Part shown: piece after piece, positions 1 through 64,000 of the stretch | Layout: each line of letters starts with the position of its first letter | Position numbering within the stretch: position 1 is the first letter of the stretch | Source of the DNA: Protula sp. h YS-2021 | Taxonomy: Eukaryota > Annelida > Polychaeta > Sabellida > Serpulidae | DNA: 64,000 bases | Direction: 5' to 3' | Assembly (NCBI GenBank): GCA_949752745.1 | Contig: OX457026.1 | Span: 25,333,561 to 25,397,560 of the forward strand | Program-made: the position numbers and the translations under genes | The notes under the pieces: model-generated | The model's input: only the letters and a program-made list of their open reading frames with translations | What the model was told of the DNA's origin: nothing | Database searches by the model: none

Positions 1-1859
1 ATATTTAATCTAAAACCGTGCCAGAATTACATTACTTCATAGTCTCGACTCGTAATTTTTGACACTTCTCACGTGAAAGGTTTCACGATTTTCAAATTTG
101 AATAGGTTTTACTTCCTCTGTACTGTTAAGCTTCAAATTTTGGACGATAATGGGGTATCTGGGAACCGACATATTCAAATAATAAAATAAGGAATTGAAG
201 TGCGTGTGCTCAGCAGAGGATAATTCGCAGGATTACAGTGGGGGAAACATAGGGAAAATGTGTTAAAAGTTGATTTTCTGTGTCATAACATATCGATACG
301 GTATATTTCAAAGTGATTCTTCCATTGGTTTCTACCATACTCGTATGTTTCTCTGCTGCTGAATGTACAAGGAGAGAAACATAAAATTGAACAGCACATC
401 GTAATTGGCAAAACTGAATATGTGTTCTTTTAATGCGAGAACAGCGTTTGCGGCGGTCGTTCGATGTTTATTTATAAACTTTAAGCCATGCCATTCACTA
501 TAACATTCTTATCATGGATCATAATAATTTTCATCAGCCAACAGACGAGTTTGTAATTTAACCAATTACGATGTGCTGGTCAATTTGAATGTTCCTTGTC
601 TTGTATCCCCCAAACACTTGGGATGTTTTTGTGTTAATCTCATATGAGGGAGAGGAGAACGAATTATTACAGTGGATCCAAATTGGTGAAATGAAAAAGA
701 ACATCTTCTGTTGTTCAAAATGAATTTATTTGTCAAATATAACAAAATGGTGTATATTTCAGTCAATAGGGTTGCAAAACTTGCAGCTAGCTTATTTAGT
801 GGAGTTGGAATTTAGCGTTTTGTTGTCACTTATTACGATCTATTCTGGCCAATTGTATCTCCTCTCCCTCGTGCCAGTGGAAGAAACTGTCAATCCGCTT
901 ATACCTTTGGAAAGTAATGTGGATTAGAGCCTAAAATTTTGCCGCAAAGTTTTCGCGTTTCAATTTTTTTATTATTTATTTATGCTACCGGGAGTTTCTG
1001 AGGATAAGCTGCGCATTACATACCCACTCCAGAGTACATGCTCAAACGGTCTTAACACTGTAAGGCGCAAGGCCTTCTTTTCAAACACTGCCGACATTGA
1101 TCTGCTTGAAGAGTGCTGTCCGTCGCTAAACAGCTCCCCCAACCCCGACTGCCACCCTCTCGGAGGCTTATGTGTGCTATTAAGTGTACGGTATGAAATG
1201 CCTTGTTTGAACAAAAGGCGTCCTCAAGCGCCTTTACTGCACGCAGTCTGCACACATGACACATAATTAAAAAAGAAAATACAGCGTAGAAAAAATATTT
1301 ATAAAATCAAAAATCGTGAATGTTTAATGCTGATTTAAATCACAACTGAACTCGTGATTTAAATCAACTGATTTAAATCATACCAGCCCTGGGTATTAAT
1401 GCTCTTACAACGGAAAGATTTGCTCGTGGATTTCCAAAGAAAGAGTGATGATAGTTTCTGCACCTAAATAATTTTGTTGCAAGGATAAGTCCTTTGCAGC
1501 TGGTTGATCTGCTTTTGTGATATCAGTGCATGAGAGATAATTTTGTTGTCATCAATTTTGATCTACTGTAACCAGTTTTATTTCCTCTGCCTCTTTAGAA
1601 TTGCAGATCGTTCAATTGTTCAGCTAACAGGGGTCAACTGGTGTGTTCTGAGGCTCGAATTCTGCCTTCCAGTGCCAATCGTACAAATATTTGCTGAAAA
1701 TTCAAATACAATGAACCTTTTTTGCAAAACAGGCATGATTTGTATGTTTCATATGGCCAAATATTTAAATCACGGGATTACGTGTTTTCTGTAAAATGTA
1801 TACTGAAATAATAGAGAGGTGTAGGTTTGAGAATTAAGTTATTTTGTACACCCGTAATA
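1..1859. other. Upstream flank, no gene recognised
   Basis: AT-rich DNA without a convincing gene. The interval 970-1265 is relatively GC-rich and open on both strands (up to about 94 codons), but neither reading shows a motif I recognise or a splice-site context. It could be a decayed transposon fragment. Confidence 0.5.
1331..1380. repeat. Three copies of a 12-bp palindrome
   Basis: The perfect palindrome TGATTTAAATCA occurs three times in 50 bp (starting near 1331, 1355 and 1369), followed by CCAGCCCTGG. This looks like the end of a degraded MITE; the other end was not found. Confidence 0.5.
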
Positions 1860-1975
1860 CAGGAAAACCCCGGCTCTGGACACTTCTTTCTGTCAGTCTG
1901 TTTTAAATTTCCATTGGCTGCTGTACTGAGCAGATCTAGTTACTGAGGACACGAATAGGGACAAGCAAAATCGTG
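1860..1975 (+). mobile_element. Truncated Tigger/pogo-like transposon end
   Basis: CAGGAAAACCCCGGCTCTGG, preceded by TA, matches the left end of the better preserved Tigger-like copy in intron 12 (CAGTAAAACCCCGGATATGG). The internal motif TCAGTCTGTTTTAAA is also shared. The right terminus is absent, so this is a truncated copy of the same family. Confidence 0.55.
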
Positions 1976-2330
1976 CTCTCGGACTTTACCATGCAGGTGT
2001 CGTTTCGACAGTAGATTTATTGGGATAAATTATGAAAGTATGAGAAAAAAAAATCAAATTACCAATTTTATTTTAAATAAAAATTCCAATTTTAGTAAGC
2101 CATCATCATATTATTCCAGTTCTTGTAAATGTGTTTCAAGGGTTTCCAGCAATTCCTTATAAAAATAAATGTTTTTTTTTTTTTTACATTTCACTAATTT
2201 GGATCTACTGTAACATTCGTTCTTGTCCCCCCTCGTATACGGTTTGTACAAGAGACACCAGAGAAACAAAAAGTACCTAAAATTCCCATTTGCGAGTTGC
2301 ATGTATGCCGAGTTCAGTCATTCTATTTAT

Positions 2331-3009
2331 GTGAATCCCGGACAAAAGCTCAATAGGACAAAACCCCAATCATTTTACAGAGGAAGACAAAACCCCAATC
2401 CGGACAAAAGCCCAATACGACAAAACCCCAATATTAAAAATTAAAAATTTTTCAGAATATAGATTTTGTTCCGCCCTTATTATTTTTAATAATCTCCATA
2501 ATGCCACTTTTATCTTTACAACAATTTGATTTTGTTCTTCGCAAAGACACCGATATATATAGCCGAAAAAATTCCCCGGACCCTTGAACAGCATGTTGAT
2601 CCACGGAAATAAACAGCATGGGGTTCGATCGCGCTTTTAAAGGAATGTTTTTTTAATACAAGTTCGGTGTATTGTTATGTGATAACGTGTAAAATTAAGA
2701 TCAATACCTGAATTGTGTAATATCCAGGATATAATAACTTAAAATGTAGAAAAATAACCATGGGAGCAAATTTTGTGAAATATTATGTAATCGTTAGGAT
2801 GTACCTCCGCAAACAATATTTTAACATTTTTGAACAAGCGCAAATACATATAATTCAATAAAAATTAGGCAATATTAATATATCATTCTTGTAATAAAAA
2901 GAAAAAAATGATTGGGGTTTTGTCCTATTGGGCTTTTGTCCAGATTGGGGTTTTGTCCGCCTTTGTTAAATGCTTGGGGTTTTGTCCAATTGGGCTTTTG
3001 TCCGTTCAC
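2331..3009. mobile_element. Foldback-type element with 8-bp TSD
   Basis: Inverted repeats of about 95 bp lie at 2331-2432 and 2911-3009. Each arm is built from short tandem units of the type GGACAAAAGCCCAAT and GACAAAACCCCAAT. The element begins GTGAA and ends TTCAC. It is flanked by identical 8-bp repeats CTATTTAT at 2323-2330 and 3010-3017. The core is AT-rich and has no coding capacity. Terminal repeats made of short tandem units are the hallmark of foldback elements (Drosophila FB, sea-urchin TU). Confidence 0.8.
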
Positions 3010-3391
3010 CTATTTATGTATCTGTTACTATACTATATATATCGATGTATATAAAAACACCAGTGAGGGAAAAGTCAGGGAATTTGAAACCAAGAAGTGT
3101 GTAGGACACCCTGTATTGGTCCCGCCTAACGTTTGTTAAGATGGAACCTTGTCCTGACTGCGAGCAGTATTATTCATTAATCGGTATTATACCAAATGAC
3201 ACTCAGTATATTCCACATAAAATAAGCTGCTGCCGCCACCGACAAGTGTCAATTTCCTGTTGGATAATTCGAATTTTTGAGGTTTCGAACATTTAGTCCT
3301 GGTCACCTTGTGCCTAAGGGGTGACCTGGCAACCTGCGGCACTAACTATGCATGTACTGTGTTTATGTGTTTTGGGATGAAGAGGTTCGCG

Positions 3392-3536
3392 ATGATGAGC
3401 ACCAGCATGGCCGCAGTGGCCGCCCCATACAGCGAGCACGAACCGCTGGAGGCGGCTGCCTTCCTTGTCGACAAGGCCCTACAGGCTGACATGAACAACC
3501 TCGACCTCTCCGAACTGCTGGAAGTCCCTAAACACA
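3392..3536 (+). CDS. NUP155: NUP155 exon 1 (start codon)
   Basis: Encodes the N-terminus with DLSELLEV, matching human DLSELLMV. The donor is A|GTACGT at 3537. The alternative donor GTAGCT at 3541 would not give the correct phase into exon 2. Start alternatives are 3377, 3395 and 3410. Confidence 0.8.
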
Positions 3537-6500
3537 GTACGTAGCTGTAAACGGAAGTCTCTTTTCTTCCATCAGTCCCCTTTTCACTACAAAATATTTA
3601 TATTACGTCTGAGAGGAGACCGGTGGAAGACATGGCCCGTTAATTTGTCATGGGAGCTTTTGTTCACTAAAGCCGTGCTAGTTAAAAACGCTTCATATTA
3701 AATGTGAACGGTTTGCAATGTTTGAAAGAAACTGTGTTTTAATTTTGAATTTTTGTCAAGGCTAATGGTAGGGTTGGTGTTGTGTCGTGAAATAAATAAT
3801 TTATTGTCAGATATAGATATAGTGGACTCTTAACTTTCTAGCTTGTGAGCTGATATTTTACTCACAATTTAACTGTAATATGTGTTACCATGAAGAAACT
3901 TTCAAGATCTATAAAGCATCACTTGGTGTTAAATTAATGGGGTACTTTTGATTTTGCTGGATTTCGGCGGCAGTGACATCTAGCATTGAGTGATAAGAGT
4001 AACTTTGTATTAATCGAATCTTTGTTTGGAATTTGATCTCAGCGCTACCAGGCGTTAGTGGAAGGATGGACTCAGATTACCCAAGACTGGCAGATCCTAA
4101 GATAGGACTGGCGGCGTTGAGAGAAATCGGTGGAGTCAAGAAGATTCCGCTACCGGAAGAACTTACAGAACAATATGCGCGTATCCTTGCTCTGTTTATC
4201 TTCATGGGTTCATTTATTTGTCTTACCAATTCACTGTACACTTATAAAAATATAAAAAAAAAGGTTCTGAAATCTAAGCATGAGATTTAAGTATATCCTC
4301 AAAACCAGACCATTTTTCAATAGTCCTTTATATATTCAGACAGACTGTATGATGTTCTATGTATTGAAAACAGAATATTATATTACAGTTACAGCAGGGT
4401 TCATAGCGATCCTTGAAATCCTGGAAAGTCCTGGAATTCGGCAAAATCATTCAAGGATCATGAAAAATCCTGGAATCTGACAAAAAATCCTTGAAAATCC
4501 GGGAATTCGGAATTCGTAATTAATTTCTCTCTAATTTATGAAATATACCTATTTTTCCTGTGTGCGTGATTTAAAAATATAATGTACACATAGATAATCG
4601 AATTTTATGGTTTAGAAGTACAAATAAACGACTTTCTTGAATTTAAAATGTTTTAAATTTCTTAGAAAAATCCTTTAGGATCCTGGAATTTCATTTTAAG
4701 ATATCCTTAAAAATCCTGGAATTTCACGTGCAAATATCCTTGAAAATCCTGGAATTTTACCTCCAAATGTCCTTGAAAATGCTGGAATTTGACGTCTGGT
4801 TTTCGCTATGAACCCTGTACAGGGATATTTCTGGGATTTTGTGACTGGGGGGCATTTTAAAAAACTGGGTGCCAGCCAAAAAAAATGGGGGGCCATTTTC
4901 AGAATCTGTCCCGCCGCCAAAATGATGCCTGCATTGACGAGTTGGTGGTGTGACAGCCGCTTGTGTGTCGTGTGTTGCGATAGACCACTCTTTAACCCAG
5001 TGCTGTAGGCATGCAGTGTAACTGCCTTATGGGAGTGTTCCCGGAGATCAGTCGCGCCTGGCTCACCATCGACAGCGACATCTTTGTGTGGAATTACGAG
5101 GACGGGTGCGTGCAGATCTCTCTTCAAGGAGACCTTCCAAGAATTCTGGATCTTTTAAAAGTTTTTAAATCTAAACCAGTGATTGAAGTGAGCAACCACA
5201 GAGGAGTTAAAGCAAGAAATTTATAAAGATGTAGAGTAAAAATTGAATTGCTGCTAATATTCATTTTGCCTTTCTTCGCAAAATTCTTTGGTTCGTATAT
5301 TTTCTTCCGATGTTTTTCTTCAAGTGTTGGTTAGGACTGAGTGAAATAGCCGTTCGTCCACCTTCCCTGTTTCAGGAGTGATCTGGCATATTTTGACGGA
5401 CTTGGTGAAAGCATTCTAAGCGTGGCCCTCCTGACGCCCAAAGCCGGTGAGTCGAAAACAGCCCGAGTGGGATTTCTTCCAGCCCAAAAAGTGTTTCTTC
5501 CGGGCGGTGAGAGAAACCTAGAAAAAACCTTGAATAAGTGGATGTTCATTTTATTGCCATATAGCCACGTCCACGGTACACTGTACTATTTTTACTTATA
5601 TATAGAAGCAACAATGATCGATGCCATTTAGTTCTACCTTATACGAAAAAAAAAGGATTGAATCACAACTGATCAGTAGGGACCTCCTAGCAGGCCATTA
5701 CTAAAGGTGTAAAAAACTGGAGTGTAATTTAGGGTGGTGGGCTGTCTGGGTTGCCGTAAAAGGGGCACTTGGCCAAGTTTGAGCATAAAGTTATAGTATA
5801 ATTTCAAAATTTTAAGTACACAGCTTCAACACAAAGTTAAATTCAACAGGTCTATCAATAGGAGTGGTTGTAAATGTGATCAGACGGATGCGTAAAATAT
5901 TGACCAATAATATTCACGGTTCGTGCCATATAAAACACAGTACAATGCAAACAAGTGTTGGCGTTGCAGTGTTGCAAAACCCCACGCGCTGACTTAACAA
6001 TTGAACGTCATATTGTGTACTCACTTCACAGCTTTGGATACACAGAAAAAAACGTCCAAAATAGTCCCTGAGTTTCTTCCAATTCTGTCCACTTTTAGTC
6101 CGGAAGAATGCATTTCTTCCAGACAGTTTAAACCAGGTGTTTTTCAGTTTTCTTTTCCATCTTGAAAGAAACATGCGAGACCTGGACGCAGCATAGAATA
6201 AAAACGACAAAAATGTGTTACTGCGAAGAGAAATAAAAGAAATTTTGAACGTTTTGCATATACAGGAATAATTGTCAAATTGTCACTGATATATTGGAGT
6301 ATGAATGTAAAATTGCAGTTTCATATACATTGAAAAAAGTCATTCATACGGGTCTGCTGCAATACAACTACAGCAGTTTAAGGCATAACAATTGCTATCC
6401 CTTAAATTGTTCAAAATCTGAAATTGTTCAAAATCTAACGATTGCGTGCGCTCTGTGGTTATATTGATTTTTCAGAATTTTTGCGCCCACTAAAAACCGA

Positions 6501-9500
6501 ATACGTGTTTTTTGTCCAATTTCTGTCCATTGCATATCAGGCATCTCGCTATTCAACACCTGGGAGAAGTAAACATTTTACCAAACTAATAACCTCAAAG
6601 AATTTTGACTATTTATTAAAGAAGTAAAGGGAACAAAAAGAAACAGTAAGATTTGTTTGTTTGTTTACATTTTGTTTTGTTTGGTGGCAGGTATATTTCA
6701 GCCACACATAGAGTACCTGCTCTGCCTGAGTACACCCGTCGACATCGTTCTGCTTGGCGTCAGCTTCGCCAAGCCCCAGCAGCACGGCTGGGCGCGTGGC
6801 GAGCGCGGCGAGATGCACCTGCTGCCCGACCCGCTCTTCTCGCTGCCCACCGACGCCGTGCACATGACGTGTGTGGCGAGCACGGCTCAAGGTCGTGTTT
6901 TCATGGCCGGCAAAGATGGCTGCCTCTATGAGCTTATCTATCAGGTGCTTTTTTTTTCTCTTGTGATCACGTTTGCTCTTCGCTAAAGAGATTATGCTCT
7001 ACGTAGTAACACACAAACACAAATGGCAAACGTCTACAAACGAAATTGCTAGCAACCTGTCTCCAAAATAATTGCTAGACAGGAAGGTATTTGGTATTAA
7101 ACAAACGAAATGATTGAAATGGATTTAATGAATAAAAAAAAAGAATTATTTTAAATTTAAGTAGTTGAATGAGTCACTGCGACTCTTGTCCCTAAAAGAG
7201 GTTATTTTTTAGGCTGAGGAAGGCTGGTTTAGCCGGAAGTGCAGGAAGGTGAATCACTCGACGAGTAAGCTGTCGTACGTCATACCGTCCTTCCTCAACT
7301 TCTCCTTCGTCGAAGATGGTACGTTGCCTGGCTTGTGGGGAGAGAGAGAGAGTGGGGGGGGGGGGGGAAGGGTTCGGAAGTAGAGGAAGAGAGAGAGTTG
7401 GGGGGGGGGATATGGAAGTAGAGGGAGAGTGGGGTACGGAAGTAGAGAGAGAGAGAGTGGGGGGGGGGGGGAGTACGGAAGTGGAGGGAGAGAGAGAGTA
7501 CGTTTTTGTATGGCCTGTGTAGAGAGATGGAGGTTGTGGGGGTACGGAAGTAGAGACAGAGAGAGAGAGAGTTGGGGTGGGGGGGGAGGGGTCGGAAGTA
7601 GAGGGAGAGAGAGAGTGGGAGGGTACGGAAATAGAGGGAGAGAGAGAGTACGTTCTTGTATGGCCTGTGTAGAGAGATGGAGGTTGTGGGGGTACGGAAG
7701 TAGAGACAGAGAGAGAGAGAGTTGGGGTGGGGGGGAGGGGTCGGAAGTAGAGGGAGAGAGAGAGTGGCAGGGTACGGAAATAGAGGGAGAGAGAGAGTAC
7801 GTTCTTGTATGGCCTGTGTAGAGAGATGGAGGTTGTGGGGGTACGGAAGTAGAGACAGAGAGAGAGAGAGTTGGGGTGGGGGGGAGGGGTCGGAAGTAGA
7901 GGGAGAGAGAGAGTGGGAGGGTACGGAAATAGAGGGAGAGAGAGAGTACGTTCTTGTATGGCCTGTGTAGAGAGATAGAGGTTGTGGGGGTACGGAAGAA
8001 GAGGGAGAGAGAGCATTCTTGTATGGCTTGTGTAGAGAGAGAGGTGGGTTGGGGTACGGAAGTAGAGAGTACGTACGTTCTTGTATGGCTTGTCGAGGGG
8101 ATGGGATTGAGAGAAAGAGAGTACGCTGTCATATGGCTTATACGCTGACATGCATACGGTTACAGATGCTTTGGTACAGTTGGTGGTGGATGACACACGA
8201 AATATACTCTACGCACGCTCTGAAAAGGGTACGATACAGGTGAGTGCGCCTACGTCATCTGTTCCTGTGTTTACGTTATGTGCTGACGTCACGTGCGTTC
8301 GTGTTCCATGTAAATATAGTGTTAAAAGATATTGCTGTTCGTAGATGCCGTGAGTTACCTACAGACCTGTATTTCTCAACGACTTTTGCTGGTCTGACGT
8401 CATATTAAGTGAGAAAGCTAGCTACCTGATGCATACCACTGTTTACTGCTTACGCAGGTCTATGACTTGGGACAAGACGGGCAGGGCCTGGCCAAGGTGG
8501 CCGCCATCTCTCACCAGACCACGCTCAACAACGCCACTCTCCTCGCTAAGTAAGCACTCCCCTTCCTCCCGCCCCCCCCCCCCGCTACCAGTCCTCCTCC
8601 CCCCCCCCTACACCGCTACCACCTCCCTCGTCTTCTACCTTCCTGAGCTCAAATCATACTTCAGTGGAATTCCATCGAATCTGCATTATCTAAAATGTTC
8701 TAATTTCTGCTTTTTATTTTGTCAGAAATTTGAAAAAAAGTACGCCATGTCTTCGTAAATATTGATCTTCATGTGTGTTCACAAGACAACCTATTTAGAG
8801 AAAAAATGTACAAGATTTATTTTACTGAAGGAGCATTGACAAGTCAAGCTTCACACCATTGGTTAGCATCCATCCAATCACAAGCTCAGAATCCTCGAAC
8901 GTGCATCTCGTGGCTGTGACGCAATCAGGTGAATGTGAAAAAGGTCTTATATTATAATCGGGCGTGCTCATTGATTTCGAAATGTGAAAAAAAAATTGAA
9001 AAATCTTTGTTGCAAATGTTGCATTATATATGTTCCTTTAACTTTGCTTTTAAGTAAAGCCACGTAAATATCAGTGAGTATTGTGAAATGTAAGAGATTC
9101 ATTTGTCCGTAAGAAAAGGGACGGCAATTTGCTGCTTCGTGAAGCGCATGTCCAAGGACATACGGCCCTGTGTTGTAGGCATCCGGCTGTACTTCACCAC
9201 CAGCCCGTTCAATGACAACCGTGGCCGTCCCAGCATGCTCTCCATGGTCCACGTGCGCCTGCCTCCGGGCTTTTCCATGAGCTCTAGCGTGCAGAAGCCC
9301 AGCCGAATCCACAAGGCGCATTACTCCAGAGGTATTGATGCCCGCATACACAATACGCATTACTCCAGAGGTAATGATGCCCACATACACAATGCACATT
9401 ACTCCAGAGGTAATGATGCCCACATACACAGTACGCATTACTCCAGAGGTAATGATGCCCACATACACAGTACGCATTACTCCAGAGGTAATGATGCCCA

Positions 9501-12500
9501 GATACACAATGCACATTACTCCAGAGGTAATGATGCCCACATACACAGTACGCATTACTCCAGAGGTAATGATGCCCACATACACAGTACGCATTACTCC
9601 AGAGGTAATGATGCCCAGATACACAATGCACATTACTCCAGAGGTAATGATGCCCACATACACAGTACGCATTACTCCAGAGGTAATGATGCCCACATAC
9701 ACAGTACGCATTACTCCAGAGGTAATGATGCCCACATACACTGCGCATTACTCCAGAGATGATGATGCCCGCATACACAGTACACATTACTCCATAGGTA
9801 ATGATGCCCACATACACAGTGCGCATTACTCCAGAGGTGATGATGCCCGCATACACAGTACGCATTACTCCAGAGGTAATGATGCCCACATACACAGTGC
9901 GCATTACTCCAGAGGTAATGATGCCCACATACAGAGTACGCATTACTCCAGAGGTGGTGATGCCCACATACACAGTACGCATTACTCCAGAGACAATGAT
10001 GCCCGCATACACAAGGCGCATTACTCCGGTATTAATGATCAACACCCACATCCGTAAAGTATAATGTTGTTCCAGAGGCAATGATCCCCTCCGACATCCA
10101 CAAGTCATATTATTCCAGAGGTAATGATCCCTCCAGCCACATCCTCAAGGCGCTTTACTCCATAGATGCCGATACCCACTTACATTCAAACGTCCAATGC
10201 CGCCATGCACATGTTTCAGAGATAACGAAATCATCCTCATCCACAGCGCTCATTCTTCAGAGGTAACAAAAACTCACCAAACCTCCTTTGACTGCAGGAG
10301 TAACAATACCCACCAACCTCTGTAATCTCTAAAATCCACCAGCCTTCTGTTATTTCTGGATAAGAAAACCCATCAACCTCCAACCGTTACTTCAGGGCTA
10401 ACAAAACCCACGGACCTCCACCTTTTACTTCAGAGCTAACAAAACCCATCGACTACCAATTATTACTTCAACGCTAACAAAACCCATCAACCTCCACCTT
10501 TTACTTCAGGGCTAACAAAACCCACGGACCTCCGACTTTTACTTCAGAGCTAACAAAAGCCACCAAACATCTTCCTGTTACTTCCGGGGTAGCAAGACCC
10601 GCTATCACTTGCATATTTCAATACATTTGATAGCCACGTTTTATGTGCGCTTAAATAATCATGGACTTTTAACAAATACTAAAATAGCTGACGTTTCACT
10701 GATTGTGACACTCTCCAGGCACGCTGCTGTTGGCTTCGAGACAGACAGAGGACACGGAATTACTGTGGACAATCTCCAGTGACTCCTTTCCCTTCCAAAA
10801 AGTGCTCAGGGAAACATACGTAAGTTTTTTTTCCTGCTCATTGTACTAACAGGTTAACAGGATCCACATGCGATTATTCTTCTCTCCTACTGTATGTTAA
10901 AGATGTTTGAAGTATTGCGAAAAATTTATTTAGTATTTATTTATTTATTCAGTCAGTATGTTTTAAGTTAGTGTTCTGAATAATCCACTTGCCTTGCAGG
11001 AGACGCTGGGGCTAAGCGGCAATACGTGGGCATTGGCTGAAATCCCGTCAGCTGATGTGTCACATGACGTCGGTCGGCCACGCCCCCCTGCCGTTGTCAC
11101 ACAGCATATGGAGAGCGATCGCAGATTTGTCCTGCTCAATCCCAATGTATGGTTTACTCTCTTTTTTTTTCGCCTCCCAAAGTGGTCTGTCGGTTTGGCT
11201 GTTGACTGCCCGTCTGTCCAACTGGAGTCGGCTGTTAATGTCATCCTGATAATCCCTTTCCGACGATATTTAGTATATAGATTACCTAAAGTAGTTCGTA
11301 GGGGCACATTATTTTTGTTTTGACCTTGACCCAGTTTTGGATTTTCAGTTTCGGTTGGATGCTGTGCTGTCTACAGTGGCTTGTCTAGATTTAATTTTTG
11401 GTTAAAATTACAATAGTAAAAAGCTTTCCTAATAACTCATATTCCAGTAAGAACAAGCGGAAATAAATAATTTATTACAGTAAAACCCCGGATATGGAAA
11501 CCCCTCTGTTATGGACACCCCTGAATTATGGACAGCATTTTTCAGTCTGTTTTAAAACGCCATAGAGTTCTGTTATATCTAGACCCCTCTGTTGTGGACA
11601 CCCCTCTATTCACAACTAGGGACACTCTTTTTATCCCGTAAGTACGGTTAAACATTTAAAACAACCCCTCTTTTGTGGACAGTCAAATTGCTGTCCATAT
11701 TTTGTACGTTATGTAAACAACCCCTATCAGCTTGTTACTCGATAGTGTTTGTTTTTTGTTTTTTTTTCGCTTTTGTTTTCTGTGGGTATTGAGTACATTA
11801 TATTGAACATGCATGTAAAGACAATAGGGCTTATTACAAAAGATGTGTGCTTAAGAGAGAAGCTTTATACTACTAAACCCTATTGACATATGCTCCGTCT
11901 TTTAAAATGCGTATAAAGGAACAAGTAATTCATTGTCTTTATACTCAGTTAAGATGTTATACAAGATGTTAAGTCTGAATATCGGTGGTGCGAAAAGAAA
12001 ACGGAACGAACTTTCGCTATCTGATAAAGTTAAAATACTCACAGCTAGTGATGGAAAAAGTGTAAGAAAAATAGCCAAAGATTTTAGTTGTAGTTGTCAG
12101 ATAGAACTCAAATTAACAACAAAAAAACACCTCGAAATTAGGGACACCCCGCCATTAGGGACAAAATTATTCAGTCACTTTTTGTCCCTAATAGCGGGGT
12201 TACACTGTACATTATAGTGTGCTACAGTGTGGTCTTTCACTGTGGAATGCCATTTTCACGTTTATTGAACAATTATTGATATCAAGACTTACTTTTTGAT
12301 CTCAAAATTCATTTTTTGATATCAAGAATTCATTTTTGTTCTTTTAATTATATTTTTGATATCTCAGGATGTATTTTTGATCGCAAAAAATAATTTTTGA
12401 TATAAAAAAATATGTCTTGATATCAAAAATGATTTAATGATATCTAAAATCAAAAGTTTAAGTCTTAATAGCAAAATCTCACTTCCGAGCTTTATAAATT

Positions 12501-15500
12501 TTTTTATTGACATCAAGAATTTATTTCAGATAACATTATTTCAGAATGAGACATTTTTAATTTATATTTTGAAATCTGCAAATGATTTTTTTATCTCAAA
12601 TTTATTTTCGGTATCAAATTTCAGTCTATTTTTACATAAAAAAATCAGAAGCAAACACCAGGGAATGAAAGAATGACCGTAAAATTCATTTTTTATATCT
12701 CAGAAATAAATTTTTGCCCTCTAAAATTCAATTATTGATAGCAAAATGTAAATTAAAAAGATCTACCTTGATTTATAGATATCTTTAATTGAAGTTTGAT
12801 CTCAGAAATTAGCAGTAAATGTTAAAATGGCATTCCATACTTGACAGCCTTAAATATTTTAGTCAGTTGTATGTGGATTTGCCCACTTAATGTACAAATG
12901 AAAGACACGGGGGTGGGGGACAATGGAATACAAAGCGACGTAACATCACTGTACTTTGACCCATATCCAGGAGAGTTACGTCCTGCAGAAGCTGTCGCCA
13001 GTCGAACAGCTACGCCAACTCTTGGAGCGCCAGGGCGCCGAAAGCGATGACGTCATGGCGTTCTTTCGGCTGCACAAGGAGCAGGCGTGCGCCACGTGTC
13101 TGGTGCTTGCGTGTAGCCAACAGATGGTGCAGCAAACGGTAGGTGGCAGTAAGGGCTGTACCACTGATTTTTTTTTCACTTGGAAAAATTGCAACTCACT
13201 GTTTGCAATGGTGACATCAAATGTGAAGTTTGTTCATGAGAATCGAAGAAATGCTTATGGTTTCGGCGCTGTGAACTTTCCCAGAAACTCTTATAATATA
13301 CTGTTTTTGTATATCACTGATGGCCAAAATTACTTGCAGATAGTGAAGCTGCTAATGGTCGAAAACGTTCGAAAATTTCCTAAGTAGTATTTTGATGCGT
13401 ATCAGTGTATTGTCCGATGCAAAATCGAATTCTTCTTTTATACACTTTGTTTTGATGACGTCACAGGTGACGGAACTGGCTACTCGCGCTTTCTTCTTGT
13501 ACGGAGGTGACCCAGAATACAACTACAGCAGCGGGCTGGCCACCACGCTGGGCCCGGGCATGACGTCCACCTTGGGACCCAGCGGGTCTTTCCTAGCCAG
13601 CCCCGGTGCGACATCCGCCCCAGGGCAGTTTGCCACCCCCGGACCAGGTTGAGCGTCTTGTAGAAAAGTCTTTTGCTAGTAGCATTAATAATTTGTTTCA
13701 TTTCGAAGATCAGTATAGTTCTCTTGCTTATCAGTTTCCCAAAGAGTTTAATTAAAAAAAAAATGCGCCTGCGATCATTTCATGGAGCCTTCGTATATCT
13801 TTCGAATTTCGGACTACATTTTCTGTATTAATTTGTTGTGCAAGGTGACCTGTTTTTCCAATGTACATTACACGCGGACTTTGCAGTAACATCATTGCAT
13901 GTATGCCATAACAGGGTTCGCGCTGGGTTCTCAGGAAAGTGAGTCAAAAAGGAAAGTGACTCAGTTGGGTCCAAAAAACTGAGCCACAACATCCTGCAAC
14001 GACACCTCTACCCCCCCCCCCGATCCCCACCCATCCCATACCCCCTCCCCGATCCCACCCATCCCATACCCCCTCTCCCCCCCGATCCCCACCCATCGCA
14101 TACCCTCTCCCCCCAACGGCGCTCTTTCTTATAAGAACACACCTTAAACTTGATTACGATTTCATTGACAAATAATTGGTTTTAAACGGGTCCATAGCTA
14201 ATCCAGCTAATCTAACGAAACAGTGGTGTGTATAATTTTGACATTGAGCTGACTTTTTCACTGCAAAAAAATATTATACTTAATTTAATTATTACAATTT
14301 GTTTTCTTGTCAAGGTGTGACTCGATGGGTTTTAAAAATGTGAGTCACAGTGAGTCATTTCGTAAAAAATGCCCAAAAAGTGGACAATAACCCCGCCAAC
14401 GCGAACCCTGTCATAAGTAATCTGTGAAACCTGCCGTTTAGTGAAGTGGCAAAAAGCATTGGCAAATTGACAATATACTTCCATCTGTCCCTGCTAAGAC
14501 GTAATCCAATTATTTCGTAATGGAATTACGTAGGCGAGGGGACAGATTCTGCAAATTTGTTTGATGCCCAACATGTTTCACTTTTATTATCCCCCGTGGA
14601 ATGGAGGGATACAGTTTTGAACTTTTCGGTCTTGCCGTCCGTCCGTCTGTCCGTCTGTCACGCTTCAGTCTCACCCGCCTGCAGGTCACATTAATAGATG
14701 GACTCGTTTCAAATTTTGTACACGGCTTCTCTGGATCCTTCCGCGGTGCAGTGACAAAATGGCGGACTTTTGAAAATCGCCACTGGAATTAGCGTATATA
14801 CGGCAGTCTCACGCGCCTACAGGCCGCATTGATGGATGGATTCGTTTCAAATTCTGCACACGGGTTCCCTGGGACCCTCCGCAGTGCAGTGACCAAGAAT
14901 TTTCAGGATGGGACTTAAGTTGACACAATTGCGGATTTTTAAAAATTGGCGCTGTACTTAGCGTACCTACGGCTGTCTCACGCGCCTACTGGTTAATGGA
15001 TTGATTCGTTTAAATGTTAGACACTACGTCTACCTATCTTCCACTTTTAAATTTTGCGTAGTCAACACGCAACAGCCTTACGCACCATATCGCCCACGGG
15101 GGATAGACGTTCTCCTCGAGACGTAGTCAAATTTGTATGAATTTATGTCTCATTTCATTTTAAATATATGGCAGATAGAACAAAGTAAAAATGTGAAACT
15201 GTTGTAGCGTTAAAATTATTTATGTTCGTCTGAAATTCGTCTGAGTCGGTGGTTGTTTTCAGTCTAAACAATTATTTTGTTTAACTGGCGCAATGGACCC
15301 GATACTACCACGTAAGAAATCGCTCTGTGATCCCTCCAATTTCATGTTAATTGAACTTAGGACACACTAATTAATACCTTTGCTGCCATTTCGTGAAACT
15401 GCATGAAAATTAGGTTGTTTCGTGAAGCAATGACAGAGTGCGTGCAGCATGCGTATTTCACTTGGACTGTGTATTGGACAGGGTTACAACCGAGTCACAT

Positions 15501-18500
15501 GTCCACGCCGTACCATCAGCCCGGCGGTCACGTGTCCTCCTCTGACGTCATCCACTCGGCCAGGCACAATGGAATCTGCCTCTACTTAGCAAGAATACTC
15601 AGGTGCGGTGATTCGGACACAATTTTCGCATTGATTTCCTCTAAACATTTTACATGATTTACGACAAAAAATAATTATGCAAGGCGCACTTTTATTTATA
15701 AGCTTTATTTTAATCATGGTCTTTCGTTCTTTCAGACCGCTGTGGGACAGACGTATTGTGAATGAATTTCCGGCACCGAAGGGCCAACAAAAATATGTAA
15801 TTAGTATACCAATTATTCTTTTTTATTTCATGTAGGGAAGAGTTTCACTGTGCATATCACGTGACATGGGCAACTAGAAAAGTTAACGTGATGGCTTGAT
15901 GACACAAGTTTGTTTATCGCGTGTTTACGAAGTCTTGAATACGCAGGAAGCGTAACGGGTGTGTTATTGTACAGCAGATGTCACGCACATTCTTTAAAAT
16001 TTTGAGCATTGTGAAATGGTGTGCTACATGGGAAGAACAGTCATATTGTATAAGCGTCACACGACCATTTTACATTGACATTAAGTGATGTGTTGATGAT
16101 AAGTTTGATTTTCTCAGTCACTACCTGGATTCCCTGGTGGGTGTATGAATTCCCTGATTCCCCAGACCCTCCTGTGTAGCCCTTATCTTATGCTCTTTTG
16201 GCTGCAGTTAGTGAGTACCTTCAGCACAGAGGAAGTGAGCTTTGTTCTCAACCGTTTACTTGACTTACGGGAGTTCATGCAGCGCCACTCGCAGTTCGCG
16301 TCGCCTTTGCTTGCAGAAAGGTACAAAGTTCGTCTATTCGTGTATTGATTATTTTTTAAAAGAACTAAGGATTAGCATATTTATATCGTTTAAAGTAAGA
16401 AGTGGAGTAAATCACATGACGAAGTGGGAAAGTGTCTGGGAAAAGCCAAAAGTGGAATACTTTTCTAAGTCTGTTATATTTTATAAAAAAAAAACTATCC
16501 ATGGAAATGTGGCTTTGCATTCCTGTATTGGTGATTTCTGGCTGGCAGTTTACAAGCGTCGCAGAGCGTGGTCGGGAGACCGTCGGTGGGAGGGCGGGTA
16601 GACGCGACCGACGAACAGACCAGGCGCAGGTGTCAAGGTATGTCCCCACACCTGATCATCGTTTATAGCACACATACCAGTGACCTCTCACCACCGCCTA
16701 CGATGATCCCTTATACGTAACACAGTTAACACAGTCTAGTATTTAGCTATCACTCTGGCATAGACAATTGTTCGGGCAGCACTACTGAAACTAATTTCGA
16801 GCCTGTGTTCCGCAGTGCTGCCACTTAATACTTTAATTTAAGTATGATACTTTATTTCGAGGTAAGTCCGAAATGAGACTTTATTGACACTTTTTATACT
16901 TGATTGATACTTTATTGGATGCTGATACCTTTTGATACTTTTTAAAATTTTTATTTTGCCTATTTTTTTATTTATTTCTTATAATACCCCTTAAAAATTT
17001 GATATATACATTTTTTCATATATATTTTTTTGTTTATATTTTTTAATTATTAGTTTTTGAAAGCGAATGGGAACTAGTTGGATGTATTATTGCTTTAAAA
17101 CACGTGCAACAATTTTGTCGCATTCTTTTTTAGTATCGGAAAATTTGTACAGCTATGTAACCAAGTTTCTTATTTTGACCTTTACAGTGTTGCCACATCA
17201 TCCTTTTTTAAAAGGATTATCCTTTTTTTTAAAAAAGCCCGATTTTATCCTTTTTTTATCCTTAAATACTTTTTTTTATACTTTTTTCAAAATTTCATCC
17301 TTTTTTTATACTTTTTTTTCGCTTTTCATCCTTTTTTTTATTTTGATACTTTTTTTTTCATTTTCTTTTTTCGTTCAAAATATCATTTTTTCCTAATTAG
17401 TTATATGTTTTTTTTTTTTCTGCTATAATTTTTTCTCACCCTAGTCATAATCTATGTTAGGCCATAATATTAACCGCTCTTACACTGTATGTGTATGTAA
17501 TTTCCAACTTTTTTGCATTGTTGCATTGTTAAAATCAATACATCTGTAGAGAAAGGGTATTTTTTTCATGGAATTGAAACATATATTCTGTAAACGTATT
17601 CAATGTCTTATCACACTGTAAAATATCCAGTATTCTAAATGATGTTGAGTAGTTTTTAGCCCAGCTTACGTTACACGTAAGCTCGGGTATTCCTATCGGT
17701 TTGCGGGCGGCGTCCGTTAGTTAGTTAGTTCGTTAGTTAGTTGTTTATTTAGTAAACTTTGATTCAAAATGCATCTCTTCCTACAGTTTTGATCCGATGT
17801 CATTTATTTTTGGTATGAAGCATCCCTAAGGGGTCATGCATACGGCTTGTGCTTTTTTAGTCGATCGGGTGATTTTTTGAATTTTTGGCGAATTTTTGAA
17901 GAAAAAATTTTAAAATGTATTTCCCCCTACATTTTTTATCCGATTTGATTTATTTTTGGTATGAGGCACCACTAAAGGGTCACGCATACGGCTTGTGCTT
18001 TTTTAGTCGATCGGACAATTTTTGTATTTTTGGGGAGTTTTTTAAGCAAAAGCGAAAATAATTCAAAATGCATCTACTCCAACAATTTTGATTCGATGTC
18101 ATTTATTTTTGGTGTGGTGCATCCCTAAGCGATCATGTATACGGCTTTTTTGGTTGATCGGATGGTTTTTGAATTTTTAGGGAATTTTTGAAGAAAAATT
18201 TTTTAAAATGTATCTCCTCCTACATTTTTGATCGGATATCATTTATTTTTAGTATGAGGCACCACTAAAGGGTCGTGCATACGTTTGTGCTTTTTCAGTC
18301 GACAGTTTTTGTATTTTCAGTGAGTTTTTGAAGAAAAAACTTCAAAATGCATTTCTCCCTACAGTTTTAATCAGATTTCATTATTTTTTATATGAGCCGT
18401 CTCTAGGGTGTCATGCATACTGCTTGTGCATTTTGAGTAAACGCAAGTTAAATGAACTTGCGCAGTAGTCCCATTTAACAATCGCGCATCCATGCAAGTT

Positions 18501-21500
18501 ACATAAACATGCGCACTGGTCCAAAGTAAGCACCGCGCATCGATGCAAGTTAAATAAACATGCGCACTGGTCCGAAAAAAGAACCACGCATCGACGCAAC
18601 CTAAACAAACATGCGCACTGGTCCGAAATGCGAACCGCACATCGAGGCAAGTTAAATAAACATGTGCACTGTTCCAAAATGCGAACCACGCTTCAGCACA
18701 AGTTAAATAATCATGCGCACTGGTGGAAAATGCGAACGGCTCATCGACGCAAGTTAAATAAACATACGCATTGGTTCGAAATGTGAATCGCGCATCGACG
18801 GAGTATAAATAAACAAACAAACTGGTCAGAAATGGGAACCGAGCATTAACGCAAGTTGAAAAAAAAACATGCCCACTGGTCCTAAATGCGAACAGCTCAT
18901 CGATACAAGCTAAATAAGCAAGCACACTGGACCAAAATTAGCACCGTGCATCAACGCAAGTTAAATAAACATGCGCACTGGTCCAGAATAAGAACCGCGC
19001 ATCAAATCAAGTTAAAGAAATATGCGCAATGGCCTGAAATAAGAACCGCTCATCGACGCACGTTAAATAAATATGCGCAGTGGTTCGAAATGCGAACCAC
19101 GCGCCAGCTCAAGTTAAATAAACATTTACATTGGTCCAAAATAAGCACCGCGTATCAACGCAAGTTAAACTTGCAAACTGGTCCGAAATGCGAACCGCGC
19201 ATCAGCGCAACCTAAAGAAACTTGTGCACTTGTCCGAAATGCGAACCGCGCATCAGGGCAACCTAAGGAAACTTGTGCACTTGTCCAAAATAAGTACCGC
19301 TATCAACACAAGGTAAATAAACATGAGCATCGGTCTGAAATAAGAACCGCGCGTCGACGCAAGTTAAATAAACATGCGCACTGGTCCGAAACAAGAACCG
19401 TACAACAACACAAGGTAAATAAACCTGCGCACTGATCCAAAGTAAGAACCGCACATCAACACAAGGTAAATAAACATGCGCAGTAAACATGCTAGAATTG
19501 GTCCGAAATGCGAGCGTTGTTCGAGTGTCTCTGTGGCAGACTATTCAGTCTATCAGATATACACAAAATCTGTTTCCCATGTTTCTGGGAAACAGATCTT
19601 TGTATGCATTTATCGGGCTATGTTCTGGTCAGGTGCTAAATTAATTATTGAGCTAGCTCTTTGCCGTCTCATCCTTTGAAGTCTAATTTTTCAGGGAAAT
19701 TCCCTTGCTCATGCACGCTTGAATTGATCTTATTACTTTTCGAAGTCCCAGCTGCGTCTCATCCTTTGAAGCCTAATTTTTCAGGGAAATTCCCTTGCTC
19801 ATGCACGCTGTAATTGGTCTTATTGCTTTTCGTAAGCTGGGACTTTGTCCTTGGACAAACTTGTTATTTCTTGAATGATTTTCAATAACTTCATTCTGTA
19901 AGTTTGAGTTGCATGTCCCTAGGGACCATCGATAAAGTACGTACGCACCTTTTTTTTTTAGACCAGCCGACCATGTCGGGCTGGTCTTATCACATCAATA
20001 GAGGGGTATCCGTCGTCTGTATGTACGTATGTATGTGTGTAAACTTTTACTTAAATTAAAATGCTTCTTCTCCCCAGTTTTGATCGAATTCCTCTAAAAT
20101 TTTAAACGAATGTTCTCCAGGTAGGCCTCTCTTTAAAAATTTTTTTTTGGCGATCCGCCAAAAATTGGCTAAATGGGGGGCATTTAAAATTTTTCGGTTG
20201 CCAATTTTCAAAATGGTTCTTCTCGCACAATTTTGATCGGATTCCTTTCCAATTTTGATCATTTATTCTCTAGGTAGGCCTATCTTGAAAAATTACTTTT
20301 TTTGGCGATCCACTAAAAATTGGCTAAATGGGGGCATTTAAAAATATTTAGTACCAATTTTCGAAACTCTTCTTTTGGCACAATTTGACCGAATTCCTTT
20401 ATAAATTTGTAAAGTACAATCAGGTATGCAAATATTTTTCAGTCGCTTTGAAAACGAGCATTATAAATTCAGGGTTCGCGTTGGCGGGGTTTTTGTCCAC
20501 TTTTTGGGCATTCTTTTACGAAATGACTCACTTTTTCGGAACCCACAGAGTTTTTCTGGAACTAACTTAGTCACACTTTCCCTTTTTGACTCACTTTCCT
20601 GAGAACCCAGCGCGAACCTTGAAATTACAAAAAAATGATACAATATGATTAACATTAATGTTTTCTCGATCTTCAGCAAAATATGAATTATCCTTTTTTT
20701 CATACTTTTTTTTTCTCAAATTTATCCTTTTTTATCCTTTTTTTCATCCTTTTTTTTCTTGACGACTCCGTGGCAACACTGCCTTTATATATATAATAAT
20801 TAACAGTTACAACATAAAACATTCACTTACAAATTAGACCAATCAATCAAAATCCGGAGAAAATCTTTCAAAAGCAATTACAGCACAGAACAATAGAAGA
20901 ATACATAAAATTAGAACAATAGAAAATCAAACTTGTGAACCACTGCACAAAAACAAAATCACGGTAAAAGTTGCAGTTATGAAGTACTCTAATCCATCAA
21001 ATGCAGTTTTTGTGAAATACAATAGAAAAAATTGAAAATATTTAAAAATTGTGCAGGACAATTTAAAAATTGTCCGCAAGTTGGATTTAAAAACGGGCCG
21101 ACCATTTAAAAATGGGTCGCCCATTTATAAATGGGCAACCCATTTTTAAATGGTTGGCCCGTTTATAAATTTAAAAACTGTGCAGCACAATTTATAAATT
21201 GTGCAGATTTAAAAACTGTGCCCAACATCTTGTGAACCACAGCACAAAAACAAAATCACGGTAAAAGTTGCAGTTATGAAGTACTCTAATCCATCAAATG
21301 CAGTTTTTGTGAAATGCAATAGAAAAAATTGAAAATATTTAAAAATTGTGCAGGACAATTTAAAAATTGTCCGCAATTTGGATTTAAAAACGGGCCGACC
21401 ATTTAAAAAATGGGTCGCCCATTTATAAATGGGCAACCCATTTTTAAATAGTCGGCCCGTTTATAAATTTAAAAACTGTGCAGCACAATTTATAACCCAT

Positions 21501-24500
21501 TTTTAAATAGTCGGCCCGTTTATAAATTTAAAAACTGTGCAGCACAATTTATAAATTGTGCAGATTTAAAAACTGTGCCCAACATATATAGGTATACATA
21601 TGTGTCTGTTTAAGCACCCAAAAGGTATTTAAGCTCCTAGATGGAAGGGTCTAATGTACTGCCGTAATTTTGTGTGGGGAGGAGTTTGAAGCAAAGCATA
21701 CGCAATTTGTTCAGGCGGAAAAGGAAAACTGCTAAATTTGGGCATACATCCTTTATGTTTGTCAAATTAACGTTCCCATTGGCATATTATGTCATTGTTC
21801 ACATATTTTCACAAAAAAGTACTTTATTTTCAGATGTTCTTAGATTTTTGGGGCATTTGTGACCAGTTTGTTTGCACTTTATATATACTTTCTTGTCCAA
21901 TAAATAATACTTTATTGATAGTTTATTTCGGATCTTGAGGTACTTTATTTACACCCCTTTGATACTTTTTTTTGACATTTTTGGAGTAGCAGTACTGGTT
22001 CCGCTCGTCCTGAGTTTTGCAAATTCGCCAAAGCTGGAATAACGTTTCGATCACATTGCGATTTCCACATAGCACAAAATCGTCTGAAAATTACGCCCGT
22101 CTTTCAGTATATTGTCTTACGTCAGTTAGCGCGTCGATTCGGTCTACGGTCGAGTTGTTTCGAAATCAGGTTATATCCGAGTCGAAGTCATTACCAAATT
22201 GGCCAAGATATGCCCAAAATTTTTGGTCAAGTCGCACCCATGTATTGTCGAGTCGTACACAATAATATTTTAGATATATGAATGAAAACTTCTCGTTAAG
22301 GTCATTGTTTACGTAGTTCCTTCATTTACGTGAAATTTGTTGCCACTAACAATTTAAAATGAAAATATATACATACTAATCTACAATTTAAACACGAATT
22401 TCAACAACAGCTATATAATATTATTGCAAACTGGATGAATTACATTTTAAAGACAGCAGCCATTTACACTTTTTTTGCGGGGTGGGGGGAAGGTTACTTT
22501 CACGTTTGGTGACTCTAGCATAGCCTGTGTTTGCCTCGCTACCGCCATCTTTGTTTTTTTTTTTTTTTTTTTTGCTTACAGCGGAGGCGGAGAGCCAGGA
22601 GGCGGCGTCGCTGCGACACCTACAGGCGCTCATGGGCCGTGTGTGCGAGGCGCTCGGACTGTGGAGCATCCTCTGCGAGCACCAGTTCCACGTCGTCGTG
22701 GCGTCGCTGAGCGCGGACCAGCAGAACACGCTACGCAGCATGGCCTTCCGCGATCTCGCCACTTCCGGCAAAGAGGTAATTATCCCGCTCTTGCCCCCCG
22801 GGGGGGGGGATGGGATCCAAGGGTAAAACTTTTGTGGGTGAAATTACCGAATGGTGAGTTTTATTTTATAAATGAAATTGCTTTGTGAATCCACTCGAAG
22901 TCCCATTTCCTAAACTTGCAGATATATTGTGTTACTAATACTGATGCTATAGTAGAACATTTGCTGATACAAATCTATGACGAGGTGGCGGTGCGGTCTG
23001 CTGTGGTTGCAGGTATCCGGGGTTCTGATCACAGCCCTCATCAACATGTACATCGACGACAACGCGGCCACGGACGCCATCAGCGAACGCCTGCGTGACG
23101 TCTGCCCCACGCTCTACAGTGTCGAGGACGCGCTCTGCTCAAAGGTACGTGCCGGCAACGTCACGGGCACCTGCTGCCGAGGTACGTGCCGGGAACGTCA
23201 CGGGCACCTGCTGCCGAGGTGCGTGTCGGGGACGTCACGGGCACCTGCTGCCGAGGTACGTGCCGGTATTGTATCCAGCGTACCTGTCGGGGACATCCTG
23301 GACACCTTGTTCTTCGACCTACGTATCAGCGACGCACTTGACATCCTTTTCTCTGTAACGTATGTGTTAAGCACTCACTAGAAACCCCCCCCCCTCCCCC
23401 TACCTTTTCCAAGGCACACGCCTGGTCTAAGGACGCCTGCTGCCCGAAGGTAGGTATCAGGGATAATCTGTAAGCCCCGTGCTCCGGCGCGCATTTCGGG
23501 AACGTTCGGGAAACCCTCTGCCGAAAGGTGCGTCCCAGAGCCGTTTTGGACAGCCATTTGTGTGACGTATCCGGCCGTTTCCGAATGCTTGCCATAGATT
23601 GTTTCGCAGAGACTGATTGGCGCCGTACTTAATTGCAATACTATTTGTAGAAAAGAAAAGAGAAAAAAGTGACTATAAACAAAAGGGAAGAGTCACATTG
23701 CATTCATGAACTTTTAAAATTTTCATTCATTTTCCCGCGAAATGTAACAAGAATTTGATGTTGATTCGTGCATACATTTACCATGATGCCACTGATGTAT
23801 GAGCGGGTCGTATCAAAAATGTACGTCAATTTCCTACGTCCTTGCATCGATGGGAAAACTCCAGTTCAACTCCTCACCCCCCCCCCCCCCTCCCCCCACA
23901 ACATAGTGGACTCGTCTTTATGGAATCATCCATGTGTAAGATTACGTATGCTGTCGCAATGCTAATGTGTCTCTTGTATTTGTATTGTAGGGTAATGAGA
24001 AATTGCAGACGGCTCGAACGCTCCAGAGCGCGGCTGAAAAAGAACGGCAGTTAGAAGAAGCCTTGAATTTATATAAACAAATTACGTCACAGCTTGACTT
24101 GCCTGTCGTCTGCAACCAGTTTGCGCAGGCGCGTTTCTTCCGAGGTGAGTAACGTTTGCAGTATTCTTGCAGGTTGCACTATTGTCTACCTTAGCTTTTG
24201 TTTAGTGTGAAGTGTGACCTTGCCTTTTGAGGTTGAGGACACGCGAAATAGAATGAAAATAGATCGAAATATGTGAGCCTAAAACAAACTAATACGCCAA
24301 AAAGGGATGTGATTAAAAAAATAAAAAATATTGGAGCAGGTGAATTGCAGAACGTGAAAAATGTGCATCAGAAGTTAATTGGACCGTGCAACAAAGCTCT
24401 GTGAGGACAGCATTGCATGAGTAACAGCAGTCAGCTGGTCTCGGAAAGTTTTTTAGAGGGTTCATTAGTTTATCTGTACGGTAGTGTCCTGTTTGCCAGT

Positions 24501-27500
24501 GGCAAGGCTTGTGTGTGGGAGCAGTTTTTGAGACAGCGCCTTGACGCGTGCCATGTTAGGCCTTCAAGTCGCTATCACAGGATGTGGCCGGTGTGTGCAA
24601 GCGCCAGAGCTTGAAAGATTTTTAAGGCTCACTTTAAGATACATTCTTTGCCAGCAAACATTCCTGAAATTTCAAGATGACAAAAACGTAATGCATGTGG
24701 AATGTGTGCAATATTTTTTATCATTAAAACTAAAAGAAAAAAATATTACACCACTTATTACAGTAATTCCGAAGAAAATTTCGTGATGTGCCCGACTAGC
24801 TGATTCCCTGTAACACATTAAATATTAACGCTATAGTCTCACCCTCTTCCCACTCTCTCTCTTTCTCTCAGTCTATTGTTTTAGGGGATGGGATGTGATT
24901 AGCGAAACAAGTTCATGGTTGCTTTGCTGTCGACCTTGACCTTTTCGCTGTTGACACTGACATTTTCCGTGTTGGCTTTACGTAGGTATCGTGGATCTGT
25001 CCCTGACGGCGGCCAGCAAGCGGGACCCTCAGGGCTTGGCGCTACACTACTACAAGAGCGGGCAGCCCGTGGACGACACCCAGGGCATCTACTTCTACAG
25101 CGCGAGGTCACTTCACCTACATTCAACACACCTCAGCTTGCGCCCTCTTTTTAGTCGCACCTCACAAAAATATAATAATAATAACAAATTATTTTTAACG
25201 TTTGACTTTACAAAAGCGGTGAGGTAAAAGTGTTTCAAGAAATTACTTAACGTTAAATCAACTGCATCTTTATTTGATGACTATCCGTATTTTTTTTCAC
25301 AGGATGGACTGTTACAAGTGCATCACGGAGACGCTGGACTACCTGTTGTCGACCAGCATGGCCCATCCGCAGGCCCCCAGCGTGCCCAAGTCTCCGGGGC
25401 CACCGCCCCCGCAGGACCCCAACAGGCTCACGAACGCGGAGGCTGACAAGTGTGTAAGGCCTGCCAAGTCATTCCGGGCACTGCTGCAAAAAGCAGAAGT
25501 ATTTGTAAGAAAAAAAAGCATGGCAATAAACAGAAGGATAAAAAAGTATAAGGTCACATTGCTGTTATGTCGTGCTGGAGTATTTGTGGTAAGGAGACAA
25601 ATGCTATACGAAATGTGTTTATTTTATAACTTAGCATGACTGCCACGTGTCCCGTCATCAACCATGTGCTAATATCTCATTCTCCAGGCAGAAGACGTCT
25701 TCTCATTGGCCCTGCAGTCACGTGACGAGATGTTCCACATGGCGCTGTATGATTGGCTGGTGGCGAAGAAGCTTCCGGAGAAGCTGCTGGAGGTTCAGTC
25801 CCCCTTCCTGGAGCCCTACCTGAAGCAGGCGGCCGCCCAGTACCCGGATCAGCTGACCACCCTGGATCTGCTGTGGAAGTATTACGAGAAGAGCAAGAAC
25901 TATTCGGCGGCTGCGCGGATCCTGGCCAAGCTGGCGGATCGCTGTGGGTGAGTGCCCTAATTCTAGGACACAAAGGGGACACTTCAAAAGAAACACTTCA
26001 TGCCATAGCTATTTATAGTTGGTTCTATCTATGGTTTTGTGATCGCGAAAGAAAAAAAAACAACTTGTAGTAATAAGGAATTAAGTGAATAAAGTGAAGT
26101 AGAAAGCGTAGATTCAGAGCAGCTGTCGGTTTACGAATGTGAAGAAAAATGACTTCAGGACCACAGAAGATAAAAGGGTAGTTGTGAATAAAGGTTTATA
26201 TATTGTGAAGTGTTAAACGCAACCACTTAAACTGAAAATATCGATTAATATTCCGGGAGCCTCTGTTTGAAAAAAAAGCAAAAGTTGGTTGTAATTGCTG
26301 TGTGGCTGAGGAAACTGCGTTTGACCTTGACAGCGCCGACCTGACCTTGGCGCAGCGCATGGAGTACCTGTCGCGGGCGGCCATGTGCGCCAAGAGCTCG
26401 GCGCTGAGCACTTCCGGCGGGCGCGAGGGCGAGTTCCTGCACGAGCTGGAGGAGAAGCTGGAGGTGGCTAGGCTACAGCTCCAGATCCTGGACGCGTTGC
26501 CAAGGCAACAAGGGCCTGGTCAGGAAATTCAGGAGGCCGTTGCTAGGCTGAATTCTGAACTTATGGACATCACGGCGGTGAGAGTCTTTTGTGTCGTAGA
26601 AACAAAGAAAGTGTGAGTGCGAATGGGGGGGGGGGTTGAGAACTTACAGTTTTCGAGGGGGGGGGGGGGGGGAGGAGAGGAGGGGGGTGGAGGGGGGAGT
26701 ATAGGAATATCATTAAGAGTAAATAGTAAATATGTGGCGTCACTTCTCTGTTGTATCCTTGGCAGCTGTACGGGGACTTCGCGGACAGGTTTGGTTTGGC
26801 GGAAAGTAAGCTGGCCATCATTCACTGCGCAGGTCACCACGACCCCACGCTGATAGAGACCTTATGGCAGGATATCGTTGACAAAGGTGAGACATGCGTT
26901 GATAGAAGGCACCTTACACTGTAAATATTACAACTATCAATCACGGTTCTTTATGTTAATTATATTTCCCCCGTAAAGGGCAAACATTATGTTTTTGTGC
27001 TTTCTGTGTAATGTTTGTGTCTGTTGTAGACATTTGATTTTGTTGACACAGTAACTCTCGAACCTAACATCGGATCAGTTTCAGACTTGGTGGGATTATG
27101 CCTCGGGCTGCTCCGACGGTTGGGATTGTACTTGACCTATATTACGCAACGCGTGACGTCATATTAGGTCAAAACCGTGTAAAATGCGTCATCAGTATAA
27201 CTTAGCGAAACGTCGGATCAGCTTCACACTTCGTAGGAACAGGCCTTGGGTAGATCCGACGGTTCATATTGTATCTGGTGTATAGAGCGCAACGTATGAC
27301 GTCATATGACGTTTTTATGTGTTGTACACACCAAACCTTAACAGAATGATTGTAGAGCAAGTCGGATCAGCAAATGTGGGTAGGATTATGCCTTGGGTGG
27401 GTTTCGCGGTTCACGTTGTATTTGGCATATATACCGCAACGCATGACGTCAAAACGTTTTGTTGACACTAGATAACTATCGAACGACAAGTCAGATCAAC

Positions 27501-30500
27501 TCAAAATTTGGTTTGATGATGTTTTGGGTTGGACTGCCGTTAGTATTGCAGTTAAGTCATATTGGACAATGCGTGGTCAAAACGTGATTGCAGACTCGCT
27601 GCTAACCCACTTCTCGTATGAATTAAAAAATGGGATAATAAGAAAAGTAAATCCTGCCTGTCGTCACCCAGATAGGTAAAACCTGTGTAGTAACCACCTA
27701 CAGCCAGATTAAAAGACGTAGAGTATAATCCCATTTTATAATGACCACATTCTACGTTGTACCTAGGCGTACACGGGTTTTTATTTTTTTATTTTTTTTT
27801 GGTCCCGTGCTCTTTTATCGCTGTAGGACAGCTATTTGATAACTTGAACTATTTCTAACTCGAAGTGATCTGAGGCGGATTTTTTCCCTGTGTGGGGTTC
27901 CGCCAGTGCAACTCAAAAGTATATCGGCCGTTTGAAGAAGTAGGGCCGATTTCACAACTTAAGTCTAAACCTGGTTTCAAACCAGGTTTCAAACCCAGCC
28001 TAGACAGGGTTTTGTCAGTTTATACAGGCATAGAAGATCACATATGAATGTGGTCTGGACCGAGGCTGGGAAATTCACTATGGTCTGAAACTCAGTCTTA
28101 ACCGCGGTCTAGAGCGAGTTTTCTCCAAATCAGGTCTAGACTTCAGTTGTGAAATCGGCCCATAGTGTTCAGTTACGCAACCCCTTTATCCTGCAAATGC
28201 ACATCACTTTTTATTAACCATATTTGTATCACTGTGTATTTAATGTCCATGTTTGCCCCATCTCTTCCATTGTCTTCTTGTGTCATAACTAATCCTCATC
28301 TGTAAAAATAGGCGTTGCAGTTGTTACTCACTCAATTACTGATCCTGTGATGTTTATGTGGAACAGATTTCATGCATCTTTTATTGAAATATGTTCTTAA
28401 AAAGATCAAAACCGCTTAAAAGAAAACCAGGAAAATGATTGGGGGGGGGGGGGGGGCAGGAGGGTGGGACGTTTGGGGTTGGAGGATGGGTGAAAGCGCA
28501 TGTCGTAATAAAGCCTGTATTCTACCAGATACGGGGTTGTTTTGTTTTTGGCAGAGCTGCAGGCGGTGAGTGACCGCCGGGCTGTGATCCGTACCCTGAG
28601 CAACAAGCTGGTGTCGCTTGGGAGGACATACGGCACTTCAGACCGCTACTTTCCTATAGGTGAGGCGCCCCCTCCCCCCTCCTCCCACCCCCCCCCCCCC
28701 CCACCCACCGCAAGGGTCTGTTGTAACAGACAGAAAAATTAACAGTAAGTGGCGTGGGAAATTCAGAGGCTCATTCATTAAGAACGCACGGGTGAATGGG
28801 GCTAATGTCATACCGTAGCGGTGTAACAATGGCGGTGCAAAGATTGTGTACGAGGGAAGGGGTGTTAAAAGGTCCACAAAGGTTTGGCCTGGACCTTGAA
28901 GGTGCCATGGGTCAGAACTGTAGGTTTGATTTTGGCGGAAGTAAATAGTTGTTTTAAATTGAAGTAGGGTTAACAAAGCTAAATTTGATCTCGGGTTGGA
29001 ATTGGCCTATAAAATTATCAAATTTCTGGTGCAGGTGCCCTTTACTTATCACTACGTGACGGTTTAAGAGCACAAGTACCTGCACCCAAGATACAATTGA
29101 GGAAAAGATAAGTTGGTGATATGATTATGTAACGTTTTTTTTCAGCGTTCTTAATCAAATACCTGGAGCAAAAAAGCTGCGAGTTCGGATTGGACGAGAT
29201 TGACATGACGTTTGTGGTTACCACGCTACAGCAAGTGGGCGTGACGTTGCCTAGGTTACATGAACTCTACGACAGGTTACATATATCTAAGGTACAGCAA
29301 CAAAAACACATTTAATATGCAAAGAGTATGCAGTATTTTCAACGACATAAAAGTTTATGGCGTTATCATAGAAATGTTACCATTATCATTTTGGCTGGTA
29401 TTTCCAAAGCTCAGAGAAAATGAAGTCCACTTTTATTGACCTGCGTTTTCTGCTTGAGGCATTTCGTACATGCGCCAGTCTTGTGCACGTGTGGCTGGCG
29501 TTTGGAATGGATTGTTCGCAAGGTTGACACGGTCAAAAAAGTCGAGGGAAAAAAATTAAAAGCAAAATTCAACCCTGAATTGTTCCTAGACGTGTCGCAA
29601 TAGATTAAGGTTCGCAATCTTCGAAATATTTCGGTTTCATTTACCGAGGATTTTTTGTTCGACGGTGGAAATTTAATGTACGTTTGTTGTTGGAAGTGGT
29701 TGGGGGGGTGAAGGAAGTCCCCCCCCCCCACCCCATAGCCTAGCTCACTGGCATCGAGGCAGCGCCCTCCCCTTCAACCCCCCCCCCCCCCCTTCGCATG
29801 TATCTTTAAGAAGAAAAAAAATTAATCCATAAATGGGCTAATTTATATTTTTTTAGAAACTGTCTGGGCGGGGCGTTAACCATTTTGTGTGTGCGGGTAG
29901 GGGAAGGGGGTGCTGCGTTGGAAATATGACATACTTCAGTATCCATGTATGTTGAAAGCAAAAGCTGGTTTTGAAACGGAGGATTTGATTTGGAAAATGC
30001 GGCAAGACGCCTGCTATACTGCCTGAAAAAAACTCCTATCTCTCCGCCTTCCCAACTCTAGTTTCGGGACATTCCCTTTCTTATCTGAAACTCAGCATGT
30101 GCCTCTGCTCCGTTGTATCCATCTGACATGTGCCTGTGCTAATTGACTGGCATCTTAGGTCCTTCCATTGCTCTCAAACGATGCATAATAAGGTGACACA
30201 CAAAGTAAACGAACAGTTTAAAGGAATCATAAGGAGCTGCAGGTGAAACCTTTTTTATCGCCCGTGAAACGGAGGGATATAGGTTTGATCTTGTCCGCCT
30301 GTCCGCCTGTCCCGCTTGATGGTAGGTACCTTGTGGAGTCCTCTTCTCTATCAACTGAAGTGGTTTGTCATTCATATAGCTAATAACGAGGGAATGTAGG
30401 TGTGTAACGTCTAGGTTTCAGTTTGATCGATGAAAAATTGTCGAAATTACAGCCCTCTGAAAATTGCCTAAATTAACGCTTTCCTGTCACAGGGGGTACC

Positions 30501-31557
30501 TTGTGGAGTCCACTTGCCTATAAAGGAATCATGTAAGAGCAATTGTTCTTTCAATTATGCAATAATTAGGGAATAAAGATTTGCCACGTCTAGTTTATGA
30601 GTTTCACGGGGGATCCTGCTGCTCTCTGACAGCATCTAGTTCAATCACGTATATATTTTCTTACTCAACTAACCGAGCAACCGATGTGTCGCTTGAGAGT
30701 ACCGATAGTTTCAGTCGCTGACGTGGCAAGTCATCATATGTGTCAGTTCACAATATGTGCCAAGTCACCATAAGTGTCAGTTCACCTTACGTGGCAAGTC
30801 ATCATAAGAGACAAGTGACCATAAGTGTCAGTTCACCATACGTGGCAAGTCATCATATTTGCCAAGTCACCACAAAGTCTCAGTTCACCGTACGTGGCAA
30901 GTCATCATATTTGCCAAGTCACCATAAGTGTCAGTTCACCGTACATGGCAAGTCATCATAAGAGACAAGTCACCATAAGGTGACTTTTAGCCAACTCACT
31001 TTCCGAAATAGGTTCCGTGGTTCACACACAAAAACTAAAAAGAGCGGCTGATGGAAATAGATGAGGATGGAGGGATTTTTTTTAGTTGTGGTGGGTTAGT
31101 TGTGTTTGCTTTTTAAGCTTGAAAAATCGCAAGATACGCCAGATGTAAACAAGAAAAAAAGTCAATAATGATGTAATGGATCAATATTTATTTTAAACTT
31201 GCACGTGTTGACGTTTTACAGTGCAAATCGATATTTATGCATAATTTCATTCCGTGACATTTTCTCTGCCGTGCGAGCCGGGATTTCTTAATTGCCTAGC
31301 TTCAAACCTGTGTTTCAGCTGTTACTCTTAGCTTGCTCTCAGTGATATGATTTCTTATCGTGGTCGGTGCGAAGTAGTCTTTGAGATCAAACTACGGCTT
31401 ACGTTTCGAGAGAACTGCGAATACCCGTGCCTCCAGCAACCCCTCCCCCCCCCCCCCGCAAACCCCAATCCACTGCAACAACCACACGCTCAAACAAACA
31501 CAAATACCCAGGTTTCTCGAGCCACAAAAAAATGTTTTCCAATCGATACCATATATT

Positions 31558-31620
<63 letters not shown>

Positions 31621-32652
31621 CGAAGGGAGGCAACATAATGTTTATGTTATTCGTATAGACTGGCCGCTCTGGTTTGTTTTCAAGCGCTCACAAATAAAAG
31701 GGGAACTTTGTTACGTATGCAGGACTCGTGCTGGAAGGGTCTGCGGCGGCCGTACCACGTGCTGTGTGTGATCCACCGCCTGCTGGACAGCTACGCCAGC
31801 AAGCCCGCCACCGTGCCTGCCTACGAGAGGTAATATGGTCGGGACGAGTGGGAGATATGGCTTACTTTTTTAAGGAGAGAAGGAATTCTTGAGAAAATTC
31901 TAAGTGAAGGAAAATCCAGGATCAGTCTGAAGGAGTGACAGGGCACTTTTTCAGAAATAACTTAACTAAAAACTTTTACACAAGTTCTGTATAAGTTATT
32001 TCCTAATCTCTTTTATCTATTTTTTATTTATTTTTTTTATTTATTTATTTATGCTGTTTTTATTTAGCCCTCAGCATAAAATGGCAAAGGGGTATTACTC
32101 TGGCCGTGGCCGTCTGTCCGTCCGTTAACATTTTGGCTTGTGAACACTCTCTAGCCTACAATTCTTTCACAATTGCTACGATATTTGAGATATAGCTAGT
32201 ATATGGACCAATAAAGATCGGTATTGTATATGAGCCATATTCGCCCAAGGACAGTGGCTCAGCTGGACTTTGAAATTTTTTTTATTTGTACCATTATTAA
32301 GGGTAGTTGCTCTGTAGAGTAGGTGGTAAAGGCATTGGTTTAGTGAGCGAGAGATGCAGAGCGGTTGCGGGATCGAAACTCGCTAGGCGGCTGTGCGTTT
32401 TAATCGTAGGTTTCATTGCACTGATTGGTCCGGTTTTACTGTTTCTTTTTACGAGTATGTTCCCCATGGCTGAGGGCTTTACATATCTGAGGCCTATGTT
32501 TTCCCTGACGCAGACGACACTTCACGACGGTGAGCCTGGACGCGGCAGCACGCCACCTGGTGGAGCTGCAGGCGGACAGCGGTACACATGAGGCCGTCAG
32601 ACAACTCATCGCCAACTTCAAAGGTCTGCAAGCCAAGCTTGAGAGATTGTGA
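3392..32652 (+). CDS. NUP155: Nuclear pore complex protein Nup155, whole gene (30 coding exons)
   Basis: Nup155 is a non-FG scaffold nucleoporin of the inner ring of the nuclear pore, needed for pore assembly and anchoring at the membrane. The family has an N-terminal seven-bladed beta-propeller followed by a long alpha-helical solenoid. I joined 30 exons with GT-AG borders, and every phase agrees. The product is about 1360 residues against 1391 in human. The propeller corresponds roughly to residues 55-500 (exons 2-12) and the solenoid to 500-1360 (exons 13-30). Diagnostic matches include [100 protein letters not shown] and the C-terminal [12 protein letters not shown] Gly/Pro/Ser-rich linker in exons 14-15 matches the disordered linker of vertebrate Nup155. 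The start is uncertain: in-frame ATGs lie at 3377, 3392, 3395 and 3410, and the last has the best context (A at -3, G at +4). The stop is TGA at 32650-32652. No frameshift or internal stop was seen, so the gene appears functional. Confidence 0.96.
4043..4180 (+). CDS. NUP155: NUP155 exon 2
   Basis: Acceptor TTTGATCTCAG at 4042, donor GTATCC at 4181. Encodes [10 protein letters not shown] and [13 protein letters not shown], aligning with the human segment VSGMSDMDYP ... RRVPLPPELVEQF that leads into the propeller. Confidence 0.9.
4395..4817. mobile_element. hAT-like MITE in intron 2
   Basis: Perfect 15-bp terminal inverted repeats CAGGGTTCATAGCGA and TCGCTATGAACCCTG bound a 423-bp element. 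The interior repeats TCCTTGAAAATCCTGGAATT several times on both sides. A short direct repeat TACAG flanks it. The CAGGG start suggests the hAT superfamily. Confidence 0.75.
5009..5105 (+). CDS. NUP155: NUP155 exon 3
   Basis: Acceptor CTGTAG at 5008, donor GTGCGT at 5106. Encodes [18 protein letters not shown] and [14 protein letters not shown], the most conserved block at the start of the propeller. Confidence 0.95.
5376..5446 (+). CDS. NUP155: NUP155 exon 4
   Basis: Acceptor CTGTTTCAG at 5375, donor GTGAGT at 5447. Encodes [19 protein letters not shown] and TPKA. Human has [19 protein letters not shown] at this place. Confidence 0.95.
5447..6690 (+). other. NUP155 intron 4, nothing recognised
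   Basis: A 1.24-kb intron. AT-rich sequence without a repeat or coding segment that I can identify. GGCG|GTGAGA at about 5502-5507 is a possible cryptic donor close to the authentic one. Confidence 0.5.
6691..6944 (+). CDS. NUP155: NUP155 exon 5
   Basis: Acceptor GGTGGCAG at 6690, donor GTGCTT at 6945. Encodes [19 protein letters not shown], then an insert that differs from human ([14 protein letters not shown]), then [14 protein letters not shown] and [13 protein letters not shown]. Propeller blades. Confidence 0.95.
7213..7318 (+). CDS. NUP155: NUP155 exon 6
   Basis: Acceptor TTTTTTAG at 7212, donor GTACGT at 7319. Encodes [19 protein letters not shown] followed by [16 protein letters not shown]. 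The donor and following bases reappear as units of the intron 6 array. Confidence 0.95.
7319..8150 (+). repeat. Splice-donor-founded tandem array filling intron 6
   Basis: Almost the whole intron is a tandem repeat of about 149-150 bp. Each unit joins purine tracts (GAGAGA, runs of G, GTACGGAAGTAGAG) to GTACGTTCTTGTATGGCCTG. The authentic donor context GTACGTTGCCTGGCTTGTGG is a variant of that segment. GTACGT recurs at 7319 (authentic), 7498, 7648, 7797, 7946 and 8069/8073. The last decayed copies run up to the exon 7 acceptor. Long open frames on both strands here are low-complexity artefacts. Confidence 0.85.
8166..8239 (+). CDS. NUP155: NUP155 exon 7
   Basis: Acceptor GGTTACAG at 8165, donor GTGAGT at 8240. 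Encodes [20 protein letters not shown] and GTIQ, matching human [20 protein letters not shown]. Confidence 0.95.
8458..8549 (+). CDS. NUP155: NUP155 exon 8
   Basis: Acceptor CTTACGCAG at 8457, donor GTAAGC at 8550. Encodes [20 protein letters not shown] and [12 protein letters not shown]-homopolymer run follows the donor at about 8571-8584. Confidence 0.95.
8831..8928 (+). CDS. NUP155: NUP155 exon 9
   Basis: Acceptor TTTACTGAAG at 8830, donor GTGAAT at 8929. Encodes [20 protein letters not shown] and [13 protein letters not shown], matching human [20 protein letters not shown] ... CQLLAVTHAG. Found by homology and phase; it is too short for an independent ORF call. Confidence 0.9.
9179..9331 (+). 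CDS. NUP155: NUP155 exon 10
   Basis: Acceptor TGTTGTAG at 9178, donor AGAG|GTATTG at 9332. Encodes [23 protein letters not shown] and [11 protein letters not shown]. Human has KVHRALYSKG at the same splice junction. The last 25 nt plus the donor are the founder of the 39-bp array that follows, and the reading frame stays open through the array to 9762. Confidence 0.95.
9307..10100 (+). repeat. 39-bp minisatellite founded on the exon 10 splice donor
   Basis: About 20 units of 39 bp, consensus GCATTACTCCAGAGGTAATG plus ATGCCCACATACACAGTAC. Unit 1 is the end of exon 10 with its donor. Ten consecutive units keep AGAG|GTAATG, with GT at 9371 and every 39 bp to 9722. Later units carry changes (GAGATG, ATAGGTAATG, GAGGTGATG, GAGACAATG). 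Two unit types (CACATACACAGTACG and CAGATACACAATGCAC) alternate as a 117-bp higher-order repeat. Because 39 is a multiple of three, the frame of exon 10 continues as 13-residue repeats ([13 protein letters not shown]) until a 2-bp deletion leads to the stop at 9760-9762. Confidence 0.93.
10100..10610 (+). repeat. Decayed distal part of the intron 10 minisatellite
   Basis: Units around 10090-10180 still carry exon-10-like text (ATCCACAAG, ATCCTCAAGGCGCTTTACTC). From about 10250 the period is 38 bp with TTACTTCAGGGCTAACAAAA plus CCCACGGACCTCCACC, which aligns with TTACTCCAGAGGTAATGATG plus CCCACATACA. The divergence rises with distance from the exon, so the whole intron appears to be one array of graded age. 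Confidence 0.65.
10719..10819 (+). CDS. NUP155: NUP155 exon 11
   Basis: Acceptor CTCTCCAG at 10718, donor GTAAGT at 10820. Encodes [20 protein letters not shown] and [13 protein letters not shown], matching human [32 protein letters not shown]. Confidence 0.95.
11000..11146 (+). CDS. NUP155: NUP155 exon 12
   Basis: Acceptor CCTTGCAG at 10999, donor GTATGG at 11147. Encodes [20 protein letters not shown], a variable stretch, and [20 protein letters not shown]; human has [20 protein letters not shown]. End of the propeller. Confidence 0.93.
11478..12207 (+). mobile_element. Tigger/pogo-like DNA transposon remnant in intron 12
   Basis: Termini CAGTAAAACCCCGGATATGG and GCGGGGTTACACTG are imperfect inverted repeats flanked by TA on both sides (TA target site, Tc1/mariner superclass). 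A fragment at about 11975-12100 encodes [19 protein letters not shown] and [13 protein letters not shown], resembling the N-terminal CENP-B/pogo helix-turn-helix. The rest of the transposase is missing and the interior is only 730 bp, so it is an internally deleted, non-autonomous copy. Confidence 0.8.
12243..12837. mobile_element. MITE with 14-bp TIRs and TTGATATCAA-type interior
   Basis: Perfect terminal inverted repeats TGGAATGCCATTTT (12243-12256) and AAAATGGCATTCCA (12824-12837) bound 595 bp. The interior is very AT-rich and repeats motifs such as TTTTTGATATCAA and TTTGATCTCAAAATTCATTT. No coding potential. It lies directly downstream of the Tigger-like element. Confidence 0.75.
12971..13138 (+). 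CDS. NUP155: NUP155 exon 13
   Basis: Acceptor CATATCCAG at 12970, donor GTAGGT at 13139. Encodes [20 protein letters not shown], then [20 protein letters not shown]. Human has HKLRPVDQLRHLL and [20 protein letters not shown]. Start of the helical solenoid. Confidence 0.95.
13467..13647 (+). CDS. NUP155: NUP155 exon 14
   Basis: Acceptor GACGTCACAG at 13466, donor GTTGAG at 13648. Encodes [20 protein letters not shown], then a Gly/Pro/Ser/Thr-rich linker. Human has SAWATRAFFRYGGEA followed by a similar disordered linker. Confidence 0.92.
13912..14410. mobile_element. MITE, family with CAGGGTTCGCG termini (copy 1, intron 14)
   Basis: Terminal inverted repeats CAGGGTTCGCG and CGCGAACCCTG. Subterminal text GAAAGTGAGTCAAAAAGGAA and GTGAGTCATTTCGTAAAAAA is shared, in opposite orientation, with the short copy at 20470-20621. 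A C-rich tract (14010-14115) with CCCCGATCCCCACCCATCCC repeats sits inside. Confidence 0.78.
14588..15105. mobile_element. GTCCGTC-tagged TIR element (copy 1, intron 14)
   Basis: Begins TATCCCCCGTGG and ends CCACGGGGGATA. Near the left end is GTCCGTCCGTCTGTCCGTCT. The interior holds two to three diverged direct repeats of about 170 bp (TCTCACSCGCCTRCAGG, ATTCGTTTCAAATT, TGCAGTGAC). A second member of the family lies at 30257-30614. Confidence 0.7.
15482..15602 (+). CDS. NUP155: NUP155 exon 15
   Basis: Acceptor TATTGGACAG at 15481, donor GTGCGG at 15603. Encodes the end of the linker ([12 protein letters not shown]) and [15 protein letters not shown]; human has YSGKHNGICIYFSRIM. Confidence 0.93.
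15736..15796 (+). CDS. NUP155: NUP155 exon 16
   Basis: A 61-nt exon with acceptor TCTTTCAG at 15735 and donor GTAATT at 15797. Encodes [20 protein letters not shown]. Placed by phase (2 in, 0 out) and by the match to human IWDASLVVERIF. Confidence 0.85.
16208..16320 (+). CDS. NUP155: NUP155 exon 17
   Basis: Acceptor GGCTGCAG at 16207, donor GTACAA at 16321. Encodes [20 protein letters not shown], matching human [22 protein letters not shown]. Confidence 0.93.
16549..16637 (+). CDS. NUP155: NUP155 exon 18
   Basis: Acceptor GGCTGGCAG at 16548, donor GTATGT at 16638. Encodes a basic, low-conservation linker ending EQTRRRCQ. Sequence similarity alone is weak. However, exon 17 ends two bases into a codon and exon 19 needs one carried base, so an exon of this phase must lie between them. 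Confidence 0.7.
17660..19841. mobile_element. Pearl-like element with hairpin start, tandem core and satellite
   Basis: Begins CCCAGCTTACG and ends CGTAAGCTGGG. The start is itself a hairpin (CAGCTTACG, loop, CGTAAGCTCGG). A GTTAGTTAGTT run follows, then about five units of 145-150 bp (17765-18415; AAAATGCATCTC, TTTGATCCGATGTCATTTAT, CATGCATACGGCTTGTGC), then the 51-bp satellite, then two 90-bp direct repeats ending in the right terminus (19660-19841). The layout recalls mollusc pearl/Helentron-associated elements; that assignment is inference. Confidence 0.6.
18430..19495. repeat. 51-bp satellite, about 20 copies
   Basis: Consensus near CGCATCGACGCAAGTTAAAT then AAACATGCGCACTGGTCCGAAATGCGAAC (written in parts). 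The period is 51 bp over about 1.07 kb. As 51 is 17 codons, both strands show long open frames of 17-residue repeats (for example [17 protein letters not shown] on the minus strand). I treat these as by-products of the period. Confidence 0.88.
19960..20440. mobile_element. Truncated hairpin-start element
   Basis: Starts with the hairpin AGACCAGCCGAC cat GTCGGGCTGGTCT. Two diverged direct repeats follow (TTTTGATCGAATTCCT, TCTAGGTAGGCCTATCTT, GGCGATCCRCYAAAAATTGG). No matching right end was seen. Same general architecture as the element at 17660. Confidence 0.55.
20470..20621. mobile_element. MITE CAGGGTTCGCG family (copy 2, internally deleted)
   Basis: A 152-bp element with ends CAGGGTTCGCG and CGCGAACCTTG. 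Both subterminal regions match the 499-bp copy at 13912-14410 in reverse orientation. The middle is deleted. AAATT occurs on each side. Confidence 0.75.
20930..21592. repeat. Tandemly duplicated block of nested palindromes
   Basis: Two near-identical copies (about 20930-21230 and 21231-21592, the second with an extra partial repeat). Each has a unique 5' part (CACTGCACAAAAACAAAATC) and a chain of palindromes: GGACAATTTAAAAATTGTCC, GCCCATTTATAAATGGGC (perfect) and GCACAATTTATAAATTGTGC (perfect). A 68-bp near-perfect inverted repeat is centred on GCCCATTTATAAATGGGC. Confidence 0.85.
22582..22775 (+). CDS. NUP155: NUP155 exon 19
   Basis: Acceptor TTGCTTACAG at 22581 after a long T run, donor GTAATT at 22776. 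Encodes [35 protein letters not shown] and [12 protein letters not shown]; human has LALWKLLCEHQFTIIVAEL. Confidence 0.95.
23013..23144 (+). CDS. NUP155: NUP155 exon 20
   Basis: Acceptor GTGGTTGCAG at 23012, donor AAAG|GTACGT at 23145. Encodes [36 protein letters not shown] and VEDALCSK, matching human ALIASLINCYIRDNAAVDG and LLYSTDDAICSK. Confidence 0.96.
23145..23550 (+). repeat. 37-bp minisatellite founded on the exon 20 splice donor
   Basis: GAG|GTACGTGCCGG plus AACGTCACGGGCACCTGCTGCC repeats every 37 bp. GT lies at 23145 (authentic), 23182, 23219 and 23256. Decayed units follow (CGAAGGTAGGTATCAGGG near 23446, CGAAAGGTGCGTCCC near 23524). The upstream half of the unit (CCTGCTGCCGAG) resembles the exon end (CTCTGCTCAAAG). 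The frame from exon 20 remains open to 23381, but 37 bp is not phase-preserving. Confidence 0.85.
23991..24144 (+). CDS. NUP155: NUP155 exon 21
   Basis: Acceptor TGTATTGTAG at 23990, donor GTGAGT at 24145. Encodes [40 protein letters not shown] and QFAQARFFR. Human has [20 protein letters not shown] and YRQVRFYEG. Confidence 0.94.
24145..24985 (+). other. NUP155 intron 21, nothing recognised
   Basis: An 841-bp intron without a recognisable repeat or conserved coding segment. Confidence 0.5.
24986..25106 (+). CDS. NUP155: NUP155 exon 22
   Basis: Acceptor TTTACGTAG at 24985, donor GTCACT at 25107 (weak beyond GT). Encodes [20 protein letters not shown] and [13 protein letters not shown], matching human [20 protein letters not shown]. 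Confidence 0.94.
25303..25453 (+). CDS. NUP155: NUP155 exon 23
   Basis: Acceptor TTTTTTCACAG at 25302, donor TGT|GTAAGG at 25454. Encodes [18 protein letters not shown] and the proline-rich [20 protein letters not shown]; human has [20 protein letters not shown]. Confidence 0.94.
25688..25947 (+). CDS. NUP155: NUP155 exon 24
   Basis: Acceptor CATTCTCCAG at 25687, donor GTGAGT at 25948. Encodes [30 protein letters not shown] and [20 protein letters not shown], matching human FSIALYNWLI, SPFLEPHL and [20 protein letters not shown]. The longest exon, solenoid helices. Confidence 0.96.
26334..26577 (+). CDS. NUP155: NUP155 exon 25
   Basis: Acceptor CCTTGACAG at 26333, donor GTGAGA at 26578. Encodes [40 protein letters not shown] and [10 protein letters not shown], near-identical in places to human. 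Poly-G tracts start about 45 nt into the intron. Confidence 0.96.
26766..26886 (+). CDS. NUP155: NUP155 exon 26
   Basis: Acceptor CTTGGCAG at 26765, donor GTGAGA at 26887. Encodes [20 protein letters not shown] and [20 protein letters not shown]; human has [20 protein letters not shown]. Confidence 0.96.
27040..27590. repeat. Four diverged tandem units of about 155 bp in intron 26
   Basis: Each unit has GTCGGATCAGYTT, GGATTATGCCTYGGG, a CGACGGTT(C/G) motif and GCAACGCRTGACGTCA. Unit starts lie near 27060, 27200, 27350 and 27480. The TGACGTCA octamer (CRE-like) recurs in three units. Probably a degraded transposon core. Confidence 0.65.
27943..28161. mobile_element. MITE with 31-bp TIRs GGGCCGATTTCACAACT
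   Basis: A 219-bp element. The left arm starts GGGCCGATTTCACAACT and continues AAGTCTA-ACCTG; the right arm is its inverted copy with two mismatches over about 31 bp. Internal AAACCTGGTTTCAAACCAGG is a further palindrome. No coding potential. Confidence 0.8.
28555..28659 (+). CDS. NUP155: NUP155 exon 27
   Basis: Acceptor TTTTTGGCAG at 28554, donor GTGAGG at 28660. Encodes [20 protein letters not shown] and [15 protein letters not shown]; human has [21 protein letters not shown]. A C-rich tract (28665-28705) follows the donor. Confidence 0.94.
29146..29291 (+). CDS. NUP155: NUP155 exon 28
   Basis: Acceptor TTTTTTTTCAG at 29145, donor GTACAG at 29292. Encodes [40 protein letters not shown] and RLHISK; human has DFIVQFLEQQVCTLNWD and EIGVPLPRLLEVYDQLFKS. 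Confidence 0.95.
30257..30614. mobile_element. GTCCGTC-tagged TIR element (copy 2)
   Basis: Left end ATCGCCCGTGAAAC, right end GTTTCACGGGGGAT (13 of 14 bp). GGAGGGATA and GTCCGCCTGTCCGCCTGTCC near the left end match the layout of the copy at 14588. Two internal direct repeats start GGTACCTTGTGGAGTCC. Confidence 0.7.
30720..30990. repeat. Minisatellite of 17-bp units in a 51-bp higher-order repeat
   Basis: Three 17-bp subunits GTGGCAAGTCATCATAT, TTGCCAAGTCACCATAA and GTGTCAGTTCACCGTAC succeed one another. The 51-bp set repeats about five times with small changes. Confidence 0.85.
31561..31618. repeat. (AT)n microsatellite
   Basis: 58 bp of uninterrupted AT dinucleotides, about 105 bp before the exon 29 acceptor. 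Confidence 0.98.
31723..31829 (+). CDS. NUP155: NUP155 exon 29
   Basis: Acceptor CGTATGCAG at 31722, donor GTAATA at 31830. Encodes [20 protein letters not shown] and [16 protein letters not shown]; human has [21 protein letters not shown]. Confidence 0.95.
32085..32285. mobile_element. GTCCGTC-tagged element fragment (intron 29)
   Basis: CAAAGGGGTATTACTCTGGC followed by GTCTGTCCGTCCGTT resembles the left end of the other tagged elements. The right end was not resolved. Confidence 0.4.
32295..32400 (+). mobile_element. tRNA-derived SINE head
   Basis: TAGAGTAGGTGG (32315-32326) fits the pol III A box at 10 of 12 positions. GGATCGAAACTC (32370-32381) contains a perfect B-box core GATCGAAAC. 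Spacing of about 45 bp is that of a tRNA promoter. It does not fold as a clean tRNA, so a SINE is more likely than a gene. It ends about 110 bp before the exon 30 acceptor. Confidence 0.5.
32514..32652 (+). CDS. NUP155: NUP155 exon 30 (stop codon)
   Basis: Acceptor CCCTGACGCAG at 32513. Encodes [20 protein letters not shown], then [11 protein letters not shown] and TGA. Human ends [12 protein letters not shown], so the C-terminus is intact. Confidence 0.96.
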
Positions 32653-33336
32653 CACAACACCAAAACACTCACTAGCGCATTTTATTCCTGGTTATGAGTA
32701 ATCCAAATCCAAGCCGGTTAAGTACACGTGAACTGTGAAGTAAACGAAGCCCAAAATCAAGTGTAAGTTGTATACTGTACAGTTGGGAAATGGAGTTAGC
32801 ATTTTGTTATTTAAACGTCGAGTTGAGAAAACAACTGAATGACCGATGATGATTGTTCATTCATTGATTGTATTGAATGGTGACATTAGGTTCGGGACAT
32901 ATTTCTAGCCCCCTCCCCCCCACCCCCCGTAAACGTATGAAACCTACAAAATATATGCCCGCATAAATTGAAACCACTGAGATTTCAGGGTTACTGAGGA
33001 AGTGTTCAAAGACGCGGATATAGCAGCGTATTTCCTGTTCATATTGGCGTTTTATTTAATGGACAGATGAAGGTGCTGCGGGCGACATAAATTTTCACAT
33101 TGATGTTGTTGCATTATAAAGCCTGTCAAGCATGTCAAATGTTAAGGAAAAAAGAACAGTGTTTATCGCTCAGAGAAAAATGAAGATTTTTATATGTATC
33201 AACGTTTGATATGTTGGGGGGGTTTTTGAGACTTACTTACAGATTGGTGCTGCAAGGAAACATGAATGGAAATGAAAAGTAAACTAATTAAGCCACTGCT
33301 ATATTTGCCCTCATATAAACCGTCTCCCAGTTTTGC

Positions 33337-33341
33337 AAAAA

Positions 33342-33372
<31 letters not shown>

Positions 33373-33382
33373 CACACACACA
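33337..33382. repeat. Poly-A followed by (CA)n
   Basis: About 22 A residues then about 12 CA repeats, a compound microsatellite. Confidence 0.97.
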
Positions 33383-33825
33383 AAGTGAAAAGAAGAGTTA
33401 ATTCACATTTTTCCGTGAAGACATTTTATAATTTTGATTATCTCGCTTGGGAAAAAGAGTCATTTCGCAAGGTGTAAAGGGCAGCCAAATGACCATTGTG
33501 CACAAAAAGGATTGTTTTTCTCTTTACTTCTTTATTTAAAGCAACCTCGCTTTTATGATGCACAGCTGTCGCCCATAACCATGTAACGGTTTTATTGGTT
33601 TTGATCATTTTAATTAAAAACCAGCCATGCTGCTCTTGTGAATATGAGCATATTACGTGTAAGGATTTCAAAGGCTGGAAACAGATTTGCCCTCGTTTTT
33701 ACTTATTAAGGTGTTCAAAGTTAAAAAGAAAATGTGAATTTGAAATGTGTTCAGAATCGGTCAGTTAAACGGGTCCTCAAGTCACCGAAAATATCCTTTA
33801 ACTGCGGCGTGTTCACGAATTTCAT

Positions 33826-33831
33826 AATAAA
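33826..33831 (+). promoter_or_regulatory. Candidate polyadenylation signal of NUP155
   Basis: AATAAA, the first canonical hexamer downstream of the NUP155 stop codon. A T-rich stretch begins about 25 bp behind it. Confidence 0.35.
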
Positions 33832-33899
33832 AAGTATCGCTTGGAATTATGTCTTTTTATTCGTGAGTCTATTATTCCATATTTAAACACTCTTATTTG

Positions 33900-34600
33900 A
33901 AACTAGACCGAAATTCGCACAGCGAATTAGACCCCACTTGGAATGATAACTGTAAACGGAACGTAGATGATATTGCCATTTGTTAACAATTTTCACGTCT
34001 GAATGTAGAATATCCTCCTAAATACTACCAACTATACCGGCAAGGTCAAGGTAAAAAATTTTTATCAGATGTACCACTTCAGATGACCCCTATTCATATG
34101 CCAACGGTCTTGGAGGAGATGTCTGGAAACCAATTGCTCTATCTCTTACCGTTTTCGAGATAAGGGCCAACTTCCGGTTTTGGGCTCGAAAGTGACCTGG
34201 GGGTCAAGGACACCGGAAGTTATACCTTACGTATCGTCGTATAGGGGGTGGAGGTCGAAAATGAGGGTCAAAATTACTCTATCTCTTTCCGTGTTCGAGA
34301 TAACTCATTGTTTTTCTTAAATAACGTTTTTCACGATTTCAAGGTCATGGTCAAGGTCAAAAAGTTTTATTGGTTGCTTTAGATCACATCGCCCTTTATA
34401 TATATGCCAAATTTGGCTTTTCTAGCTTCAACGGCCTGCAGTAATTGTCTGAAAACCGTTTGACCTTTTTCGCGATTTTGACCTTGACCAGTAAGGTCAA
34501 GATCAAAAATTTTTATCAGGTGCACCAGTTCAGATGACACTCCATACATGTGCCAAGTTTCGTTGGTCCTGCTTCAGCGGTCTTGGAGGAGATGTCTGGA
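33900..34600. repeat. Interspersed repeat with AAGGTCAAGGTCA motifs
   Basis: Two diverged direct copies (about 34050-34140 and 34497-34610) share TTTTTATCAG, CAC-TTCAGATGAC, ATGCCA and GGTCTTGGAGGAGATGTCTG. The interior has repeated AAGGTCAAGGTCA, CTCTATCTCTT-CCGT and TTCGAGATAA. It has the look of an old interspersed element; no termini were found. Confidence 0.55.
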
Positions 34601-36730
34601 AACCTATTCGGCGGAAGAAAAAAAAAATTTTTAGAAATCGAGAAAAAAAAAAAATAGGTGAAGAATTCAAGGCAATCCATCCCCATTTGGCATTTTCAAT
34701 GCCAAGTGGGAATAAGAAAATCAAGCGAATTATAATTAAATTTTGTTTTGTCGAAAAAGAGAAAGCCCTACATTGTGGTATGGACCAGCGACATATCAGC
34801 CTTTGATATTCAAGACATTTCAGTGCGATCAAGCTTCTTAATCTCTTCCAGGCCAGACAAAAATCTGCCTACAGCGATTTATTCTGCCCATGACAATAAG
34901 AATGTAGGCTTTTTTGTGAGGGTGGGGGGGGGGGGGGCTTGATAATGTCTTATTTTGAATAATTAGGTGTTATTTTAAATGCCAAGAAGCTCAGCACCAA
35001 AGGCAATATATCTCTTAAGAAACCAAAATAGCTATTCTCCGACAGACTACTTCATGCCTTATTCTCCTACCATGTGTTGGTTCTGCGAGCTACATTACTT
35101 ATTTATTAACACAATTTAATTACTATGTCTGTTGGGATGAGGAATTATAGCAATTTGGCCATAAAACAATGCCGACAAGTTGAGCTTGACACGCGATACA
35201 AAGCCAGCCCAATTTTTGATTCATTATTGATGAGCTCTCCTTCGCCTTCGATACACAGAAACATGCAATACTCTTTCCGTGTTTCCAGCCTCGCTCCCAC
35301 CCCCTTACCCCTTACCCCGCTCCCCCCCCCCCCCCCTCACATCATCCCCGGCACCAGACAGCTTACAATGGTACATTTTTGCTGGAGATGATTTGCTGCA
35401 TATTTCATGACTGAGGATAATGGCCTGTATAAAATATATCTGGCAAGACCTCAGTTCCTATAACGTTTTATTTCTAATCCTAACTTCCGCTTTTTGTGAT
35501 CACCATGGCATTGACATCACTTGTGATTTTTCATTGTTTCCATCACTAGGAACAACACGGGAATAATGATATCATTACAACGAACAATGAATTAATAGCA
35601 AGAAAGTGCACCTATTTTCATTTCACATTCAAATGCAGCAACATTATTTACCAGTACCAGTTTTCTCAGTCCAAAATGCATAAGATGAAAACGAAGTGTT
35701 GAGATGACGGTGTGTGTGTGTGCTCAACCAAAATCATGACTAATGCAGTGTTTCGTGGTCGAGACGATATCGACCAATGAAATGAAGGAAAATTAATTTC
35801 GTAGACTGCCAGTTAACACTTTAATAAGTGTTATTATGAAGTCCATGAAAATCTGTTATTGCAGCAGATTGCCATGACAGGGTCTCATGAAATATGTAAG
35901 ATTTCATCTGGTGTTGCCGTTAATTACACAGGAGCAAAGGAAGGATTTTGTGCCATTATATTTTCACCAAACTCCCACATACGGTCCACACATGAAAATG
36001 CAATTCATTGAATCTGAGTTTAAAACAGATAGAAAACTTTGTTTATTATTAGGAATATTTTCACTGCCCTATTTTAGTGTGCCATAGTTGTCAGGTGTGC
36101 ACGAATTCTGCGAATATGCCCAAAGTGAAAGAAGGAAATAGTTCTTTTTATCACTAAAAATTTATCAGCCAAAACATAAAATGATAAATCTGCACAGTGA
36201 GAGGGTGGGGCACTCACCATATCAGGCGTGTCCATGCTTTTGCAAACGACCCCTAAACACGGGGTGCTCATTTTGAAATAATACCCCCTTTTTACATAAA
36301 CGGGAAAACGTGGGAAGCACCCCCCACCCCCCCCCCCCCAATCTCCACTTTGCAGAAATTGGCACTCCGCGCCAGACCTCAAGGCAGAGGTAGGAATGTC
36401 GGATCAGTCCCAAAGCGATTGTGGATTGATTGCATTTCATGATTCTTTTGTATACATATATATTCTCTTATTATTTTTTTGGCACACTTCTGGGACACAA
36501 ACTGTCACGTAGTTACGTTGTTGTGTCGATGTCAAGTACACACTTCCAGTATATCACGCTTTCGATACTGGAAGAGCAGAAAATACAGCTGTGTATACTC
36601 GCCACATGCACGGGTTATCTTTGTACGCGCACAAACAGTCCCTCTCCCTTCACCCGACCCGGAATGAAAAAAGCTGAGCAGGTCAAATATTAAATTAAAA
36701 GAAATGCCGTGAGCGATAACACAATGAGTT
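34600..36730. other. Intergenic, nothing recognised
   Basis: AT-rich sequence with scattered homopolymer G or C runs (about 34921-34937, 35322-35337, 36318-36340). No ORF here shows family motifs. Confidence 0.5.
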
Positions 36731-36739
36731 TGTTTGGTT

Positions 36740-37030
36740 GTGTGTTCCCTTACAACGTCGATTTTTCGACGTCTATGTAGCGTTGCGCCAAAGACGTTAA
36801 TACGACGTCTGAGTGACATTTTGGTTGCATCCAAAAGGTACGTCTAAACAACTTTGCTTGTATAACGTCTAGTAATCGTTTGTCAAAGACATTGATTAAA
36901 CGTTGATCTATGGCCGCGACCATTCCAAACAAATTTAAACTAAACCCAATGTTGAGATTTCGTCTGGTCGAAGTCGCAGCATCAAATCGACGTTGAATGG
37001 ACGTCGGCATGTTTACCGGTACAGTTATAA
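36740..37030. repeat. ACGTC-rich degenerate repeat (copy 1)
   Basis: Repeated motifs CGACGTCTATGTAGCGTT, ACGACGTCTGAGTGA, TAACGTCTAGTAATCGTTTG and TCGACGTTGAATGGACGTCG. Related text lies at 43400-44060 (CGACGTCTATGTAACGTTTG, GCGACGTCTGAGTAAA). Confidence 0.5.
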
Positions 37031-37764
37031 CAAAAGACACGGTTAACATGGGAACCCGCTCCATGGATATTTATATGTATCAGGCAGTGTCAGCTAGTAC
37101 CTAAGCTTGGCATAATGTTCCTGGACGGCCACATTTTAGCCTTTTAATGTCATGGATCCCTCGAAATGTTTACATGCACAAATGAATGCAAAACGTGTGC
37201 TTCCTGGCTTTTTGTCGAATTGCTTAAATCCCTGAATTGTGAAAAATTGAGTAAGTTTGGAAAATATGGAAACCAAAAAAAATCGAAGTTATAAATGTCA
37301 AAACATCAACTTTTGTTGTAACCCAGCAACAGTACATACGCTTATGCAAGGGCATCATTTGTTCAAAATCTGTGTTAACTCATTTTTACCACAAAACTAG
37401 ACCGATTTCACAACGGAAAAGTGACTTAATATCTCAGCCCGTTTAAAAAACTACAAGATTTCGCATAAAAATAGTCTCGTGATTTTTTTCCAGATGAAAT
37501 TATGCATCATGTTTTAAAAAAAAGAATTGACGTCATAAGTTATTGATGATGACGTCAACATGCAAAAAGTATGTACCCGGTCCAAGACCTTTCACATGTC
37601 ATTTTTGTTGTACTTGTTCATGGGGACTTGTGTTGTAACTGGGAACAGCCGAATAAAAACTAGAGCGACACTTCGCTTCTTCTAGGCGAAGTGATATACT
37701 TTGAAATATGTAAAACTTTCTACATTGTTAACTTTATATAAATCAAAGCCGTTAACGGAGTAAT

Positions 37765-37860
37765 GTGAATGGTTAGTCAGTGCAATAGAACTTAACTGCC
37801 GGGGGAATCTTAGTCTTCAGACCGATAAGGATGGTGGTTCAAGACCGGAAAGGATATGGA
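37765..37860 (+). mobile_element. Possible tRNA-like SINE
   Basis: GGTTCAAGACC (about 37840-37850) is a good B box. An A-box-like TTAGTCAGTG lies about 60 bp upstream. The clover-leaf is not convincing, so this is a weak call. Confidence 0.3.
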
Positions 37861-38049
37861 CGCCATACTCCTAAAATACTGCTCATTTCAGAAACACCAT
37901 TCCCATAAAATCGATTTATGGGAAAGAATATTATGGAAAGATAAAAGTAACTTGAAAGATCCCTTGAGGCTGCTTTACGGTTCTACTAGCTAAGGCAACT
38001 ATTGCTTTGTTATCGCTGATGTGCTGCGTAATTAGTATCGAGTAAACAC

Positions 38050-41000
38050 AAGTGTATGCTTGGCTCTCAAAGGGCAGAGGGACATATCTATTAGGTCCGA
38101 GGGAGGAACGATAAAAGGCGGAGCTACCGCCAGCAGAGCTTTGGGTTATTTGACAATCTCATCCACAGATATAGCGAAATTTTATACAGGCTGTCCTCAC
38201 CTGTGCATTCGGAGCATGGGACAAAATCAGGTATTGAAGGGGCCAAGAAGCATAAGCCCCAAGTTCAGTGGCTGAACTTGACCTCCTTTGGGCGACGAGA
38301 AGTCCGCATTGGACTAGACCTGGGCACTGCTCGGTGTCGATGTCGTCAAAGCAAGACTTTTGACCACGAGCAGTTCTACCGCTAGCGAAGAAGTCACGAT
38401 AGTCCATCGGACTCAAGGGCATAATTCATGGGCAAGATAGGGCAGCTCGGAATTCCACTGCAGCCCTCCCCAATTACAGGCTCCAGGAAGCCAGTGCTCC
38501 CATCTCGAGCATTCAACCTTTCGGCGTTTTTGTCCATGCACAGCTCCACATACATTCGTACGCTCTGCAGAAAAAGTGGTGCAGCTGAAGGGTTCTAGGT
38601 CCAGGAAGAAGTGCATCCAGCAGATAGCGAGGCTAGCACAGGTCACTTGCGGGATAGTGTCATACAAGATACCGCCCCAGTAATATTTCTTTGTGGTACC
38701 GAATAGAAGCAAGAGGTCGCCAATGCGGTATATGTTCGTTGTACGGAATTCAAGACGATGGACACCAGTAGGGACAAGTTACTTTCTGGATTTCATCCAT
38801 CGAAGTACTGCGCTTTTATCATGACCCGCCGATGACTTTATCTCCTTGGATCCCCTAGAGCAGCGGTCCAAGCGCACAGTACTGACGCCAGGCATTCGCA
38901 GTTACTCAAATATTCCGCTGGTAGAGAAGAACTCCAAACCTATCTAAGCCACAGTCACACATGTGTTGAATATGACGTCTTTTCAAGACTACATTTTAAT
39001 CCTTTGAAGGCAAGATGGGAGATCTTCGCCTGCCACACCCGGTATCTGCCAGACTACTAGAGCATGTCGCCTTACCGACTAGGGTTAAACTTGCTGCCTT
39101 TATCACCACGTCGATTGTATTTCTGCTTCGCGATGCCCTTTTACAGCAATGCTGGTTGGGTGTGAAAGACCTTCGCCAGCCTCACAATGCCACCACTCTA
39201 GAGTTACACACGCAGGAAGAGACAGAGGCAGTCAACCTATCAAGAACGACATGGCTCTGATGGCAAGTACCACTCGCCCCTTCTTCCACGCGCAGCAACA
39301 GAGGATAAATATGTCTGCCAAGACAGGTTCAGATCAAGCCATCTTACTTGATGTCCCTCAAGCTGTTCAAAGACAACAATACGGGGCCATAAACCTCACA
39401 GCTGCACAGGTATCAACCACCCAAAGTACGGTCTGACCCGACGGTCTCATCGCTAAGCGGTTCATTCACCAAGTCAAAAGAATTAGAGTTGTTACCATCC
39501 TCAAAGGCATCCTTTCCAGCAGAAGCAAGGCTAGGTAAGTTCTGTGCAGCCTGAGAGGACGTGGTGTCTCAAAATGAATAGTTAACTGGCTCAAAATCGT
39601 CTATTCAAGGGCGACCTCAACGGTCGCAGTTCCCCGAATCCTCTCTGTTCTCGGAAATCACACCGTCTAGGCGCCATTCACGAAAAGGGATCGGAGAAGG
39701 ACTTAGTTTTAAAATACATGCTAAGAGAACTGTTAGTAAAGGCGCCAGAAGAGATGCCAGAGAGTAATCTGGGTTTTTAGTAGGGTATTTCTGGCCTCCA
39801 CAGATTCGCAGATGGAGAATGGCCATTGATCTTCTGCCCTCAGCGAGTGTCTCCATGTGACATGTGATGAGGAAACTTAAAGTGCGGGAACTAAAAGTAT
39901 CTGGACAACTGTTTTCTGGTACTTCTTCAGCGAGAGCCAGCCAAGCGCCAGACGCAGTTGGTCAGATGGACTATTAAGGTATATCTTCAGTGAAAGCTAA
40001 CCTAACCTCTTCCTTGGAAAATGGTTGGATCTACTCAAAGCGTAAGCCTATCTAAAATGGAGCACCAAGCCTTTTAGTACATTACTCGAGAAATCGAGGT
40101 ACTCGCCGTGTCTAGACAGCGACACATGGACGTCCATGCGTTGGAATGGCACTGGCCGCTGAACCATGTTCTTTACACCTTCTCCCCGCAGGCCATCTTG
40201 TTGAAGGTGATCCCGTTAGTCCAACAATTGAAGCCCCGACATCTTCTGGCTGCTTCATGGTCCTCCGAAGCTTATGGTTTCAAATCCTAGCCAGTCGCGG
40301 ACAGAGAAGGGCCGGCAAATTCCTTTGCCATCCGGAACTCCTGTTCCACATCTCCACCCGTTCCTAAGCCTTCTGAATCTCTACCTGTGGTGCTTTATCC
40401 CGCCTTCCAGCAGGGCGAAGGATTTCCAAAGGTTGTCATGTAAAAGATGGTCAACAACCATAAGGGCTTAACAGCGAGAGTGGATCGATCGCAGGGGAAT
40501 AAATTCGCCGGCCAGTGCGGTACGTCGCAAAATAGACCCATTTCGAGCCTCTCCAGCTGTAGTGGTGGGTTTTCTGGACTATCTGTTTGCAAAAAGAGCA
40601 CTTGGATCAAGCTCCATCGAGTTCTACGGGCCGTCACAAGATCCAGGTTGAAGGCCTCCAAGGATTATGACCCAGAGAATAACTCTTCTTTGCCTTTACT
40701 GTTACGGCATTTGAAAGTGAACACCCTTCCATCACTACCCAGTGGGATCTCTCCCTGGTCATACGATACTTGCAACAAAAGGCCAATTTCTGGAAGACGT
40801 CATTTCACCCAAGAACGCAATGGTAAGTTTTCTTTCTTGCCAGTGCTAGCTTCAAGCAAGACAGGCGGAGAGATTTACCCAATGGATCGAGCAATCTATA
40901 AACAGAACGGTGAGTGATGGGAAGGTTTTTTTCAACCTAGGGGCTTCATGGGTAAGTGGGTACTTTCGAGCTGGCCCAAGAGGACGATCGATCTGGGACG

Positions 41001-41060
41001 GGCTTTGTATTTCTCTGTCCAATCAAAGCGCTGGGTAAGTACTAAGACATATCGGAAGAG
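38050..41060 (+). mobile_element. Degenerate, internally deleted DIRS-like retrotransposon
   Basis: Segments in DIRS order on the plus strand. At 39015-39440 there is a possible gag remnant (LLRDALLQQCWLGVKDLR). Around 39750-39860 frames give GFYSRVFL and ENGH, resembling the start of the reverse-transcriptase domain (GYYSRLFLVPK type). At 40108-40290, DVHALEWHWPLNHVLYTFSP followed by AILLKVIPLVQQ matches the conserved end of the RT-RNase H region. At 40447-40917 a tyrosine-recombinase-like part has FLDYLFAKRALGSSSIEFY in one frame, YRAVTRSRLK-like text and LLRHLKV in the next, then SPWDLSLVIRYLQQKA and EIYPMDRAIYKQNG. The RT core is deleted and several frameshifts and stops break it. DIRS elements integrate with a tyrosine recombinase rather than a DDE integrase. 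Confidence 0.58.
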
Positions 41061-41079
41061 TACATTAAATAAACACAGA

Positions 41080-42120
41080 AAGCTCTTTTTATCTCTTTCA
41101 TGCTAAATTTTGATAAATATCTGTCCAAACAGTCAATTTTACCTACATTAAGGGCGTTACTTTTGACTGCTTAAAGCACAGGTTGATGATTATGTCTGTG
41201 CGGACCAGCTCGGTAGGCCCTACTCGGTAAACAATATTTTTGCACATCTCAGAAAAAGGTTCCTCTGCTCCAGTTACAGTCCAGTCTAAAAGTAGAAATA
41301 AGCGAATTCAAGACGTATGCAAAAGAAAACTGGCCTTTTATTTCATAGAACGTTCTTTACGACTAAAAATATAATTTGAGGCCTTCACTTTTAGCCAAAG
41401 CTCCCAACTAACCGAAATGAGGCTGGGACTTACAGCCTACTAATTTTGTTCGGTCGGTGTCTATACCGGTGTAATGATTTTAAATTACAGGCGGATTTCA
41501 GAAAAATTCAGAATTTTCAGTGGCAGAATCGAGAAATTTGTAATAACTGGCAAAAGATTTTTTTACTAATGAATAAAGGTCGACTTCTCACTCGTTAACT
41601 AGAATAGACCTTAGCTTAAATTAATTCTGAAAAGCGCTGAAGAGTTGACGAGAACTGAGGAACGTATTTCTCCCAAAACAATTAACTAGAAGTAGGCTCT
41701 AAACTGTTGTTTGCTCCCTAGAATACTTAAACTGTTAGGAGTCATTTTTTGGGACACATGCTGCACATACTAAACAAGTTCAATGTTCTGCATACATGTA
41801 TATTGGGGATTTGAGAATTCTCAAAAGTGAGTTGAATTTGTGTGGAAAAAATCTTTGTTTTTCGGTTGCATTTTATTGTCTCCACAACCCCCCCCCCCCC
41901 CCCCCCTCCTACGCTCCCACCGCAAAATATCATTTCAGCGTCTGCGAGCAGTCTTGTTTTAAAACATGATAATAATAGATGAAACTAAAGTGTACATTTT
42001 TGGCAATTTTAAAATCAATGAACCTTTCAGTTTAATTTCTTTTCTTCTTCGTTATTTTTTTTTTTCAAGATTGTATTATGATAACCAAGGCAAATGTCTC
42101 CTTCATGAAAGAATCACTTT
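41080..42120. other. Intergenic, nothing recognised
   Basis: Unique-looking AT-rich DNA, with a C-homopolymer of about 20 bp near 41888-41910. Confidence 0.5.
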
Positions 42121-42138
42121 TTTTGTATGTTTTCCAAG

Positions 42139-43205
42139 AATCCGCGACAAAACGCCCAGCGACATAACGCCTCGCGACATAACGCCTCGCGATAAAACGC
42201 CTCGCGACATAAGGCCTCGCGACAAAACGCCTCAAAATGTAAAGTGCGACAAAACGCCTCACTCGTATAAACTCCCTATTTTCCTCCATTTTTCTTACTT
42301 TTTATCGTACACTCATTGTTCGCCTATTACACGTTTGTCATTGAACTTGCTTCTGAATGTTTGCTCGTACTGTTTTTCCATTTTTTCTGACATTTTTCCA
42401 CGCACAATGATTGCCCAGGATGAGATTGGAAATCCGCCCAGGAAAAGGGTTCGACGAGAAAACAAAGACCTACAACAGTGTCTACGTACTCTATGTCGTG
42501 ATCGTTTTGATGGCCGAAAGACTATTACTCAGTTTTTGCGCGGAATCGGTCACAACATTCGTTGGAAAGCAATCAATCGTGAGCATCAAGAAGGAGATGC
42601 GCAATAGACTGAACAACTTGGATATCACACCTTGGATTCAATCTGCGAAAGCTAGTGTACTAGTGTACTGTTCAGCAACACGAAAGATTGCAACCGAGCT
42701 GTTGAATAGTAAATATAGTGCACGTGTGAACTATGCATGTCAGATAAAGATGTAGTACAGTAAATACTTCAAGTCGAAACTATAGTGTAAAAATATATTT
42801 TTGCAATGGACAAAGCGTTACAGACATTTATACGTAGTGGAGTAAAGATTTCGAGTCGTTAATTTGGTGTAAATGAATGTACTTGCTATGGCGCACAGTT
42901 TTAACTTTGTTAGAGACATGCAGATGCAGTATAGTGAAGATTTCGAGTAGTAAATATCTTGTTAATATATCTGTGTGTTTGCTGTGTAATGAAACGCTCA
43001 TTTGTTAGCGAGGGCTAAATGGCAAAATTAAAATCACATTTAGAAAGTGGAATTATGTGTTTTAATTGTTGTTTCAAAAAGTGAGGCGTTTTGTCGCACT
43101 TTACATTTTGAGGGGTTTTGTCGCGAGGCCTTATGTCGCGAGGCGTTTTATCGCGAGGCGTTATGTCGTGAGGCCTTTTGTCGAGAGGCCTTTTGTCGGG
43201 ATACC
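42139..43205. mobile_element. Foldback-type element with 10-bp TSD
   Basis: Both termini (42139-42260 and 43080-43205) are inverted copies built from tandem 14-15 bp units of the type GCGACAAAACGCCTC and GCGACATAACGCCTC. The direct repeat GTTTTCCAAG flanks it at 42129-42138 and 43206-43215. The core holds two overlapping short frames, 42405-42607 (IGNPPRKRVRRENKDLQQCL onward) and 42411-42755, which look like one ancestral frame broken by a shift. I do not recognise the protein. The TSD length fits Mutator-like or foldback elements. Confidence 0.78.
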
Positions 43206-43399
43206 GTTTTCCAAGTTCGATCTACATTTTACTGAAAAACCCCTGGCTTAAAAATATGATTTAATCAGGAAATATAGGTGTGTATATATCCTATACAACT
43301 GCAAAGTAAAATCTATATAGGAAGCTTAGTTACTGTTTTTTTTTAAAGTTTTAGAAAGATCGGAAATTTATCAATAGATTTACCATGTGTCGGACCTAC

Positions 43400-44060
43400 G
43401 CTGAGCTTTGTTTAGAACAGTCGAAACAACGTCTTCCCTCTTGTATTGGATAGACGTCTATATTCCTACTTTCTTTAAAGTTTAAATAAAGAAATTGGAT
43501 ATGGAAACGTTTATCCAACGTCTTTGCCACAACGCTGGATAGAAGTGAGGGGTCACAATGAAATATCAACCTCACATATCCTCGCTCTGACGAAATGGCA
43601 ATCGTGATAAGGTGCTCATGAAAGCAGTGAGCCGAAATTTTTAAATAATTAAAGTCTGAGCGGCGAGCACTTTTGTATCTCCTACTTTAGGAAAATAGAC
43701 ATGGAAAAGTGTATTGTTCATATTCTAACGTACGAGAAGATTCGAAAGTATGGAGTATTTTTAAATAAGGGCTGCCATATTATCTCCAGAGTAGCCTCCC
43801 CACGTCTGCACAGGCACATTTCACTATGTCTTTAAAACGTGGCCCCTTCAACGCCCATCCAACACCTTTTCGATAGACGCCGGGAGAAACATATATCGAC
43901 TTTCAAATACTACCAAATCCTGACTAAATCCTGACATTTATCCGATGGCGGATCGCGACGTCTATGTAACGTTTGTCGAACGACACTACAAGGTACAGCT
44001 TGCGAAAAAAAACGTTTGAAATGCGACGTCTGAGTAAACTTCTGAAATTAATAAAATCTT
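43400..44060. repeat. ACGTC-rich degenerate repeat (copy 2)
   Basis: Shares CGACGTCTATGTAACGTTTG and GCGACGTCTGAGT with the block at 36740-37030, at a diverged level. Also GAAACGTTTATCCAACGTCT and AACAACGTCTTCC. Confidence 0.45.
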
Positions 44061-44572
44061 TTTGCCAAAAAGTGTTTTGCATGAAGCAAAATTTACTTTC
44101 AATAAAACGAGAAAATGTTAACTATAGCTGTTTGAAAAGAAGTCTGAATTAAATATGTTCCCATTTAGAACCTGGGATAATTAGAGTCATTTACCCTACA
44201 CTTGAATATGAATCTGAGGTCTGTTTTGGTCACTCGAAAGGAAGTAGGTTTACCCAAATTCACGAGGTATTTTATGTCGTATTTTAGAGCCATAGTATCT
44301 AAAAAAATATTAAAAATACATTTACATGTGAACAAGGTATTCGGAAATATGATTAATTACACAAAAAATTGAAGTGCAGTTGAAAAACCACACTAGCCAA
44401 TTAGTTAGGTTTACTTTGAAACACTTCATTTTGAGCAAGAAGTAAAATGAAAAGTAAAATGAGAAGTTCTTTACTCCTTGAAAATGGGGCCTTATTGCAC
44501 TTTTATGGTAGCAGTTTGCAAAAGAGGAAAGTAAAGTCTTTTCTCATTCTCTCTCTTTCACTCACTCACTCT

Positions 44573-44575
44573 CGT

Positions 44576-44640
<65 letters not shown>

Positions 44641-44641
44641 T
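44573..44641. repeat. (CT)n microsatellite
   Basis: About 69 bp of CT dinucleotides with one or two interruptions. The serine/leucine ORF across it is an artefact. Confidence 0.97.
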
Positions 44642-45112
44642 TCAAATTTGAAACAATATCAATTTTTATAGAGTCCGAAACTGGACATTGCAATTATTTG
44701 AGGGCATCTAAATCTTTTTTTTTATACATAATCTATGCAGTATCCAATTCTTCTTTGGCCAGTGGGCAATGCCTCCCTCCAGCTACTCTGTTGTAAGAGC
44801 GCGTTGTGGGATTGTGCTGTCCTATCATCCTCTGATAACTTCTCAAATTAAAAATACCATAGTGATTTCACTCTTCAGTCACAACCAAGGAAGGATTTTA
44901 GTGGAGATCTTGCTTCCAAATCAACTTCCCATTTTCTTTTCAGTTACCGAAGTATTGATAGACCAAAAGAAGTAAACAATTCAAAATTTCTGAATCTCAC
45001 TCTTAGCCTTGGAGGCAAGCTTTAAACTAATTCAGTAATTTAATAACCATTATAACACCCACCAAAGTAAGTAAATAAGTAAATTTTCGTTCTCTAACTG
45101 CGTACGAAACTG

Positions 45113-45196
45113 GTGTGCTTTATATTGGATTCGGACACTTGTGGAAGGCCACCGAACGCGCCTTCCACGCGTGCCCGAATCCATTACAAAGCACAC
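45113..45196. repeat. Long hairpin, 37-bp arms
   Basis: The left arm starts GTGTGCTTTATATTGGATTC and the right arm ends GAATCCATTACAAAGCACAC. About 31 of 37 bp pair, with a loop of about 10 bp. Probably a palindromic MITE. Confidence 0.75.
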
Positions 45197-46960
45197 AATC
45201 CCAAATCTATTACTAGAAAACATTCTGTTTAATTTCATGAGTTTGGTCACAACAAACCAATCTGGTCATTTTTCTCTAAAACCTTTCTTATAACTTCACG
45301 ACAGCAGAGATGCATATGGAATTGTGGAACTAGAATTGGTACAAACTGTTTTTACTGTATGTTTATTTATAGTCCATCAATGAAATCATTTACTTATGTA
45401 TATATTTGCTTTTAATTCTTGTGATATTTTAATCATTATGTGCAAAGGCAGGGAATAAATGACATGTTCCCAGTATCCCCGCCATCTCTATCAAAATATC
45501 GGAAATAAAAAAAGTATCGGTGAAGCTCTCCATCGCATGCCTGTATCCTCTCCCTGGTCTGGCTTGCTCCAATGTAATTTCTCTAATCACAAAGGGATAA
45601 ACTATATAGAGGACAAGATATACCATTATACCACTTTCTAAAAAATTTTCCTGCTCATTTTTGCTTGGTTCATCAAACTGTCCAGTATTCTACATTTTGC
45701 AATAATAAAAAGTACAAATATTATTTCCGGAAATATTATTATTTCCGTTCATTCCAAAACGTATTCATTTTTACAGAGTCTGTAAATTTTCTGCAGCCAG
45801 GACCTTGTACAATAATCTAGCAGATATTTAATCTTTATTTCGGGCCTGGTTTATCCTACCAAGATTATCCCTCCACCATTCGTCGTACTTCAGGCGAAAA
45901 GATGAGGGAAAACGTTAATAACATTACTATCCCCAAAACTAAACCTTCAGAACACATAAAAAAAAAACAAAAAACAAAAAAACTTTGGTATTTTAAAATT
46001 CCTTTGCATTCCAACACCAGTACATTTTGATAAAGTCGGAAAATCTTCAGCAATAAGAGGCTGAATGGTCACCCTATCATCTGGATCTTAAAATTTCTAT
46101 GTGGTTATAAAAAGGGTTTCAAGATATATTTTACGTCAAGAAGCATACTTGAAGGTGGGGAGGGAGGCAAAAATATTATAGTGGCTGTAAAATTATTTTG
46201 CGCTTAGCTACTGTGATAGTGTCCCCGATACCGCATCCGATAATAATATCATGAAATATTGTTGCCTCGAGGGATAATTCTATGGGGGGGGGGGGCAATG
46301 GTATTTTATTACATTCTAATTATACGGAGGTGGACACCAACAAAAACCGATCACAAAGTAGTGATATCACCCAAACTTGTTTAAATTTGTACTCCTCGTA
46401 GACAGCCAGGCGTCGTTAATATACTCTAGAGTGGCTGTGAGGACATTGTAGATTATCCTCGCTGTTGCTTTACTGGAATTTTCAACCGGAGTAAAACTAC
46501 CAACAAAAAAGAAAAACAATCCTTGATCAGAGAGAAAAACCTCAAAAACATCATCAGCCATATAAAAACAAACAAACAAGTTTAACACCGCTACGATATT
46601 CGAAAATTACTTTCACAGTGATCCCCCAACCTCTCTCCACCCCCCCCCCCCCCCCCCAAAGCGCACATAAATTAACAGGCATATTGAACCCCATGGTTAT
46701 TAACGCCATGATTAATTTTCCTGTGCGTTTTTGAGTATCAACTAGTTTTACTAAATCTCCGCATACAAATCAGATTTCTGCCTCAGCTCGGCTTCAGCTC
46801 AATCTCTTGTTTCGTTTGTTATAAACACCAGAAATTAAAATAGTAATGGAACGAGAACTCAATGATCCTTTAAAGTCACTAACCATAGAACTTCAGGTTA
46901 CAAGCATAACATTCATTCACTAAATAAGCAGATTGACAGTACAATGCATATAAGGAAAGT

Positions 46961-47035
46961 GGGCGGGGCTTTCAACAAGCTCGAAAACTGATTGGTCGTG
47001 ACGTTGCGGATTAGCAGGTTATTATTGTTGATTGG
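46961..47035 (+). promoter_or_regulatory. Candidate promoter: GC box and two inverted CCAAT boxes
   Basis: GGGCGGGGC at 46961-46969 (Sp1/KLF site). ATTGG at 46991-46995 in CTGATTGGTCG and at 47031-47035 in TTGATTGGCAATG, which are inverted CCAAT boxes for NF-Y exactly 40 bp apart. CGTGACGTTG between them is a partial CRE. This is the usual make-up of a TATA-less animal promoter. It lies 390-460 bp upstream of a good start codon on the plus strand. Confidence 0.6.
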
Positions 47036-47423
47036 CAATGTGCTCACACGGAAGGGTTCAGGTATTGCATTTATTCAGGTGCATATATTGTAGGATTTCT
47101 TGTTTGTCTCGCAATTATTTCAGTGGATACTGAACGAAATGGTACAGTGATATACAGAGAACAATTTCTGCACCAGCACGTAAGATTTTATTGCACGCGC
47201 ACCACGAAAAAACGCACGAATAAGGAAGAAATTTGACACCGTTGCGCACAGAAATTGCGATACACTGAATACACATGATCTCACAAAGGAACTGCCAAAC
47301 GAAAATCCGTCACGGTTTTACATTAACGACACTGAGTTTTTAAAACAACAGACTGAAAACAGAAGTTGATTTTTTAAAGCGATTTATTTTGGGTGATATA
47401 TAAACAACACAGGAAAACAGAAA

Positions 47424-47531
47424 ATGACGGCAGTTAACGGAACAGCCTTGGGAAGCAATGACAACGGGATGGATCTTACCGGTGCTCTTAGCCAAAGCAT
47501 GGATTCGGTCGCTTCTCCGGGAGATGACGAG
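47424..47531 (+). CDS. Candidate first coding exon, possibly RBPMS/couch-potato type
   Basis: ATG in a favourable context (A at -3) opens 36 codons ending GAC GAG|GTAGGT, a strong phase-0 donor. The peptide starts MTAVNGTALGSNDNGMDLTG and ends SVASPGDDE. It is acidic and Ser/Gly-rich, like the tails in front of RNA-recognition motifs. In RBPMS-family proteins an acidic N-terminus ending EEE is followed by VRTLFVSGLP after a phase-0 intron, which would fit. The identity rests only on this style and is weak. The exon itself is better supported by ATG context, donor, frame and the upstream promoter signature. No RRM exon was found in the window. Confidence 0.5.
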
Positions 47532-49053
47532 GTAGGTTCTTGAATTTCTCATGGAGGGGGGGGGGGGGATAGGGAGGGGGTGTCAAGGCACTGGGGTAGA
47601 GTGTTTACATCGCTACAGTATCACAAAATATTTTAATCTCGGGGTGTGCTTTGGACTCGTGATACTTGTAGGTAAAAAAATGCGCATATCTGTTAATGAC
47701 AAGCAAATTCGCAGAAGCCTCGGCGCACACTTGGGTTAAAATTTGTACTTGATATGCCATGCATAGACTATTAAAACGAATTGTTTACGAATAACAAATT
47801 ATCGTGCAAGTACACGAAGTAAGACTCAGCCTATGAAAGCACGTTGAACATTAAACCCACATCGAGGGTATATATTTTGTCAATACAAGGGAAAAAGCAT
47901 ATCTTGAAAACTCTTGTCAATTATCTGATGGTTTAGTCAGCTAGCTTGATTTATAACATAAAAGCAGAGTCATTGGGTACAGGCAAAGTGCAATAATCAT
48001 TGCCCCGTCACAAACAAAAAAATTTGTCATGAAAGATTTTGTTTACTTCGGTCCTGTGTACAGATGCGCAGAGGTCAACATGAATTGTATAATCTAAAAT
48101 TTAGGTAGAATTTTTACATTGACTATTTAACGAGTTGGTGTGATCAATTTAAGAACCTACACAATGTGTTTCTAAAGAAGTATGTATCCACAAGAAAACA
48201 AATGACACGAGCGTTTAGAGATCTAACTAAAAGGACATGTATTGTGTAAACAAAACAGACATTTACACATTCAGGTGACAATTATATTCATATTACAAAA
48301 TGAGAAATATTACCTGCTGTACCATTCGCCTGTCACGCTACAGTTCTACGGCAAATCTCCCGGCGGGACTCGTATTGTGTGCGAAACAATGCCTCCTCAA
48401 TTAGAGCAATGTGACCGAAGGTTCCATTGTGTCACGCCTCCACCCCCTCTGGCCCCAGACATTACCCCCCCCCCCCCACCTTCCCATTAGCAGACGGCGA
48501 ACTGCGCATGCAACAGGTGTGGCAATGTGTGCCATAAATGACATAATACGGAACAAATATCACAGTTGTGGATTCCACAGCACCCGACTCCAACCCCAAC
48601 ACTGCATGTCTGTATTACACCATGGCATTTTTTTGACAAGAAATCCCTCCTTCCTTTTTACAGTAAACCGGATATTTCCTAGAAAATTTAGACATCAGTA
48701 GGTATTTTGTACAAAGTATGAATAAGATTGTAAGGCGATATTTTAAGCAGCTGATATTATTTATTGGGTATAATTTATTTCACGATTCCCCGTGTCTTTG
48801 TTGCGTCGCGTGAGGGCAGACGACATTATATATGTCTTGAATTGCGCACACAATATTATAAGCTCAAAGCCCAAATCGTGAAAGGTCAGATGCGGCAAGA
48901 CATAATGACGTCACCCAAGATAATAGCTATACCGATATGAGCCTTGTGTGCATAGTGCTGAATCATATGATTTCCAATGTTGCGAAAGCGAGATAATATT
49001 ATTGGCGAAGTCTGAAGAGGCGTATTCAAGTAAACAAGATAGGCATAGCAAAG

Positions 49054-49056
<3 letters not shown>

Positions 49057-49106
<50 letters not shown>
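49057..49106. repeat. (AT)n microsatellite
   Basis: 50 bp of AT dinucleotides. Confidence 0.98.
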
Positions 49107-49109
<3 letters not shown>

Positions 49110-49324
49110 ATCACGGACTGGCCATTGTCTGGTATGATGTGTAAAAACTTTTTTAGTTATCGCTTGGAGGGGGTGTTAGTTGTGCCTGATAAAACACTGG
49201 AAATTTGTGTGTATAGAGATGTGCTGATTTAATATTTAGTGATGTTAATTATAAACACGAGATGTGCAAATTAAACTTTCACCCGGGATGTATCAGCTTT
49301 CACAGAGCCGTGAGTTGCTTTGCT

Positions 49325-50146
49325 GCCATCCGAGATACGACCAAAGCAGTACTGATAAGCAATGCTAATATTATCCAATTGTTATTCGGATCGTATTTTT
49401 CTAATGGAAATTCAAACGCATTTAAAGCTCGAAATTTTTTCCATCTGTGGCAACGATGGAAAGTCCCTTGCGGAAAGTTGGTTCTCCGTTGAACATTCGG
49501 GCGGGAGGGAGGGAGGCAGGGAGGGAGGGAGGGAGGGACGGTTGTTGCCTCTCGTCTATGCATCTATGACACACACATTTAATGCTTGACACGTTGTTTG
49601 ATCTTTAAGTGAAACACATTTAATATACAGCTATGCATTTCACCTCGGATGGCCATTTTATGCACGCACTCTGGAGACAGGATTTGGTACATGAACGCAT
49701 TTTGTGATTTTACAAAATGGTCAATGAAATGTTAAGCCATCCGAGATACGACCAAAGCAGTACTGATAAGCAATGCTAATATTATCCAATTGTTATTCGG
49801 ATCGTATTTTTCTAATGGAAATTCAAACGCATTTAAAGCTCGAAATTTTTTCCATCTGTGGCAACGATGGAAAGTCCCTTGCGGAAAGTTGGTTCTCCGT
49901 TGAACATTCGGGCGGGAGGGAGGGAGGCAGGGAGGGAGGGAGGGAGGGACGGTTGTTGCCTCTCGTCTATGCATCTATGACACACACATTTAATGCTTGA
50001 CACGTTGTTTGATCTTTAAGTGAAACACATTTAATATACAGCTATGCATTTCACCTCGGATGGCCATTTTATGCACGCACTCTGGAGACAGGATTTGGTA
50101 CATGAACGCATTTTGTGATTTTACAAAATGGTCAATGAAATGTTAA
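49325..50146. repeat. Exact tandem duplication, 2 x 411 bp
   Basis: GCCATCCGAGATACGACC starts copy 1 at 49325 and copy 2 at 49736. I see no difference between the copies, including the variable GGGAGGGAGGCAGGGAGG tract. Both give the same translated ORFs. Either a very recent duplication or an assembly artefact. Confidence 0.93.
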
Positions 50147-52129
50147 GCCGTTTCGCATGCGATTCGGGTGACTAGCAGCGTCATCAAAGTACATTATCAG
50201 CAAAGACCTACTTATTTTTGGGTCAGACTTTCTGAAAGTAAATTTAGCAAGTATTTGGTAGGTACCAGAGGGTTGCTACACAATCCTGTTCGTAAAAAAG
50301 CGGATTGCGACAGGATAACAAAGGCAAAAAATCATGAATGTTTCAGGTTAAAAAAAAAAACAATGCACAAATCCTTTGCAGAAACATGTTTTGCAATAAT
50401 TTATAAGCTATGTATAAAAGCGAAGAGGGGTACCATGCAGGTTTCTTTTAGGTCTCCTGGTGCTTCACGTTTTGTTCGACGGCTCCATATGTAGCCTTAC
50501 GCCAGGTACACGCGGTTAGCATAAAAACGCTCTTGGCGGACATGCTCAAAATGGTTATTTTATGTCCTTTGAGAGATTGTCGAGTCTTGTTCCAGAGGCC
50601 TGGCTTTTGAGCGATTTGTAGGGATTATGGAGCGTGCTCTATTATGGCTAGTTTATGAGTAAATAGCATGTGTCAAGGGGGGTGCATTGTTGAAGACCTC
50701 TATGCACCCGAGGCTGTTATTAAGGGGTCTCATGAAATCGTACGAGCTTGTGTTGGTTTTTGCTATTCCTTGATGAGAACTTACCCTCGGAAAGGTTTGC
50801 CTATTTTTTCACGAAGAGATATAGTCTTTTACTCCTACCGGAAGAGCAGATTTATGTGAACTGACGCCAACGGATTGCATTGTCTTCTTTCAAACTAAGT
50901 TTCTGTGTGAACCCGTGGGTTGTGTTTGGTTACCATAGAAACGCGGTGGGCTAATTAATAAATTGAAGTATAGCTGGAGGACAGAGTAAAAAACCTCAGT
51001 TCCACAAAGCACGCTTAATGACTGGACGGAATCCCGACAGCGGAATATAGTTTTTGTGGCACGGTTTTGTCATTTCCGTTGTTATTTACCTGTACAAGTG
51101 CTGGAGAAGATATCTCGATCGACAAACATTAAAATTTTCCGACCACGAAAGCGATCCTTAACTAGAGTGTTTCTGGCGTTAGCAACGAATATATCCGCAC
51201 CACATTGTCTCATTCGCTTACGTATTATGTCGACTTTGTATTTAATTACACCACATTAATTGATTACCATTTTCCGTAGCGTGGAGTTAAATTGGTCCAA
51301 AATTACCACCCTTTGGAAAGAGGGTTGGGGCCCTTGCTCCTAAGTCAGGTGTATTTCATGCATATTTAGCTAAACCGGCTCTACCTGCTGTTAAGCGCAT
51401 TGCACAGATGTTTTATAATACCTTTAACAATAATTATATCCACACTTTTTGGTGAATTATTTAAAATGCCACATTGGCTTTCGCCCCTCCCCGCACCCAC
51501 CGTCACCCCTACCCATTGTTTCAGTTAAGTTCTCGCTAATCCTCAGCAGCACTAACTTGATATTATACCTGAGCATTGTTTGGAGGGAAACCCCACCTTC
51601 TCCCAATCAAACTACCACCCTCACCCCCATCCCCTCCCCCAGTGAAAGTATTGAATTTCTGCATGGTAAAGAGCTGAATAATTGATGATGATGCTTTTGA
51701 TAGACCGTATGAGGCTGAAACAAGCTTACCTGCTTTGCGTGACAATTATATCGCCGCTTCGCTGTTCTCACGCTTGAGCAACGCTGAGTAACACACAGCT
51801 GGCCCAGGGGTGGTGGGGGAAAATGATTTCAGTATGATGGCTCTTGTTTGGTTTTTCAAACCCCTTGTGTATTTATATAAATTATGCTTCAAAGAAAGCT
51901 GAAATATGCTATTTATGTTTCAATTATTGAGAGGTAGCGCTGGAAATAGTCAAAAAGAAATTGTTCTGCGTGAGGTGACACTTAACTATGGGTTTTGGCG
52001 AAATGGGAATGAAAGTTTCGCTGACGATGTATGAAAAATACAATGATTAAAAAAAAGTTTTAAATAAAAAATGCATAAGAAATTACTGCAGCATGACAAC
52101 AAAGTAAAAGCTATTTATTTTATGTTTTT

Positions 52130-52531
52130 ATGACCATATTTGTCGTATTTCTGCTGAATTTATTATCAGTAGTGCTTTATATCTGCGAAGACGTTTCTTC
52201 GCGCAGAAGTGTTTCTTTCTCGGAATATTTTACTCTGTACGCAAATATCCACAAGATAATGAGGGTCTCAAAGACCAATGACAATATTTTGATCAATTGT
52301 ACAGCCTGCCCGCGGCTGTGTACCCGCGACAAATCGCACGTACTCGAACCCATTCACGGCTTACTCTTCATTGCGTGTAATTCTGACAATGCGTTGAGCA
52401 AGCAAACTCGGTTGTCTGTACGTGTCATGTTAGCTATGCTCATTAGTTTGGGAAGCAAGCGGACACCGGTGTATAGCCGCGAGCACTCCGAGCACTTCGA
52501 GCACTCTCCAGCCTTAACGAAGTTCTTCTAG
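52130..52531 (+). CDS. Unrecognised 133-codon ORF
   Basis: The longest intergenic ORF here that is not made of repeats. It begins with a hydrophobic stretch (FVVFLLNLLSVVLYI) that could act as a signal peptide or membrane anchor, and its second half is richer in GC and contains several Cys (NCTACPRLCTRD). There is no splice or promoter support, and a chance ORF is quite possible. Confidence 0.15.
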   Translation: MTIFVVFLLNLLSVVLYICEDVSSRRSVSFSEYFTLYANIHKIMRVSKTNDNILINCTACPRLCTRDKSHVLEPIHGLLFIACNSDNALSKQTRLSVRVMLAMLISLGSKRTPVYSREHSEHFEHSPALTKFF

Positions 52532-53141
52532 GGGGGGGCCTGGATTTACCCGATGATCGGGCCTTTTTCGTCTTATTTTTCGGTCGCGTAGGAATTTTTA
52601 TTCATAGGTATATGGTATGTCACATCGTAAGGCTGTTCTTTTTGACAGTAGGTCATGCGCGTTGCGTTGAATATTGTGTCCTTGTGTTATGTATCACTAT
52701 GTGGACTTCCACGCTATCTGATCCGCTAAATGTACTGCATGGCGATAGTTGAAGTAGTGCAGAAATTGTTAAAGTATATATATATTGGTTATGTGAGCAA
52801 GGCATTATTGTGGCACATTTTTTTCATTGTGTGTGTTGTAATGTAGCTTTTGTGGGAGGTGTCTGCACCCAAGCACGTGTAATACTCGTGGTAAAGGTTT
52901 AATGTAACGTAAACAGATTTAAAAGTGAAGCTATAGAATCATACAGAATTGGAGATATTTGAAAACGGCTGAATGAAATATTATCCTTTGAAGCCTCGGA
53001 TTGACCCGAAAATGATAAGTAATGGAGCGCCATGCTAGTCCACGATGGAGGGGGAGGGGGGGGGGGGGGTGGGGGAGACCAGTGCTCAAACATGTATGTC
53101 AATCCTTCTGCTTGGAAGCCCCCACGAAGATGTAAATATCG

Positions 53142-53163
53142 AAAGATATAAACACACGCACTG

Positions 53164-53239
<76 letters not shown>

Positions 53240-53261
53240 CAGTGCGTGTATTTATATCTTT
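53142..53261. repeat. (TA)n tract inside a perfect-arm palindrome
   Basis: A 74-bp TA tract (53165-53238) is flanked by 23-bp inverted arms, AAAGATATAAACACACGCAC on the left and GTGCGTGTATTTATATCTTT on the right, with a single mismatch. The whole 120 bp can fold into one hairpin. Confidence 0.9.
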
Positions 53262-53544
53262 TTATTTTATTTTGTATTACCATATTTGTCGTATATGTAT
53301 ATATTTGATCGAAATTCTAATCTAAATGCAGCTTGAAAGAATTATTACGATAATTTGAGTGAAAACGTCAATATCGTGCTCCAAGTGTAGAATATGGTAT
53401 TAGAGTCGTAACTTTTGCAAAGCACACAAATATTTGAAAATTTCCTTTTAGCACGTATTCCAGCAGATTTTCATGAAATCCTGTGGAACCTGCCTTAAAA
53501 TCAGAAACGAAATCGATTCCTGTTTTATAATCGATTTTGGCCAC

Positions 53545-53571
53545 TAATAATAATAATAATAATAATAATAA

Positions 53572-53602
<31 letters not shown>

Positions 53603-53633
53603 CAACAACAACTGCAGCAACAACAACAACAAC

Positions 53634-53732
<99 letters not shown>

Positions 53733-53741
53733 TATAATAAA
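53545..53741. repeat. Compound trinucleotide microsatellite
   Basis: (TAA)n, then (GAA)n, then (CAA)n with CAGCAA, then a long (TAA)n. About 197 bp. Confidence 0.97.
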
Positions 53742-56393
53742 GAAACCTGAAATGAAATGGTACATAGTGTTGCAGCAGGGCTGCCCTAAACCAACCTCGA
53801 AGTGCTTACCCAAGAACCGTATTAGTTTCTGTCACTTATTCATCTACGGATTCTACGAAGCACCAGCTACGTTTAAAACCCAGCCTGTTTCGTGGTTAAC
53901 ACAATTATTGATTTAGGGACTACTTTAAAATGGAATAAATTATTATTTATTATTTATTTGTAAAAAAAAAGTAAAATAAAAAGAAATCTTTGAAAATAAC
54001 AGGAAGCTTATGTAATAATCAAGAGTTATAACAAAGACGTATGGTGGCTAAGACTAGAACCTATTATACCCATTTCATGTGGCGTTTCTAGCAGATTGAA
54101 TTTCAAAATTCCCACACATTTATGCAAATCGTTCTGTCAGTTTTGTTAAACTAGCAATCTTGAGTTCATTTTTTTTTCGAGACAATATAAAAGTGACAAC
54201 CGTTTACGGTAGTTTGGGGGGGGGTGTAGAGGGGGGTTCAAGATGGGTAAGGTTGGGCGTGTGTAGGCTTGCGGCATCCACGTAAACGGGATTTCGTTAC
54301 ATAAAATTCCGAACTTGCACTTGCATGCACAGAACAGTTGGGTTCGCTTTTGAATTTTTTTATTTGGGGATAGCAGAGTACGGGAAGTGGTCCTGTGACA
54401 CATTTTGCACCTTTGGTTGTTTAAATAATAATGTAATGCTGAGATATTGGCTTTATTTCTCTAACTGAAGTGGACTTCGATCTGTGTAAACCGACTGAAC
54501 CGCTCGATTTAGTTTGTATTTTACCACTAGTTCGAGAGCAATATTGAAAATGATGATGATTAGTGGACTGGCAGTCAGCTTGCCGAACAGCTTTTTTTTT
54601 CATTCGTCAATATAGTCTGAATTATTAAGCGCAGCTCAAATAGCTACAAGTTATGTATATTTGTTGTCGAAAGATGTGTGGGATATTAATGGACAGTTTG
54701 GGGCAAATGGATTTGTTCAACAAGTGATCTTTCGAGTGCTTTTATCTCTAGTGTCTCGTAAATTTCATATCAGTTCCATCATTTATAATTTGGTTATTAT
54801 TTTGATTTTACCATTTGAAGATTTGCACATCGCATGTCGTTGGAATCGTCACCATGTTATAATCTATACGCGAATTATACTCAAAGAGGAAGCGTTTCAG
54901 TAAATTCGTAGACTGCAGTAAACGCCCAATAGGTTCATAATTTCCGAGTAAGTCGATAAATTGTTGATACAGTATATTGTTATCACAGATGGCTATATAA
55001 AGTTTTTCTATGCAGAAACTTAATTTCTATACTGTGATCTCAGTGAGATTGTTCTCCGCCAAATGAGGTGCATGGATGACGCAGGATTGTAACTTCAGCC
55101 GACCCCCCCCCCCAAAAAAAAGCTCAAATTTGGACAAAGCTTCGACTGTTCGAGTGATCAGTCTGAAGGGTCACTTGACGAATGAGAGACAAAGGGGAGA
55201 GATGATAAATATAGAGATAGAGAGAAGATAGGACGAATAAGAGTGTGTCAAGTGTTAAGTGAAGGGTCAAAGCTCTTGCCAGTCTTCCATTAACGCTCGA
55301 TAACCAACCTCACTTTCTCCAAAGCAACGTTTGTTGTTTAACATACGCTTCCTTAAATTAAATTATACCGCTTGAAATTGCATAGGTTATCCCCCACCTC
55401 CCTCCTTCACTCCCTTGCGACCGTGCAGCATGCAAAGCGCCCTACCCTGTGACTATGAGTTTAAACGTAGGTTCTCACGTGTGTCTGCACTTGTGGTGTC
55501 TGTCACAAGAATTACAGCTCTGAACAAAAAGGCAAAATAGCGGGATCCATGTATATATATATGTACATGCTATGCAAACGGCATATATGGACTTTGCCAG
55601 TCCACCCTCCATATGCACTTACGATGGTATGTTTTCACACAAGATCCGTGTGAAGGAACACGAAAAGTCCCTTATCTCCAGCACTTGTCTGGCTTTCAAT
55701 GTTATCACCTATCTCTCCTCTGATTGAAGCCTTTGTATTTAAAATAAATATGCGTTTATACATGTTCTGTTGCGATATTCATATCGTACTTGTGAATACT
55801 TTGGGAAATGTCCCATATGCGGAATCGCGAACAAAAGCTGACTTCCGATTCTAATCAAAATTACCCACAATCCATTGAAGCTGGCCATGGCATTACAGCT
55901 CCTATAATCAAAACTGGAAATGTCAAAATTGTACGTTTTTTAGGGAATTGTTTGCATAATACTTGGAAACAGACCAATAGTTGAGTGATAGCTGTAAATT
56001 CGGGACTAATGAATAAAGGTAGTGGTGAGAGTTTTTCTTCATATATGTTCGCCGTTATCCCCGGGGGGGAGGGGGGGCTTGGTATCGTATGTGTTATCAT
56101 GTGTGTTAAAAAATGCGTTGAAAGGCGGTAATTTTGAGGCCAGACAGGATCCGCGTCGAGTACTAATTTCGTTTAAAGGGGAGGACCCCGGAGAGGGGGA
56201 GTGGTAATTTTTATTCATTGTTTCGCGTTTCGCACGAAAGTGGAGGTTCCTTCAGAAATACACTCCGCGTTCGTTTCAAAATTAGCACTCCGTATTTAGG
56301 GGTCGTTTTAAAAAGTCGTGGAGACGCATGGTAACCGGTTGGTACGTGAGTTCTCCCCCCCCCCCGCCCTCCCGCTCGGGACCACTGTTTATT

Positions 56394-56724
56394 AGACCCC
56401 AACCGCGCGAGCCCGGTTGGTCTATAGGATTGCCCTCTTTCCCTCCGTCCCTCCGTCTGTCCGGTTGTCACACTTTGGATGCTGTTTTGTTTCCACGCAC
56501 GTTCTCCGAAACTATCTACCCTAGGCATATGCAACCTTGCACAGTGAAAATATATATATTGAAGTTGTGCAATGTCGTGTTATTTTTCAAATCAGTAAAA
56601 AATTGCCAAAATGACGACTTGTCAAAAATTGCCATTTTTTTAGATAACTGAAATGTAAGACTTAGTTGGTTTCCACGCGAGTTCTCCAAAACCATTTATT
56701 CTATGCATATGCAACCTGGTACAG

Positions 56725-56801
<77 letters not shown>

Positions 56802-57117
56802 GTTGTGCAACGTGTTATTTTTCAGATCCACCAAAAATTTCCAAAATGGCGACTTTTCAAAAATTGTGATTTTTTTTGGATAACTGCAATGTAAGACATG
56901 GGTGCTTTACACGCGAGTCATCCGAAACTATTTATAAACCATTTATAAACACACTTTGGATGCTGTTTTGTTTCCACGCACGTTCTCCGAAACTATCTAC
57001 CCTAGGCATATGCTACCTTGCACAGTGAATATATATATTGAAGTTGTGCAACGTCGTATTATTTTTCAAATTGGTCAAAAATTGCCAAAATGGTGACTTG
57101 TTGTCCGGTTGGGGTCT
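56394..57117. mobile_element. GTCCGTC-tagged TIR element (copy with AGACCCCAACCG ends)
   Basis: Terminal inverted repeats AGACCCCAACCG (56394-56405) and CGGTTGGGGTCT (57106-57117) are perfect. The left end also folds back on CCGGTTGGTCT nearby. CCCTCCGTCCCTCCGTCTGT follows. The interior has about three direct repeats (TTTCCACGCACGTTCTCCGA, CATATGCAACCT-G-ACAGTG, GAAGTTGTGCAACGTCGT), one of which carries a 71-bp (TA)n expansion (56728-56798). Confidence 0.75.
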
Positions 57118-58963
57118 GTGCCTTCGAGGATGGTTTGTTAACAATTACAGAGAGAAACAAGTCTTATCAATTTGTTGGCTTTTGGCCTTTGTAATTTTCT
57201 TTTACTATTGATTCGCATAAAGCTTTCAACTCATCCCCTTTGCTGCGGGATCATAAGATAAGTGGGTCACGTGGCCCATATTTAAAGGTCAAGGTCAAAC
57301 GTGCTTGAACTTAAGTAAACTGTAACGTCATTAAAATTTTGACGTGGCTTCAGGCAGAAAAAATTAAAAAAAAAAATCGGACGTTGAAAATATCACTAGC
57401 ATTGTGAAAAAAACCCGAAAGAATACAATATATTATTCAGCGCAGTTATTTGTTAAGTGTACTTCACAATCATTAAAATAACAAACCGATTATGTAGATA
57501 GTTAGTGTACAGTATAAACTAACCCCTGACACCACATGGCTTTTTATTTACTTTTGTTCAGGCAAGTGATTTCTTGCACCAAGTTATCATTTCATTGATT
57601 GGGTCTTTAGTAAAAAAAGACTACCAGTTGAAGTGCCGCGTTATAATTCTTATCGCAGCTTTGATAATCTGAAAACTGTCATTGCCACAATACCACTTTT
57701 CAGCCTAACTCTTTGAATAAAATAAGTGGTTTGTGTTATTTTTTTTTCAACATCATTTAATGCAGTTTTTTTTTTGGTTGAGATTTCCTGACTTATAAGG
57801 ACTTATCTGTGACAATTGCGATAAGTTTTTGGATGTACGTTTGTACAAGTTTGTTTGGCATACTTAGATATGCATATGGTGCGTGGTGCTGTACATGTTT
57901 TCTTTAACGATATCAAATGAATGTCAATTTCTTAATATGGCATTTTTTAAATAGCAAAATTAAGCATTTGAAGGGGAAAAAAAGCCTGAGGTCACTCCTC
58001 AGTTGTGTACTAAAATGGACAGGAAACATGGAATGCAAAACGGAACCTGGTGGAGAAAGCCGCTTCTGTTTGAGCTACACTGAGGGAGTGAATGTATATT
58101 CCTTGTTAGTAACCGTGATTTGGTACCACGACGGTTTGCACAGGATGTGTAAGCATTTGAGTTAAGCGCGGAATTTACTGATGGCCATTCCTGCTAGATT
58201 TTCCACTAGTAAACAGGCTTGATCCAGCGCGAGGTGCTTGGCGGTAACAGCTGCTTAGTGGTAACAGCTGGCAACAGCTGCTTCGACCTGTGTGATATTT
58301 TTACTGCTAAGTCAGACTATAACACAAATTTTTGATAATAACTGTCGAGTAGCTGAGTTGATAGCTCAACAAACATTAAAGCAATCTTTCCATAAACACA
58401 ATGGTGTCCATTTAAGTTAACAGCCAAAGGGGGCGATCATTTGAGGTAGGGACGAACCAGGCACGCCGCTTACACTGGAAATACAAGATGACGGTCAGGG
58501 GAGAAACGGGTCAGCCGTTAGGTTCATGTAGCAGTGAGTAGAGCTGATGCGAACAGGTTCATCAAAGGGCCCCGACAGTTGCTGGGGGTAACGATGCCCA
58601 AGCATGAGCCAATCACTCAGGAAGGGGGTGACAATTAAAGAAGGGTCTAAAATTCTACAAAGCTCCGGAATAATTAGTAAACAAGCTGAACTGCATCACG
58701 GGTATCATTACCCAAAGCGTCGGAGATTGCGTGGGACCAGGGAGGGGCAAGGGGAAAGTGCAAATTTTGTTTAAATGTCAAGCAACAAGTTCTGAGCGCA
58801 GGATGTTTCACGCTCTTTGGCACTAGTGTTCGTTTCTATAGTCGTTAAGGAAATTTCCTGTCGTTGCTATCAACTGCCTTTTTACACCAAGACCTTGGAA
58901 TTGTTTTGGCAAGCCTTGTTTATCCCCTGCTACTGATCTTTGCCGGCTGTGTCTCGTACAGGA

Positions 58964-59005
58964 CTGTAGACAACCTGTAGACAACCTGTAGACAACCTGA
59001 AGACA
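58964..59005. repeat. 11-bp tandem repeat, four copies
   Basis: CTGTAGACAAC repeated three times and then CTGAAGACAAG. Confidence 0.9.
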
Positions 59006-60364
59006 AGATTTTTTTTCCTGGTTTATAATTGGCTAATAAACCCTTTTGTTTCCAGGGTTTACTTACATTGATGGATGGGCTGTTAAGTCGTTTCTATGGC
59101 AACGGGTTAGCAGGTGCCTGTTCAGTGACGTGCCCCACTCTGTCACATTCCAAGGCTTAATGTCTTTTAAATGTCCGGTATATGGGCTAGATGCAGCGCT
59201 TTGTTAATATTTTATTCCATAGCTCTCCCATTCAGACGTTCCTTGTACTTTTTTTTTCTGGCAATGAAGTTTTAGTATGATGTTTCGTGCGTTGTTATGC
59301 AACCCGGATGAAAATGGACTATTTTCGTGACATCATAATGCCTTCTGTACTCACCGAGAATACTGATGCTTAAGCCTGTCCCAGAAAGGTTTGATGCTGT
59401 AGCATAATAAGTTAACTCGATAGTAATATTTCATTTACCAGCAGTTAATGTAGGGATGGAAACTCCCAATTAGGACATCTTTTCTCACGTTCAGAAGTAA
59501 TGGTAACTCTAAGTAGGTTTTAGAAATGTCACCCTTATGGTCATCTGGCATATCCCAATTAGGATTTTGCTCACTGAATTTAGGACAACACCTGGCATTG
59601 ATGATGTTGGAGGCGGGCTGCTGTTGTAGGGGTTTCTTGGGAACGAACGGTTGCCATATAGGTCATAAGGGACGCGGACACGTCAGGTTGGCTGACGCGC
59701 AAACAGCGTGATCCGACAAGGACATGTGACCTTTCTTCCTGGAGTGTGGAACGTGCTGTTTTGTAATCAAGAAGAGTACACACATTTTTTGCTACATTGT
59801 AATGAGCAAAATGCCACTAAGTAACGAAGTCGATAGCAAGCTTAAGTAACAATATATCTATTTTTTTCTGTCCAAGTTATCAAAGAACTCGATTTCTGTG
59901 TCATGCACGATGGCGATTTATCTTTATGATGCTTTATGCTTCTTATGCAAATCCTTGTATGAAAAGAACCATAAAAACCACTAGATCTGGCCAGGTAAAA
60001 AAATCAGATTTCTACGTGCATTCGTTTGCTCCGTTCATTCTTTTTAGCCATAGAACAAGGAGAAAGACCAGAGACCGACATGGTAAGAAGGCAAGCAGAC
60101 CCTTTTAACTTCACTGTGTAAACACCTTGGATGTTTTCTACCTGAGTATTTTGTCATCAGTGAAATAATTTCCTCCGTGGATGGCTATGTAATTGTCTGT
60201 TATTAGCGTTGTGTTCTGGACGTAAATTTGAGCCACAGTGGGCTTATACAGCGAAGTGTAAATGGTGTTAATACTGTTAATTTGTTTCCAAGAGAAGGGT
60301 AATTGAGACTGCCGTGAGATTTTCAGTTCAGGTGCATCAGTGGTAACTGCTCTGCGGAATCGCG

Positions 60365-60590
60365 TTTTTTTTTGGTATTCGGTGCATGAGTGCTCTGCTG
60401 TATTCGATGCGTGAGTGCTCTTCGGTGTTCGGTGCAGCGCTCTACTTCATTCGATGCGTAAGTTCTGTGCGGTGTTTGGTACATGAGTGCTCCGTAGTGT
60501 TCGGTGCGCCGCTCTGGGTCATTCGATGCGTTAGTGCTCTGCCGTGTTCGGTGCCTGAATGCTCTGTGTGTTGTACGTGGTATTAGAGAT
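60365..60590. repeat. Minisatellite of about 25 bp, eight to nine units
   Basis: Units such as GTATTCGGTGCATGAGTGCT, CATTCGATGCGTAAGT and a shorter GTGTTCGGTGCGCCGCTCT recur in an order suggesting a three-unit higher-order repeat of about 73 bp. Confidence 0.8.
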
Positions 60591-62406
60591 GCCCGGTGCT
60601 GAGTCACAGACACTACACTTCCATTTACTTCTTAAGTCATTACCCGATAATGCCTAAGGTTAAAGCACTTGCGATATGTTTGGCATCTTGATGCTCTCGT
60701 ATTATAAGCATTAACGATCAAACAATACTATGCCTGGCAGCCGGACGAACGGCCTGCCGACGTGACTTATATTGCGTACCTTGGGCGCTTTTACCTGATG
60801 ACTACACTATTCATTAGCATGCTTTACGAAAAGCAGAGTTTGGAATTTCTATGGTAACTGTTATGTTTGAATTTAGCATTTAGAGAATGTGATTTGACGG
60901 GTTTTAATTCAAATACTCAAATGTACTGTCAGTGAAAGAGCCAAGTGATAGCCCTGAATAATTTTTTGGTTGATCCTGGTCAGCAAAAAGATCTCACACA
61001 TACCAGATTTCAACGGGTTGAGGCACAATGAGGAATCTTTGGGTGGGTAAACGGGTCAGGGGCTGAGAAGGGAATACCCCCCCACCCCCCCCCCACCCCC
61101 CGCTCTCATCCCGAGTGACGAAGTAAGCGGCGTTGGTGTGTGTATGTGTCGGAGGTAGGTGGGGGGTGCGGCACACTGATGAATCTTTAGGTGGGTACAG
61201 GGGCTGAGTACGGACGGGCGTAGAAACTATCATAGGAGTAACAGGGGTTGCATTACAGCGGGTGTGAGACAGGTAACAAGGCACCGGGCTCGATACTCAA
61301 AAGGACACAAATTGGCCTTATTAGGTGTCTTGTCTAGATGACAATCAATATGCCATCAGCAGCCATTATAAACACGAGAAAGGTCACTTTGGGTGATAAA
61401 TTATCTAAAGAGACCATTCGCACGAAACATTCTAATGCTGGGAAATCTGAAAAGTGTGTTTGCATTACCTTTTGAATAGGCAAGTTGCTGAGCTCATAAT
61501 AAAAGAATGAGCCTGGCGGTTTGTTGGGAAGACGAACGGACAGACAGAATTCTCGAGATCACAGTGATTGAATGTGTGCAGCAAGTTATCAAAAATATGG
61601 GCGAGATATTGTTTGTCTAAGTTTTGGAACAGGAAAAGCATCGCAGTAATATCTAATATCTAGGGGCTTTTTTGCCTGAGGTGGGGGAGGGGGTGGGATT
61701 GGCGGAGGGAGTGTGATGTACATTCACATGAAAGTTATTGTTTTACGGGCGGTGACAGTTAGAATATGCAACTGGCCCATTTTCGTGGCTGCTGATAAAT
61801 TCATTACATTACATTATCAAACTGAGATAAATCGATTCATTAGTCGCCAAATTAATTTGATGAAAACTTTATCGACAGTTTTAGCGTTGCAAGTGTGAGA
61901 TCTAAAAGTGGCCGCCCTGGTCGAACTACCCTGATTTATCAATTAACCAAACCCCGGTTTTCTATTTAGCAACATGGCCGATCGTTCGTGTGCTAGATAT
62001 GATTGATTTCTCATCTACTTCACAAGAATGGTCATTGGATAAAATCATGCGGTGGTATTGATAATTGGGAGGCTGCATTCTGTGGTGCGTTTTGCTGTGT
62101 CGGTGATGATATGGCTGGCAGGTGTAATGTGCCAACGGTAAGCTCCCCCCTCCCCCCTCTCCCCATCTCCCCCACCCCCTCCCTGGTGCGTACAAATGCT
62201 TTCAGTTGATGTATTACTAATTGTGAGATAGTTGATCGGGAAATAGCTTAAGTAGTTTATTGTTGGACGGACGGACAACTGCAACTGAATGTGCAAATGT
62301 GCAAGCTAACGATGTTAATTTTATCTTGAAAGTAGCATTCTAAATATTGCTTGAATTACATTCAACTATTGACTCGAGTTTGTGACCATTCTTCTTCAGT
62401 TATATC

Positions 62407-64000
<1,594 letters not shown>

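Follow-up and report, generated by a model that had tools for sequence, protein, structure and literature searches.

A 39-bp minisatellite derived from the end of NUP155 exon 10 and its 5' splice site, with similar donor arrays at other exon ends of an annelid-like genome

The window (the whole stretch of 64,000 nucleotides that was analysed) contains a NUP155 gene on the forward strand, and this NUP155 groups with those of annelids and other spiralians, at 57% against Capitella and 49% against Branchiostoma belcheri. Amphioxus was considered as the host and set aside, since the closest NUP155 proteins come from annelids. Exon 10 lies at 9179-9331, ends in ...RIHKAHYSR plus G (phase 1), and was delimited by its open reading frame together with an acceptor and donor model; joined to exons 11-12 it matches Nup155 chains of known structure, with a best E of 3e-35. 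The exon-proximal 5' splice site, GTATTG at 9332-9337, was taken as the authentic donor, since joining it to 10719 yields the residue G that occupies the junction in 119 of 120 homologues (the best 120 of 618). In the exon model, exon 11 spans 10719-10819 with its acceptor AG at 10717-10718, and intron 10 is 1387 nt long; position 10718, which the earlier note had given for the acceptor, is the last intron base.

At this donor TRF identifies a minisatellite at 9317-10027 (period 39, 18.3 copies, 91% matches). TRF, self-similarity and a listing of the units all give a unit composed of the last bases of exon 10 and the exon 10 5' splice site, as had been proposed from the sequence, and the self-match spanning the donor scores 85, whereas 100 shuffles reached at most 23. 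The donor at 9332 reads AGAG/GTATTGA, and the next ten donors, one per 39 bp from 9371 and 9410 to 9722 (9371-9727 with their GTAATG), read AGAG/GTAATGA without exception, which confirms the earlier count of ten consecutive units. When the frame of exon 10 is read into the array the first stop is met 428 nt past the donor, at 9760-9762, and the offsets of the ten downstream donors are all multiples of 39 and all upstream of it; the claim that the frame stays open to 9762 thus holds. After the tenth downstream donor the spacing is 37, so that donors from 9798 onward are out of frame. Overall, GT is kept in 16 of the 18 listed units, counting the exon copy, and is absent at 9759 and 9993. Among the first ten units identity is 0.985 three units apart versus 0.934 between neighbours, and the array has a 117-bp higher-order period, which suggests homogenisation of its units.

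Along intron 10 the likeness to the 39-bp unit drops from about 150 to about 30 (similarity score). Decayed units, with gaps, occupy 10028-10360: 78-nt windows starting at 10019-10136, 10214 and 10253 exceed all 100 shuffles in unit similarity, and those starting at 10175, 10292 and 10331 do not exceed all 100. A 38-bp array follows at 10361-10564 (TRF), the consensus of which scores 39 against the 39-bp unit, a value reached by 2 of 500 shuffles; we take it as a putative older, diverged stretch of the same array. Unit similarity thereby fades, with gaps, to about 10564, which makes most of the intron donor-derived.

The same gene holds a second case. Its exon at 23013-23144 (exon model) is followed at 23145-23266 by a donor-derived array of 37-bp, out-of-frame units of the AG/GTACGT type (TRF 23143-23266), use of which would shift the NUP155 frame; the self-match spanning donor 23145 scores 69, and the maximum in 100 shuffles was 21. 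In the draft NUP155 model, a few sites of which are uncertain, high-scoring copies that span the GT are found at 2 of 25 donors, and a comparable AG-spanning copy at none of 26 acceptors, the best of which (25303) was reached by 1 of 100 shuffles. Donors 8550 (0 of 100 shuffles), 7319 and 28660 (1 of 100 each) gave short matches, none spanning the GT. The array at 7370-8093 behind donor 7319 was weighed as a third NUP155 case and is not claimed. A 25-bp array is also present in the window at 60374-60566.

Pattern scans of the 863-Mb genome, with only a few donor spellings, point to recurrence at other exon ends. Of 33 fetched arrays, 18 were judged, partly by eye, to begin at a coding exon. 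The exons concerned include those of a BK channel, a biotin carboxylase, an integrin beta, AAA ATPase and SLC6-type transporter; family or structure-library matches were obtained for 7 of these 18 exons, 4 above the Pfam cut-off. In three arrays that were not called anchored (L047, L050, L059), a frame of 81, 122 and 49 residues, respectively, likewise stays open into the first donor. Of 20 exon-anchored arrays, those of NUP155 included, 6 (NUP155 intron 10, L034, L039 with phase uncertain, L041, L048 and L061) have a closest downstream donor that keeps an open frame; in 13 that donor would cause a frame shift or truncation, and in 1 there is none within reach. Irrespective of stops, the closest downstream donor is in frame in 9 (p 0.19). 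With only 6 of 20 in frame and open, the frame of the NUP155 array may well be luck. Thirteen of the 20 have a main repeat period divisible by 3 (own period list; binomial p 0.004), a result to be interpreted with some caution since the periods chosen for L033 and L063 differ from TRF's first row, which gives 11 of 20. In a separate listing of 27 arrays, read by eye, about a third have such periods (7 or 8 of the roughly 25 that were readable). A weak frame constraint, with a bias to 3n periods, may exist.

We consider it likely that the 39-bp array is a minisatellite formed by repeated duplication of the exon 10 end and its donor, and that the exon-proximal donor is the one used. According to this explanation, a unit made of the 3' end of exon 10 and the 5' splice site would have been copied by duplication, slippage or unequal exchange, and older, decayed copies would have been pushed downstream to form what is now much of intron 10. 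The ten intact donor copies would then be accounted for by youth and homogenisation rather than by selection. The spliceosome would cut at 9332 in nearly all mRNA, and the copies would leave with the intron as ignored decoys. The anatomy of the array, the gradient along the intron, the second NUP155 case, the recurrence at other exon ends and the frame-breaking character of most arrays are direct observations; from them we infer the choice of 9332, which could be favoured through exon definition by nearness, or on a first come, first served basis during transcription. Other exon ends in the genome look alike, so cells must select the right signal among many copies. DNA duplication probably produced the array as a side effect, and it is probably not a protein-changing device.

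Some observations run counter to exon-proximal use. Scored with a hand-entered donor weight matrix, the first NUP155 donor reaches 0.1 bits versus 2.9 bits for the array donors, in keeping with the earlier note's view that the copies are at least as good as the authentic site, and strength alone would thus predict downstream use; first donor and copies both carry T at +5, which this matrix rates as weak. The possible excess of 3n periods (13 of 20, or 11 of 20) would point the same way, as does human IFI6, whose repeat units, according to the available part of PMC4526556, do supply used alternative donors.

A broader alternative, which we regard as unlikely, holds that donor duplication goes on driving intron growth throughout the genome: each array would bind several U1 at once, the spliceosome would have many equivalent donors to choose from, and in-frame, open arrays would give low-level graded isoforms. 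The earlier note read the exon 10 array as a ready-made device for length variation, in which splicing from downstream donors would add n x 13 residues of one type to the propeller of NUP155 isoforms. Ten in-frame donors with no stop before 9760, copies that outscore the first donor, the IFI6 precedent (PMC4526556, as far as its available part goes) and a possible excess of 3n periods would all suit such a device. However, no insertion is present at the exon 10 junction, or up to 15 residues ahead of it, in any of 120 NUP155 homologues (the best 120 of 618), and in 13 of the 20 arrays, one of them also in NUP155, use of the nearest donor would shift the frame or cut the protein short, which leaves this reading distinctly improbable. 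What stands of the earlier interpretation is the origin of the unit, its open reading in the exon frame and the higher score of the copies; the length-variation device is not supported, and the alternative offered alongside it, donors that must be ignored, fits the evidence better.

Even less probable, in our view, is a function as a U1 platform, in which uncut donor copies would recruit U1 snRNP close to the exon and boost a weak first donor or prevent premature polyadenylation. The weak first donor and stronger copies of NUP155 are what it would predict, as is the recurrence of donor arrays in the genome, but of the 18 other arrays having a next donor, 16 have first and next donors within one bit of each other, a comparison in which the search pattern favours strong copies. 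An assembly artefact is hardly credible: collapse and expansion are common for tandem arrays in assemblies, but a DNA search matched only the NUP155 site (3 overlapping matches) on the 106-Mb contig, the units show orderly variation and decay, and other loci share the anatomy.

Donor arrays offer a natural test of how the spliceosome chooses among near-identical 5' splice sites 28-54 bp apart, and 20 such exon ends were seen in this genome, with periods both frame-keeping and frame-breaking. If the first donor is always used, even when weaker as in NUP155, models based on strength only fail and exon nearness rules; if it is not, core genes carry built-in isoform noise. The arrays would also represent a route of intron growth, one that the accessible literature describes for a few amphioxus genes.

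The minisatellite of human IFI6 (6-16, G1P3) has a unit of 12 nt. Its downstream repeat units are used as splice donors, according to the available text of PMC4526556, which cites Turri 1995; the NUP155 units downstream of the exon likewise carry donors, but their use, judged from the DNA, appears unlikely. AG/GT proto-splice sites that are duplicated in tandem can give rise to introns (Rogers; Gao and Lynch; Zhuo, as cited in the available part of PMC3087553), and here too tandem duplication carries splice sites, but an existing NUP155 intron was lengthened and no new intron is shown. The C. elegans minisatellites tied to splicing (PMC4039745, available part) are a different matter. Our literature search, covering titles and the beginnings of abstracts, returned no annelid or genome-wide donor minisatellites, and the accessible portion of PMC12783039, an annelid paper on intronic minisatellites, does not describe boundary duplication. 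The closest counterparts are the amphioxus "mirages" of a few genes (Adh3, the globins BflGb6 and BflGb9, TnC, PGBD5), which, in the available parts of PMC3087553 and PMC3902484, are minisatellite-like tandem duplications across an exon-intron boundary; many of their units retain AG/GT, and regular splicing is reportedly undisturbed. The NUP155 units span the exon-intron boundary, carry AG/GT (GT in 16 of 18 listed units) and, at 39 bp, fall inside the 10-160 bp given for mirages (PMC3087553, available part). The exon 10 array thus appears to match a mirage in the amphioxus sense, which argues against a length-variation device. Amphioxus mirages, as far as these sources go, also occur at 3' boundaries, whereas 0 of 26 NUP155 acceptors is comparable; moreover, most of NUP155 intron 10 is built of units, and the class occurs at many places of one genome. 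Mirages are reported from cephalochordate hosts and this NUP155 is nearest to annelids, a difference that we ascribe to the history of discovery rather than to the definition of the class.

At the end of exon 10 of NUP155 (position 9331, plus strand; boundary sequence AGAG/GTATTG) lies a tandem array of 18.3 copies of a 39-bp unit (9317-10027, plus strand), each unit composed of 15 bases of the exon end and 24 bases of the intron start. The earlier note had claimed ten downstream donors that keep the exon frame, and our results confirm this claim: ten consecutive copies with AGAG/GTAATGA place donors from 9371 to 9722, all in the frame of exon 10, and the first stop is reached only at 9760-9762. 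Past donor 9722 the unit spacing drops to 37, so that the donors from 9798 on are out of frame, and GT is absent from two copies (9759 and 9993). The exonic 15 bases are nearly invariant across 18 units (five changes, four of which are one common variant). Among the first ten units, identity at distance three is 0.985 vs 0.934 between neighbours, which points to recent 117-bp duplications.

To follow this similarity through intron 10, 78-nt windows were each scored against the 39-bp unit, with shuffles as control. Windows starting at 9317-9941 scored 126-152, the next ones 84, 52, 67, 56 and 44, and those at 10214 and 10253 scored 41 and 27; eight control windows from elsewhere in NUP155 scored 10 to 14. 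Scores at 10175, 10292 and 10331 did not exceed all their shuffles, windows across a 38-bp array (10361-10564) scored ∼30, and from 10565 onward the comparison with the unit gave noise only. The 38-bp consensus scored 39 against the unit, a value reached by 2 of 500 shuffles (top shuffle 47.5). On these scores, the intron's own donor is the source of most of its 1387 nt, a share that rises to as much as nine tenths should the gaps also consist of decayed units.

NUP155 lies on the plus strand and occupies much of the first 29 kb of the window (C3:25333561-25397560, in a genome assembly of 863 Mb and 218 contigs); the DNA is animal. Pfam searches of ten open frames gave one Nucleoporin_N and three Nucleoporin_C matches, one of the latter slightly below cut-off. 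The draft protein, joined from the exons, retrieved 618 proteins at E <= 0.001; among the best 120 the closest is from Capitella teleta (57% identity), with further annelid and spiralian proteins next and Branchiostoma belcheri at 49%, which suggests an annelid-like host. High-scoring copies span the GT at two of the 25 draft-model donors, 9332 and 23145. The latter (AAAG/GTACGT) is followed by 37-bp units with CGAG/GTACGT and CGAG/GTGCGT, a period that would change the reading frame if a copy were used. Donors 8550, 7319 and 28660 have short matches beside the GT, reached by few or no shuffles. None of the 26 draft-model acceptors is comparable, the best AG-spanning match (25303) being reached by 1 of 100 shuffles.

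Other repeats are present in the window. The intron after donor 7319 holds nested purine-rich arrays (149 bp and others, 7370-8093), whose GTACGTT copies may derive from that donor as well, and a long NUP155 intron contains 140-bp and 51-bp arrays (17763-19482; 20.5 copies of the latter). A 411-bp tandem duplication (49325-50149; 2.0 copies, 100% matches) is either very recent or an assembly duplication. Paired short tandem arrays, inverted and ∼0.5-0.9 kb apart, occur at 42143-43198 and 2386-2959 (CGCGACAAAACGCCT with TTTTGTCGCGAGGCC; GACAAAACCCCAATACG with GATTGGGGTTTTGTCC) and look like small mobile element ends.

A genome scan for three AGGTRAGT motifs 28-58 bp apart gave 2005 matches (916 + 1089) vs 773 for the reversed motif, and scans with CAGGTAAGT and GAGGTAAGT gave 227 vs 44 and 101 vs 36; these counts overlap, are dominated by large arrays and are not independent. 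In the first listing, all matches listed were on contig C1, up to 87 Mb, and formed 19 arrays by our grouping, of which 16 were examined and three simple-repeat arrays left out. Among the matches listed in the second scan were 13 arrays, all examined at the 5' side, with two groups near C2:92.17 Mb treated as a single array. The third listed 27: three already in the sample, four examined and 20 left out. By judgement, partly by eye, on a frame open into the first donor and units repeating the exon end, 18 of the 33 examined arrays start at a coding exon and are called exon-anchored here (loci L033-L035, L037-L042, L048, L052-L054, L056-L058, L061 and L063), and at L035 clear units begin ∼180 nt past the donor. 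Eleven were judged to be without exon anchor, three of which (L047, L050 and L059) have frames of 81, 122 and 49 residues likewise open into the first donor; the 5' ends of L036, L046, L060 and L062 (4 of 33) fell outside the assessment.

Several anchored exons have support from library matches. Pfam matches above cut-off were a biotin carboxylase N-terminal domain (L041, which we take to be pyruvate carboxylase), integrin EGF (L035), Slo-like RCK (L057) and, narrowly, AAA (L048); fn3 (L054) and SNF (L061) fell under it. Against PDB sequences, the L057 exon matched the slowpoke BK channel (3.5e-13), L061 transporters (best 4.6e-4, SLC6-type) and L063, weakly, ATG2A (0.029), and L053 had no match. 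For eleven exons (L033, L034, L037-L040, L042, L052, L053, L056 and L058) none of the libraries searched returned a meaningful match; their exon status is drawn from frame and repeat anatomy.

The earlier note proposed length variation or decoy donors. From the sequences of 20 anchored arrays (18 elsewhere and the two in NUP155), we take in-frame use of downstream donors not to be general. The nearest downstream donor, defined as the first AG/GT scoring >= 2 bits, is in frame in nine arrays, with the path to it open in six of them, and would shift the frame or truncate in 13, with exon phase uncertain for some, L039 most; at L035 no such AG/GT was found within 150 nt downstream. No insertion occurs between aligned positions 36 and 58 in any of the best 120 of the 618 NUP155 homologues, and 119 of them carry G at junction residue 51. 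By our list, 13 of the 20 arrays have a main period divisible by three (p 0.004), or 11 with the first row of TRF, from which the listed periods of L033 and L063 differ; among the 27 third-scan arrays, read by eye, this holds for about one third of the readable ones. Frame selection may or may not act on the anchored arrays.

Most likely, tandem duplication at a donor followed by slippage or exchange makes the intron grow; young copies would remain alike, and decayed copies would sit downstream. The spliceosome would then have to prefer the exon-adjacent donor. In NUP155 this preference would not be achieved via strength, because the first donor scores 0.1 bits vs 2.9 bits for the array copies on a human-type matrix. 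Of the other 18 arrays that have a next donor, 16 show first and next donor within one bit of each other, and the first is the weaker at L048 and L056, in a sample biased by a search pattern that demands strong copies. Such a preference could come from exon definition acting from the upstream acceptor, or from early commitment while the transcript is being made.

Similar structures are known. Two reports on amphioxus (PMC3087553, PMC3902484) describe “mirages”, minisatellite-like duplications of exon-intron boundaries that reportedly leave regular splicing undisturbed and were suggested as seeds of new introns, and a report on human IFI6 (PMC4526556) describes repeat units that serve as donors. 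Our literature search, with little reach into subscription papers, returned no report for annelids or at genome scale. We file the boundary-spanning arrays, in an animal group lacking found reports, under this known class, in which their reach is unusual.
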